Below are positions 1 to 46,028 of a DNA stretch of 46,028 bases, piece after piece. The notes below the pieces were generated by a model. It saw only the letters and a program-made list of their open reading frames with translations, was not told the DNA's origin and did no database searches. Position 1 is the stretch's first letter, and each line of letters opens with the position of its first letter. A program made the position numbers and the translations under genes. This stretch comes from a bacterium. Lineage in GTDB: Bacteria > Actinomycetota > Thermoleophilia > Miltoncostaeales > Miltoncostaeaceae. The stretch lies in contig JAPOLI010000012.1 in assembly GCA_029977205.1 (NCBI GenBank), forward strand, positions 1-46,028, read 5' to 3'.

Positions 1-585
1 AGCTTCCACCCGAGAATCGCGATGCCTGGATAATCCCGTTGCTGCCGTTGGAGTGGTACCACACCGCCGTTGCCACACCGGAGGAGTCAACCGTCAACTG
101 AGGGTTGAACGCATTCTGCCCAGCGGCAGAGAGATCCACCGGGCTGGACCAGCTGCCGCCCGAGAAGCGCGAGGCCTGGATGATGTGGCTGCTGCCGTCG
201 TAGCGCGTCCACACCGCGGTGACCACACCGGAGGAGTCAACGGCCAGCTCGGGCCAGTAGGCACCCCGCGCAGGGGCAGAGAGATTCACCGGGCTCTGCC
301 AGCTGCCGCCCGAGAAGCGTGATGCCTGGATGATGTAGTTGCTGCCGTTCCAGCGACGCCACACCGCGGTCACCACGCCGGAGGAGTCAACGGCCAGCTG
401 AGGGTTTGAAGCATTCTGTCCAGCGGCAGAGAGATTGACCGGGCTCTGCCAGCTTCCACCCGAGAAGCGCGATGCCTGGATGATGTTGTTGCTGCCGTTC
501 GAGCGGTACCACACCGCGGTCACCACGCCGGAGGAGTCAACGGCGACCTGAGGCCAGGAAGCATTCTGCCCGGTGGCAGAGAGAT
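1..585 (-). repeat. Tandem 150-bp coding repeats
   Basis: The 12-mer ggaggagtcaac occurs at 80-91, 230-241, 380-391 and 530-541, exactly 150 bp apart. The surrounding sequence is highly conserved between units. The repeats are in frame and encode the 50-residue units of the secreted protein, so this is an intragenic repeat that could expand or contract by recombination. Confidence 0.9.
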
Positions 586-682
586 CCTCTGAAGCAGTCC
601 AGCCTTCACCGAGGGCGCCCTGTGCGGCCAGGCCGAGGCCGACAGCGGCGGTGACCATCAGGGCGAGAACGCGAACGGTCAT
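1..682 (-). CDS. Secreted 50-residue tandem-repeat protein (3' end outside window)
   Basis: The reading frame starts at ATG 682 and runs off the left edge with no stop, so about 227 N-terminal residues are visible. Residues 1-22 form a Sec signal peptide: MTVR, a hydrophobic stretch rich in Leu/Val/Ala, then an Ala-rich end. The rest is an array of exact 50-residue units that recur at 150-bp spacing. Each has a core VDSSGVVTAVW, then an N-G-S-N turn, QASRFSGGSWQSPVNLSA, and a Gln/Asn/Pro-rich link. This alternating pattern suggests beta-propeller or beta-sandwich blades in an exported protein. I do not recognise a named family and assign no function. The start is supported by an in-frame stop 12 nt upstream and a TAGCCT -10 box 6 nt before the ATG, which implies a leaderless mRNA; there is no Shine-Dalgarno sequence. 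Confidence 0.75.
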   Translation of the reverse strand, partial: MTVRVLALMVTAAVGLGLAAQGALGEGWTASEDLSATGQNASWPQVAVDSSGVVTAVWYRSNGSNNIIQASRFSGGSWQSPVNLSAAGQNASNPQLAVDSSGVVTAVWRRWNGSNYIIQASRFSGGSWQSPVNLSAPARGAYWPELAVDSSGVVTAVWTRYDGSSHIIQASRFSGGSWSSPVDLSAAGQNAFNPQLTVDSSGVATAVWYHSNGSNGIIQASRFSGGS

Positions 683-688
683 GCGAGG

Positions 689-694
689 AGGCTA
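689..694 (-). promoter_or_regulatory. -10 box TAGCCT of the repeat protein (leaderless)
   Basis: TAGCCT on the minus strand lies 6 nt before ATG 682, so transcription would begin at or next to the start codon. No convincing -35 box was seen. Confidence 0.5.
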
Positions 695-893
695 CTCACT
701 CACGACCGCCCCGCCCGAAATCCCCCCGAAACTGCCCCACGGGAAACCCAGCGCACCCCCGGGGGTACCCCCTCCCCCTGGGGGGTGTTGGCCAGCGGAG
801 GGATCAGGAGCCTTCCAACAAAACGTGCCCCATGACACCCCCGCGCCTCCTCCATGACGCCCGGGAGAGCTTGACGTCGAGACGTGACGTCCC

Positions 894-924
894 GTGACTC
901 AGGCGCCGACGGCGCCTGAGTCAC
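894..924 (-). terminator. Perfect 14-bp hairpin, probable terminator
   Basis: GTGACTCAGGCGCC, a 3-nt GAC loop, then the exact complement GGCGCCTGAGTCAC. It begins 19 nt past the stop of the small DUF3764-like gene on the minus strand, the right place for a terminator. No T-run follows, so it may instead be an mRNA-stabilising or Rho-assisted structure. Confidence 0.55.
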
Positions 925-942
925 GCGTAAACCGGGTTCCGC

Positions 943-1212
943 TCAGTTCCCGGCCAGGAAGACCTGATCGACCGTGCTCTCAAGGACGTGACCCGATGCC
1001 GCGACCAGCTCTGCGTTCTTGGCGATGAACGCCTCGAGGGCTCCGGGCGGGGCCTGGAGGACCGCGCAGATCGTCGTGGGCTCATCCTTGCCCGCGCCAC
1101 GAAACAACGAGGTGATGCCTGCATCCGCCATCATGGTGGTGGACCCGTCGTAGGTCGTGACCCACTCCTCGAAGGTCGTGGTGATCGTGAACGTGAGCAC
1201 GTGCGTTTCCAT
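943..1212 (-). CDS. Small DUF3764-like hypothetical protein
   Basis: An 89-residue cytoplasmic protein starting METHVLTFTIT, followed by TTFEEWVTTYDG and ending VDQVFLAGN. The beginning (hydrophobic strand, then FEEW), the central strand TTICAVLQAP and the C-terminal helix resemble the DUF3764 family, a small ferredoxin-like alpha/beta fold related to antibiotic-biosynthesis monooxygenase-like proteins. This was recognised by eye only. A GAGGGAG Shine-Dalgarno sequence lies about 7 nt before ATG 1212, so unlike many genes here it is translated from a leadered mRNA. It is monocistronic, with a strong hairpin after its stop. The function is unknown. Confidence 0.6.
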   Translation of the reverse strand: METHVLTFTITTTFEEWVTTYDGSTTMMADAGITSLFRGAGKDEPTTICAVLQAPPGALEAFIAKNAELVAASGHVLESTVDQVFLAGN

Positions 1213-1583
1213 CGGCTGCTCCCTCGGTTTACGTCAAAGTGACTCTTCACACTAGAGGCCTCATATGCCGGACGGCCATCCGTGCTCAGGCACACCACGG
1301 CTCGCGGACCTCTCCTGGTGAGGGCGGGGGACGGTGGGAGCCACCGCGCTCCGGGCAACGCTGGCCCCGCGCCCCGGCATCGACCGTCGCGCGCGGTCGC
1401 CTCGCCTCGTCACGCGATAGGGGCACCGACGCGGGCGTCGAATACCACCGCGTATGGCTGCCATCGACACATCCCGCGACGACACCCGGCCACGGCACTG
1501 CTCTCCGCTTGCGAGCGCGGGTGCCCCGCCGTCGCCACCACCGGGGATGTCGTGCGCTGGCGAGCGGTGAGGGGCGCAGCCGG
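1213..1583. other. 371-bp intergenic region upstream of ruvC
   Basis: This region lies between the divergently transcribed small gene (minus) and ruvC (plus). The frame upstream of ruvC stays open but is Arg/Pro-rich with no family likeness, as expected of chance open frames at this GC content. YebC, often upstream of ruvC, is not here. I see no RNA gene or clear promoter. TAGTGT on the minus strand near 1250 could be the -10 box of the small gene. Confidence 0.4.
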
Positions 1584-2081
1584 ATGATCGTGCTGGGCAT
1601 CGACCCGGGCCTGGCCAACACCGGGTACGCCGTGGTCCGCCGCGCGGGCAGTCGCATGGAGGTGTTGGCGCACGGGACCCTGCGGACTGGTGCGTCCACT
1701 CCGCCCGAAGAGCGCCTGCTGGCGCTCCATGATGGCCTGGCAGGCGTGGTTGCGGAGCAGCATCCCGATGTGGCTGCGATCGAGGCGTTCTTCGTTCATC
1801 CCGTGAGCAAGGCTGCGATGGGCATGGCGGCCGCACGGGGAGCGCTCCTGGTGTCCTGCGCGCAGGCCGGGCTGGCGGTCGCCGAATACACGCCCACCGC
1901 GATCAAGCAGGCAGTAACCGGAAATGGTCGCGCGGGGAAGGAGCAGGTACGGGGCATGGTGGCGCGCCTGACCGGGGTGGAAACGCAGACAGACCACGCG
2001 GCGGACGCCATCGCCGTGGCCATCTGCCATGCGTCTGCCGGCCCGCTTCAGGCGGCGATCGGCGTCCGGGAGCAGCGATAG
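1584..2081 (+). CDS. ruvC: Crossover junction endodeoxyribonuclease RuvC
   Basis: This 165-residue resolvase makes paired nicks in Holliday junctions bound by RuvAB. The start MIVLGIDPGLANTGYAVV is the canonical RuvC N-terminus. The four acidic/metal-site positions are visible: Asp7 in GIDPG, Glu67 in AIEAFF, and Asp137 and Asp141 in the TDHAADAIAVAICH block. The length matches the family (about 160-180 aa). The frame is open upstream, but ATG 1584 is chosen because the conserved N-terminus begins there, with a GAGGGGCGC purine-rich stretch about 7 nt before it. It is first in ruvC-ruvA-ruvB; its TAG stop is the first half of a TAGCCT -10 box for ruvA. Confidence 0.96.
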   Translation: MIVLGIDPGLANTGYAVVRRAGSRMEVLAHGTLRTGASTPPEERLLALHDGLAGVVAEQHPDVAAIEAFFVHPVSKAAMGMAAARGALLVSCAQAGLAVAEYTPTAIKQAVTGNGRAGKEQVRGMVARLTGVETQTDHAADAIAVAICHASAGPLQAAIGVREQR

Positions 2082-2084
2082 CCT
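2079..2084 (+). promoter_or_regulatory. -10 box TAGCCT for ruvA, overlapping the ruvC stop
   Basis: TAGCCT is followed by 7 nt and then ATG 2092. Its first three bases are the ruvC stop codon. This suggests that ruvA-ruvB can be transcribed as a leaderless mRNA independently of ruvC. Confidence 0.5.
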
Positions 2085-2091
2085 GCGAACC

Positions 2092-2667
2092 ATGATCCGG
2101 TTCGTGCGCGGTCATCTGGTGGCCGCCGACGCCGAGGGCGTCGTGGTGGGGATGGGGGGCATGGGATTCGGTATCCGGGTCTCCGATTCCACGCGCGCCG
2201 ATCTGCCCGGCATCGGCAGCGAAGTGGTGCTCCACACGCACCTGGTGGTCCGCGAGGATGCCCTCGACCTCTACGGCTTCTCCGAGGAGTCCGAACGCTC
2301 GATCTTCGAGGCGCTCCTGGGCGTCAATGGCGTCGGGCCGCGCAGCGCGCTCTCCATCTGCGGCCTCGGCACGCCGCAGGCGGTCGCCTTGGCGATCGGG
2401 GGTGGTGATGTCGCCTATATCTCGCGGGCGGTCGGTGTCGGGAAGAAGACGGCCGAGAGGGTGGTCCTCGAACTGCGCGACACGGTGGGGGTCACCGGTG
2501 CGAGCGGTGCCGAGGGCATCGGAACCGGGCCGCGGGGTGGCGCGCGCGAGGGCCTGGTGGCGCTGGGATTCGCGCCGGATCAGGTGGACGCGGCCCTTGC
2601 CGGCGCTGACGCCGAGATGGATGAGGAGGCCCTGATCCGGCACGGGCTCGCGGTGCTCGGCCGATGA
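2092..2667 (+). CDS. ruvA: Holliday junction branch-migration subunit RuvA
   Basis: A 191-residue DNA-binding subunit that forms tetramers on the Holliday junction and loads Ruv[11 protein letters not shown] begins domain I (OB fold); [14 protein letters not shown] is the typical domain I end. The helix-hairpin-helix region is seen in [16 protein letters not shown] and [16 protein letters not shown] (residues about 75-130). A C-terminal domain III ([19 protein letters not shown]) contacts RuvB. The start is fixed by the conserved N-terminus and by the -10 box 7 nt upstream; the start lies 10 nt past the ruvC stop. It overlaps ruvB by 4 nt (ATGA), indicating translational coupling. Confidence 0.96.
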
Positions 2668-3746
2668 CAGACGACGACCGCCTGGCGGACCCCGCGGTGA
2701 CATCGGAGGAGGAGCCGTTCGACACATCCCTTCGCCCGCGCACGCTCGACGACTTCATCGGCCAGGAGTCGGTCCGCCAGCAACTCGCGATCTTCCTCGA
2801 GGCCGCCCGGCAGCGGCAGGAGGCCCTCGACCACGTGCTGCTCGCCGGCCCGCCGGGGCTCGGCAAGACCTCGCTGGCGATCATCCTTGCGTCGGAGATG
2901 GGCGTGGAGATCACGGTCACCAGCGGCCCGGTGCTCGAGCGCAAGGGCGATCTCGCCGCCATTCTCACGGCGCTCGGCCCCGGTGATGTGCTGTTCGTCG
3001 ATGAGATCCACCGCATGAACCGGTCGGTCGAAGAGGTCCTCTATCCGGCGATGGAGGACTTCCAGCTCGATGTCGTGCTGGGGCAGGGTCCTCAGGCGCG
3101 AACCCTGCGGCTGGACCTGCCGCGCTTCACCTTGGTGGGTGCGACCACCCGCTCCGGGCTCCTCACCACTCCGCTCCGTGATCGCTTCGGCGTGGTGCAG
3201 CGGCTCGACTACTACGGGCCCGACGACCTCGGGCGAATCATCATGCGATCCGCTGACCTCCTGGGCGTGGAGATCGCCCCGGACGGCGCCGTGGCGATCG
3301 CCGTCCGCTCACGGGGAACACCGCGCATCGCCAACCGACTGCTGCGCCGGGTGCGCGACGTGGCGCAGGTGAAGGGCCTGGGCACGGTGGACCAGCGCGT
3401 TGCCGAGCAGGCACTCGAGATCCTCGAGGTCGACGAGGCCGGCCTGGATGACCTGGACCGGAAGATCCTCACCCATCTGGCGGTCACGTTCGCCGGGCGC
3501 CCCACGGGCCTCGGCACGCTTGCTGATGCCGTCGGTGAGAGCCCCGACACCATCGAGGACGTCTATGAGCCGTTCCTCCTCCAGCAGGGCCTTCTCGCGC
3601 GCACTCCGCGCGGGCGCGTGGCAACCGCACGGGCGTACGTGCACCTGGGCCTTGAGGTGCCGCGCGAGGTGCGCGCGCAGGGCGGGGGGCAGGAGCCCTT
3701 GTTCGACGAGCCCGAGCCGGGAGCCGCCTGGGGATCGCTCCCCTAG
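2664..3746 (+). CDS. ruvB: Holliday junction branch-migration ATPase RuvB
   Basis: A 360-residue AAA+ motor that pulls DNA through the RuvA-bound junction. Motifs: the RuvB N-terminal signature [15 protein letters not shown], Walker [10 protein letters not shown] (residues about 63-71), Walker [11 protein letters not shown], sensor 1 LVGATTRSG, the arginine finger region PLRDRFG, and sensor 2 in [17 protein letters not shown] winged-helix DNA-binding domain ([24 protein letters not shown]-type block) ends the fold, followed by a short acidic tail. It starts at an ATGA overlap with ruvA, so the two are translationally coupled. The gene ends 25 bp from the convergent lipoprotein gene, across a GC-rich palindrome. 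Confidence 0.97.
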
Positions 3747-3768
3747 GCGGCTTCCGGCGCGCGCCGCC
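3746..3768. terminator. GC-rich palindrome between convergent genes
   Basis: GGCGGC at 3746-3751 pairs with GCCGCC at 3763-3768, and the interior contains the perfect palindrome CGGCGCGCGCCG (3755-3766). It sits between the stops of ruvB and the convergent lipoprotein gene, consistent with a bidirectional terminator. There is no T-run. Confidence 0.4.
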
Positions 3769-3771
3769 GGG

Positions 3772-4212
3772 CTACATCTTCTGCGTGAAGGTCATCTCGA
3801 GGTCAACGCCGTCGGGGATGCTCTCGACGGCGTCCAGCGTGAACTCGTACACCGAGCCACCGGTGGTGAACGCGGTGTTCGTGATGTTGTACGCGCCCTC
3901 GTACTCCGAGGCCACCGTTGTCTTCGGCTCACCCATGTTGGTACCGGTGAGCGCGATCTGAACGGTTCGCGCCGAGGCGCCCCCGCCGAGCGGGACCTTG
4001 GCGGTGCAGGTCTCCTCGCTCCCCACGCACTCGATCGGCGCCGAGGCGGTGGTGGACGTCGTGTCCGTGGTAGATGCCGTCGCCGTGGTGGCGGTCGCGG
4101 TGTCCGAGGCGGCGGTCGAGGCCGTGTCCGATGACGTGCCGCAGCCTGCGAGGACGAGCGCGCCCCCGGCAAGGCCGACGGCAGCGAGGGAAATCATGCG
4201 ATTGCGGATCAT
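3772..4212 (-). CDS. Secreted lipoprotein of unknown function
   Basis: A 146-residue protein with a lipoprotein signal peptide: charged MIRNR, a hydrophobic core, then the lipobox LAGC with the acylated Cys at about residue 24. A low-complexity Ser/Thr/Ala/Asp linker (about residues 25-60) follows. A compact C-terminal domain starts at IECVGSEETC, where two Cys could form a disulfide. It continues with strands including TVQIALTGTNM and ends YEFTLDAVESIPDGVDLEMTFTQKM, probably an all-beta fold outside the membrane. I do not recognise the family. Its ATG overlaps the stop of the upstream GT4 glycosyltransferase (ATGA), so the two are translated together and may act in the same envelope process. 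Confidence 0.7.
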   Translation of the reverse strand: MIRNRMISLAAVGLAGGALVLAGCGTSSDTASTAASDTATATTATASTTDTTSTTASAPIECVGSEETCTAKVPLGGGASARTVQIALTGTNMGEPKTTVASEYEGAYNITNTAFTTGGSVYEFTLDAVESIPDGVDLEMTFTQKM

Positions 4213-5405
4213 TCAGTGCCTCCTGTGGCGGCGGATTGGCGCGCGGCCCGGGGCCGCTTTGCGGTGAGGACCTCGTTGTAGATGGCCTCGATGCGGTCGG
4301 TGACCCGGGGCCAGTCGAATTCCTCCTCGACTGCGATTCTGCCGCGACGTCCGATGTCCTCTGCGCGCGCCGGGTCGTCCAGCACCTCGGCGATGCCGCG
4401 CGCCAGCGCGGCCGGATCGTGCGGGGGAACGAAACGCCCGGGAACGTCTCCGCGGATCACCTGGCGGAAGCCCACGTTGTCGGCAGCGACCACCGGCGTG
4501 CCCGACGCGAGGGCCTCGAGGAGCACCACCCCGAATGACGCGAGCACGCACGGGGCCGCCATGACGTCGGCCTCCCGGTAGAAGCGCGGACGCTCTTCGT
4601 TGAGGAGACCGAGCCACTCCACGCGGTCCCATAGTCCGAGGCTCTTGGCCTTGCGCTCGTACACAGGCCGTGCCGGGCCGTCCCCGATCACCTGCACCGT
4701 GAAATCGCGGCCCTCGGCCATGAGGAGTGCCGCGGCCTCGAGCAGGTCCCCCAGCGCGTTGCGCGGGTCGAAGCGCCCCACGAACAGGATTCGCGGCGGG
4801 CCCGGTGGCCGCGCCTCGTCTGCCGCGAGCGGTCGGTACAGCGAGCAATCGATGCCGTTCGGCACGACGTCCCAGTCGCCGGGGAAGTAGCCGCCAAGGG
4901 CCTCGATGCACGCCTCCGAGACCGCGATGCGACGGTCGAGGCGCGCCAGGGAGTTGCGCACGTACGTGCCGATGCGGTCGTAGAGCCAGTGCCCCTCGTC
5001 GAAGTAGGTGTGGAACGTCCCGACCGTGCACGGCGCGGTGGACACGCGCAGCACGCCCATGGGCAGGGTGGGGGAGGCCAGCCCCTGCGCATGCACCACG
5101 TCCATGCCGCGCACCGCGCGCGCGATCTGGTGCTTGATCCCAAGTCCCACGGTGAGCCGTGCGATCGAGCCGTTTGCCACGACAGGAATCGACCTGCCGA
5201 TCCGGGTCGTCCGGTAGCCATGCAGGCGGTGGGCCTCGCGGTCGAGCTCGGCCACCTCGCCGGCGTCGCCGATGTTGCCGGTGACCACGGTGACGTCGTG
5301 CCCGCGTTGCGCCAGCTCGCGGGAGAGGAAGTGCACGTGCTCGCTCACGCCCCCCAGGATCGGGTAGGCATACTCGGTGACCATCGCGATCGACAGGGGC
5401 CTCAC
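4209..5405 (-). CDS. GT4-family glycosyltransferase, PimA-like, lacking one catalytic Glu
   Basis: A 398-residue GT-B retaining glycosyltransferase. The N-terminal Rossmann domain has MVTEYAYPILGGVSEHVHFLSREL, with the glycine-rich acceptor loop typical of GT4/PimA-like enzymes; VVPNGID and ILFVGRFDPRNALGDLLEA mark the start of the C-terminal nucleotide-sugar domain. The family E-x7-E motif reads ASFGVVLLEALASG: the second Glu is present but the first is Ala, checked at codon level (GCG). It probably transfers a sugar to a lipid or envelope acceptor at the membrane; the substrate is unknown. GTG 5405 is chosen because homology starts there (RPLSIAMV) and a TACGGT -10 box lies 8 nt upstream. 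The frame is open to 5489, but that extension is Arg/Pro-rich. It overlaps the downstream lipoprotein by 4 nt. Confidence 0.85.
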   Translation of the reverse strand: MRPLSIAMVTEYAYPILGGVSEHVHFLSRELAQRGHDVTVVTGNIGDAGEVAELDREAHRLHGYRTTRIGRSIPVVANGSIARLTVGLGIKHQIARAVRGMDVVHAQGLASPTLPMGVLRVSTAPCTVGTFHTYFDEGHWLYDRIGTYVRNSLARLDRRIAVSEACIEALGGYFPGDWDVVPNGIDCSLYRPLAADEARPPGPPRILFVGRFDPRNALGDLLEAAALLMAEGRDFTVQVIGDGPARPVYERKAKSLGLWDRVEWLGLLNEERPRFYREADVMAAPCVLASFGVVLLEALASGTPVVAADNVGFRQVIRGDVPGRFVPPHDPAALARGIAEVLDDPARAEDIGRRGRIAVEEEFDWPRVTDRIEAIYNEVLTAKRPRAARQSAATGGTE

Positions 5406-5413
5406 GGGCGGTG

Positions 5414-5419
5414 ACCGTA
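5414..5419 (-). promoter_or_regulatory. -10 box TACGGT for the GT4 glycosyltransferase
   Basis: TACGGT on the minus strand is followed by 8 nt and then GTG 5405, consistent with a leaderless or near-leaderless mRNA. It is the reason for preferring this GTG over upstream candidates. Confidence 0.45.
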
Positions 5420-5468
5420 CCACGCCCGCCGCGGTGCCCGGTTCGCCCCGGCACGCGGGTGGCACTGC

Positions 5469-5474
5469 TAGCCT
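5469..5474 (+). promoter_or_regulatory. Candidate -10 box TAGCCT for yajC-secDF
   Basis: TAGCCT lies 39 nt before the yajC ATG. If used, it would give a leader of about 33 nt. No clear -35 box was found. Confidence 0.35.
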
Positions 5475-5513
5475 GCGCGCGTCCCGCACCCCAGTCCGGA
5501 GGCCGGATCCCGC

Positions 5514-5807
5514 ATGTCATCTGCGGTCCTTCTGCCCGTCTACATCATCATCTTCGTGGCGCTTATCTACTTCGTGGGCATCCGTCCGCAGCAGAAGCGT
5601 CGCCGCGAGATGGAGGAACTTGCGCGCACGCTCTCACCGGGCGATGAGGTGCTCACGACGTCCGGCATCTACGGGATCGTGTCCGAGGTCGAGGATGGCG
5701 GCACGATCATCCTGCAGGTGGCCGAGGACGTCGATATCCGCATCTCGCAGCAGGCTGTTGCGCGCAAGACGAGTCCCGAGGCCGACGCCGCGGCGGCCGC
5801 GGAATAG
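5514..5807 (+). CDS. yajC: Sec translocon accessory protein YajC
   Basis: A 97-residue membrane protein that associates with SecDF. One N-terminal transmembrane helix (residues about 5-22, VLLPVYIIIFVALIYFVG) is followed by the family signature RPQQKRRREMEE. A small beta domain comes next (LSPGDEVLTTSGIYGIVSEVEDGGTIIL), with an Ala-rich C-terminus. Length and layout match YajC. It is 39 nt upstream of secDF, the usual yajC-secD-secF order, so it is likely cotranscribed. ATG 5514 is the only start that keeps the TM helix close to the N-terminus. Confidence 0.93.
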   Translation: MSSAVLLPVYIIIFVALIYFVGIRPQQKRRREMEELARTLSPGDEVLTTSGIYGIVSEVEDGGTIILQVAEDVDIRISQQAVARKTSPEADAAAAAE

Positions 5808-5846
5808 GCGCGCCGCAATCGCCACGCGCATGAGCGGGGCCGTCGG

Positions 5847-8759
5847 ATGAATACGGGCAAGAGGTCCTTCCTCTTCCTGCTCGTCGTCATCGGTCTTGTG
5901 GCCGTGTCGGCGGTGGCCATCGCGCTGCGGCCGGCCGTGCTCGGCCTCGACCTGCAGGGTGGGGTCGAGGTGGTGCTGCAGGGCAAGGCCACGCGTGACT
6001 CGCAGGTAACGCAGGAGGCCATCGACCGCTCCGTCGAGGTCATCCGCAGCCGCGTCGACGCATTCGGCGTCGCGGAGCCGGAGATCCAGACGCAGGGCGA
6101 TGACCAGATCGTCGTCTCGCTCCCGGGGGCCAAGAACCCCGAGGAGGTCGTCACCGACCTCATCAAGCCCGCGCAGCTGGTGTTCACCGACTACCAGGCG
6201 AACTTCGTCGACCAGGGGCCGAGTCTCTGGAAGATGACGCAGAAGGCACAGACCACCACACCGCGTCCGCCCGTCGAGGGCCAGCCCACGTACTACCTGT
6301 TCAAGACCAACGCGGCGCACGACCTGGTCGCCGGGCCGGACTACGAGAAAGCCGATCTCCTGCGCGACTCGGGCGGCAGGGTCCCGGCGGGCATGGAACT
6401 GGTGACGGTCCCCAAGGGGCTGGTCGTCTACTCAGACCTCCAGGAGCTGGACCCCACGAAGCCCGACGGACCCTCCCGGACCGTCTACGTGCTCATGCAG
6501 GACAAGCCGGCGCTGACCGGTCGTGACATCACGTCGTCTGCCCAGAGCTTCGACACCGGCTCGACGGGCGGGAATCAGGAGCCCATCGTCACGATGCAGT
6601 TCACCGACGCGGGCGCGCAGGCCTTCCAGGACGTCACGCGCGACCTCGCCCAGCGCGGTGCGCTCCGGCAGCAGCTCCAGAGCTTCGCGATCGTGCTCGA
6701 CGGCCGGATCATCAGCAACCCGACGGTGGACTACCGGCAGTACCCCAACGGCATCAGCGGCAACAACGGCGCCCAGATCTCGGGGAACTTCTCGATCGAC
6801 TCCGCCCGCACCCTCGCCGACCAGCTGAACTCCGGGGCGATCCCGATCCGCCTCGACGTGATCAGCCAGAAGCAGGTGTCCGCCACGCTCGGTGCCGAGT
6901 CGCTCAAGCAGGGGCTCATCGCCGGCATCGTCGGCCTGATCATCGTCGTGCTGTTCCTCATCGCCTACTACCGACTGCTCGGCCTCATCGCCGCCGGTGC
7001 GCTGCTTCTCTACGCGCTGTTCTTCACGGCGGTCATCGTTGCCGTGCCGATCACGCTGACCCTCCCGGGCATCGCCGGCGTGATCCTCACCATCGGCGTC
7101 GCCTCGGACGCCAACGTCGTGATCTTTGAACGAATGCGCGAGGAAACGCGCGCGGGGCGCAGTTCAAAATCGGCCCTGCTCACGGGCTACAGCAAGGGCC
7201 TCAGCGCCATCATCGACGCGAACGTCGTGACGTTCCTCACGGCCGCGGTGCTCTTCCTCTTCAGCACGGCAGGGCCGAAGGGCTTCGCGTTCACGCTGAT
7301 GATCGGCGTGCTCATCTCGCTGTTCACCGCGGTGGTCGTGACGCGCCTGATCATCGAGGGCATCTCCGGCACGCGGGCGTTCGCGAATCCGAAGGTCCTC
7401 GGCCTTGACGTCCGCGAACCGCGCTGGAAGTTCGACTTCGTCGGCAAGTGGCGCCTCTGGCTGGCGATCTCGTTCATCCCGGTGGCCATCGGGGCGGTCT
7501 TCATCGGCATCAACGGGCTCAACCTGGGGCTCGACTTCAAGAGCGGCACGCGCATCGTCGTCGCGTTCGAGGGCCAGACGCCGACGGAGGGCCAGGTGCG
7601 GCAGGTCGTCTCCGGGCTGGGGTACCCCGAGGCGAAGATCCAGGCGACCACCGACCCTGCCACGGGCGCACGCGGCTTCCCGGGGCAGACCCCCACCCTT
7701 CAGCCCCGTGCGTTGATCGAACTCAAGACGGCGCTCGACCAGGACCTCGGCGGCATCGATGAGCGCTCGTACCAGGTCGAGACGGTGGGCCCGACATTCG
7801 GGCGGCAGGTGATCGAACGGGCTGCGTGGGCCATCGGCCTCTCGTTCCTGCTCGTGATCCTCTATCTCAGCATCCGCTTCGAGTATCGCCTTGCACTGCC
7901 GGCGCTGCTCTCGGTGGTGCACGACGTCTGGCTGTCCATCGCGATCTACTCGGTCACCGGGCGCGAGGTGACGAGCGCGACGATCGCTGCCCTTCTGACG
8001 ATCCTCGGGTATTCGCTCTATGACGTAGTGGTCGTCTTCGACCGAATCCGCGAGAACGTTCCCCTCATGAGGAATTCGCGGTACAAGGACATCGTGAACC
8101 GGTCGGTTCACGAGGTGCTGACCCGGTCCCTCATCACGAGTTTCACGACGATCGTGCCGGTGCTCGCCCTGTTCTTCTTCGGGGGCGAGACCCTGCGCGA
8201 CTTCGCCTTTGCGCTCCTCGTCGGCCTCCTCACCGGTGGGATCTCCTCCATACTCATCGCCGCGCCCATCGCGGCGATATGGAAGGAGAAGCAGCCGGAC
8301 GGCAAGAAGCGGGCCACGCGCGCCCGCAAGCGCGCGGCTCGTGAGGAGCCCTCGGGATACGACGCCGACGTGGTGGATGTCGATGTCCTCGCACGCGCGG
8401 AGAGTGCTCTCACCGACCCGGACGCTGTCCCGAGCCTCATGCGCGACGAGCCGGAGGACGACGAGACAGCGGATGCCGGGACCGTCGAGGTGCCGGATGA
8501 CGGGTCGGACGACACGGCGGCGACCGGCTCCGATCCTTCTGCCGATGCGCCCGTGGCCACGGGCGATGAGCCGTTGGAGGGCTCCGCGGACGACAGTCCG
8601 GATGCGGGGGCATCAGACCCCGGATCCGACCCCGGAACCGCGGGGAAGGCGCCGAGCGAGTCATCAGGGGATGATGTGGAAGGCGGCAGCGACGCCACGG
8701 GCACGCCCCCGCGGCAGCGACGCCACAGCCAGGTGAAGCGGAGGAGGAGGAAGGGATGA
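5847..8759 (+). CDS. secDF: Fused protein-export membrane protein SecDF with acidic tail
   Basis: A 970-residue fusion of SecD and SecF, which use the proton motive force to complete Sec-dependent export. The SecD half has an N-terminal TM helix, VLGLDLQGGVEVVLQ, a large periplasmic-type P1 domain and a TM bundle with VASDANVVIFERMREE (about residue 419). The SecF half begins near residue 535 with GLNLGLDFKSGTRIVV (about 560) and the matching TM-4 motif YSLYDVVVVFDRIREN. Each half supplies six TM helices. From about residue 812 a charged cytoplasmic tail of about 150 residues follows: first Lys/Arg-rich, then Asp/Glu/Ser/Gly-rich and low complexity, ending VKRRRRKG. Separate secD and secF genes are more common in Actinomycetota. 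The stop overlaps the next gene (ATGA). Confidence 0.95.
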   Translation: MNTGKRSFLFLLVVIGLVAVSAVAIALRPAVLGLDLQGGVEVVLQGKATRDSQVTQEAIDRSVEVIRSRVDAFGVAEPEIQTQGDDQIVVSLPGAKNPEEVVTDLIKPAQLVFTDYQANFVDQGPSLWKMTQKAQTTTPRPPVEGQPTYYLFKTNAAHDLVAGPDYEKADLLRDSGGRVPAGMELVTVPKGLVVYSDLQELDPTKPDGPSRTVYVLMQDKPALTGRDITSSAQSFDTGSTGGNQEPIVTMQFTDAGAQAFQDVTRDLAQRGALRQQLQSFAIVLDGRIISNPTVDYRQYPNGISGNNGAQISGNFSIDSARTLADQLNSGAIPIRLDVISQKQVSATLGAESLKQGLIAGIVGLIIVVLFLIAYYRLLGLIAAGALLLYALFFTAVIVAVPITLTLPGIAGVILTIGVASDANVVIFERMREETRAGRSSKSALLTGYSKGLSAIIDANVVTFLTAAVLFLFSTAGPKGFAFTLMIGVLISLFTAVVVTRLIIEGISGTRAFANPKVLGLDVREPRWKFDFVGKWRLWLAISFIPVAIGAVFIGINGLNLGLDFKSGTRIVVAFEGQTPTEGQVRQVVSGLGYPEAKIQATTDPATGARGFPGQTPTLQPRALIELKTALDQDLGGIDERSYQVETVGPTFGRQVIERAAWAIGLSFLLVILYLSIRFEYRLALPALLSVVHDVWLSIAIYSVTGREVTSATIAALLTILGYSLYDVVVVFDRIRENVPLMRNSRYKDIVNRSVHEVLTRSLITSFTTIVPVLALFFFGGETLRDFAFALLVGLLTGGISSILIAAPIAAIWKEKQPDGKKRATRARKRAAREEPSGYDADVVDVDVLARAESALTDPDAVPSLMRDEPEDDETADAGTVEVPDDGSDDTAATGSDPSADAPVATGDEPLEGSADDSPDAGASDPGSDPGTAGKAPSESSGDDVEGGSDATGTPPRQRRHSQVKRRRRKG

Positions 8760-9118
8760 TCAGTCCACGCGAGGCCGTCGAGCAGGCGATCTTCGTCGCC
8801 GTGGGAGCGGCATCCCTCACCCGCGATCGCGCCCAGGCGATCGTGGATGACCTCGTGCGCCGCGGCCAGATGACCGATGAAGAGGGTCGGCTGACCGTGG
8901 AAGGCCTCATGGCGCGCGTGCGCGCGAGCGGCGAGGCACAGGGGCTCGTCGGGAAGATCGAGGGCGGCCTGCACGGACTGCTGCGCGAGATCGGCATCGC
9001 CCAGCGCGATGACATCGCCGACGTGGACCAGCGCATCGCAGAGCTTGAGCACCGCATCCGCCTGCTCGAGGAGGCCTCAGGCGCCACGCCCACGCCGCCT
9101 GCCCCCTCCGACGGGTAG
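8756..9118 (+). CDS. Phasin-like small helical protein
   Basis: A 120-residue, mostly alpha-helical protein without signal or TM segments. The N-terminus resembles polyhydroxyalkanoate granule-associated/phasin-like proteins: EAVEQAIFVAVGAASLTRDRAQAIVDDLVRRGQMT. The region from about residue 78 (RDDIADVDQRIAELEHRIRLLEE) is a strong coiled coil, and the end is a Pro/Ala tail. Such small proteins often sit just before ABC1/UbiB kinases, as here (9-nt gap to the next gene). Its start overlaps the secDF stop (ATGA), so it belongs to the yajC-secDF operon. A role in granule, membrane or kinase scaffolding is inference only. Confidence 0.6.
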   Translation: MISPREAVEQAIFVAVGAASLTRDRAQAIVDDLVRRGQMTDEEGRLTVEGLMARVRASGEAQGLVGKIEGGLHGLLREIGIAQRDDIADVDQRIAELEHRIRLLEEASGATPTPPAPSDG

Positions 9119-9127
9119 ACGTCGGTC

Positions 9128-10786
9128 GTGAGCCGCGGCGAGCGCAGGAGGACGCTGGCCAGGCTGCGCGAGATCGCGCGGGTCGCGACCCGCCACGGGT
9201 TCGGCTACGTCTTCTCGCGTCGGCACGGGGGCACTGCGGGCGACGCCGACGAGGAGACGCCCGCCGACCGCGCCACCCGTGGGCGTCGGCTCCGCGAGAT
9301 GCTGGAGGAGCTCGGGCCGACGTTCGTCAAGTTCGGGCAGCTGCTGTCGACGCGGCCGGACGTCGTTCCCCCGGACGTGATCGCCGAGCTCAGGAAGCTC
9401 CAGGACGAGGCGCGACCTGAGCCCTTCGACACGATTCGCGCCGTCGTGGAGGAGGATCTCGGCCTGACGCTCGAGCAGGCCTTCGCCGCCTTCGATCCCG
9501 TGCCGATCGGCAGCGCGTCGGTGGGGCAGGTGCACGTGGCTGCGCTCCCGGGTGGGCGGGAGGTGGTCGTGAAGGTGCAGCGCCCCGCCGCCGCTGCCAC
9601 GCTCAACGCGGACATCGAGCTCCTGTATCAGCTCGCGCGCATCACGAAGGATCGCGTGAAGCGGCTTGCGTTCATCGACCTCGAGGGTCTTGTGGACGAG
9701 TTCGCGAAGACCGTTCGCCAGGAGCTCGACTACCGCAACGAGGCTCGCAACGATGAGGCGGTGCGCCGGCACTTCGACGGCAACCCGCACGTCGTCGTCC
9801 CGCGTGTGCACTGGCGCCAGACAACCGGACGGGTGCTCACGCAGGACCGCATCGACGGTCCCACGCTGGCCCATGCCGACCTCTCCGTGATGAGCGCCGA
9901 TGAGCGCCGCACGCTCGCGGCGCGGCTGGCGGAGACCTGGATGCAGATGATCTTCGGCGATGGCATGTTCCACGCCGACCCGCATCCGGCGAACATCATC
10001 GTGCTCGGTCCCGACGAGATCGGCCTCATCGACTTCGGCATGGTGGGAATGCTGTCGCAGGAGGACCGCGAGTCGGCGATCCGCCTGTTCACCGACATCA
10101 TGAGCCAGAACACGGACCGGCTCCCACGCGACCTCCGCGCCCTGGGCATCCGGTACCCCCGTGAGCTCGAGGACGAGTTCTCCCGCCGCCTGCAGGACCT
10201 GATGGCGCGGTACATGGGCATGAGCATGGATGAGCTCGACGTGCGCGAGATCCTGCATGAGCTCTTCGGCGTCATCTACGAACTCGAGATCACCCTACCG
10301 TCGCGCTGGATCCTGCTCGACAAGGCGCTGGCCACGCTCGCCGGCGTTGCCCTTGAGATCTCCCCTGACTTCAACGTGTTCGAGACCGCGCGGCCATACG
10401 CGCGCAAGTTGCTGTACGCGAAGTACAGCCCCGAGCGCATCGCCGGCCGCGTGCAGGGCGACTTCGGTCGGTATGCGAGCGCGCTGCTCGACTACCCGCT
10501 GCAGCTGGGCGAGTTGCTGGAGGAGTTCAAGGACGGCGAGGTCCACGTCGCCATCGATCTGAACGAACTCAACGAAGCGAGTAACAAGGCGCTCGTGGCG
10601 GCCAATCGCCTCGCGATCGCGCTGGTCGCCGCCTCGGTCATCCTGGCGTCGGGGATCATCGGCACGTTCGTCACCGAGGGCCCCCGCCTCTTCGGCCTCG
10701 CCCTGATCGGCGTACCGGGATTTGTCGCCGGGCTCGTGCTGTTCGGATGGCTCGTCGTCGGGATGATCCGCAGCGGGCACTGGTAG
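9128..10786 (+). CDS. ABC1/UbiB/ADCK-family atypical kinase, membrane-anchored
   Basis: A 552-residue protein-kinase-like protein of the UbiB/ADCK family. It has the KxGQ motif (KFGQLLSTRPDVVP, about residue 67), an Ala/Gly-rich nucleotide loop (IGSASVGQVH), the lysine VVVKVQRP, a catalytic loop HADPHPANI and the metal motif IDFGMVG. Two C-terminal TM helices (about 495-515 and 520-548) anchor it. In quinone-making bacteria UbiB supports ubiquinone synthesis or lipid handling; actinobacteria use menaquinone, so the substrate here is unknown and the ubiB symbol is not assigned. GTG 9128 is 9 nt past the phasin-like gene. Confidence 0.9.
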   Translation: MSRGERRRTLARLREIARVATRHGFGYVFSRRHGGTAGDADEETPADRATRGRRLREMLEELGPTFVKFGQLLSTRPDVVPPDVIAELRKLQDEARPEPFDTIRAVVEEDLGLTLEQAFAAFDPVPIGSASVGQVHVAALPGGREVVVKVQRPAAAATLNADIELLYQLARITKDRVKRLAFIDLEGLVDEFAKTVRQELDYRNEARNDEAVRRHFDGNPHVVVPRVHWRQTTGRVLTQDRIDGPTLAHADLSVMSADERRTLAARLAETWMQMIFGDGMFHADPHPANIIVLGPDEIGLIDFGMVGMLSQEDRESAIRLFTDIMSQNTDRLPRDLRALGIRYPRELEDEFSRRLQDLMARYMGMSMDELDVREILHELFGVIYELEITLPSRWILLDKALATLAGVALEISPDFNVFETARPYARKLLYAKYSPERIAGRVQGDFGRYASALLDYPLQLGELLEEFKDGEVHVAIDLNELNEASNKALVAANRLAIALVAASVILASGIIGTFVTEGPRLFGLALIGVPGFVAGLVLFGWLVVGMIRSGHW

Positions 10787-10807
10787 CCCGGCGTCCGCCT
10801 CGGCCGT

Positions 10808-10813
10808 TACGAT
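10808..10813 (+). promoter_or_regulatory. -10 box TACGAT for recJ
   Basis: TACGAT is followed by 8 nt and TTG 10822. It lies 21 nt past the UbiB-like stop and favours a leaderless recJ start at this TTG. Confidence 0.4.
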
Positions 10814-10821
10814 CGGCCGGG

Positions 10822-13470
10822 TTGAGCTCCCCTGGCGACACCCGTGACGTGGCCCCATCGCCGCCCCCGTGGCGGGCGTCGCGCGTGGCCTACGCCGACG
10901 TCCGGCGGCTCGAGGACGAGCTCGGGTGCTCAGAACCGATGGCATGGATCCTCGTCCGACGGGGCCTGGGTGATCCCGACGCCGCCCGGGCCTTCCTGTC
11001 GGCGGATGGCGGGCTCACCGACCCGCTCGCCATCGACGGCGTGGCGGATGCCGCCGCACGGCTGCGGCAGGCGCTCGTGGCTGGCGAGCACGTGGCCATC
11101 CACGGTGATTACGACTGCGATGGCGTGTGCTCGACGGCGATACTTGCCCAGGCGCTGAGGTCCCGCGGGGGCACGGTTACCACCTTCCTGCCGAGCCGCT
11201 TCACCGACGGCTACGGCGTGTCCGAGTCCACTGTGGAGCGCCTCGCTGACGAGGGCGCCCGCCTGCTCGTCTGCGTGGACTGCGGCACGTCGAACGTGGA
11301 GGCACTCACCCGGGCGACGGAGCTCGGCATGGATGTCGTGGTGCTCGATCATCACCTCGCGGGCGGGGCCCGCCCTCCGGGAATCATCGCGAACCCCGCC
11401 CTCGGGCGGGGCATGGATGCCCTCCCGGCTGCCGCCGGGGTCGTGTTCGATGTCGTGCGCGTGCTGGCGCAGGGCGATGACGGGCTCCTGGCCGGTGATC
11501 CCGAGGAGGGCGTCGACCTTGCGGGGCTCGCGACCGTCGCGGATTCCATGCCGCTCATTGACGGCAACCGCCGCCTCGTGCATCGCGCGCTGCAGTCGAT
11601 CCGCCGCGGCGAGCGCCCCGGCCTGGTGGCCCTGCTGGCCGCGGCGGGGCAGGGCCATCGCGGCGTCACGCCGCGCGGGTTGTCATTCACCCTCGCGCCG
11701 GCCATCAACGCGGCGGGGCGCCTGGCCGAGGCCTCCCGCGCGCTGGAACTGCTGCTCGAGACCGACCCGGCGCGCGCCCGCGAGCTGGCTGATGAGCTCT
11801 GGGCGCTTAATGCTCGACGCCGCGACGTCGAGCGCCAGGTCACGGCCGAGGCCATCGCCGTCGTCGAGGCTGCGGGTGAGGCCGACCCGGTCACGCTGGT
11901 GGCGGGGGAGGGGTGGCACGAGGGCGTGGTCGGCATCGTGGCCTCCCGGCTCGTCGAGCGATTCGGGCGACCGGCGATCGTGCTGTCCACCGACGGCGAC
12001 AACGCGAAGGGCTCCGGGCGCAGCCTGCCCGGCCTCGACCTCCACGCCATCGTCGCCGAGGCCAGCGAGGTGCTGGGCCGCTGGGGCGGCCACGCAGGCG
12101 CGGTGGGGGTGTCCCTGTCCACCGACGACATCCCGGCATTTCGGGCCGCGCTGACGGCGTCCGCCATGGGACGCACCGCTGACATCGCGCGTGCCCGCAC
12201 CCGGGAGGTGGACGCGGTGGTGGCCGGGGCGGACCTCACGTTGGCCGTGGCCGAGGAACTCGAGGCCCTGGCCCCATTTGGTCGCGGCAATCCGGAGCCG
12301 CGCATCGTCGTACCCGGGTGCGCCGTATCCGGGGTCTCGCGCGTGGGCGAGGGCAGGCACCTCAAGGCCCGCCTCTCGGCCGGGGGCGTCGGGGTGCCGG
12401 CAATCGGGTTCTCGATGGGCCGTCGCGCAGACGCCATCACCGAGGCGGGGGATGCCGCCCGGTACGACGCGGTCGCGCGGCTCGAGGTCGAGCGCTGGCA
12501 GGACACCATGGGGCCGCGGGTGTCGTTGGAGGACCTGGCGCTGCTGCCGGCGGGGCCTGCAGTGAAAGGCCAGTGCGCCGAGGCGTGCGATGCGGCGTGC
12601 GAGCACCGCATCTCGCCGGTGCGCATCGCCGCCATGGCGGATGATCCCTTTGGTCCCGTTCCGCCCGGCACGGCCGTCGAGGCCCCGCGCGAGGTGCGCG
12701 ACCGGCGTGGAGAGGGGAGGGGGCTGTCGCTGCTTTGCGCCCTCGCGGGTGCCGACCGGGGTGTGGTGGCGGTCGTCGCGGACGTCCCGCGCCGCCGTGG
12801 TGCGCTTGGCGACGTCCTGTTTCCGGGACGGCTCGGGGTGGATGTCGCAGTGCTCGGCGGCGGGCGCTGCGACGTCGATGCCGTGCGCGGGCGCCTTGCC
12901 GAGGCCAGGGGTGGGCCGGTGCTGGCGCTCCTTGATTACGCCGCGCTCGCTGATGTGCCGCTTCCCGATGGCGTGCACCTCGTGGTGATCGACCCCCCGC
13001 TCTCCCATGCGCAGGCCGACTGGCTACGCGTCGCCGCCTCCGGGCGCACCGCGCATCTGACATGGGGGCCTGAGGAGGCGGACGCGGCGCTCCAGGTGGC
13101 GCTCGGCGACCTTGCCGTGAGGGAGACCGCACGCTCCCTGTGGCCCGGGCTTGCCGCGCACCCGGAGGGCCTCGCCTGGGGCCGCGAGGCGGACCGCGTC
13201 CTCGCCGGCGATGGTCCCGTCACGCGGGCCCCGCGCGCCGTCGCCATCGCCCTCGCGGCACTGGCCGCGGCAGGCCTGGTCGCGTACGGGCCTGAGGGGA
13301 TCCGCGTGGTGGCCGGTGCTCCGCCCGCCGACCTCGAGGTCGGTCCCGTGGGCCTGCGCGCGGCGGCGCTGGCGGACGAGGCGCGGCTGATGGCCACGCG
13401 TGCGCTGACCATGGATGTGCTCGGGAGCATCCCCGAATGGCTGCCCGAGCCCGCGGGCGCGTTATCGTAG
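10822..13470 (+). CDS. recJ: Single-stranded-DNA-specific exonuclease RecJ with long C-terminal region
   Basis: An 882-residue 5'-3' ssDNA exonuclease for recombination and mismatch repair. The DHH-family motifs are present: motif I HGDYDCDGVCSTAIL (about residue 93), VCVDCGTSN, and motif III VVLDHHLAGG. The DHHA1 domain follows with the glycine-rich GRSLPGLDLHAI and GGHAGAVG. After about residue 590 there is a Cys-rich patch (CAEACDAACEH) and a region of about 280 residues with VVAVVADVPRRRG and HLVVIDPPLS. The latter resembles the RecJ C-terminal domain of Firmicutes-type long RecJ. TTG 10822 is chosen because of the -10 box 8 nt upstream; GTG 10849 is the alternative, while the frame further upstream overlaps the UbiB-like gene. 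Confidence 0.93.
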   Translation: MSSPGDTRDVAPSPPPWRASRVAYADVRRLEDELGCSEPMAWILVRRGLGDPDAARAFLSADGGLTDPLAIDGVADAAARLRQALVAGEHVAIHGDYDCDGVCSTAILAQALRSRGGTVTTFLPSRFTDGYGVSESTVERLADEGARLLVCVDCGTSNVEALTRATELGMDVVVLDHHLAGGARPPGIIANPALGRGMDALPAAAGVVFDVVRVLAQGDDGLLAGDPEEGVDLAGLATVADSMPLIDGNRRLVHRALQSIRRGERPGLVALLAAAGQGHRGVTPRGLSFTLAPAINAAGRLAEASRALELLLETDPARARELADELWALNARRRDVERQVTAEAIAVVEAAGEADPVTLVAGEGWHEGVVGIVASRLVERFGRPAIVLSTDGDNAKGSGRSLPGLDLHAIVAEASEVLGRWGGHAGAVGVSLSTDDIPAFRAALTASAMGRTADIARARTREVDAVVAGADLTLAVAEELEALAPFGRGNPEPRIVVPGCAVSGVSRVGEGRHLKARLSAGGVGVPAIGFSMGRRADAITEAGDAARYDAVARLEVERWQDTMGPRVSLEDLALLPAGPAVKGQCAEACDAACEHRISPVRIAAMADDPFGPVPPGTAVEAPREVRDRRGEGRGLSLLCALAGADRGVVAVVADVPRRRGALGDVLFPGRLGVDVAVLGGGRCDVDAVRGRLAEARGGPVLALLDYAALADVPLPDGVHLVVIDPPLSHAQADWLRVAASGRTAHLTWGPEEADAALQVALGDLAVRETARSLWPGLAAHPEGLAWGREADRVLAGDGPVTRAPRAVAIALAALAAAGLVAYGPEGIRVVAGAPPADLEVGPVGLRAAALADEARLMATRALTMDVLGSIPEWLPEPAGALS
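13463..13468 (+). promoter_or_regulatory. -10 box TATCGT for rel, inside the recJ 3' end
   Basis: TATCGT is followed by 7 nt and GTG 13476. It ends on the first base of the recJ TAG stop. It points to separate leaderless transcription of rel. Confidence 0.5.
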
Positions 13471-13475
13471 GCGGC

Positions 13476-15716
13476 GTGGGAACTCCGCTCGCAGACCTCG
13501 GGCTGTCCTCGTCGACAGGTGATGCCGATCTCGAGGCGCTGGTCCGTGAGGTGCAGGAACACCACCCGGACGCCGATGGCGAGGCCATTCGCCAGGCGTA
13601 CCGCTATGCGGAGGACAAGCATCGCGGCCAGATGCGCCATTCGGGGGAGCCCTACATCACGCACCCCCTCGGCGTCGCGCGCATCGCCGCCGGGCTCGGG
13701 CTCGACCCCGACACCATCCGGGCAGCGCTCCTGCATGACGTGGTGGAGGACACCGGGGCAACGCGCGAGGACATCGAGGAGGCATTCGGCCCGCAGGTGG
13801 CCGCGCTCGTCGACGGGGTCACCAAGCTCACGCGGATCCACTTCGAGAGCCAGGAGGAGCAGCAGGCGGAGAACTACCGGAAGCTCATCATCTCGATGTC
13901 GTCCGATATCCGCGTGCTGCTCGTGAAGCTCTGCGACCGCCTTCACAACATGCGCACGCTGTCGTACATGAGCAAGGCCAAGCAGATGCAGAAGGCCCGC
14001 GAGACCCTCGAGGTCTACGCCCCGCTCGCGCACCGGCTCGGCATCCACTCGCTCAAGTGGGAACTCGAGGACCTCGCCTTCGCGGCCCTGCATCCCAAGC
14101 GGTATGCCGAGATCCAGCAGATGGTCAACCAGCGTCGCGCCGATCGCGAGGAGTACGTGGCCGAGGCGGGGGAGATCCTCCGAGCTGACCTGCGGGAGGT
14201 GGGAATCGCGCCGGTGGAGATCACCGGCCGGGCGAAGCACTTCTATTCGATCTACGAGAAGATGACCCGGAAGGGCAAGGAGTTCAACGAGATCTACGAC
14301 CTCACCGCAATGCGCGTGATCGTCGAGTCGGTGAAGGACTGCTACGGCGCGGTGGGGGTCATCCACTCCCTGTGGAAGCCCATGCCCGGTCGGTTCAAGG
14401 ACTTCATCGCCATGCCGCGGCTGAACATGTACCAGTCGCTGCACACCACCGTGATCGGGCCCCACGGCAGCCCCCTGGAGATCCAGATCCGCACCCCCGA
14501 AATGCACCACACGGCCGAGTACGGCGTGGCAGCGCACTGGCTCTACAAGGAGGAGTCACGCGGGCTGGCCGGCGCATCTGGCGCGGCCGCCGCAGACGAC
14601 AAGCTCGCGTGGCTGGCCGGGATGATGGACTGGCAGCAGGACACCGCAGACCCCGCGGAGTTCATGGACACGCTGCGCAGCGACCTGTACTCGGCGGAGG
14701 TGTACGTGTTCACGCCGAAGGGCGAGGTGCGCGCGCTCCCCGCGGGCTCGACGCCCCTCGACTTCGCGTACGACGTCCACACCGATGTCGGGCACCGGTG
14801 CGTCGGCGCCAAGGTCAACGGCCGGATCGTGCCGCTCACCCACCAACTGGAGTCGGGGGACTTCGTGGAGGTCCTCACCTCCAAGGCCCCCCGCGGTCCG
14901 TCGCGCGACTGGCTCGGCGTGGTGCACACATCGAAGGCGCGGTCGAAGATCCGGTCGTTCTTCAGCCGCGAGCAGCGCGAGGACGCGGAGCACACGGGGC
15001 GGGAGATGCTCCAGGAGGCCCTCCGCAAGGCGGGTCTCCCGAGCCAGCGCATCGTGGGGTCCCCGCTCTTCGCGGAGGTCATCCAGGAGATGGGCTTCAA
15101 GCGTGCCGAGGACTTCTACATCTCCGTGGGCTCGGAGAAGACATCGGTGCAGGTGGTCGTCAACAAGATCATCGCGGGGATCAAGGCCGACGGCGGTGCC
15201 GTGGACCCCGAGCCGACGCTGCCGGATGCCCGGGATGGACGCAGTCGGGGCACAACGTCGTCGAGTGAGCTCGGGATCGAGATCGAGGGCGTTGCCGACG
15301 TCCTGGTGCGGCTGGCCAAGTGCTGCAAGCCGGTACCCGGCGATGACATCGTCGGCTATATCTCACTCGGGCGCGGGATCACGATCCACCGCGAGGACTG
15401 CCCGAACGCCCGCTCCCTCAAGCGGAGCCCGGAGCGCTTCACCCCTGTGGCGTGGGGTGGCGAGACGCGGCAGTCATTCCGGGTTGAACTGGCCGTGGAG
15501 GCCTGGGACAGGCATCGCCTCCTCGAGGACATCTCACGCACCATCGCGGAGAACGGCGTGAACATCCTCGGGGCCAATTGCCAGGTGGAGGACCAGATGG
15601 CCCGCCACCGGTTCGTGCTCGAAATGGCCGATATCGACACCCTACGCGCGCTCACCAGCCAGTTGCGCAATGTCGAGTCGGTATTCGACGCCTATCGCGT
15701 GACCCCCGGCACCTGA
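13476..15716 (+). CDS. rel: Bifunctional (p)ppGpp synthetase/hydrolase Rel
   Basis: A 746-residue stringent-response enzyme. The N-terminal HD hydrolase domain is intact: THPLGVA, HDVVEDTG (His87-Asp88) and CDRLHNMRTL, so both hydrolysis and synthesis are likely. The synthetase domain is seen in GRAKHFYSIYEKM and in EFNEIYDLTAMRVIV, with YQSLHTTVIGPHG. A TGS domain (VYVFTPKGEVRALPAGSTPLDFAY), a CC/zinc-finger region (RLAKCCKPVPGDDIVGY) and a C-terminal ACT domain (RHRFVLEMADIDTL) complete the long RelA/SpoT layout. GTG 13476 is 5 nt past the recJ stop and 7 nt past a -10 box. It is the only actinobacterial-type Rel in the window. Confidence 0.97.
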   Translation: MGTPLADLGLSSSTGDADLEALVREVQEHHPDADGEAIRQAYRYAEDKHRGQMRHSGEPYITHPLGVARIAAGLGLDPDTIRAALLHDVVEDTGATREDIEEAFGPQVAALVDGVTKLTRIHFESQEEQQAENYRKLIISMSSDIRVLLVKLCDRLHNMRTLSYMSKAKQMQKARETLEVYAPLAHRLGIHSLKWELEDLAFAALHPKRYAEIQQMVNQRRADREEYVAEAGEILRADLREVGIAPVEITGRAKHFYSIYEKMTRKGKEFNEIYDLTAMRVIVESVKDCYGAVGVIHSLWKPMPGRFKDFIAMPRLNMYQSLHTTVIGPHGSPLEIQIRTPEMHHTAEYGVAAHWLYKEESRGLAGASGAAAADDKLAWLAGMMDWQQDTADPAEFMDTLRSDLYSAEVYVFTPKGEVRALPAGSTPLDFAYDVHTDVGHRCVGAKVNGRIVPLTHQLESGDFVEVLTSKAPRGPSRDWLGVVHTSKARSKIRSFFSREQREDAEHTGREMLQEALRKAGLPSQRIVGSPLFAEVIQEMGFKRAEDFYISVGSEKTSVQVVVNKIIAGIKADGGAVDPEPTLPDARDGRSRGTTSSSELGIEIEGVADVLVRLAKCCKPVPGDDIVGYISLGRGITIHREDCPNARSLKRSPERFTPVAWGGETRQSFRVELAVEAWDRHRLLEDISRTIAENGVNILGANCQVEDQMARHRFVLEMADIDTLRALTSQLRNVESVFDAYRVTPGT

Positions 15717-15748
15717 TCGTCCCGACCTGCTGGTAGCGTCCACCCGCA

Positions 15749-16618
15749 GTGGACGCGGTGGACATCATCATCCTGGCGGCCGCCGGAGTCGGGCTCGTCG
15801 CCTTCGTGGTGCTCGCCCTCCTGATCCTCCGGCAGGGTCGCACCATCAAGGAGCTGGAGGACCGCATCGGCCCGCCTGTTCCGCCGGCTGCCGCACCGTC
15901 GCTCGAGCGCGTTCGTGCTCTTACCACGTCCACGGTCGCCAGCGCACCGGCACCCGAGGCACCGGAGGCCGAGCAGCCGCAGCCCGGTCGTCCGCCCACG
16001 GCCCGCGAGCAGGCGCGTGCGTCCGCCGAGGCCCCCGCAGCGGCAGGGGCAGCGGACGCCGAGGGCGGTCGGACGCGGTCGTCGTCGCGCGGGTCCTCGT
16101 CGACCCGCTCCGGCGCACGATCCGGATCGTCGGGGCGCGGGGCCCTTACCGGCATCGCCGTCGTGCTCGCCCTTGCGATCATCGGGGTGGGCGGCTGGTG
16201 GTTCTTCTTCCGTGGTGGTGACAGCGCGAGCACGACTGCCGCATCCACCACGCAGACCACGGCCACCACGGCGACCACCGCGGACACGGGTGAAATCCCC
16301 GAGGACATCCCGCCGGTTGCGAACAAGGCCGCCTACACGGTCGCGGTGCTCAACGCGAGCAACGTCACCGGTGCGGCCGCCAACAAGGTGGCGCCGCGCG
16401 TGCAGGCGGACGGCTACACGCTCGGCGTGGTGGACAATGCGACCAGCCAGGATGTGACGCAGTCCGAGGTGCAGTACGTGAAGGGGCGCAAGGAAGTGGC
16501 CTGGAACGTGGCCAAGGACCTGGGCATCACGAAGGCGGTCGCGATCAACACCCTGGCGGAGGGGCGCATCGGCACGGCGGACGTCGTGGTGGTGGTGGGG
16601 ACAGACCTCGCGAAGTAG
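15749..16618 (+). CDS. Membrane protein with LytR C-terminal domain
   Basis: A 289-residue protein. Residues about 5-27 are a TM helix (VDIIILAAAGVGLVAFVVLALLI-type), followed by a Pro/Ala/Arg/Ser-rich linker. A second hydrophobic stretch (ALTGIAVVLALAIIGVGGWWFFF, about residues 131-153) is followed by a Thr/Ala linker. Then comes a LytR_C domain (about residues 193-285: YTVAVLNASNVTGAAANKVA to VVVVVGTDLAK). LytR_C domains occur in LytR-CpsA-Psr and related cell-envelope proteins; the catalytic LCP domain is absent here, so its role may be structural. GTG 15749 keeps the first TM; a TAGCGT box (15734-15739) lies 9 nt upstream. It follows rel by 32 nt and is convergent with hyuB. Confidence 0.75.
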   Translation: MDAVDIIILAAAGVGLVAFVVLALLILRQGRTIKELEDRIGPPVPPAAAPSLERVRALTTSTVASAPAPEAPEAEQPQPGRPPTAREQARASAEAPAAAGAADAEGGRTRSSSRGSSSTRSGARSGSSGRGALTGIAVVLALAIIGVGGWWFFFRGGDSASTTAASTTQTTATTATTADTGEIPEDIPPVANKAAYTVAVLNASNVTGAAANKVAPRVQADGYTLGVVDNATSQDVTQSEVQYVKGRKEVAWNVAKDLGITKAVAINTLAEGRIGTADVVVVVGTDLAK

Positions 16619-16638
16619 GAGGCGCGCCGGGTTCGGTC

Positions 16639-18171
16639 CTACGGGGGCGAGCCGTGTCCGCCCCCGCCGGGCGTGCGCTGCTCGATGGTGCTGCCCGCCG
16701 CAAGGCGCCCGCGCCATTTGCCCGGCACGAGTGCGCCGTCCACCAGCGTCTCCCCGGGATGCCCATCGGCACCCCCGGCGGTGCCGGACGGGGCGCTTCG
16801 CCGACGTTCGGCGATGAGCGAGACGTCGGCCGGCTCCAGCAGGCGCACCCGACGGATCACGCCATCTCCGCCACGTCGGGCACCGGCGCCGCCGGATCCC
16901 CTGCGCACCGCGTACCGCTCAACGCGCACGGGCATGGCCAGCTCGAGTGCCTCGACCGGGGTGTTGAGGGTATTGCTCATCGCCACATGCACGGCCGACG
17001 GGCCATCAGCCGAGGCCGATGCGCCCTGCCCACCGCCGAGGGTCTCGAAGTAGACACGGTCGTCGAACCCGAGGGTCATGTTGTTCATGGTGCCTTGCCC
17101 CTGCGCGGGAACGTCCGCGGGCCCCTGCAGGGCGGACAGCACCACGTCGGCGATGCGACTTGACGCCTCCACGTTTCCGGCAGCTACCGCCGCACCCGGA
17201 GGGGCGTTCACCAGGGTCCCCGCGGGTGCCGTGATGCTCACCGGCGCGTACGCACCCGCCGATGCCGGGATGTCCGGATCCGTGGCCACGCGCACGGCGA
17301 AGAACACCGACGAGCGGGTGACGGCAATGGGGCAGTTGAGGTTCCCCGGGCCGGCGTCGTCGGTCCCCGTGAAGTCCACGGCGAGCACATCCCCCCGCAC
17401 GGACACCCGCACGCGGATGACGAGGTCGCGGTCTGTCACCCCATCGCCTTCGAGTGCGCCCGTGGCGTCCCAGTCCCCGTCCGGCATCGCCGCAATCGCG
17501 GCGCGCGTGCGCCTCTCGGCATAGGCGAGCAGGGCGTCCATCGCATCGGTGAGTGCCGGCGGGCCACCCCGGCGCGCGCAGAGGTCCTCGATGCGCTGCT
17601 GGGCGAGCGCATGGGCAGCGAGCTGCGCCGCGATGTCCCCGTGCCGCTCGACGGGCGTCCGGGAGTTCGCGGTGATGATGGCCATCACGCCATGCTCGAG
17701 GCCCGTTGCAGTGGAAAGGCGCACGGGCGGGAGCACCAGGCCCTCCTGCAGCAGCTCACGGGCGCCCGCTGGCATGGATCCGGCCGTCATGCCGCCCACG
17801 TCCGCGTGATGCGCTCGCGTGACGGCATGCGCCACCACCCGGCCGTCAAGCGCCACCGGCGAGACGATCGTGAGATCGGGGAGGTGCGTGCCGCCGGTGA
17901 AGGGGTCGTTGACGATCCAGGCCTCGCCCGGGGCGGCGCCGGCGGCCATGACGGCCGCGACCGCCTCCGGCATGGCGCCGAGATGCACCGGGATCGAGTC
18001 CGCCTGGGCCACCATGCGCCCCGCCGCGTCGAAGAGCGCGGTGCTGCAGTCGCGCCGCTCCTTGATCGTCACGCTGAAACTCGAGCGCACGAGGGCGGCC
18101 TGCATCTCGTCGGCCACGGCCCGCAGGGCGGCGCCCCACACCTGGAGTGCGATGGGGTCGAGCTGGCTCAT
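16639..18171 (-). CDS. hyuB: Hydantoinase B/oxoprolinase-family subunit
   Basis: A 510-residue HyuB-family subunit. With HyuA it forms ATP-dependent enzymes that open hydantoins or 5-oxoproline, or carboxylate acetone; the sequence does not decide which. MSQLDPIALQVWGAALRAVADEMQAAL is the classic HyuB start. Other family blocks are SFSVTIKERRDCSTALFD, VNDPFTGGTHLPDLTIVSPV, HADVGGM, and the C-terminal VERYAVRRGSGGAGARRGGDGVIR. ATG 18171 is chosen over the long open extension because of this conserved N-terminus and the 4-nt ATGA overlap with hyuA. It is convergent with the LytR_C gene, with 20 bp between them. Confidence 0.9.
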   Translation of the reverse strand: MSQLDPIALQVWGAALRAVADEMQAALVRSSFSVTIKERRDCSTALFDAAGRMVAQADSIPVHLGAMPEAVAAVMAAGAAPGEAWIVNDPFTGGTHLPDLTIVSPVALDGRVVAHAVTRAHHADVGGMTAGSMPAGARELLQEGLVLPPVRLSTATGLEHGVMAIITANSRTPVERHGDIAAQLAAHALAQQRIEDLCARRGGPPALTDAMDALLAYAERRTRAAIAAMPDGDWDATGALEGDGVTDRDLVIRVRVSVRGDVLAVDFTGTDDAGPGNLNCPIAVTRSSVFFAVRVATDPDIPASAGAYAPVSITAPAGTLVNAPPGAAVAAGNVEASSRIADVVLSALQGPADVPAQGQGTMNNMTLGFDDRVYFETLGGGQGASASADGPSAVHVAMSNTLNTPVEALELAMPVRVERYAVRRGSGGAGARRGGDGVIRRVRLLEPADVSLIAERRRSAPSGTAGGADGHPGETLVDGALVPGKWRGRLAAGSTIEQRTPGGGGHGSPP

Positions 18172-20090
18172 GCCCGCGTCATCCGGATTGTTCCATCGCG
18201 ATGGACCGCGGCGCGCCACCCCGCGGCGACCCAACACGTGCTTCCGGGCATCGGCAGGGACGCAGGCCCGTCGTGCACCTCCACGGGCTGGTCGTGGGCG
18301 TGCAGGTCGAGGTCGGGGCCATCGGTGATCGCGGCCACCCGGACCGACACGACCTCCACCGGCACGTCGCGGATCGCCTGGCCCGCGGCGCGGGAATGCG
18401 CCTCGTGGAATGCCTCGTCCAGCGCCTCCGCAGGTGCCGATGGATCCCACGGCACCGTGAGCGCGTGGCTCTGCCCGGTGTACCGACAGTCCGCGCGGAT
18501 CTCGATGCGCCCGTCAGGCAACTCCGCCAATGCGCGCTCCACGAGCGGCGCAATCGCCCTCCGCAGGCCGTCGGAGTCGGAGGAGGGGCACAGAACGCTC
18601 TGGACATGATCGCGCCGCTCGCCCGCGACCACCATGCCCAGCGCGGCGAGCACGCCTGCGGTTGCCGGGCAGGTGATCCGGTCCATCCCGAGGCCATCGG
18701 CCACCGCGCACGCGTGAAGCGGGCCGGCGCCGCCGAAGGCGATGAGGAGCCCGGGGCGCGGGTCCACGCCACGCTCCACGCTCACCACGTGCAGCGCCGA
18801 CACCATCTCCTGCACTGCCACCTCGACGATGCCCTGCGCGCAGGCATCGGCGTCGAGTCCGAGAGCATCAGCAAGGCCCGCGACGGCCTCGCGGGCAGGG
18901 CCCTCGTGCAGCGCGATGGTGCCGCCGAGGCCGAGATCCCCGCTCACCCGGCCCAGTGCGACGTTCGCATCGGTGACGGTCGGCACCGTGCCGCCGCGGC
19001 CGTACGCCGCAGGTCCTGGCACCGCACCCGCCGAGCGCGGGCCCACGCGAAGCGCGCCGCCCGGGTCGGCCCAGGCGATGCTGCCGCCACCCGCCGAGAC
19101 CGTCTCGATGTCGAGCATCGGCAGGTGGACGGGATGGCCGGCGACCACGCTGCCGTGGGCGCGCCCCGGTCGCCCGTCGGCGATGAGCGCGACGTCGCAG
19201 GACGTTCCGCCCATGTCGAACGCGAGGGCGATCTCGGCGCCATCGGCGCGGGCCACGTCGGCTGCTCCCACGACCCCACCCGCCGGGCCCGAGAGGACCG
19301 TGCGCGAGGCATGGGCCGCCGCGTGATCGAGCGGCATGAGTCCGCCACTCGATTGCATGATCGCCGGAGCCGGGAGGCCAGCATGGCTGGCCCGCGCCCC
19401 GAGCGCCGCGAGGTAGTCCGCGAGCACCGGCGTGAGGTAGGCGTCCAGCGCGGTGGTGGCAATGCGCTCGTATTCACGGACCTCCGGGAGCACCTCGCTG
19501 GACGCGCACACGTGGACCCCCGGCAGCTCGGCCCGCAGGCGTTCGGCGATCGCGCGCTCGTGGGCGGGCTCGGCATACGAGAAGAGAAGGCCCACCGCCA
19601 CGGCTTCGGGATCGGTGGCGCGCACGCCGGCGATGACCGCCTCGATGGCGTCGGGCGTGAGCGGCGTGACCACGCCCTCGGCACCGACCCGTTCCCGCGC
19701 TGGCACCACCCGGTCGGCGGGCACCAGCGGTGGTGCATGCGCGGCGTCGAGCCGGTAGAGGGACGCGCGGTCCTGACGGCGGAGCTCGAGGACATCCTCG
19801 AGCCCCTCCGTCGCCACGAGGGCGGTTCGCGCCCCTGTCCCCTCGAGGAGCGCGTTGGTACCAACGGTCATCCCGTGGGCGATTCGCGCCACCTGGTCGG
19901 CACGGAGGCCTGCCGCATCCAGGGCCGCGCGCACGGCGTGGACGACACCCTCCCCCTGATCATCGGGCGTCGTGGGCACCTTGGCCGTGTGCACGCGGCG
20001 CCCTGCCGCGACCACGGCATCGGTGAAAGTGCCCCCGACGTCGACGCCGACCAGCACGCGAGGGGTTTCACCCCGGATGGGATCTACCAT
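18168..20090 (-). CDS. hyuA: Hydantoinase A/oxoprolinase-family ATPase subunit
   Basis: A 640-residue HyuA-family subunit with the ASKHA-type ATPase fold. The phosphate-1 motif VGVDVGGTFTDAVV (Asp17) and HGMTVGTNALLEG mark the N-terminal hydantoinase/oxoprolinase domain. The main domain has LAFDMGGTSCDVALI, VSAGGGSIAW and FGGAGPLHA. The product would hydrolyse ATP to activate the lactam or ketone substrate for HyuB; substrate unknown. ATG 20090 is preferred because a TAGATT -10 box lies 8 nt upstream; ATG 20096 is the alternative (two residues longer). The start codons lie in a palindrome shared with the divergent secreted-protein gene. Confidence 0.9.
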   Translation of the reverse strand: MVDPIRGETPRVLVGVDVGGTFTDAVVAAGRRVHTAKVPTTPDDQGEGVVHAVRAALDAAGLRADQVARIAHGMTVGTNALLEGTGARTALVATEGLEDVLELRRQDRASLYRLDAAHAPPLVPADRVVPARERVGAEGVVTPLTPDAIEAVIAGVRATDPEAVAVGLLFSYAEPAHERAIAERLRAELPGVHVCASSEVLPEVREYERIATTALDAYLTPVLADYLAALGARASHAGLPAPAIMQSSGGLMPLDHAAAHASRTVLSGPAGGVVGAADVARADGAEIALAFDMGGTSCDVALIADGRPGRAHGSVVAGHPVHLPMLDIETVSAGGGSIAWADPGGALRVGPRSAGAVPGPAAYGRGGTVPTVTDANVALGRVSGDLGLGGTIALHEGPAREAVAGLADALGLDADACAQGIVEVAVQEMVSALHVVSVERGVDPRPGLLIAFGGAGPLHACAVADGLGMDRITCPATAGVLAALGMVVAGERRDHVQSVLCPSSDSDGLRRAIAPLVERALAELPDGRIEIRADCRYTGQSHALTVPWDPSAPAEALDEAFHEAHSRAAGQAIRDVPVEVVSVRVAAITDGPDLDLHAHDQPVEVHDGPASLPMPGSTCWVAAGWRAAVHRDGTIRMTRA

Positions 20091-20104
20091 GGCCATGCAA
20101 TCTA
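20088..20104. promoter_or_regulatory. Shared palindromic start region of two divergent genes
   Basis: CATGGCCATG at 20088-20097 is a perfect palindrome holding two possible ATGs on each strand (minus: 20090, 20096; plus: 20089, 20095). The minus-strand -10 box TAGATT (20099-20104) lies inside the secreted-protein coding sequence. Each promoter must therefore overlap the other gene. Confidence 0.55.
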
Positions 20105-20970
20105 TCCCCGACCCCGGGAAACCCGTCCTGCGCTCAGGAATTGCCGTCGCTCTGATCATCGCCTCGCCCGCGCTCGGCGCAGCGCAGCCCGTGGTGCCAC
20201 CGCTCGGCCCGTCAACGGGCCTCGAGCCCATCCCGAACGGCGACCTCGTCGCCGGGCTGGAGGGTTGGGGGCAGGTTGGTCCCACGATGACCCTCGTCGG
20301 CGGGCCCATCATCGAGGCCGGGGACAACACAACCGTCGTCGGTCCTGCTTTCACGGTGCCCGACATGGCGCAACTGCTCCCCATCGTGATCGGTGTTCCG
20401 GGCGGATATGCCCTCGTGGACGTCCGGGCGCGGCCGGTGGAGGGCGGGGCGGACATACCCCTTGCCACCATCGTCCCGTCGCGTGCTGTACGGACATGGA
20501 ACGTCGGGATCGGTGCCGTGCGCGGGCGGACCGTGCGCATCGTGCTCGACCCGGTCTCGATCCTGGGGCGGCGGCTCTACGTTCGCGGCATGGGCCCACC
20601 CGTCGAGGTGCTGCCCGGATGGGTCGTCGTACGCGGCATGCCGGTTGTGGTATCGCGCTGGGGGAAGAGGGGGCTTGATGTCGCGGACACCCGCATGGTC
20701 GCGCGCACGGCGCCGTTCACGCCGTCACCGCGCACGCGCGTGGTCAGCATCTCGGTGCGCGGCGCGGGACGCGTCACCGCGGCCCTGCGCGGGCGGTCGG
20801 TGCGCGCATCAGCGACGACGGGCTCGTGGACCACGCTGCGGTTCCCCGTGCGTCGTGGCGCCCGCGGCCTGACGATCTCGTTCACGGCCACGCCTGCGCC
20901 CGGCCAGCGCCTGATGGTGGCGGGCATCGGCGCGCCGGCGCCCCGCAGGTCGCCAACCGCGGCCCGGTGA
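20095..20970 (+). CDS. Secreted protein with two jelly-roll-like halves, unknown function
   Basis: A 291-residue exported protein. Residues about 12-32 form a signal peptide (VLRSGIAVALIIASPALGAAQP). The mature part looks like two similar beta-sandwich halves. The first opens NGDLVAGLEGWGQVGP, in the style of carbohydrate-binding-module-like domains, and ends RRLYVRGMGPP; the second ends QRLMVAGIGAP. There are few Cys and no catalytic motif I recognise. A binding or wall-associated role is inference. The start may be ATG 20089 or 20095; I use 20095 because it avoids overlap with hyuA. It ends 7 bp from the convergent SPOR protein gene. Confidence 0.65.
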   Translation: MQSIPDPGKPVLRSGIAVALIIASPALGAAQPVVPPLGPSTGLEPIPNGDLVAGLEGWGQVGPTMTLVGGPIIEAGDNTTVVGPAFTVPDMAQLLPIVIGVPGGYALVDVRARPVEGGADIPLATIVPSRAVRTWNVGIGAVRGRTVRIVLDPVSILGRRLYVRGMGPPVEVLPGWVVVRGMPVVVSRWGKRGLDVADTRMVARTAPFTPSPRTRVVSISVRGAGRVTAALRGRSVRASATTGSWTTLRFPVRRGARGLTISFTATPAPGQRLMVAGIGAPAPRRSPTAAR

Positions 20971-20977
20971 GCAGGCC

Positions 20978-21850
20978 CTAGGACTCGACCTGGCGTGGGT
21001 ACGCGCCGGGCCAGCGCGGGAGGAGGGCGCGCGCCTGTGCGAGCGCCTCGCTGCGGGTGTCATACGTGCCCGAGAACACGACCCAGTAGCCCGGGTTCAG
21101 CGGGGGATGGTCCGTGCTGAACAGCACACCGCCCGGTTGTCCCTGGGACTGCAGTCGCGAGGCTGCCGCGCGCGCGTCTGCCTCGTTGCGCACGCTCGAC
21201 ACGATCGCCGTCCAGCCCGACACGCCTGCGGGCCAGTCATCATCCGTGAAGCCCCCTGAGGACCCCCCGGGGTCCAGGGACGAGGTATCGGTGGGGAAAT
21301 CGTTCGTCGTCTGCCCGCCAGAGGGCCCGGTCTCCGTGTAGATGTCGAGCGGCACCGATGCCGTGGTGTCGACGGGGAGCGGCACGCTCGAGGTCGTCTC
21401 GATCGGCGGCGTCGTGTAGGTGGTGTCCATCGGCAGGGTGCCCGTCGTGTCGCCGGGCAGGCCGGAATCTGTCTCGGTCGTGGGAACGGTCATGGTGGGC
21501 ACCGTGATGACCTGCGAGGTCTCCGGTGCCGTCACGCTCGAAGCGGTGGTGCTGTCCTGTGAGGCCACGTACGCCAGGGCGCCGGCGCCGGCGCCGAGGA
21601 CCGCCAGGCCGATAGCCACGGCGGCGAGCCCCCCGGCTCCGCGGCGCAGTCGCGGCGCATCCTTCGTGGGCGTGCCGCACTCGAGGCAGTAGGTCTGCCC
21701 GGGATCGAGCTCGGCCCCGCACACCGCGCAGTGCTCGGGAGCAGGCGGTGGCGTGCCGCCCTCAGCGGCTGATTCGTCCTGGGTGCCGGGATCCGGTTCG
21801 GGGGGAGTGTTCCCGGCCCCGGGCGGGCCCGGGTAGGGCAGCTCGGGCAT
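20978..21850 (-). CDS. Zinc-ribbon, single-TM, SPOR-like-domain protein
   Basis: A 290-residue protein. A Pro/Glu-rich N-terminus is followed by a zinc ribbon with two CxxC pairs (CAVCG and CLECG, about residues 41-59). A TM helix comes next (LAAVAIGLAVLGAGAGALAYV, about 73-93), then a long Thr/Pro/Ser/Val external linker. The C-terminal domain (about residues 205-290) has GWTAIVSSVRNEADARAAASRLQSQG and GYWVVFSGTYDTRSEALAQARAL, a SPOR-like repeat pair that in other proteins binds denuded septal peptidoglycan. The zinc ribbon would face the cytoplasm and the SPOR domain the wall, suggesting an envelope or division sensor. Its ATG overlaps the upstream gene stop (TGATG). Confidence 0.7.
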   Translation of the reverse strand: MPELPYPGPPGAGNTPPEPDPGTQDESAAEGGTPPPAPEHCAVCGAELDPGQTYCLECGTPTKDAPRLRRGAGGLAAVAIGLAVLGAGAGALAYVASQDSTTASSVTAPETSQVITVPTMTVPTTETDSGLPGDTTGTLPMDTTYTTPPIETTSSVPLPVDTTASVPLDIYTETGPSGGQTTNDFPTDTSSLDPGGSSGGFTDDDWPAGVSGWTAIVSSVRNEADARAAASRLQSQGQPGGVLFSTDHPPLNPGYWVVFSGTYDTRSEALAQARALLPRWPGAYPRQVES

Positions 21851-22503
21851 CAGGCGCCGCTCTCGTCCTGCGGTGGAATCGCGGCCGTGGGCTGTGGGTC
21901 GTCCGCGATTATCGTGGTGACCTGCTCGTCAACGACCACGGTCGTGACCTGCTCTTCGGCGATCACGGTCGTCGGCTGGTCGCCTCCGTCGCCGGACGTG
22001 TCCGGCGCGAGGGCGGCCCCGCACGCCGCACAGAAGTTGGCACCGGCGCGCGAGCGCACCCCGCATGCCGGGCACTGGATACTGCTGCCACGCCCGGCAT
22101 GGCGGCGTTCCTTGCGCTCCTGCCGGAGCTCCTCGAGCTGTGCGCCAAGGTCCTCGACCTGCGAACGGATGTCCGCGACCTCGGCTGCACGCCGGCGCAT
22201 GACGTCCTCGGCCAGCAGGCCGCGCGCATGAAGTTCCATGGCGAGGCCACCCAGATCGAAGATGCCCTGCTCGTACTGCGCCATGAGCTGGCGCCGACGG
22301 CGCTTGAGCACCCCCGGCCGCACGCGGTCGCCGTCCGCGTCGTCGCCTTCGTCTGCGCCCGCGGGTGCAGGCGGCGGCGCATCCTCTGCGCCTGACCCGT
22401 CGGTCGCGGACGCGGGATCCCGCCGACGCAGGAACAGGAACCGCTTGGGCACCGGCGCCTGGGCGTCGCCCTCGGCCACCGTCTCGGGCTCGGGATCGGT
22501 CAT
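21850..22503 (-). CDS. Zinc-ribbon coiled-coil protein with short C-terminal repeats
   Basis: A 217-residue cytoplasmic protein, family not recognised. The N-terminal half is acidic/Pro-rich with a basic patch (RRRRQLMAQYEQGIFDLGGLAMELHARGLL). A coiled coil follows (VADIRSQVEDLGAQLEELRQERKERR, about residues 108-133), then a zinc ribbon CPACG...CAACG (about 145-165). The C-terminus carries repeats of the type VIAEEQVTTVVVDEQVTT. It is first in a two-gene operon with the zinc-ribbon/SPOR protein (1-nt overlap), so the two probably work together. ATG 22503 is the first start that excludes the Arg-rich upstream frame; a TACGAT box lies 12 nt upstream. Confidence 0.65.
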   Translation of the reverse strand: MTDPEPETVAEGDAQAPVPKRFLFLRRRDPASATDGSGAEDAPPPAPAGADEGDDADGDRVRPGVLKRRRRQLMAQYEQGIFDLGGLAMELHARGLLAEDVMRRRAAEVADIRSQVEDLGAQLEELRQERKERRHAGRGSSIQCPACGVRSRAGANFCAACGAALAPDTSGDGGDQPTTVIAEEQVTTVVVDEQVTTIIADDPQPTAAIPPQDESGA

Positions 22504-22608
22504 CGCGTGCTGGTTATCGTAATCGCGCGGGCCGGACGTCCACGCAGGGGTGTTACGCGGTTTCCGCACGACGCCGCTGCCCCCGTGGCACGCGGACGCG
22601 CGGCGCCA

Positions 22609-22637
22609 TTGACGCCGGTCCGCGGTCCGGGTATGGT
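22609..22637 (+). promoter_or_regulatory. Sigma-70-type promoter of the riboswitch operon
   Basis: TTGACG (22609-22614) and TATGGT (22632-22637) are separated by 17 nt, the ideal spacing. Transcription would start near 22644, just before the SAM-I aptamer. This is the best-formed promoter in the window. Confidence 0.75.
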
Positions 22638-22650
22638 CTCCGGCGCTTGA

Positions 22651-22752
22651 CGCATCAAGAGCGGTGGAGGGACATGGCCCTTTGAAACCGCGGCAACCAG
22701 CGCGATAGCGCCAGGTGCCAATTCCTGCAGGCATTCGTGCCTGGGAGATGCA
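22651..22752 (+). ncRNA. SAM-I (S-box) riboswitch
   Basis: The S-box core is intact and in order: ATCAAGAG, GGAGGGAC, GGCCC, GAAACC, GGCAACC and GTGCCAATTCC, closed by GAGATGC. P1 pairs GCATC (22652-22656) with GATGC (22747-22751). The aptamer binds S-adenosylmethionine. Downstream is a small hairpin (CGCTTC/GAAGCG, 22762-22780) and CCTC that could mask the Shine-Dalgarno region; there is no T-run. Control of translation initiation is therefore more likely than termination. It precedes the threonine-synthase-family gene by 62 nt. Confidence 0.95.
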
Positions 22753-22803
22753 CGGGGCATACGCTTCCAGATACGAAGCGCCCTCGGACTCCCGGCGACG
22801 AGA

Positions 22804-22808
22804 GGAGG
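22804..22808 (+). promoter_or_regulatory. Strong Shine-Dalgarno GGAGG, likely riboswitch target
   Basis: GGAGG lies 6 nt before ATG 22815 in a purine-rich stretch. It fixes the start codon. CCTC at 22782-22785 could pair with it or with the adjacent GAGG when SAM is bound. Confidence 0.6.
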
Positions 22809-22814
22809 ACGAGG

Positions 22815-24083
22815 ATGACAGCGGTGACGGGACGGCCCACAGGAGCGCGTGGGCTGCGATGCAAGGAATGCGGCGAGGAGCTGCCGCTCGGGGCGTCGTA
22901 CGCCTGCGAGTTCTGCTTCGGACCGCTCGAGGTCGCGTATGACCGCGATGTGCTGGCGGCCACGGTGACGCGGGAGTCGATCGAGGCGGGCCCGCCGTCG
23001 ATCTGGCGCTACGCGGACCTCCTGCCATGCGCGCCGGAGGACCCGACCGCCGGCCTGCCCGTGGGTCTCAGCCCGATGGTCCGTGCGCCCCGGCTGGCCG
23101 AGCGGCTCGGGCTCGGTGAGGTGTGGGTGAAGAACGAGACGGCCAACCCGACGCACTCGTTCAAGGATCGCGTGGTGAGCGTGGCCCTGCAGAAGGCGCG
23201 GGAACTGGGCTACGAGGTGGCGGCGTGCGCATCCACGGGAAACCTCGCGCAGTCGGTGGCGGCCCATGCCGCAGCCGCGGGGATGACGAGCTACGTGTTC
23301 GTACCCGCCGACCTCGAGAGCCAGAAGATCATCGCCACCGGCATCTACGGGTGCACCCTGGTCGCGGTGGACGGCAACTACGACGATGTCAACCGCCTCT
23401 GCATGGAATTGGCGGCCGACCGCCCGTGGGCATTCGTGAACGTCAACGTGCGGCCGTACTACAGCGAGGGCTCCAAGACACTGGCCTACGAGACTGCCGA
23501 GCAGTTGGGGTGGTCACTGCCGGATCGCTGCGTGGTGCCCATTGCGTCCGGGTCGCTCTACACCAAGATCCACCGCGGTTTCACCGAGTTGCTCGACCTG
23601 GGCCTGGTCGATGGCCGCGTCCCCGCCATGAATGGTGCCCAGGCCCAGGGCTGTGGCCCCGTGGCCGCCGCCTACGAGGCGGGGATCGACTTCGTGGCGC
23701 CGGTCCGCCCCGAGACGATTGCCAAGAGCCTCGCAATCGGAAACCCGGCGGATGGCATCTTCGCCCTCGACGTCGCCCGGGGCACCGGCGGCGGCATCGA
23801 CGCGGTGAGCGAGGATGAAATCACCGAGGGGATCGCGCTGCTTGCCGAGACCACGGGGATCTTCACCGAGACCGCCGGGGGCGTGACCACGGCCGTGCTG
23901 ACCCGCCTCGCGGAGCGCGGCGACATCGGGCCCGATGAGCGGGTGGTCATTTACATCACCGGGGACGGCCTCAAGACCCTCGACGCCGTGGCCGATCGCG
24001 TGGAGCCCGTCACCATCAGCCCCACCGTGGACGCCTTCGAGGCGGCGGTGGCAGGCCATCGCAGCGTCGAGGTGCTGTCATGA
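22815..24083 (+). CDS. Threonine-synthase-family PLP enzyme, probable MetM-type homocysteine synthase
   Basis: A 422-residue fold-type II PLP enzyme. It starts with a zinc ribbon (Cys16, Cys19, Cys31, Cys34, then FGPLEV). The PLP lysine is Lys117 in NPTHSFKDR, and the cofactor phosphate loop region is ACASTGNLAQS. By sequence it is annotated threonine synthase (O-phosphohomoserine to threonine). Context argues for sulfur metabolism: a SAM-I riboswitch upstream and a CysO sulfur carrier overlapping by 4 nt. From memory, a Streptomyces threonine-synthase homologue called MetM makes homocysteine from O-phosphohomoserine and CysO thiocarboxylate; this gene pair looks the same. True threonine synthase remains possible, so no symbol is given. 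ATG 22815 follows a strong Shine-Dalgarno sequence. Confidence 0.85.
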   Translation: MTAVTGRPTGARGLRCKECGEELPLGASYACEFCFGPLEVAYDRDVLAATVTRESIEAGPPSIWRYADLLPCAPEDPTAGLPVGLSPMVRAPRLAERLGLGEVWVKNETANPTHSFKDRVVSVALQKARELGYEVAACASTGNLAQSVAAHAAAAGMTSYVFVPADLESQKIIATGIYGCTLVAVDGNYDDVNRLCMELAADRPWAFVNVNVRPYYSEGSKTLAYETAEQLGWSLPDRCVVPIASGSLYTKIHRGFTELLDLGLVDGRVPAMNGAQAQGCGPVAAAYEAGIDFVAPVRPETIAKSLAIGNPADGIFALDVARGTGGGIDAVSEDEITEGIALLAETTGIFTETAGGVTTAVLTRLAERGDIGPDERVVIYITGDGLKTLDAVADRVEPVTISPTVDAFEAAVAGHRSVEVLS

Positions 24084-24352
24084 GCGTCACCGTCCGGATT
24101 CCATCTCCCCTCCGGCCTCTGACGGGTGGTGCCGGGACCGTCGAGTGCGCGCCGGGAACAGTGGGTGCGATCATCGACGAGCTCGACGCCAACCACCCCG
24201 GGTTCAAGGAGCGCGTCACGCAGGACGGCGAGCTGCGCCGCTTCGTCAACGTGTTCGTGGCCGGGCAGGATGTCCGGTTCGAGAGCGGGATCCAGACAGA
24301 CGTCGCCGACGGCCAGGAGGTAACGATCCTCCCGGCCGTCGCCGGGGGCTGA
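24080..24352 (+). CDS. cysO: CysO-type ubiquitin-like sulfur carrier protein
   Basis: A 90-residue MoaD/ThiS-fold protein. The layout matches mycobacterial CysO: MSVTVRIPSPLRPLTGG at the start, RFVNVFVAGQDVRF in the middle, and the terminus VTILPAVAGG. The exposed C-terminal Gly-Gly is the site of thiocarboxylation, after adenylation by a MoeZ-like enzyme. It ends exactly at GG, so no protease trimming is needed. In mycobacteria CysO-SH feeds cysteine synthesis through CysM. Here it is coupled (ATGA overlap) to a threonine-synthase-family enzyme, not CysM, which suggests homocysteine as the product. No MoeZ or Mec gene lies in the window. Confidence 0.88.
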   Translation: MSVTVRIPSPLRPLTGGAGTVECAPGTVGAIIDELDANHPGFKERVTQDGELRRFVNVFVAGQDVRFESGIQTDVADGQEVTILPAVAGG

Positions 24353-25194
24353 CCGCCACGCGCACGGCCTTCGTCACCGGCGGCACCGGCCTCATCGGAG
24401 GTGCTCTGGTCGATGCCCTCGTGGCCTCGGGTGTGGGTGTCAGGGCCCTCACCCGCACCGCCGATGGCGCCCGCCGCCTCGCCGCGAGGGGTGCGGAGGT
24501 GATCCGTGGCGACATCGGTGAGGTGGCGCGGTGGGAGGACGGCGTCGCCGATGCGGAGGTCGTCTTCCACCTCGGCCTGCCCCGGTTGATCCCCCCCGTC
24601 CGGCGTCGGCACATCAGGAAGGCCCAGCGCGAGGCCCGGGCGGGCGCCGAGATCATCGGGGCGATCGCCGGTGAGAGAACCGTCGTCATGGCGTCGTGCG
24701 CCATCGGGGATGCCGGCGGGGCACTCGAGATCACTGCCCCCGCCCTCGCGGCAGAGGCGGCGATGCGCGGTCCCGTCACCAGGATCGTGCGCCTGCCGTG
24801 GGCGTATGGACCCGCGGGTTTCATCTGTGATGTGTCTCGCGGCCTCCAGATGCGCCGGTTCCGGATGGTGGGGCCCGCCGCAAACCGCATCGCCATCGTC
24901 GGCGCGCTCGACGCCGCCGCCGCGCTCGTCTGCGCGGCGGATGCGCCGCCCGGGACGTATGCCGTCGCCGAGCCCGACGCGCCCACGCAGCAGGCCCTCG
25001 TCCACCACATCTGCGCGGGTCGTGGCGCTCCCCGGCCCGATCACGTGCCCCCGCGCATGGCGGCGATGAGCATGGGTTCGGTCGTGGTGGATGCACTCAC
25101 GGCTGACCAGGTGGTCGAGGGCGCCCCGCCGCCGGGCTTCACGTTCGGGCAGGCCTGGGAGCAGGACCTTCTGGGGGCTCTGGAGGGTGCCTGA
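24349..25194 (+). CDS. NAD(P)-dependent epimerase-like Rossmann protein, probable CTG start
   Basis: About 281 residues. It opens with a Rossmann dinucleotide-binding motif TAFVTGGTGLIGGALVDAL, then LAARGAEVIRGDIGEVARWEDGVADAEVVFHL, the typical extended/atypical SDR order. The YxxxK catalytic pair is not obvious, so it may be a non-catalytic or atypical member. No ATG, GTG or TTG lies in frame between the preceding overlapping coding region and the Rossmann motif. A CTG at 24349 forms a CTGA overlap with cysO, just like the ATGA overlaps elsewhere, and is the best start. The next GTG (24421) would remove the nucleotide-binding loop. As third gene of the riboswitch operon it may share SAM control; its substrate is unknown. 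Confidence 0.7.
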   Translation: MTATRTAFVTGGTGLIGGALVDALVASGVGVRALTRTADGARRLAARGAEVIRGDIGEVARWEDGVADAEVVFHLGLPRLIPPVRRRHIRKAQREARAGAEIIGAIAGERTVVMASCAIGDAGGALEITAPALAAEAAMRGPVTRIVRLPWAYGPAGFICDVSRGLQMRRFRMVGPAANRIAIVGALDAAAALVCAADAPPGTYAVAEPDAPTQQALVHHICAGRGAPRPDHVPPRMAAMSMGSVVVDALTADQVVEGAPPPGFTFGQAWEQDLLGALEGA

Positions 25195-25205
25195 GGTAGC
25201 GCTGG

Positions 25206-25211
25206 TAGACT
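25206..25211 (+). promoter_or_regulatory. Candidate -10 box TAGACT for the GAF-EAL gene
   Basis: TAGACT lies 31 nt before ATG 25243. The implied leader carries an ACGAGGAGG Shine-Dalgarno sequence, so this gene appears to use a leadered mRNA. Confidence 0.4.
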
Positions 25212-25242
25212 GAAGGTACGCGGGGGCACGAGGAGGCCAGCC

Positions 25243-27069
25243 ATGGCACGAGGCTCCGAATCACAGGCTGATATTCCGGTGATGGCAGATGGGGCCGTTG
25301 CCGGTGGGATGCCCCCGCCGGTCCCCGCTGACGAAGTTGAGCGGCTCGCCGACCTCAGAGAGCTCGGAGTGCTGCAGCAGGGGCGTGACCCGGAACTCGA
25401 TGACATCGTCGAGCTCGCGGCGCTGATCACCGGTGCCCCTATCAGCGTCGTCAGCATCGTCGAGGAAGACGAGCAGGTATTCGCGGCATCCGCGGGCCTG
25501 GATGCCGAGCGCACATCACGTGATGTGTCGTTCTGCGGGCATGCGGTTGCCGCCGGATCACGGCCGCTCATCGTGCCGGACGCCAGCGCCGACCCGCGCT
25601 TCGCCGACAATCCGCTCGTCACCGGGGACCCCCACATCGCATCGTATGCGGGCGTGCCTCTTGTCTCGGACCATGGGCACGCGATTGGCACGCTCTGCGT
25701 GATCTCGGATGAGCCGGCGACCCTGACCGACCGGCAGGTGCGCGGGCTGGAGCGCCTTGCGGCCAGGGCGATGAGGATCATCGAGGAGCGTGGGCGGTTG
25801 TTCGCCCAGCGCCAGGCCGAGGTCGGGGCCCAGACCGTGGTCGATACCCGTACGGGGCTGCCGATGCGCGGCGCGATGATCGCGGCGCTGGCCCGACGGG
25901 GGCCGCTGCGGGTACCGGTATCGTCTCTCGCCCTGCGGGTGGAAGAGGCGGGGGCGAAGGGGTCGACTGGCGGCCTTCTTGCGGGCGGCGCTCTGCTCGG
26001 CGTGGCCACGACAATCCGCGGATGCCTTCCGGATGATGCGCAGCTTGGCCGGGCCTTCGGCTCATTTCTTGCAGTGCTGCCGGGCATCGGTGCGACGGAT
26101 GCGCACGACATAGCCCTGAGAATCAAGGAGGCCCTTCGCGAGGGCGTCCCGGACGAGGCCGGCGGGCAGGTGGCGGTGGCCGTGACATCCGGCGTCGCAA
26201 CCCTCGACGCGCTTCTCGCGGTGAGTATCGACGACCTCGTGATGCTGGCTGAGGATGCGTTGCGTCGGACGCCGACCTTCGGAATTACGTGCGAGACGAT
26301 CGCCGGCGGCGACGTCCTTGGACGCGCTCGGAGGATGGAGATCACGCGTGATCTGTTCACGGCGGTGCTTCAGCACCAGCTCGACGTCATGTATCAGCCG
26401 ATCGTCCTGCTGCCGCATGGGGAGGTCGTGGGCGCTGAGGCCCTCGTCCGCTGGAACCACCCGACCCTCGGCCAGATCCTGCCGGGGGAGTTCATCCCGA
26501 TCGCCGAGGAGCAGGGCGCGATCGCGAAACTGGACAACTTCGTGCTCGAGCGGGCGCTGTCCGATTTCGCGTCTGGCGTCACCCCCGGTAGCGAGGTGTC
26601 CGTCAACATCTCGCCCGCGGCGATCGACCTGGCCCTCGCGGATCGCGTTACCGCGGCACTTGCCGCCGCCGGGGTGGCCCCGGCAGCGCTCGTGCTCGAG
26701 GTGACCGAGCACGGGATCGGGACGGGTGCGCCAGAGATCGCGGAGTCACTGCGGCGCGTCTCGGCACTCGGGGTCCGCATTGCCCTTGACGACTTCGGTG
26801 CGGGAACGACATCCCTCGCGCACCTGCGTCACCTGCCGATTGATCGCCTCAAGTGCGATCGGATGTTCGCAGCAGACCTTCTTGACGATGAGTCGGCCCA
26901 GGCGGCCAGGATGCTCGGCGGCATCTGCGATCTCGCCAGTGGCCTCGGGATCGAGGTCCTGGTAGAGGGCATTGAGCTTTCCGTGCAGCACGAGCACGCG
27001 ACACGGGCAGGCGTCGCGCTGGCGCAGGGATACCTCTTCGGGATGCCGCAAGCCGCGCAGCTGCAGTGA
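25243..27069 (+). CDS. GAF - degenerate GGDEF - EAL cyclic-di-GMP phosphodiesterase
   Basis: A 608-residue cytoplasmic signalling protein. The GAF domain (about residues 30-180) has LAALITGAPISVVSIVEEDEQVF, DVSFCGHAV, DASADPRFADNPLV and HAIGTLCVISDEP. A GGDEF-like region (about 195-365) begins VDTRTGLPMRG, but its active-site motif is replaced by AFGSFLAVLPG, so no cyclase activity is expected. The EAL domain (about 372-605) is complete: GAEALVRWNHP (Glu399), NISP, LEVTEH, DDFGAGTTSLAHLRHLPIDRLKCDR, VEGIE and QGYLFG. It should therefore hydrolyse c-di-GMP under control of a GAF ligand. It converges on the PgaC-like polysaccharide synthase operon 59 bp away, a natural c-di-GMP target. Confidence 0.9.
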   Translation: MARGSESQADIPVMADGAVAGGMPPPVPADEVERLADLRELGVLQQGRDPELDDIVELAALITGAPISVVSIVEEDEQVFAASAGLDAERTSRDVSFCGHAVAAGSRPLIVPDASADPRFADNPLVTGDPHIASYAGVPLVSDHGHAIGTLCVISDEPATLTDRQVRGLERLAARAMRIIEERGRLFAQRQAEVGAQTVVDTRTGLPMRGAMIAALARRGPLRVPVSSLALRVEEAGAKGSTGGLLAGGALLGVATTIRGCLPDDAQLGRAFGSFLAVLPGIGATDAHDIALRIKEALREGVPDEAGGQVAVAVTSGVATLDALLAVSIDDLVMLAEDALRRTPTFGITCETIAGGDVLGRARRMEITRDLFTAVLQHQLDVMYQPIVLLPHGEVVGAEALVRWNHPTLGQILPGEFIPIAEEQGAIAKLDNFVLERALSDFASGVTPGSEVSVNISPAAIDLALADRVTAALAAAGVAPAALVLEVTEHGIGTGAPEIAESLRRVSALGVRIALDDFGAGTTSLAHLRHLPIDRLKCDRMFAADLLDDESAQAARMLGGICDLASGLGIEVLVEGIELSVQHEHATRAGVALAQGYLFGMPQAAQLQ

Positions 27070-27128
27070 GGCGCCGTGTGCCGACGGATCAGGTAGGCCC
27101 GCCGGGTGGGGAGTGATGGGCGCTCCGC

Positions 27129-28382
27129 CTACTCCCGATCGCGTTCCACGCGCCATGTGACATGGGTCCCGCTTCCGGGGTTGAGCAGCGTGGGAATCGT
27201 GACCGCAAGCGTGGTGCACCCGACGATGAACCAATAGCCGATCGGGTACCACGGCATGGGCCATAGGCCATCGGTCGCCGTTGGGTCGTACCGGCGATCG
27301 ATGAGGAGCGCCGTCGTCAACTGCGTGATGGCCATGATGAGTACCGCCGCAATCCAGCCCCACGGGAATGGCGAAAGGTTCTCGTAGCCGCCGATGTCAA
27401 TGGCCGTGAAGGCGACGCCAAGGATGATCAGCAGCACCAGGGCATGCCACCACACGAGCGAGATCACCGCCTCGGCGATCACCGGCCAGTGGCGGCGGTT
27501 GCGCCAGCGAAAGAGCAGTGATCCGTGGCGCAGCAGGACCTGCACAAGGCCGCGGCCCCAGCGCAGCCGCTGGCGCACCAACGCGCGCAACGTCGTCGGC
27601 ACGCGCATGCCCACGATGGCCCGCGGTTCGTAACGCACGTCGTAGAAGCGTCGCTGGACACGCCATGTCAGCTCAATGTCCTCGGTGGCCATGGAGGGAT
27701 CGAAGACGCCGACGTCAGCGAGCACGGACCGCCGGAACGCGGATACCACGCCGCTCATCGTCAGGATTCGACCCCAGGTCACCTGCGCGCGGCGCATCAG
27801 GGACACCTGGGCGGCGAACTCAACGACCTGCATTTCGGCGAGCCATGTCCCGAGGTTGGTCGGGCGGGGGTTACCCGTGACCCCGCCCATGCGCGGAATG
27901 CGTACGAAGTGCGCCGCGATCGCACGCAGGGCACCCGGCGCAACCTGGGCGTCGGCGTCGATGACCACGATCACCTCTCCGCGCGAAATCGCGATCGCGT
28001 CGTTCATCGCCATCGCCTTCCCTTCGTTCACCTCCTTGCGGAGGAAGCGCAGCCGGGGGTCCCGGGTCATGCGGTCTGCGATGACATCCGCGGTGCGGTC
28101 CGGGCTGCCGTCATCGATCGCGATGATCTCCAGGTCGGGGTAGTCGACAACGCGAAGTGCATCGAGGGCGTCACCGATCGTGATCTCCTCGGCATAGGCG
28201 GGGACGAGCACGGTGATCGGCGGAAGGTCGCCGTCGGGGATGTCGTAGAAGGCCTCGGCGCCGGCCGTCTCACGGCTCAGCGCAAAGCGGGTGGCACCGG
28301 CGATCCACACCGCCGCCGCGACCAGCACGTACAACCCGACCCCGAGCAGTATCCATTGGAAGACCGCGTTCAGGGTGATCAA
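27129..28382 (-). CDS. PgaC/IcaA-like GT2 polysaccharide synthase
   Basis: A 417-residue membrane glycosyltransferase of family GT2. An N-terminal TM helix (about residues 5-27) is followed by the catalytic domain: VLVPAYAEE, AIDDGSPDRT, the metal motif VIDADAQ, the catalytic base motif ATEDIELTWRVQ, and product-channel RQRLRWGRG. Three to four TM helices close the protein. This resembles poly-N-acetylglucosamine or related beta-polysaccharide synthases. TTG 28382 is chosen because it forms a TTGA overlap with the preceding gene and lies just before the TM helix; the frame is open far upstream but Arg/Pro-rich there. It is the last gene of a three-gene minus-strand operon. Confidence 0.87.
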   Translation of the reverse strand: MITLNAVFQWILLGVGLYVLVAAAVWIAGATRFALSRETAGAEAFYDIPDGDLPPITVLVPAYAEEITIGDALDALRVVDYPDLEIIAIDDGSPDRTADVIADRMTRDPRLRFLRKEVNEGKAMAMNDAIAISRGEVIVVIDADAQVAPGALRAIAAHFVRIPRMGGVTGNPRPTNLGTWLAEMQVVEFAAQVSLMRRAQVTWGRILTMSGVVSAFRRSVLADVGVFDPSMATEDIELTWRVQRRFYDVRYEPRAIVGMRVPTTLRALVRQRLRWGRGLVQVLLRHGSLLFRWRNRRHWPVIAEAVISLVWWHALVLLIILGVAFTAIDIGGYENLSPFPWGWIAAVLIMAITQLTTALLIDRRYDPTATDGLWPMPWYPIGYWFIVGCTTLAVTIPTLLNPGSGTHVTWRVERDRE

Positions 28383-28777
28383 CGGGTGGCCTCGGGGCTG
28401 AGGATCTTCGCATCGCCCTCGACGTGAGCGATCACCACCCGGGCCTCGCGCGCGCCCGGGGAAATCCGGACGGTGCGTCCCCGGGCATCGGTGGTGATCA
28501 CGAGAGGTCGGTCGGGAGCACCGCGGCGACCACCGCGCTCCGCCTCGCGCCTGCGGGCGAGCGACCGGTTGTGCGCCACCCAGCCCGACACCACGGCCGC
28601 AGCAACGACGATGGCGCCCGCCCCGATCGCAAGGCCGATGAGAAAGGTCCGGGGTTGCTCCCGGATCGCCATCACGACCACCGCGATCGCCATGGCCCAC
28701 GCGGGAAGGCCCCATACGAGCAACTTGCCGCGGGATGGGCGCGTCATTCCCGGCGGTGGCCCTGGCTCCTGTATCAC
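28379..28777 (-). CDS. Small two-TM protein in the polysaccharide synthase operon
   Basis: A 132-residue membrane protein, family not recognised. Two TM helices lie at about residues 18-38 (LLVWGLPAWAMAIAVVVMAI-type) and 46-68 (FLIGLAIGAGAIVVAAAVVSGW-type). A basic stretch with RSLARRREAERGGRRG follows, then a small soluble end (LVITTDARGRTVRISPG). Its place directly before a PgaC-like synthase, coupled by TTGA, recalls PgaD-type partners, but there is no sequence evidence for that. GTG 28777 gives a GTGA overlap with the upstream gene; ATG 28747 is the alternative start. Confidence 0.6.
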   Translation of the reverse strand: MIQEPGPPPGMTRPSRGKLLVWGLPAWAMAIAVVVMAIREQPRTFLIGLAIGAGAIVVAAAVVSGWVAHNRSLARRREAERGGRRGAPDRPLVITTDARGRTVRISPGAREARVVIAHVEGDAKILSPEATR

Positions 28778-29082
28778 TCGCCCTCGGGCGGGATGATCGG
28801 CAGCTCGGTCGCGTGCTGGACCACCCCTCCGCGGTGGTAGCGAAGGTCGACGACGTCGGCCTTCTGATCCCCGTACACACCAACTCCGGCGAGCAGTGCC
28901 ATGCGGCGGCCCAGCCCTCGGCGTGGGGCCCGAGCCTTCGGGATGAGGGGCGTGGGGAAGCGGAGCCACCGTCCCTCCACGGAATAGTGCTCACCCTCCT
29001 CGCGTGGTGCGCCGTTGACCCACACCATGAACGGTCGCTCGGCACCCTCGGGGAGGGCCACGCTCCATACCGGATCAGCCAT
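28774..29082 (-). CDS. Conserved small hypothetical protein, first gene of synthase operon
   Basis: A 102-residue protein with no signal or TM segment, probably rich in beta strands (MADPVWSVALPEGAERPF, MVWVNGAPREEGEHYSVEGRWL, ADVVDLRYHRGG). I cannot name a family or function. The start ATG 29082 is supported by a TAGGAT -10 box 6 nt upstream, implying a leaderless mRNA for the whole three-gene operon. Its stop overlaps the next gene by 4 nt. Confidence 0.6.
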   Translation of the reverse strand: MADPVWSVALPEGAERPFMVWVNGAPREEGEHYSVEGRWLRFPTPLIPKARAPRRGLGRRMALLAGVGVYGDQKADVVDLRYHRGGVVQHATELPIIPPEGE

Positions 29083-29088
29083 GGGGCG

Positions 29089-29094
29089 ATCCTA
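29089..29094 (-). promoter_or_regulatory. -10 box TAGGAT for the polysaccharide synthase operon
   Basis: TAGGAT on the minus strand is followed by 6 nt and ATG 29082, the leaderless arrangement. A 14-bp palindrome lies about 63 bp further upstream. Confidence 0.45.
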
Positions 29095-29156
29095 ACTGCT
29101 GCGCGGGCCACCTCCCGGGCGTCGCGGCGTGGGGTGCCCCATGGGGCTGCACTGCA

Positions 29157-29170
29157 TGCACCGCGGTGCA
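29157..29170. promoter_or_regulatory. Perfect 14-bp palindrome TGCACCGCGGTGCA, possible operator
   Basis: The palindrome sits in the intergenic region between the divergent synthase operon (minus) and the methyltransferase gene (plus), upstream of both. This position and symmetry fit a dimeric repressor site, but no regulator gene is next to it. Confidence 0.35.
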
Positions 29171-29339
29171 GCACTTCGGGAGATGCGTCGCTTTTTGAGT
29201 AAAGTCATCTAATCCGACGCGGCCACGGAGTGCGGAAGTGCCTGTCTCGCACCTGGTTCGCCTGCCTGGCTGGGCGCTCGCACGCCGCGCCCGGCGCTCT
29301 GCGTCGGCCTGCTCATACACGCGACGAGAGGGTTGTCCG

Positions 29340-30110
29340 GTGCCGCACGCAGAATCCACTGACGTTTCCCCGACGTTCGAGATCGCACTCCCCGACGCGT
29401 CCCTGCCGCAGGACGAGGAGTGGTGCGAGGTCACCACGGAGTCGGGAACACGCCGGATTCGGTTCCATGATTACGGCGACATCTATTCGATGCCGGGCCT
29501 CTACGAGCACCTCTTCTACGACCGCCTCCGATGCACCTCGCCGCGGACCATCGCGGGGCTCCTCTCCGACCAGATGGAGGCCGATGGAATCGATCCTGCG
29601 GGCGTGCGCTGCCTGGATCTTGGGGCGGGCAATGGGGTCATGGGGGAGGAGATGCGGGAGCTCGGCGTGAGTGCCGTCGTGGGCGTGGACATCATCGATG
29701 AGGCGCGCGATGCCGCGATGCGTGACCGACCCGATGTATACGACGCGTACATCGCGGCCGACATCCGCGACCTCGACCACGCCGAACGGGCGCAGGTTGA
29801 CGACGTCGCGCCGACATGCCTGACCTGCGTGGCGGCACTCGGCTTCGATGACATCCCCCCAGATGCATTCGCGGCGGCGTGGAACCTCGTCTCGGATGAC
29901 GCCCTCGTAGGGTTCAACCTCAAGGAGGACTTCCTCGATGGCGACGGCGACCGCTCCGGGTTCGCCTCGCTGATCGACGACGCCATGGACGCGGGCGCCC
30001 TCGAGGTGACCTCGCAGGTCCGCTATCGCCACCGTGACGCGGCGAATGGACAGCCACTGCACTACGTCGCGATCACCGGCCGCAAGACAGCACCGCTCGC
30101 CGTGGCGTAG
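29340..30110 (+). CDS. SAM-dependent class I methyltransferase
   Basis: A 256-residue soluble protein. Motif I is CLDLGAGNGVMGEEMRELG (about residue 86), followed by VVGVDIIDEARDAA (motif II acidic residue) and the AADIRDLD block (motif III). N-terminal DYGDIYSMPGLYEHLFYDRLRC resembles a family of uncharacterised small-molecule methyltransferases with a lid region. The substrate is unknown. GTG 29340 is chosen because a GAGAGGG Shine-Dalgarno sequence lies about 8 nt before it; the upstream open frame is Arg/Ala-rich. It stands alone between divergent and codirectional neighbours. Confidence 0.8.
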   Translation: MPHAESTDVSPTFEIALPDASLPQDEEWCEVTTESGTRRIRFHDYGDIYSMPGLYEHLFYDRLRCTSPRTIAGLLSDQMEADGIDPAGVRCLDLGAGNGVMGEEMRELGVSAVVGVDIIDEARDAAMRDRPDVYDAYIAADIRDLDHAERAQVDDVAPTCLTCVAALGFDDIPPDAFAAAWNLVSDDALVGFNLKEDFLDGDGDRSGFASLIDDAMDAGALEVTSQVRYRHRDAANGQPLHYVAITGRKTAPLAVA

Positions 30111-30212
30111 TCGTCAACCGGCCTGGGTGCATCGTCGGCATCGAGCCCCCAGGGGTGGTGCTTACGTAGGATGTGGAGCGATTCAGTTGATCGCCCCCCG
30201 GAGGTGCATACC

Positions 30213-30611
30213 ATGAGCGTCCAGCAGGCACATGACGCGTTCTATGCGGCGTTGAACGCGAATATCGCAGGCGACACAAGGCCAATGCATCTCGTGTGGG
30301 CCACCGCTCATCAGGCGACGAACCTCGGACCCTTCGGCGGGATGCTCATCGGACGCGATGCAGTGCTGGCGCAGTTCGACGCGGAGGCAGCCATGGGCAT
30401 GTCGGGCACGGTCGTTCCCGAGGATGTCCACATGCTCGAGGCCGGCGACATGGGGTTCTCGACGTGCGTCGAGCGGGGGGTTGGCTTCCGGACTGGCGAT
30501 GGGGAACCGGTGGATGTGCATCACCGCGTGACGAACGTGTTCGTCCGCGAGGACGGTGAGTGGCGCATCGTGCACCACCACACCGACCTCACCGCGGAGC
30601 TCAGCGGCTAG
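30213..30611 (+). CDS. SnoaL-like/DUF4440-type NTF2-fold protein
   Basis: A 132-residue protein of the NTF2-like superfamily. QQAHDAFYAALNANIAGD, VWATAHQATNLGPFGG, IGRDAVLAQFD, VHHRVTNVFVREDGEWRIVHHHTDL give the helix-then-curved-sheet pattern. It may be an enzyme or ligand-binding protein; function unknown. ATG 30213 is preceded by CCGGAGGTG, a strong Shine-Dalgarno sequence. A TAGGAT box at 30169-30174 could be its -10 element, giving a leader of about 30 nt. Confidence 0.75.
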   Translation: MSVQQAHDAFYAALNANIAGDTRPMHLVWATAHQATNLGPFGGMLIGRDAVLAQFDAEAAMGMSGTVVPEDVHMLEAGDMGFSTCVERGVGFRTGDGEPVDVHHRVTNVFVREDGEWRIVHHHTDLTAELSG

Positions 30612-30637
30612 CACCTCGCGGGCCAGCCTCAGACCAG

Positions 30638-30710
30638 CACGCGCGGCAGGATTCGAACCTGCGACCCCTGGCTCCGGAGGCCAGTGCTCTATCCACTGAG
30701 CTACGCGCGC
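30638..30710 (-). tRNA. tRNA-Arg (anticodon CCG)
   Basis: A 73-nt cloverleaf: acceptor GCGCGCG/CGCGCGT (with a G-U first pair), D arm GCTC...GAGC, anticodon stem CTGGC/GCCAG with loop CTCCGGA (anticodon CCG), and T arm GCAGG-TTCGAAT-CCTGC. The discriminator base is G73. CCA is not encoded, so 3' processing needs an RNase Z-type cut and CCA addition; an rnz gene lies 147 bp away, divergent. TACACT on the minus strand (30721-30726) is a plausible -10 box. Confidence 0.95.
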
Positions 30711-30734
30711 TCGCGGGCGAAGTGTAGACCGGAC

Positions 30735-30757
30735 GGCCCGGCCGCGGCGGCCGGGCC
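30735..30757. other. Perfect 10-bp-stem hairpin between tRNA-Arg and rnz
   Basis: GGCCCGGCCG, a 3-nt CGG loop, then CGGCCGGGCC. It lies between the divergent tRNA gene and rnz, upstream of both, so it is not a terminator for either. It could affect the tRNA promoter's -35 region. Confidence 0.4.
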
Positions 30758-30845
30758 CCGGCACGAGGTGGGCCGCCCCCGTCACAGCCCCCGGACGACT
30801 GCCGATCGGCGCTGCTCGCGACCGGCCCCGGTGCGCACGGGTGAA

Positions 30846-30851
30846 TAGAGT
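30846..30851 (+). promoter_or_regulatory. -10 box TAGAGT for rnz
   Basis: TAGAGT is followed by 6 nt and GTG 30858, the leaderless pattern; it fixes the rnz start. Confidence 0.45.
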
Positions 30852-30857
30852 CGCGGC

Positions 30858-31874
30858 GTGGACCTGACCGTGACGTTCATCGGCACCTCCGCCTCCGTTC
30901 CGAGCGCGGCACGGGGAACCTCCGCGACCCTGATCAGCAGGGGCGGGCAGCGGTGGCTGGTTGACTGCGGCGAGGGGACGCAGCGCCAGCTCCTGCGATC
31001 GGGCGTGGGGCTCGCAGATGTGCAGGTCGTTCTCCTGACGCACCTGCACGGAGACCACTTCCTCGGGCTTCCCGGGATGATGAAGACGTTCGCTCTGCGT
31101 GGGCGCGAGGAACCGCTCCTGCTCGTCGGTCCAGACGGGCTCGGCCAGCTGATGGGGACGCTGGACCCTCTGATCGGCCGGCTGCCGTTCCACTTCGAGG
31201 TTCAGGAGACCGCCCCGGGGGAGGTCCTGCGCGACGGGGACGCGGTCATCCGGGCATTTCACACCGACCATGGCGTGCGCTCGCTGGGCTATGCGTTGGT
31301 CGAGGATGAGCGCCCGGGCGCCTTTGACCTGGACGCCGCGCGCGCCCTGGGCGTGCCTGACGGGCCATCGTTCGGCATCCTGCAGCGCGGAGGAGAGGTG
31401 ACCCTTGAATCAGGTGCCGTCGTGCGGCCGGAGCAGGTGATGGGCGCCGCTCGGCCGGGGCGCGCGGTCGTCTTCTCCGGTGACACCCGGCCGTGCGCCG
31501 GCACGGAGGATGCCGCCCGCGACGCCGACCTGCTCATCCATGAGGCCACCTTCTGCGATGTGGACGCCCAGCGCGCGCTCGAGACGCGCCACTCGACCGC
31601 GCGCGAGGCGGGGGCCCTCGCCTCGCGCGCGGGGGTGCGCATGCTCGCCCTCACCCACGTGAGCACCCGTGTCCCGCCGCGCGAGGTGCGCCGCGAGGCC
31701 GAGCACGAGTTCCCCGGTGTCATCGTCCCCCGCGACTTCGACCAAGTTGAGATCCCCTTCCGGGAGCGGGGTGCTCCCCGGCTCATCCCCGTGCAGGAAC
31801 GCCTCGGAAAAGGCGCGAGGGAGGATCTGGCCGCCGCCGACGACCCTGCTACTCTCCCCGACGCAAGCCTTTAA
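30858..31874 (+). CDS. rnz: Ribonuclease Z (tRNase Z)
   Basis: A 338-residue metallo-beta-lactamase-fold endonuclease that trims tRNA 3' ends lacking CCA. MDLTVTFIGTSASVPSAARGTSA is the tRNase Z start. The metal motif HLHGDHFLGLPG, the later His in HTDHGVRSLGY, Asp in FSGDTRPC, and the HST...LTHVSTR block near the C-terminus complete the dinuclear zinc site. It acts in the cytosol on pre-tRNAs such as the neighbouring tRNA-Arg. The last 30 or so residues are an extra charged tail. It lies 36 nt before pyrR, and its stop is next to the PyrR-binding loop. Confidence 0.94.
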   Translation: MDLTVTFIGTSASVPSAARGTSATLISRGGQRWLVDCGEGTQRQLLRSGVGLADVQVVLLTHLHGDHFLGLPGMMKTFALRGREEPLLLVGPDGLGQLMGTLDPLIGRLPFHFEVQETAPGEVLRDGDAVIRAFHTDHGVRSLGYALVEDERPGAFDLDAARALGVPDGPSFGILQRGGEVTLESGAVVRPEQVMGAARPGRAVVFSGDTRPCAGTEDAARDADLLIHEATFCDVDAQRALETRHSTAREAGALASRAGVRMLALTHVSTRVPPREVRREAEHEFPGVIVPRDFDQVEIPFRERGAPRLIPVQERLGKGAREDLAAADDPATLPDASL

Positions 31875-31900
31875 GACCGGTCCTGCGAGGCCGGGAAGGA
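31875..31900 (+). promoter_or_regulatory. PyrR-binding RNA loop overlapping the pyrR ribosome site
   Basis: CCGG (31877-31880) pairs with CCGG (31891-31894), closing the loop TCCTGCGAGG. This matches the conserved PyrR anti-terminator-loop sequence UCCnGnGAGG. The Shine-Dalgarno GAAGGAG starts directly after the stem. There is no terminator, so UMP-bound PyrR would block translation, as described for mycobacteria. It starts immediately after the rnz stop. Confidence 0.8.
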
Positions 31901-31910
31901 GCACGCAGAG

Positions 31911-32456
31911 ATGGGCAAGGTCCTGATCGATTCCGATCAGTGCCGGCGAACCGTGGCGCGCATCGCGCATGAGATCGTCGAGCACCACCCCGATACCTCG
32001 GCGGTGGCCCTGGTCGGACTCCACACGCGCGGTGTGCCGCTGGCCGAGCGGCTGCGGGCCCTGATCGAGGAGTTCTCGGGTGAGCCACCGGCCATAGGGT
32101 CGGTCGACATCGCCCTGTACCGAGATGACGTCGGCGTGGGCGGCGGGCGACGCGGCGTCGTTCCGGTGGTCGGCGAGACCATCCTCGACTTCGACATCGC
32201 GAGCCATGCCGTCGTGCTGGTGGATGACGTGCTCTACACGGGCCGCACGATTCGCGCGGCCATCGACGCTGTCTTCGACTACGGGCGGCCGCCGAAGGTG
32301 GAGCTCGCGGTCCTCGTGGACCGGGGCCATCGCGAGCTTCCGATCCGGCCCGACTATGTGGGGCGGAACCTGCCGACCAACCGTGGTGAGCGCGTGGCCG
32401 TGCACCTCGCCGAGATCGACGGCCGCGACGAGGTGCTGCTGGAGGGGGGCTCGTGA
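31911..32456 (+). CDS. pyrR: Bifunctional pyr operon regulator/uracil phosphoribosyltransferase PyrR
   Basis: A 181-residue PRTase-fold RNA-binding regulator. The PRPP-binding motif is VVLVDDVLYTGRTIRAA (about residues 101-117). Other family blocks are ALVGLHTRGVPLAERL, VDIALYRDD and PIRPDYVGRNLPTN. It senses UMP/UTP and represses the operon by binding the leader loop found 11 nt before its ATG; it may also make UMP from uracil. GAAGGAG precedes the ATG. Its stop overlaps pyrB (GTGA), starting a tightly coupled operon. Confidence 0.96.
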   Translation: MGKVLIDSDQCRRTVARIAHEIVEHHPDTSAVALVGLHTRGVPLAERLRALIEEFSGEPPAIGSVDIALYRDDVGVGGGRRGVVPVVGETILDFDIASHAVVLVDDVLYTGRTIRAAIDAVFDYGRPPKVELAVLVDRGHRELPIRPDYVGRNLPTNRGERVAVHLAEIDGRDEVLLEGGS

Positions 32457-33412
32457 CCGATCGCGCATCGCTCATCCGGATCGCAGACCTGACCGCCGAC
32501 GACGTGCAGCGGATCCTCGCCACGGCTGACCGCTTCGCCTCCGTGATGGACCGCGACATCAAGAAGGTGCCCACCCTGCGAGGACGCACGGTCGTCAACC
32601 TGTTCCTCGAGCCGTCGACGCGGACCAGCACGTCCTTCGAGCTCGCGGCCAAGCGCCTGTCTGCCGATGTCGTGAGCATCAAGGGCCAGGGCACCAGCAT
32701 GGAGAAGGGCGAAACCCTCAAGGACACCATCCTGACGCTGGAGGCGTACGAGCCGGACGTATTCGTGATCCGCCACCCCCAGGTGGGAGCGTGTGCGGTC
32801 GCGGAGCGCTACACCGATGCGGCGGTGGTCAACGCCGGTGACGGCACGGGCGAGCACCCCACCCAGGCGCTCCTGGACGTGTTCACCGTGCAGCAGGAGG
32901 TCGGGCCCCTCGACGGGATGCACGTGGCGATCGTGGGCGACGTGCTGCACTCACGCGTCGCGCGCTCGGGTATTCAGGCGTTCCGCATGATGGGCGCTCG
33001 TGTCTCGGTCGTGTCACCGCCCACGCTGGTGCCGCGGCACCTCGCCGACGCCCTCGGCGTGGAGGTCACGGCCGACATCCGCGACATCGCGGACGCCGAC
33101 ATCGTGTACGTCCTGCGGATGCAGCTCGAGCGCATGGGCGCGGGTGGTTTCGTGCCCTCCCTCGAGGAGTACGCGCGGATGTATCAGGTGAACCATGCGC
33201 GCCTGCGCCCCGGCCAGCGCGTCATGCACGCCGGCCCCGTGAATCGCGGGGTCGAGATCAGCGGGGGCGTCGTGGATGACCCCGATTCACTCATCGAGGC
33301 CCAGGCGGCCAACGGACTGGTGGTGCGGATGGCGGTGCTCTACGACGTGCTCACAGAGGCGGCCGGCGACACCGGCACGGGTGCCGGCGGTGCGGTGCTG
33401 GAGGCGGCATGA
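32453..33412 (+). CDS. pyrB: Aspartate carbamoyltransferase catalytic subunit
   Basis: A 319-residue ATCase catalytic chain: carbamoyl phosphate plus aspartate to carbamoyl-aspartate, step 2 of pyrimidine synthesis. The carbamoyl phosphate site is FLEPSTRTSTSFE (about residues 51-63); HPQVGA, NAGDGTGEHPTQALLD, and later LRMQLER and HAGPVNRG are family blocks. No regulatory pyrI is present, as usual in actinobacteria; control is by PyrR. The GTG start at 32453 overlaps the pyrR stop and is the first residue of the conserved N-terminus. Confidence 0.97.
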   Translation: MTDRASLIRIADLTADDVQRILATADRFASVMDRDIKKVPTLRGRTVVNLFLEPSTRTSTSFELAAKRLSADVVSIKGQGTSMEKGETLKDTILTLEAYEPDVFVIRHPQVGACAVAERYTDAAVVNAGDGTGEHPTQALLDVFTVQQEVGPLDGMHVAIVGDVLHSRVARSGIQAFRMMGARVSVVSPPTLVPRHLADALGVEVTADIRDIADADIVYVLRMQLERMGAGGFVPSLEEYARMYQVNHARLRPGQRVMHAGPVNRGVEISGGVVDDPDSLIEAQAANGLVVRMAVLYDVLTEAAGDTGTGAGGAVLEAA

Positions 33413-34737
33413 GCACCATGGCGCCCAACCCCCGGGTCCGGCTTCCCCAGCGGCCCGGCGACCCTGCCGACGTGGTGATCCGCGGCGCGCGCATCCTCGA
33501 CCCCGCCGCCGGCATCGATCGCGTGGACGACCTGGTGGTGCGGGATGGCGTGATCGGTGGCGACCCGGAGGGACTCGAGGTCATTGACGGCTCCGGGCTC
33601 ACGGTGATCCCGGGAATCGTCGACGTCCACGTCCACCTGCGCACGCCCGGCAAGGAGCACGCTGAGGACATCGCGACCGGCACCGCAAGCGCGGCGGCTG
33701 GCGGGGTGGTGACGGTGCTGGCGATGCCCAACACGCAGCCGCCGACCGACAACCCGAGCATCCTCGGCTCGCTGCTCGAACGGGCGTCACGCGAGGCCGT
33801 CGTACCAACCGGATTCATCCCGGCGATCACGGTGGGCCAGGCCGGGGAGTCGCTCACGGAGCATGGCGACCTCGCCGAGGCCGGCGCGGCAGCGCTCTCG
33901 GATGACGGGGTACCGGTGGGAAGCGCGCTCGTGATGCGCAGGGCGCTGCAGTACCAGAGGGCGACGGGGCTCCTTTTCACCCTGCACGAGGAGGACATGA
34001 GCCTGTCGGGCCCCGGCGTGATGCACGAGGGCATCGTGTCGGCCCGCATCGGCCTCGCCGGGATCCCCGGCGTGTCGGAGGCCGTGCAGGTGGCGCGGGA
34101 TTGCGCGTTGGCGGCATATGAGGGTGGTCGCATCCACATCTGCCACGTCTCGGCGCGCGAGACCGTGGATGAGATCCGTCGCGCCAAGGAGCGCGGTGTG
34201 CAGGTGACCGCCGAGGTCACGCCGCACCATCTGCTGCTTACCGACGAGCGGGTGGGGGAGGACCCCGACCCCGCGCGGTTCAAGATGAACCCGCCGCTCC
34301 GCGATCAGGATGACCGCGAGGCGCTCATCGAGGCACTCGTCGATGGCACCCTCGACTGCATCGCCACCGACCATGCGCCGCACCCGGGTGACGAGAAGGA
34401 GAATCCGTTTGCGGAGGCACCGTTCGGCGTCATCGGACTCGAGACGGCATTCGCCGCATGCCATACGGAGCTCGTGCTCGGTGGCCGGATGTCGCTCGAG
34501 GACCTCATCCTCAGGATGAGCACGAGGCCCGCCGAGATCTTCGGCCTCCCCGTCCCCACGCTCGCGGACGGGGCTGTCGCAAACCTGGCGGTGGTCGATA
34601 CCGCGGCCACGGACCGCGTCGGTGACAGGCCGTATGCGAGCAAGTCAACCAACGCGGCCTTCGTGGGGATGGAGCTCACCGGCCGCATCGTCATGACCCT
34701 CGCCGGGGGCCAGGACGTCTATCGGAGAGAGCCATGA
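33409..34737 (+). CDS. pyrC: Dihydroorotase
   Basis: A 442-residue type I dihydroorotase of the amidohydrolase family that closes carbamoyl-aspartate to dihydroorotate. Metal ligands appear in DVHVHLRTPGKEHAEDI (about residues 70-86), the substrate loop is MPNTQPPTDN, further His residues are in HICHVSA and in VTPHHLLL, and the catalytic Asp is in ATDHAPH. VIPGIVDVHVHLR and the C-terminal beta-sandwich (GAVANLAVVD) are typical. It overlaps pyrB (ATGA) and the next gene (ATGA), so it is translated in step with them. Confidence 0.96.
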   Translation: MSTMAPNPRVRLPQRPGDPADVVIRGARILDPAAGIDRVDDLVVRDGVIGGDPEGLEVIDGSGLTVIPGIVDVHVHLRTPGKEHAEDIATGTASAAAGGVVTVLAMPNTQPPTDNPSILGSLLERASREAVVPTGFIPAITVGQAGESLTEHGDLAEAGAAALSDDGVPVGSALVMRRALQYQRATGLLFTLHEEDMSLSGPGVMHEGIVSARIGLAGIPGVSEAVQVARDCALAAYEGGRIHICHVSARETVDEIRRAKERGVQVTAEVTPHHLLLTDERVGEDPDPARFKMNPPLRDQDDREALIEALVDGTLDCIATDHAPHPGDEKENPFAEAPFGVIGLETAFAACHTELVLGGRMSLEDLILRMSTRPAEIFGLPVPTLADGAVANLAVVDTAATDRVGDRPYASKSTNAAFVGMELTGRIVMTLAGGQDVYRREP

Positions 34738-35297
34738 GCAACCGCCACCCCGCCCTGGCCACCCGCGAGGATGCCGGTCTTGTCGTCATTGACGTGCAGG
34801 ACGCCTTCGCCCCGGTCATCGACGCCTTCGACGAGGTGGTGGGGAACTGCGCCCTGCTCGCGGAGGGATTCGGGGTCATGGGGCGGCCCGTGATCGTGAC
34901 CGAGCAGTACCCGAAGGGCCTCGGCCATACCGTGCCGGCGTTGGCCGACCGGCTGCCGGAGGGCACGCCGATCGTCGAGAAGACGCGGTTCTCGGCGTGC
35001 GGCGTGGAGGGCTTCGAGGACGCCTATGACGCCGCCCGGTGCAATACGTGGGTGGTCTGCGGCATTGAGTCGCATGTCTGCGTGAACCAGACGGTGCATG
35101 ACCTGCTTGCCCGCGGGGCGTCGGTGCACGTGGCGGCGGACGCAGTGAGCTCGCGCACCCCTGCCAACCGAGAGGCCGGCCTCGAGAAGGCCGCCCGTGC
35201 CGGCGCGCACGTGACGTCGGCCGAGATGGTGCTCTTCGAGATGCTCGGCCAGGCCGGTGGCCCGGAGTTCAAGGCGATCTCGGCGCTGGTCCGATGA
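34734..35297 (+). CDS. Isochorismatase-family cysteine hydrolase inside the pyr operon
   Basis: A 187-residue soluble hydrolase. The catalytic triad is visible: Asp in VVIDVQDAF (about residue 19-22), Lys in VEKTRFSAC (about 82), and Cys in CGIESHVCVNQT (about 121). The family includes nicotinamidase, N-carbamoyl hydrolases and isochorismatases; this one resembles the uncharacterised YcaC-like group. It lies between pyrC and carA with 4-nt overlaps on both sides, so it is expressed with them. A housekeeping role on a carbamoylated or pyrimidine-related amide is possible but unproven. Confidence 0.85.
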   Translation: MSNRHPALATREDAGLVVIDVQDAFAPVIDAFDEVVGNCALLAEGFGVMGRPVIVTEQYPKGLGHTVPALADRLPEGTPIVEKTRFSACGVEGFEDAYDAARCNTWVVCGIESHVCVNQTVHDLLARGASVHVAADAVSSRTPANREAGLEKAARAGAHVTSAEMVLFEMLGQAGGPEFKAISALVR

Positions 35298-36355
35298 GCG
35301 GCGCGCTCATCGTGCTCGAGGACGGCATGGTCCTCCCGTGCCGATCTGTTGGCGCACCCGGCACCGCCCTCGGCGAGATGGTGTTCACCACGGGGATGAA
35401 CGGCTATCAGGAAGCGGTGACCGACCCGTCATACCTCGGGCAGATCCTCACCTTCAGTGCACCGATGATCGGCAACTACGGCACCGGGGACCATGCTCTC
35501 GAGAGCGCTCGGGTGTGGCCGGGGGCCGTGATCGCCACGCGCATCGGCGATGCGCCTGGCGTGGCGGGGCCGATCGGTTTCCGGTCGTGGCTGGCCGACC
35601 AGGGCGTGGTGGCGGTCGAGGATGCCGATACCCGGCGACTGGTGCGCCACCTGCGCGACAACGGCGCGATGCGCGGCGGCGTGTCCACCGAACTCAGCGC
35701 CGAGGAGCTGCTCGCCCTGGTCCGTGAGCATCCGCACCTGGATGGACGGGACCTCTCCGTCGAGGCCGCCGGGGAGCGCCGCACCCTCGGGGACGACGGC
35801 CCGACGATCGTCGCGGTCGATTGCGGCATGAAGCAGGGAATCCTCAACGGCCTGGCCGGGTCGGGCTTGCGGGTCGAGGTGGTCCCCGCGGGAACCACCG
35901 CGGACGAGATCCTCTCCCTCGGACCCGACGGCGTCTTCATCAGCAACGGGCCGGGCGATCCGGCCGCATGCACCCCGGTGATTGATGCCCTGTCCGGGGT
36001 CCTGGGTCAGGTCCCCGTCTTCGGGATCTGCCTCGGACACCAGTTGCTGTCCCACGCGCTCGGCCTGCGCACGGAGAAGCTTCCGTTCGGCCATCGGGGC
36101 GCGAATCACCCCGTGCAGCGCGCCGAGGATGGCGTGGTGGAGATCACCGTGCAGAACCACGGCTATGCGGTGGTCGCCGACTCGCTGCCCGATGGCGTGG
36201 AGGTGACCCGCACGAGCCTCTTCGACGGCAGCGTCGAGGGCATCGCCGCGCCCGAGCTGCTCGCGGCCTCGGTGCAGTACCACCCCGAGGCCAGGCCCGG
36301 GCCGCACGACGCCACATATCTCTTCCGCGCCTTTCGGGACCGGGTGGCGGCCTGA
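35294..36355 (+). CDS. carA: Carbamoyl phosphate synthase small (glutaminase) chain
   Basis: A 353-residue class I glutamine amidotransferase that feeds ammonia to CarB for pyrimidine and arginine synthesis. The N-terminal CPSase_sm domain shows [25 protein letters not shown] and GDHALES. The GATase domain has the nucleophile Cys in [15 protein letters not shown] and the His-Glu pair in [13 protein letters not shown]. It overlaps the isochorismatase gene (ATGA) and shares a base with carB (TGATG), ensuring matched synthesis of the two chains. Confidence 0.97.
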
Positions 36356-39300
36356 TGCCCCGCCGTGACGACATCCGCACGATCATGGTGCTCGGGAGCG
36401 GTCCGATCGTGATCGGACAGGCGGGCGAGTTCGACTACTCCGGCACCCAGGGGTGCCGGGCACTGCGGGACGAGGGCTACCGGATCGTCCTCGTCAACTC
36501 CAATCCCGCGACCATCATGACCGACCCCGGCGTGGCTGATCGCACCTACGTGGAGCCCCTCGACGTGCAGGCGGCCGAGCGCATCATCCAGGTGGAGCAG
36601 CCCGATGCGATCCTGCCCACGCTCGGGGGGCAGACCGCGCTCAACCTCGCCATCGATCTCGCCGAGGCCGGCGTGCTCGAGCGCCACGGCGTCGAGCTGA
36701 TCGGCGCAGACGTGGATGTGATCCGGCGCGCCGAGGACCGCGACCTGTTCAAGGAGTGCATGCGCGAGGTCGGGGTGCCGGTGCTCGACAGCCGCATCGC
36801 CACCGATCTCGACGGCGCGCGCGAGGCCGCGGATGCGCTCGGCTACCCCATCATCCTGCGCCCGGCGTTCACGCTCGGCGGCGAGGGTGGCGGGGTGGCG
36901 CTCACCCCGGACGACCTCGCCCCCGTGGTCACGAACGCCCTCGCTGCGAGCCCCATCTCCCAGGTGCTGATGGAGCGGTCGGTCACCGGCTGGGATGAGA
37001 TCGAACTCGAGGTCGTGCGCGATCGCAACGACAACGCGGTGATCGTCTGCACCATCGAGAACCTGGACCCCATGGGCGTGCACACGGGCGACTCGGTGAC
37101 CGTGGCCCCGGCGATGACGTTGGACGACCGCGAGCAGCAGATGCTCCGCGACGCCGCGATCGAGGTGGTTCGCGCGGTGGGCGTGGAGACCGGGGGCGCC
37201 AACGTGCAGTTCGCGCTCAACCGCGCCACCGGGGAGATGGTGGTGATCGAGATGAACCCGCGTGTGTCGCGGTCATCGGCCCTGGCGTCCAAGGCCACGG
37301 GATTCCCGATCGCGCGCATCGCCGCGCGGCTCGCGATCGGCTACACGCTCGACGAGCTGCCCAACGACATCACGAAGGTGACGCCGGCCTCGTTCGAGCC
37401 CACCCTCGACTACGTCGCGGTCAAGGTGCCGCGCTTTGCGTTTGAGAAGCTCACCGAGGACCGCGTGCCGCTCTCCACCTACATGCAGAGCGTCGGGGAG
37501 GTGCTCGCCCTCGGGCGCACGTTCGGCGAGGCGCTGGGCAAGGCACTGTCGGCGCGCGAGCTCGACGCGCGCATCGATGAGCCGGCCTCGGTGGAGGACG
37601 CCCTCGAGCGCCTGCGCAAGCCGTCGTGGGACCGCTTCGACCTCATGATGTGGGCCGCCGCCCGTGGCGCCACTCCCGAGCAGCTGCACGCCTCGACGGG
37701 CGTGCACCGGTGGTTCACCCACGAGATCGTCGCGCTCGCGACCGCTGCGGAGGACCTGCCGGACGACCTCGCGGCGATCGACCACGACCAGATGCTCGAT
37801 GCCCGGCGTCGCGGACTGACCGACCGGGACATCGCGGCGGGCACCGGCGCGAGCGAGGCCGAGGTGGGGCAGAGGCGGCACGCCCTCGGCGTGCGCCCCT
37901 CCTACCGCGCGGTCGACACCTGCGCCGCGGAGTTCGCGGCGATCACCCCGTACTACTACGGCACCTTCGGGACGGAGGGCGAGTCCACGCCGCTGGATCG
38001 TCCGTCGGTCGTGGTGCTGGGGTCGGGGCCCAACCGCATCGGGCAGGGCATTGAATTCGACTACTGCTGCGTGCACGCCGCCATGACGGCCCAGGAGCTG
38101 GGCTATGCGGCGATCATGGTCAACTGCAACCCCGAGACGGTCTCGACCGATCACGGGGTGAGCGACCGCCTGTACATGGAGCCGGTCACCCTCGACGCCG
38201 TGCTGGACATCTGCCAGGCCGAGCAGCCGCTCGGAGTGATCGCACAACTCGGTGGCCAGACCCCGCTGCGTCTCGCCGCCCCGCTGAAGGCGGCTGGCGT
38301 GAACGTGCTCGGCACGTCGCCCGAGGCGATCGACATGGCCGAGGATCGGGGGCGCTTCGGTGCCCTGCTCGGCGAACTCGGCCTGAAGGCACCGCCGTGG
38401 GCCATGGCCGAGGGAGAGGCCGACCTGCTCGCGGCGGCGGAGGATGTCGGGTATCCCGCCCTCGTGCGTCCGTCGTACGTGCTCGGGGGGCGGGCGATGG
38501 CCATCGTCTCGGGCCCCGATGAGCTCCGCGCATGGATGGCGAAGGAGAAGCCGCGGGGCCTCGTGATGGTGGATCGCTTCCTCGCGGGTGCCACCGAAAT
38601 CGACGTCGATGCGCTCTCGGACGGCGAGAGCACCTGGATCGCCGGCGTGATGGAGCACGTGGAGGAGGCGGGCGTGCATTCCGGCGATTCGGCATGCGTC
38701 CTCCCCCCGCAGGGAATCGGCGATGATGCCGACGCCGATGTGCGCCGTCAGGCCGCGCTTCTCGCCGAGGCCATAGGGGTCAAGGGCCTGTTGAACGTCC
38801 AGTTCGCCCTGCGTGATGGCACCGCGTACGTGATCGAGGCGAATCCGCGGGCGTCGCGCACAGTGCCGTTCGTGGCGAAGGCCACGGGCGTGCCGGTGGT
38901 GCGGCACGCCGTGCAGCTCATGCTCGGGGAGAGCATCGGTGACCTCGGGCTGCCCACCGGCCGCACGATGAACCACGTGGCCGTGAAGGAGGCCGTGCTC
39001 CCATTTGCCCGCTTCCCATGGGCGGATCCGGTGCTCGGGCCCGAGATGCGCTCCACCGGGGAGGTGATGGGAATCGGCGCCACGTTCACCGAGGCGTTCG
39101 CGAAGGCGCAGCGCGGCGCGCGCCAGGCGCTGCCGCGATCCGGCACCGTGTTCCTCTCCGTGCGCGACGAGGACAAGCCCCGCGTGGCCGGCCTCGCGGC
39201 CGACATCCATGCGGCCGGGCTGGAGATCGTGGCGACCGGCGGCACCGCCACGGCGGTCGCGGCTGCCGGCATTCCCGTGCGCGAGGTCAACAAGATCTCG

Positions 39301-39534
39301 GATGGCCCGCCGCACGTCGCCGACCTCATCCTCGGGGGCGAGGTGGCGATGGTGGTATGCACACCGAGCGGTCGCGGAGACCGCGCGGATGGCGCGCTCA
39401 TCCGGCGGGCGGCGGTCCGCGCCGGGGTCCCGTGCATCACCACGATCGAGGCGGCCGAGGCCGGCGCCCAGTCCCTGGGCGTGGATCCCTCGGCGGTGGC
39501 ACCGGTCGCCCTGCAGGATCTCGTCCTCCCCTGA
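36355..39534 (+). CDS. carB: Carbamoyl phosphate synthase large chain
   Basis: A 1059-residue synthetase with two ATP-grasp halves. The first begins with [20 protein letters not shown] and has [20 protein letters not shown]; the second begins with [22 protein letters not shown] and has [20 protein letters not shown]. The oligomerisation domain lies between. The C-terminal MGS-like allosteric domain (about residues 930-1059) includes [31 protein letters not shown] and would bind regulatory nucleotides. It is the last pyr gene in this operon; pyrD and pyrF do not follow. No clear terminator is seen in the 67 bp after it. Confidence 0.98.
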
Positions 39535-39564
39535 CCCGCGTGCAAGGCCGGCATTCGGTGCCTC

Positions 39565-39594
39565 TTGTTACCGGCGGGGGCCGAGGGGTACAGT
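39565..39594 (+). promoter_or_regulatory. Promoter of mihF: TTGTTA and TACAGT
   Basis: TTGTTA (39565-39570), an 18-nt spacer and TACAGT (39589-39594), then 7 nt to ATG 39602. This gives a leaderless mihF mRNA with a recognisable -35 box. Confidence 0.55.
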
Positions 39595-39601
39595 CGCCCC
39601 G

Positions 39602-39934
39602 ATGGCGACTCCCTCAAAGGCCGGGCAGGCACCTCAGCGCTCTCTCGACCAGAGGATGGATGCCCTCCGCCGGGCGAATGAGATCCGCTCCCTCCGGGCC
39701 CAGCTCAAGCGCGACCTGAAGTCCGGCGCCCTTTCCGTGGACGAGGTGATCGAGTCGCCGCCCGACTACGTCCTCACCGCCAAGGTGTTCGACATGATCG
39801 TCGCGGCGCCCAAGTACGGGAAGGTCAAGGCCACCCGCCTGCTCAACCAGTGCCGCATCTCCCAGGGCAAGACGCTCGGGGGACTGTCCGACCGGCAGCG
39901 GGGTGAGCTGGTCGAGCTCCTTCGCCTCCGGTAG
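39602..39934 (+). CDS. mihF: Actinobacterial integration host factor (mIHF)
   Basis: A 110-residue nucleoid-associated DNA-binding protein. The mIHF core is clear: ANEIRSLRAQLKRDLKSG, PPDYVLTAKVFDMIVAAPKYGKVKATRLLNQCRIS and GGLSDRQRGELVEL, with the helix-two-turn-helix DNA-binding block LLNQCRIS. It bends and compacts DNA and assists recombination and gene control. It lies immediately before gmk, a conserved actinobacterial pair. ATG 39602 is chosen by the promoter box 7 nt upstream and by family length (about 105 aa); the longer open frame overlaps carB. Confidence 0.93.
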   Translation: MATPSKAGQAPQRSLDQRMDALRRANEIRSLRAQLKRDLKSGALSVDEVIESPPDYVLTAKVFDMIVAAPKYGKVKATRLLNQCRISQGKTLGGLSDRQRGELVELLRLR

Positions 39935-39948
39935 CCCGCCGCCCCCGC

Positions 39949-40500
39949 GTGTTCGTGGTGTCGGGTCCGTCCGGCGCCGGCAAGGGAACCCTGATCAAGG
40001 GCGCGCTCGAGCGTATCCCCGACCTCGCCGTGGCGGTGTCCGTGACCACACGCGCGCAGCGCCCGGGAGAGGTGGACGGGCGCGAATACCACTTCATGAG
40101 CAGGGCGGAATTCGCCCGGCTCGTTGCTGAGGGAGCATTCCTCGAGCACGCGGAGTTCGCCGGCAACCGCTACGGCACGCTCAACAGCGAGCTTGATCGC
40201 ATCATGGGGATGGCGCGATCCGTGATCCTCGAGATCGAGCTGCAGGGTGCCCGCAATGTGCGCCGGGAGCGTCCCGAGTGCGTGTCGGTATTCATCGAGC
40301 CCCCATCGCTGGAGGAACTCGCCCGTCGTCTGCGCGAGCGGGCCACCGATGCCGAGGAGGAGATCGAGGCGCGCCTCGAGGTGGCCCGCACCGAGGTCGC
40401 GGCGCGCGAGGAGTTCGACCACGTGATCCTGAACGACCACGTCGACAGGGCCACCGCGGAGCTCGTCTCCGTCATCGACGCCGAGATGGACGCCGCCTAG
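39949..40500 (+). CDS. gmk: Guanylate kinase
   Basis: A 183-residue enzyme that phosphorylates GMP to GDP. The P-loop VSGPSGAGKGTLIKG begins at residue 4. The GMP-binding region has SVTTRAQRPGEVDGREYHFMS, EFAGNRYGT and ILEIELQGARNV; the lid RRLRERATDAEEEIEARLEVA follows. GTG 39949 gives the normal short N-terminus and lies 14 nt past mihF, so the two are probably cotranscribed. The usual third gene, rpoZ, is not found downstream. Confidence 0.96.
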   Translation: MFVVSGPSGAGKGTLIKGALERIPDLAVAVSVTTRAQRPGEVDGREYHFMSRAEFARLVAEGAFLEHAEFAGNRYGTLNSELDRIMGMARSVILEIELQGARNVRRERPECVSVFIEPPSLEELARRLRERATDAEEEIEARLEVARTEVAAREEFDHVILNDHVDRATAELVSVIDAEMDAA

Positions 40501-40645
40501 GGCCCCGTCCCGGACCGGCGCGTGGTGTCTGTGACATTCCACGGCCGGGGGGCGGCGATATCGCCCTCCTCCATTCTGAACGGTCGTTCAGGCGAAATCG
40601 CCGCCCCCCGGCCTGCGCACCGTCGTGCATGGGCCACCCCCGCCG

Positions 40646-40681
40646 GCCCCCTCCCTGCGCGGCACCGCGCAGGGAGGGGGC
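40646..40681 (+). terminator. Long GC-rich hairpin downstream of gmk
   Basis: GCCCCCTCCCTGCGCGG, two bases, then its exact complement: a 16-bp stem with a 4-nt loop. It could end or stabilise the mihF-gmk transcript. No T-run follows, and it belongs to the repeat cluster. Confidence 0.4.
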
Positions 40682-40813
40682 TCCGGCGTCGCTCGAACGA
40701 TCGTTCATAAGGGAGGAGGCCGACGTCGGAGCCCCTGGCCGTCCAGGGGTCAAGGATGGGGTGCACGCCCGCGACCGTGCACGCCGGATTTCGCACGACG
40801 GGAGGAGCAGGGC

Positions 40814-40819
40814 TAGCCT
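40814..40819 (+). promoter_or_regulatory. -10 box TAGCCT for coaBC
   Basis: TAGCCT is followed by 7 nt and GTG 40827, the leaderless pattern; it fixes the coaBC start within a long open upstream frame. Confidence 0.5.
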
Positions 40820-40826
40820 TCCCCGC

Positions 40827-42044
40827 GTGGCTGAGATCCTGATGGGCGTGACCGGCGGCATTGCCGCGTACAAGAGCCTCGACGTGCTGCGCATCCTCCA
40901 GCGGCACGGGCACGGGGTGAGCGTGGTGATGACGCACACGGCCGAGCGCTTCGTGGGCAGTGCGTCGTTCGCTGCCCTGTCGGGGCGCGAGGTGGGCACC
41001 CACCTGTTCGGCGATGCCGAGCAGCCCGGGTACCACCACCTGGACGTCAACGACGGCAAGGACCTCATGCTGGTGGCGCCGGCGTCGGCCAACACCATCT
41101 CGCAGATGGCCAGTGGCTCCGCGACCAGCCTGCTCACCTCGTGCTACCTGGCATTTCGCGGGCCCGTGGTCGTGGCCCCGGCGATGAACACGTCCATGTG
41201 GCTGCACCCCGCGACCGGGCGCAATATCGACCTCCTGCGCGCCGATGGTGTCCACCTGGTCGAGCCCGAGAGCGGTCTCCTCGCGGATGGCGCGGTTGGC
41301 CCCGGGCGACTCGCTGAGCCCATCGCCATCGTGGAAGCCGTCGAGTCGGTCCTTGCGGGCGGGGGAGGACGGCGCGACCTCGCCGGCACCACCGTGCTGA
41401 TCTCCGCGGGTGGCACGCGCGAGCCGATCGACGCCGTCCGCTACGTCGGCAATCGCTCGAGCGGGCGCATGGGGTGGGCTCTTGCCGCCGCCGCACGGGA
41501 TCGCGGCGCCGATGTGGTGGTCGTACAGGCCAACGTGGATCTCCCCCGTGAGTCCGGCATCCGGTACGTGGATGCCCCGACCGCCGCAGCGATGCGCGAT
41601 GCGTGCCGTGCGGAGTTCCCCGCATGCGATGTGCTGATCATGTGCGCGGCGGTCGCCGACTACCGGCCCGTGGATGCGGCTGCGGGCAAGATCGACAAGA
41701 GCAGGGCGGATGCGCTGACCGTGCAGATGGAGCGCACCACCGACATCCTCGCCGAACTCTCGGCCCTCCGTGAGGACCAGGTACTCGTGGGCTTCGCCGC
41801 CGAGCACGGGGCCGCTGGGCTCGAGCGCGCGCGCGCCAAGCGCGAGCGCAAGGCCGTGGACATCGTGGTCCATAACGACGCTGCGGTCGAGGGCGCTGCG
41901 TTCGAGGGCGCCGACAACATCATCACGATCATCGGCCCCGGTGATGCCGAGGACGCGCTCCCCCGGATGTCCAAGCGGGAGTGCGCTGAGCGCATCCTCG
42001 ACGCCGCCGGCCCGCTGGTGGACGCACTGCCGACCCGGGCCTAG
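40827..42044 (+). CDS. coaBC: Bifunctional phosphopantothenoylcysteine decarboxylase/synthetase
   Basis: A 405-residue two-domain enzyme of coenzyme A synthesis. The FMN-dependent CoaC half starts ILMGVTGGIAAYKSLDVLR, has the active-site region HHLDVNDGKDLMLVAPASANTISQMASG, and the substrate motif APAMNTSMW. The CoaB half (from about residue 190) has TVLISAGGTREPIDAVRYVGNRSSGRMG, the core motif MCAAVADYRP, and KIDKSRA. It joins 4-phosphopantothenate to cysteine using CTP, then decarboxylates the product. GTG 40827 is chosen by the conserved N-terminus and by the -10 box 7 nt upstream. Confidence 0.96.
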   Translation: MAEILMGVTGGIAAYKSLDVLRILQRHGHGVSVVMTHTAERFVGSASFAALSGREVGTHLFGDAEQPGYHHLDVNDGKDLMLVAPASANTISQMASGSATSLLTSCYLAFRGPVVVAPAMNTSMWLHPATGRNIDLLRADGVHLVEPESGLLADGAVGPGRLAEPIAIVEAVESVLAGGGGRRDLAGTTVLISAGGTREPIDAVRYVGNRSSGRMGWALAAAARDRGADVVVVQANVDLPRESGIRYVDAPTAAAMRDACRAEFPACDVLIMCAAVADYRPVDAAAGKIDKSRADALTVQMERTTDILAELSALREDQVLVGFAAEHGAAGLERARAKRERKAVDIVVHNDAAVEGAAFEGADNIITIIGPGDAEDALPRMSKRECAERILDAAGPLVDALPTRA

Positions 42045-42129
42045 GGCGCTCGCGCACACCGCGGGCCCGGCAGCGCGTCACGCCGGTCGGGGGTGACCGA
42101 GCGGTGCGCGCCCCCGTGTCGCAGCGCGG

Positions 42130-42135
42130 TATCGT
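42130..42135 (+). promoter_or_regulatory. -10 box TATCGT for the TPR gene
   Basis: TATCGT is followed by 7 nt and GTG 42143; it chooses this start over the more upstream GTG 42104. Confidence 0.45.
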
Positions 42136-42142
42136 GGGCATC

Positions 42143-42472
42143 GTGAGCGATGGCGTGGGCGCATACGAGTGGTTCCAGAGGGGCATGGAGCTCATGGAGT
42201 CGCGTGATTTCCATCCCGCGTCCGTGGCGCTCGAGCAGGCCAAGAAGCTCGAGCCCGACAAGGCATCGATCCGCGAAGCCCTCGGCCGGGCCTACCTGTC
42301 CACGCGGCAGTTTGCGCGGGCGGTCGAGGAATTCGAGGTCGCCGTGGAGATCCAGCCCACCGACCACTACGCGCACTACTGCCTCGGACGGGCCTATCGC
42401 GGCCTTGGCGATGATGAGCGCGCCGCGCGGCACTCCGAGCTCGCGCGGTGCCTCGGCTCGAAGTTGGCCTAG
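42143..42472 (+). CDS. Small TPR-repeat protein
   Basis: A 109-residue soluble helical protein with about three tetratricopeptide repeats: AYEWFQRGMELMESRDFHPASVALEQAKKLEPD, IREALGRAYLSTRQFARAVEEFEVAVEIQPTD and YAHYCLGRAYRGLGDDERAARHSELA. TPRs form protein-binding surfaces; the partner is unknown. Its TAG stop overlaps the stop of the convergent YbjN gene within a single CTAG. GTG 42143 is preferred because of the -10 box 7 nt upstream. Confidence 0.75.
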   Translation: MSDGVGAYEWFQRGMELMESRDFHPASVALEQAKKLEPDKASIREALGRAYLSTRQFARAVEEFEVAVEIQPTDHYAHYCLGRAYRGLGDDERAARHSELARCLGSKLA

Positions 42473-42909
42473 GTCGCGGGAGGCGGCGGCGGGCCGACGC
42501 CCTGCCCCTCAGGCACGTCGAACCCGAGGCGAAGGATTCCCTCGAACACCTCGTCGACGTAGGTCGACAGCAGCCCCAGCATGCCGTCGAGGCCATCGGC
42601 TCCCAGCACTGCCACCTCGCCCTCGGCCACCAGCCAGAGATCGCCCGCGTCGTCGGCGGCGAATCGCCAGTGGCGCATGTCGAGGTTCTTGCGCAGCGCG
42701 CGGCGGTAGACGTCCGCGTGGGCGCGGTCCGGCCCACGCATGAAGAACGCGCGCATCTCCAGCGTGCGCTCGCCGGCGTGGGCCGCCACGGCCACGATTC
42801 CCCGCTTGACAGATGGCACCCTGATCGACCAGTCAGCGGGCCCGAGCCGCTCCGCATCCACGCCGATGCGATCGAGCCATAGCTGCACGAGGGCCTCGTT
42901 CCCATCCAT
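42469..42909 (-). CDS. YbjN-domain protein
   Basis: A 146-residue soluble protein of the YbjN type, a fold shared with type III secretion chaperones. MDGNEALVQLWLDRIGV, IVAVAAHAGERTLEMRAFFMRGPDRAHADVYRRALRKNLDMRHWRFAADDAGDLWLVAEGEV and LSTYVDEVFEGILRLGF follow the family pattern. It probably binds partner proteins; function unknown. ATG 42909 lies 6 nt from a TACCGT -10 box, so it is probably leaderless. The upstream frame is Arg/Pro-rich. It is divergent from dtd (38-bp gap) and convergent with the TPR gene (overlapping stops). Confidence 0.75.
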   Translation of the reverse strand: MDGNEALVQLWLDRIGVDAERLGPADWSIRVPSVKRGIVAVAAHAGERTLEMRAFFMRGPDRAHADVYRRALRKNLDMRHWRFAADDAGDLWLVAEGEVAVLGADGLDGMLGLLSTYVDEVFEGILRLGFDVPEGQGVGPPPPPAT

Positions 42910-42915
42910 GGGGGC

Positions 42916-42941
42916 ACGGTACCGCGTGGCGCTCCTACGAT
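42916..42941. promoter_or_regulatory. Divergent -10 boxes for ybjN-like gene and dtd
   Basis: TACCGT on the minus strand (42916-42921) lies 6 nt from ATG 42909. TACGAT on the plus strand (42936-42941) lies 6 nt from GTG 42948. The whole 38-bp intergenic region must therefore hold two face-to-back promoters of leaderless genes. Confidence 0.5.
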
Positions 42942-42947
42942 TGGCCC

Positions 42948-43439
42948 GTGCGGATCGTGCTGCAGCGGGTGCGGGAGGCGGCGGTCTCGGTGGATGGGCG
43001 CGAGGTCGCGCGAATCGGTGTCGGCTACGTCCTGCTCGTGGGGGTGGAGGAGGGCGATGACGCCGCCACGGCGGGCCGCATGGCCGACAAGGTGGCGGCC
43101 CTCCGCCTTTTTCGCGGCGCCACCGGGCGGGGGTTCGACGAGTCGCTGTCCGCGGCACGAGGCGCGGCGCTTGTGGTGAGCCAGTTCACGCTCATGGGTG
43201 ACGTGCGCCGGGGCAATCGCCCGTCGTGGGCGGGTGCGGCGTCTCCGGAGGTGGCCGAGCCCCTGGTGGAGGTGGTGGCAGATCGGCTCGCCGCTGTCGG
43301 AATCCCGGTGGAGCGTGGCGTGTTCGGGGCGATGATGGACGTGGCCCTCGTCAACGACGGGCCCGTGACGCTCGTGCTCGACTCGGCCGTCATGTCGGCC
43401 CCGCGACGGGGCCCGGGTACAGCCGCAGGCGAAGCCTGA
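42948..43439 (+). CDS. dtd: D-aminoacyl-tRNA deacylase
   Basis: A 163-residue proofreading enzyme that frees tRNA from D-amino acids (and glycine mischarged on tRNA-Ala). It starts MRIVLQRVREAAVSVDG. The two DTD motifs are SQFTLMGDVRRGNRPSW (about residues 78-94) and NDGPVTLVLDS (near 140), which form the cross-dimer active site. An extra Ala/Gly/Pro tail ends the protein. GTG 42948 is supported by the conserved N-terminus and a -10 box 6 nt upstream. It acts as a homodimer in the cytosol. Confidence 0.95.
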   Translation: MRIVLQRVREAAVSVDGREVARIGVGYVLLVGVEEGDDAATAGRMADKVAALRLFRGATGRGFDESLSAARGAALVVSQFTLMGDVRRGNRPSWAGAASPEVAEPLVEVVADRLAAVGIPVERGVFGAMMDVALVNDGPVTLVLDSAVMSAPRRGPGTAAGEA

Positions 43440-43456
43440 GCGAGTGGCCTGTGTGA

Positions 43457-43462
43457 TACCCT
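43457..43462 (+). promoter_or_regulatory. Candidate -10 box TACCCT for rimP-nusA operon
   Basis: TACCCT (preceded by TGTGA, an extended-type context) lies 18 nt past the dtd stop. Transcription would start near 43469 and read through the terminator at 43502-43524 into rimP, making a leader of about 75 nt. Confidence 0.4.
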
Positions 43463-43501
43463 CGCAAGGCCGCTGGCGGTGTACAGGCGGCACCCGGTGG
43501 A

Positions 43502-43524
43502 GCGGGTCGGGAGACCCGCTTTTT
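43502..43524 (+). terminator. Intrinsic terminator/attenuator in the rimP leader
   Basis: GCGGGTC, a GGGA loop, GACCCGC, then TTTTT: the most standard Rho-independent terminator in the window. It is 63 nt past dtd and 20 nt before rimP. It may end dtd transcripts and also act as an attenuator for rimP-nusA-ylxR-infB, where NusA itself could set the read-through. Confidence 0.8.
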
Positions 43525-43543
43525 CTTTGGAATTTTTTGGGGG

Positions 43544-44014
43544 ATGGCCACGGCGCAGACGGCGACAGCGATCGAGCAGCAGGTCGAGGATCTCCTGGCG
43601 GAGCGCCTGCCTGAGGTCGACCTGCGCGCAGTCGGGGTCGGTGGTCGCGCCGGGTCTGGTGTGCTCACCGTGGTCATCGACCACCCGGTCCGTGTCGACC
43701 ACGACCTCTGCGCCGCGGTGACCCGGGTTCTGGACGACGCCGGGCTTCGCGACCGCTACGCGGTGGAAGTATCATCCCCCGGGCCGGAGCCGCCGTTGCG
43801 GACGACCCGTCACTACGTCGCGGCGATCGGGGAGACGGTGAAGCTGGCCGTCGATCCGGGGTGCGTGCCGGGTGTCGGGAAGTCGGTGTCGGGGACGCTC
43901 ACCGAGGTGAGCGACGAGGCCCTCACGGTGGAGACGCCGGCGGGCGATGTGGTGGTGCCGCGGGACGCGGTGCGCCGGGCGAGGATGGTGAAGGGACAAG
44001 CATGTGGCGAATGA
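43544..44014 (+). CDS. rimP: Ribosome maturation factor RimP
   Basis: A 156-residue protein needed for 30S subunit assembly. The N-terminal alpha/beta domain has LTVVIDHPVRVDHDLCAAVTRVLDD and the signature YAVEVSSPGPEPPLRTTRHY. The C-terminal SH3-like domain (VSGTLTEVSDEALTVETPAGDVVVPRDAVRRARMV) binds S12. Gene order rimP-nusA-ylxR-infB is the standard one. ATG 43544 lies just after the leader terminator with a GGGGG stretch before it; the stop is 15 nt before nusA. Confidence 0.93.
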   Translation: MATAQTATAIEQQVEDLLAERLPEVDLRAVGVGGRAGSGVLTVVIDHPVRVDHDLCAAVTRVLDDAGLRDRYAVEVSSPGPEPPLRTTRHYVAAIGETVKLAVDPGCVPGVGKSVSGTLTEVSDEALTVETPAGDVVVPRDAVRRARMVKGQACGE

Positions 44015-44029
44015 CGGCAGGAGCCTGAG

Positions 44030-45484
44030 GTGAATCGCGAGATCATCGAGGCGATCAAGCAGATCGAGCGCGAGAAAGGGATCAATTCCGAGACCCTGCT
44101 CGTCGCACTGGAGGATGCCCTCCTCGCGGCGTACCGGAAGACCCCCGGTGCGGTGGAGTGGGCCCGGGTGGACATTGACCGGGACACGGGGGAGATGCAG
44201 GTCAACCAGCTCGTGCTGCCCGAGGGCGCGGAGTTGAAGACCCTGCCGCGCCCGGAGCCTGAGATCCCCGAGGGCGTTGACCCCGAGGAGTTCGAGCCGC
44301 CCCCGCCGGACATCGACTGGTCGGCGTACGGCCCCGAGTTCATCCGTCCCGTGAGCGTGACGACCGACAACTTCGGTCGCATCGCGGCGCAGACGGCGAA
44401 GCAGGTCATCTTGCAGCGAATTCGCGAGGCCGAGCGCGAGATGATGTACGAGGAGTACGTCGATCGCGTGGGCGAGGTCGTGAACGGGATCATCCAGCAG
44501 TCCGATCACCGCTACACGCTCGTGGACCTGGGGCGCGTGGAGGCCCTGTTGCCGGCCAGCGAGCAGGTGCCGGGTGAGCGGTACGACCACGGGGCCCGCA
44601 TCAAGGCGGTCATCGTTGACGTGCGCGCGTCGAACAAGGGCCCGCAGGTGATCCTGAGTCGTCGGTCCGACGAGATCATCAAGCGGCTGTTCGAGCTCGA
44701 GGTTCCCGAGATCGCCGACGGCCTCGTCGAGATCCGCAACGTCGCCCGCGAGGCGGGGTGGCGGTCGAAGATCGCCGTGGTGTCGAACGTGCAGGGCGTG
44801 GACCCGGTCGGTGCGTGCGTGGGCCCGCGTGGCTCGCGCGTGCGGATGGTCGTGTCCGAGCTGCGCGGCGAGAAGATCGACATCATCCCGTTCAACGACG
44901 AGCCCGCACGGTACGTGGCCAAGGCGCTCTCGCCGTCGCGCGTCCGCGAGGTCATCGTGGACGATGAGGCGCGCCAGGCGACGGTGATCGTGCCGGATGA
45001 CCAGCTGTCGCTGGCCATCGGCAAGGAGGGCATGAACGCACGGCTTGCTGCGCGCCTCACGGGGTGGCGCATCGACATCAAGAGCGAGTCCACCTTCGCC
45101 ACGGAGGAAGAGGGCGACGAGTTCTCGTCCGACCTCGAGGGCGGGGTCCAGCGATGCATGCACATCCTGCAGAACGGACGCCGCTGCCCGAACGCCGTCA
45201 TCCCGGGCACGCGCCACTGCGCCCTTCCGGGACACGATCTTCCCCAGCCGGATCCGCCGGTGATCGCGCCGGCCGACGCCGACGTGCCCGATGCGGATTC
45301 CGCACCGGACGACGCCGAGGTGGCAGAGGAGATCGTGGAGGCCGAGGTGGTCGCCGAGGCGGGTTCCGACACCGAGACCGACACCGAGACCGAGGTCGTG
45401 GTGGACGAGGTCGTGGAGGCCGTCGCCGTCGCTGACGAGGCACCAGCCGCGGCGGATGCGAGCGGGGAGGCCACGGACGGGTGA
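44030..45484 (+). CDS. nusA: Transcription termination/antitermination factor NusA with C-terminal zinc-finger-like motif
   Basis: A 484-residue RNA polymerase-binding elongation factor. The N-terminal domain starts MNREIIEAIKQIEREKGINSETLLVALEDALLAAYRKT. An S1 domain (YTLVDLGRVEALLPASEQVPGERY) and two KH domains follow: VGACVGPRGSRVRMVVSELRGEKIDI and LAIGKEGMNARLAARLTGWRIDI. Beyond the KH region are Cys376, Cys386, Cys397 and His402 in the pattern C-x9-C-x10-C-x4-H, with GRRCPNAVIPGTRHC between. An acidic, Val/Glu/Asp/Thr-rich low-complexity tail of about 80 residues ends the protein. GTG 44030 follows a GGAG purine stretch. Confidence 0.95.
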   Translation: MNREIIEAIKQIEREKGINSETLLVALEDALLAAYRKTPGAVEWARVDIDRDTGEMQVNQLVLPEGAELKTLPRPEPEIPEGVDPEEFEPPPPDIDWSAYGPEFIRPVSVTTDNFGRIAAQTAKQVILQRIREAEREMMYEEYVDRVGEVVNGIIQQSDHRYTLVDLGRVEALLPASEQVPGERYDHGARIKAVIVDVRASNKGPQVILSRRSDEIIKRLFELEVPEIADGLVEIRNVAREAGWRSKIAVVSNVQGVDPVGACVGPRGSRVRMVVSELRGEKIDIIPFNDEPARYVAKALSPSRVREVIVDDEARQATVIVPDDQLSLAIGKEGMNARLAARLTGWRIDIKSESTFATEEEGDEFSSDLEGGVQRCMHILQNGRRCPNAVIPGTRHCALPGHDLPQPDPPVIAPADADVPDADSAPDDAEVAEEIVEAEVVAEAGSDTETDTETEVVVDEVVEAVAVADEAPAAADASGEATDG

Positions 45485-45506
45485 GCCCGCGCGTCCCATC
45501 CACCAC

Positions 45507-45776
45507 GTGCCCGAGCGCATGTGCCTCGGGTGCGGCAGGCGTGCGCCGAAGCACGACCTCATGCGCTTCACCGCGATCCCGCGGGGCGGAGCGCTCGTGG
45601 TCGTGGCGGATCATGCCGGCGCCCGTGGTGGGCGGGGCCTCTACACCTGTCACTCCCGGGCCTGCGTGCAGCGCGCGATCGAGCGTCGCGCCTTCGCGCG
45701 CGGCGCGCGTGCGCAGGTCGAGGTGGATGACGGACTCCTGGACGATGTGGACGAAGGATCGGGGCTGAGGGGCTGA
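45507..45776 (+). CDS. ylxR: YlxR-family RNA-binding protein
   Basis: An 89-residue protein of the YlxR (DUF448) family, always found between nusA and infB. The signature MCLGCGRRAPKHDLMRF begins at residue 5, and GGRGLYTCHSRACVQRAIERRAF is the second block, with a basic, RNA-facing surface. It is thought to bind RNA or regulate RNase P/translation. GTG 45507 gives the usual short N-terminus; ATG 45519 is the alternative. Its stop shares a base with the infB start (TGATG). Confidence 0.88.
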   Translation: MPERMCLGCGRRAPKHDLMRFTAIPRGGALVVVADHAGARGGRGLYTCHSRACVQRAIERRAFARGARAQVEVDDGLLDDVDEGSGLRG

Positions 45777-46028
45777 TGAGCGAGAAGAAGCGGATCTACG
45801 AGATCGCCAAGGAGGAGGGGCTGCCCAGCGCCAACGTCCTTGCACGTCTCCAGCGCGCGGGCATGGAGGTCAAGACCGCCTCGTCCACGGTCGACGTCGC
45901 GTGGGCGATGCACATCCTGTCGCCGAACCGGCATCCGAAGCCCGAGGGCGAGATGCCGCAGCCCGAGACCAAGAAGAAGTCCACGCCCCGCAAGAAGAAG
46001 GCCGAGCCGGCACCCGAGCCGGCCGCCG
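45776..46028 (+). CDS. infB: Translation initiation factor IF-2 (5' end only)
   Basis: The first 84 residues of IF-2 are visible before the window ends. MSEKKRIYEIAKEEGLPSANVLARLQRAGMEVKTASSTVD is the IF2 N-terminal domain (helix-turn-helix-like). It is followed by the start of the usual Lys/Pro/Glu/Ala-rich linker (KKKSTPRKKKAEPAPEP). The GTPase domains lie beyond the edge. ATG 45776 overlaps the ylxR stop, so it is coupled to the rimP-nusA operon. Confidence 0.93.
   Translation, partial: MSEKKRIYEIAKEEGLPSANVLARLQRAGMEVKTASSTVDVAWAMHILSPNRHPKPEGEMPQPETKKKSTPRKKKAEPAPEPAA

Follow-up and report, generated by a model that had tools for sequence, protein, structure and literature searches.

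The space between gmk and coaBC in this actinobacterial genome holds a cluster of inverted repeats, and the question it raises is whether these form a regulatory site private to the locus or belong to a repeat family found elsewhere. The window referred to below is the whole stretch of DNA that was analysed, 46,028 nucleotides long. The gene at 39949-40500 is named gmk in line with the preliminary description. The features of the locus are the following.

39949-40500, plus strand: gmk (guanylate kinase), the upstream gene, from the list of open reading frames; orthologs in 19 of 20 genus genomes
40501-40777, no strand: stretch that has no equivalent in G030, whose gmk-coaBC spacer is short, from comparison of orthologous spacers
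40537-40623, plus strand: hairpin unit 1, whole model match including foot and tail (covariance model R1, 103 bits; among the 19 units from which R1 was built)
40543-40565, plus strand: 5' arm of unit 1 (inverted repeat, 96% complementary)
40566-40590, plus strand: loop of unit 1, CTCCTCCATTCTGAACGGTCGTTCA, 25 nt, conserved across units
40591-40613, plus strand: 3' arm of unit 1, pairing with its 5' arm
40646-40681, no strand: middle hairpin, a perfect 17-bp inverted repeat (40646-40662/40665-40681)
40662-40746, minus strand: hairpin unit 2, facing unit 1 (covariance model R1, 75 bits; also in R1's own set)
40677-40691, minus strand: one arm of unit 2 (inverted repeat, 93% complementary)
40695-40719, minus strand: loop core of unit 2, CCTCCTCCCTTATGAACGATCGTTC, matching the 25-nt unit pattern
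40721-40735, minus strand: other arm of unit 2, inverted-repeat partner of 40677-40691
40827-42044, plus strand: coaBC, the downstream gene, an open frame whose GTG start is suggested by the MAEILMGVTGGIAAY reading common to relatives

The cluster of inverted repeats reported in the preliminary description was confirmed, as the spacer holds the perfect 17-bp repeat of the middle hairpin and a perfect 17-bp run within the 23-bp repeat of unit 1 (40543-40565/40591-40613, one mismatch). Unit 2 is formed by a 15-bp repeat, again with one mismatch. The two inverted copies of CCTCCTCCnTTnTGAACGnTCGTTC also proved correct, at 40565-40589 (+) and 40695-40719 (-), while the palindromes described as 10 bp long are present but measure 12 bp (GGCGATATCGCC and GAACGATCGTTC). 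At about 85 nt, the whole unit of outer stem and loop is larger than the repeat first described, and in the window its arms of 15-23 bp flank a loop that is conserved and measures about 27 nt. The middle hairpin draws on sequence of unit 2, namely its tail and inner arm, and therefore competes with that unit's own stem; a similar hairpin is readable in the spacers of G023 and G034 and, less well, of G032.

We then compared the spacer with chance expectation. The fold of 40501-40826 had a z score of -6.9 on the plus strand and -7.6 on the minus strand, and none of 100 shuffles was equally stable. Allowing up to 3 mismatches, the 25-nt unit has three matches in the 1.71-Mb genome, two in the spacer and one on contig C34, whereas its reversed control has none. 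Exact matches to GAACGNTCGTTC in the window were restricted to the two spacer copies, but with 2 mismatches allowed the core occurred there at chance level (16 seen, 15.2 expected). A scan of the window for stems of at least 13 bp with at most one mismatch returned 12 hairpins, among which 40543-40613 has the longest stem and is the only one with its loop. Once mismatches are allowed, the core by itself does not stand out; it is the hairpin as a whole that does.

To define the family, 19 distinct units of the loop type seen in the window (type 1) were aligned and used to build covariance model R1, which recovers these 19 by construction; the units of G033 and those with loop types 2 and 3 lie outside that set. 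A search with the 25-nt unit at 3 mismatches matched 8 of the 42 genomes of the family (order and family comprise the same 42), all from the genus of the window, and the reversed control gave two matches, one in G032 and one in G006. At an E value of 1, R1 matched at least 14 of the 20 genus genomes. At 0.01 in the family run it matched at least 12 of 42, all of the window's genus (Miltoncostaeales), and among the candidates scored there was no match in the 22 other family genomes. In each genus genome these searches scored 106-150 of the 1,255-3,190 candidates from the first look, and copies may be missed. The accepted set comprises at least 45 units, distributed over 27 sites in 12 of the 20 genus genomes, or at least 2-8 units per unit-bearing genome. 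The minimum counts are 5 in the genome of the window (G000; contigs C21, C34 and C30), 3 in each of G023, G027, G029 and G038, 2 in each of G028, G030, G031 and G036, 4 in G033, and 8 in each of G032 and G034. The total was reached from 51 kept places by removing six loci, namely L068, L077, L080 and L086, which represent one orthologous, coding-looking place with weak scores, and L096 and L097, which scored weakly and lack the loop of a unit; where one hairpin also matched as an echo on the opposite strand, the echo was excluded as well. A search by loop pattern added just one further place, an extra unit in G023 that is not counted among the 45.

The 25-nt type-1 pattern, run over the genome_contigs collection, matched 5 contigs from 4 metagenome-assembled genomes (G023, G030, G032 and G034), which all belong to the genus. 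With the type-2/3 loop pattern, 76 of 399 genomes of the class matched, 10 of them in the genus; some genomes had matches to the reversed control too, and we take the 66 matches outside the genus, whose interiors vary, as probably due to chance. Plasmid and phage collections gave no match at 1e-5 in distant mode, and two exact loop patterns matched no viral contig. The portions of the literature consulted on Miltoncostaea and Miltoncostaeales, on REPIN, RAYT and BIME elements and on actinobacterial palindromic repeats hold no account of such repeats in this order. The hairpins between gmk and coaBC are not private to the locus; they are members of a small repeat family that is so far limited to one actinobacterial genus.

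The units share a common order of parts. A foot, NACG in 39 of the 45 units (GACG, or CGTC on the other strand, in 16), is followed by an outer stem of roughly 15-24 bp, a stem top in which TTCG or ATCG usually faces CGA, and a loop of about 27-31 nt (25 nt in unit 1 of the window). Behind the stem stands CTGCGC (25 of 45 units) or a similar sequence, and no U tract. The loops fall into type 1 (CCTYCTCCCTTCTGAACGGTCGTWC), type 2 (GGTCGGACCTCTTCGAACGGTCCTCCCC) and type 3 (CCGACCTATGACGGTCGG), with variants in G033. An inner stem of GACC with GGTC is possible in types 2 and 3, whose outer stem has a bulged base, GATCTTCG against CGAAATC.

Stem and loop behave differently across this set. In the 19 type-1 units, changes on both sides were found for 16 of 22 stem pairs compared to 10.4 in shuffles, and 88.7% of cells were paired, against 36-55% when the partner was slid. 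The arms of facing partners (18 combinations) are 60% identical and their loops 82%, with shuffled arms at 51% (sd 12). Between places, 18 type-1 units (81 comparisons) showed 63% identity in the arms and 90% in the loops. The loop is conserved, while the arms, whose likeness barely exceeds that of shuffled sequence, remain self-complementary and covary. The 45 outer stems contain 1051 Watson-Crick pairs, 6 G-T and 27 A-C pairs, 54 other mismatches and 29 gap positions, counts in which the pairwise alignments enter the feet of some units and add mismatches; some of the A-C pairs trace to a single conserved mismatch that recurs at the top of the stem, which makes the contrast between G-T and A-C smaller than the raw figures suggest. 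Selection on RNA would be expected to spare G-U and remove A-C. Since the stems show no excess of G-U over A-C, we read the pairing as imposed on DNA, and it looks as if it is kept at that level. Template switching has been described as a mechanism by which compensatory changes keep arms paired without G-U intermediates in RNA genes (PMC8794818, consulted in part). The present arms resemble that case in changing together and staying paired, and differ from it in being DNA-level repeats; template switching between arms is a plausible explanation of their joint change.

Comparison of flanking sequences assigned the sites to four syntenic intergenic places, in addition to two that occur in G033 only.

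Place A: between gmk and coaBC
Place B: between an epimerase-like gene and a LysR gene
Place C: between the type III glutamine synthetase gene (glnA; Pfam) and the next gene, confirmed through the C-terminus of glnA
Place D: between a LuxR-type response regulator gene (Pfam) and an ABC transporter gene

The flanking genes at all four run in the same direction, and at one of the G033 places they converge, each gene then having a unit in its own sense. Facing units are found at 17 of the 27 sites, spanning 177-304 bp and with the plus unit first in every case, and the other 10 sites hold one unit. An eighteenth facing pair, in G023, has a gene between its units. In the members examined, the sense unit starts approximately 4-45 nt past the upstream stop codon at places A, C and D and at both G033 places, and about 220 nt from it at place B. 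Three of the nine lone units for which orientation was worked out are antisense, and a role at gene ends is therefore not strict. The check proposed in the preliminary description, for intergenic, paired copies of variable presence in the genome and its relatives, gave a positive result, with further copies in G000 on C34 and C30. Uniqueness to the locus combined with conservation there, which would have pointed to a local regulatory site, was not found as stated, yet the four places are themselves conserved in synteny. The likeness to BIME/REP clusters or a foldback element was largely right in kind, except that the repeats are not freely scattered.

At place A, gmk was found in 19 of 20 genomes and units in 7 of these 19: pairs in G000, G023, G032, G034 and G027, one unit in G028, and one in G029 on another contig that breaks there. 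Ten of the 19 have short unit-free spacers, with 31-100 nt from the stop codon to the codons for GVTGGIA. These include G030, which adjoins G000 in a tree built on three proteins, and in which 3 nt after the gmk stop codon are followed by TGCACGCnGGATTTCGC, whose counterpart in the window begins at 40778. In the remaining two, G031 (L124) and G036 (L122), a different insert stands behind gmk, an unrelated inverted repeat of GGTGTATCGGTTGGCGACAACT type. The gmk-coaBC spacer thus seems to collect palindromic inserts.

At place C, 10 of 18 genomes have units (both in six, one in four) and 8 have none. A U-tract terminator was seen in 0 of the 10 unit-bearing spacers compared to 5 of the 8 unit-free ones, a contrast that is confounded with phylogeny and suggestive only. 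The three unit-free spacers that failed the terminator test are those of G024 and G026, where a hairpin misses the tail criterion, and of G037, which has another palindrome array. The 85-nt spacers behind the glutamine synthetase gene in G033 (L144) and G040 (L145), genomes listed as different species, are identical.

The layout of the units, palindromic, paired and intergenic, is that of REPINs mobilised by RAYT-like Y1 transposases, and the preliminary description had proposed a RAYT/IS200-like partner. A search with PF01797 identified 15 Y1 transposase matches in 11 of the 20 genus genomes, including one in the genome of the window (G000:C62). Nevertheless, none of the 12 Y1 neighbourhoods scanned with the unit model at an E value of 1 (12 of the 15 matches) holds a unit, and five of the 12 (L106, L107, L108, L109 and L112) hold a different palindrome, of GGTGACTGTCACC or GGTGCCTGACACC type. 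Y1 matches are present in 5 of 12 unit-bearing genomes against 6 of 8 unit-free ones, and the seven unit-bearing genomes without a match include G027, G029, G030, G031 and G036, which are 94-96% complete. Because of the empty neighbourhoods and these five genomes, the proposed partner is unsupported; GTAG, moreover, occurs within the first 16 nt in 1 of 45 units. Mobilisation of the units as classical REPINs is accordingly very unlikely. A GGTGCCAGACACC array occurs at place C behind the glutamine synthetase gene of G037 (L146), and this array and the GGTGACTGTCACC/GGTGCCTGACACC palindrome are probably the true RAYT-linked REP of the genus.

The published accounts of known palindromic repeats used for comparison were consulted in part. 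REP and BIME elements are described as intergenic palindromes that mostly lie close behind genes in tandem or convergent arrangement and often form facing dimers, whose partners frequently differ in stem or loop, with stems of 5-13 bp and loops of 2-20 in the GTAG class and stems of 8-9 bp and loops of 4-5 in the CGTC class (PMC3733652); copy numbers of REP families are usually above 100 (PMC2817692). The units resemble them in being intergenic, mostly behind genes, arranged as facing heterodimers and of several subtypes per genome (PMC3733652), and also in the general sense that one palindromic unit recurs at several intergenic places of a genome (G000). The NACG foot, in its GACG form, recalls the CGTC tag of CGTC REPs on the other strand. 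In contrast to GTAG REPs, however, the units carry a GTAG foot in the single case given above; unlike CGTC REPs, unit 1 of the window has arms of 23 bp and a loop of 25 nt; and unlike REP/BIME elements in general, the units, by the counts given above, do not form large families, their arms vary from place to place and the loop is the conserved part. REPINs are described as inverted hairpin units with a mismatch or bulge close to the top of the stem, units that stand alone being likely relics of pairs (PMC3116915, PMC8266576). The present units share all of these features, and differ in having no GTAG tag, no association to the Y1 genes examined and far fewer copies. Since the units disagree with the classes described in PMC3733652 in the length of stem and loop and in copy number, and with the GTAG class also in the tag, we would call the units an unusual variant of the palindromic-repeat kind, apparently outside the GTAG and CGTC families.

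The units might instead act after transcription, as a structured RNA or specialised 3' UTR terminator whose loop binds a protein or whose hairpin ends or protects the mRNA. The sense unit lies directly behind stop codons at most places, at glnA it stands where unit-free relatives often have an ordinary terminator, its stem covaries strongly and its fold is very stable; in having a strong hairpin behind stop codons it is like an intrinsic terminator. Against this, units occur equally in the opposite orientation, where the complement is transcribed with the genes, the stems show no preference for G-T over A-C, the stem is far longer than that of a terminator and is followed by no U tract, and the loop is conserved. 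No terminator-like site was called in the gmk-coaBC spacer, and Rfam matches for 39900-41000 and for five loci were all below gathering score. We consider this reading unlikely. A repeated dimeric operator had also been suggested, and could be a repressor site present twice near coaBC. Its core, GAAC-N4-GTTC, resembles the Gram-positive SOS box, and unit 2 of the window has a perfect palindrome in GAACGATCGTTC. The palindrome is lost in relatives (GAACGGTCGTAC, GACGGTC and other cores), where GAACGATCGTTC is the exception and the commonest core of the same type is GAACGGTCGTWC, and loop types other than type 1 break it further. The conserved feature is a hairpin with long arms, and sites with 2 mismatches are at chance level in the window. 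The operator was rejected on the conservation of the loop and is extremely improbable.

A further alternative is that the facing hairpins are ends of an ancient insertion sequence or cassette, termini able to carry a gene, with the short pairs as emptied derivatives. At place D of G023 the facing pair encloses a 1.25-kb gene (L173:432-1682, G023:C124) for a secreted IPT/TIG-domain protein, and no gene is enclosed in G030, G032, G034 and G038. This is a single case, however; no unit lies near the orthologs that G028 and G031 have of this gene, a clean target-site duplication could not be recognised, and plain insertion of the gene between two units would explain G023 as well. Such an origin is thus scarcely likely. 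We regard as quite unlikely a system in which a genus-specific protein reads the extruded or single-stranded hairpin through its 27-31-nt loop and feet, the private arms of each site are re-matched on the DNA, and facing pairs can flank a passenger gene, as in G023. If true, this reading would mean a mobile or structural DNA system that recognises hairpins and is distinct from RAYT/REP.

We favour, with reasonable though not high confidence, a genus-restricted family of palindromic intergenic repeats of REP/BIME type that was probably dispersed as a non-autonomous element and now stands at fixed gene boundaries. The loop of the hairpin, together with the feet, is the conserved and presumably recognised part, and the arms would be free to change provided that self-complementarity stays, with template switching or conversion between them re-matching the arms at the DNA level. 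Dispersal probably took place in an ancestor, by recognition of the hairpin. No full copy with its own transposase and no acting enzyme was found in the searches, and an enzyme may since have been lost. The same places across several species point to stability rather than movement, and loss by deletion could explain many of the empty sites. Today the units persist at a small number of fixed gene boundaries, where two units with different arms often face each other, and our best guess for their present role is that of a transcription boundary at gene ends, where relatives without units often have an ordinary terminator. Most likely, then, the units are remnants of a palindromic, non-autonomous element that have been retained at the ends of genes, possibly as such boundaries. 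The defining feature of known palindromic repeats is a stem that the copies share; in this family every place has a stem of its own, and only the loop is common to them. With about a dozen related genomes and clear empty sites, the family offers a tractable case for the upkeep of changing yet perfect DNA palindromes, and for how gene ends exchange one type of hairpin for another.

Near the locus, just before gmk, lies a small reading frame, 39605-39934, whose predicted protein resembles actinobacterial integration host factor.
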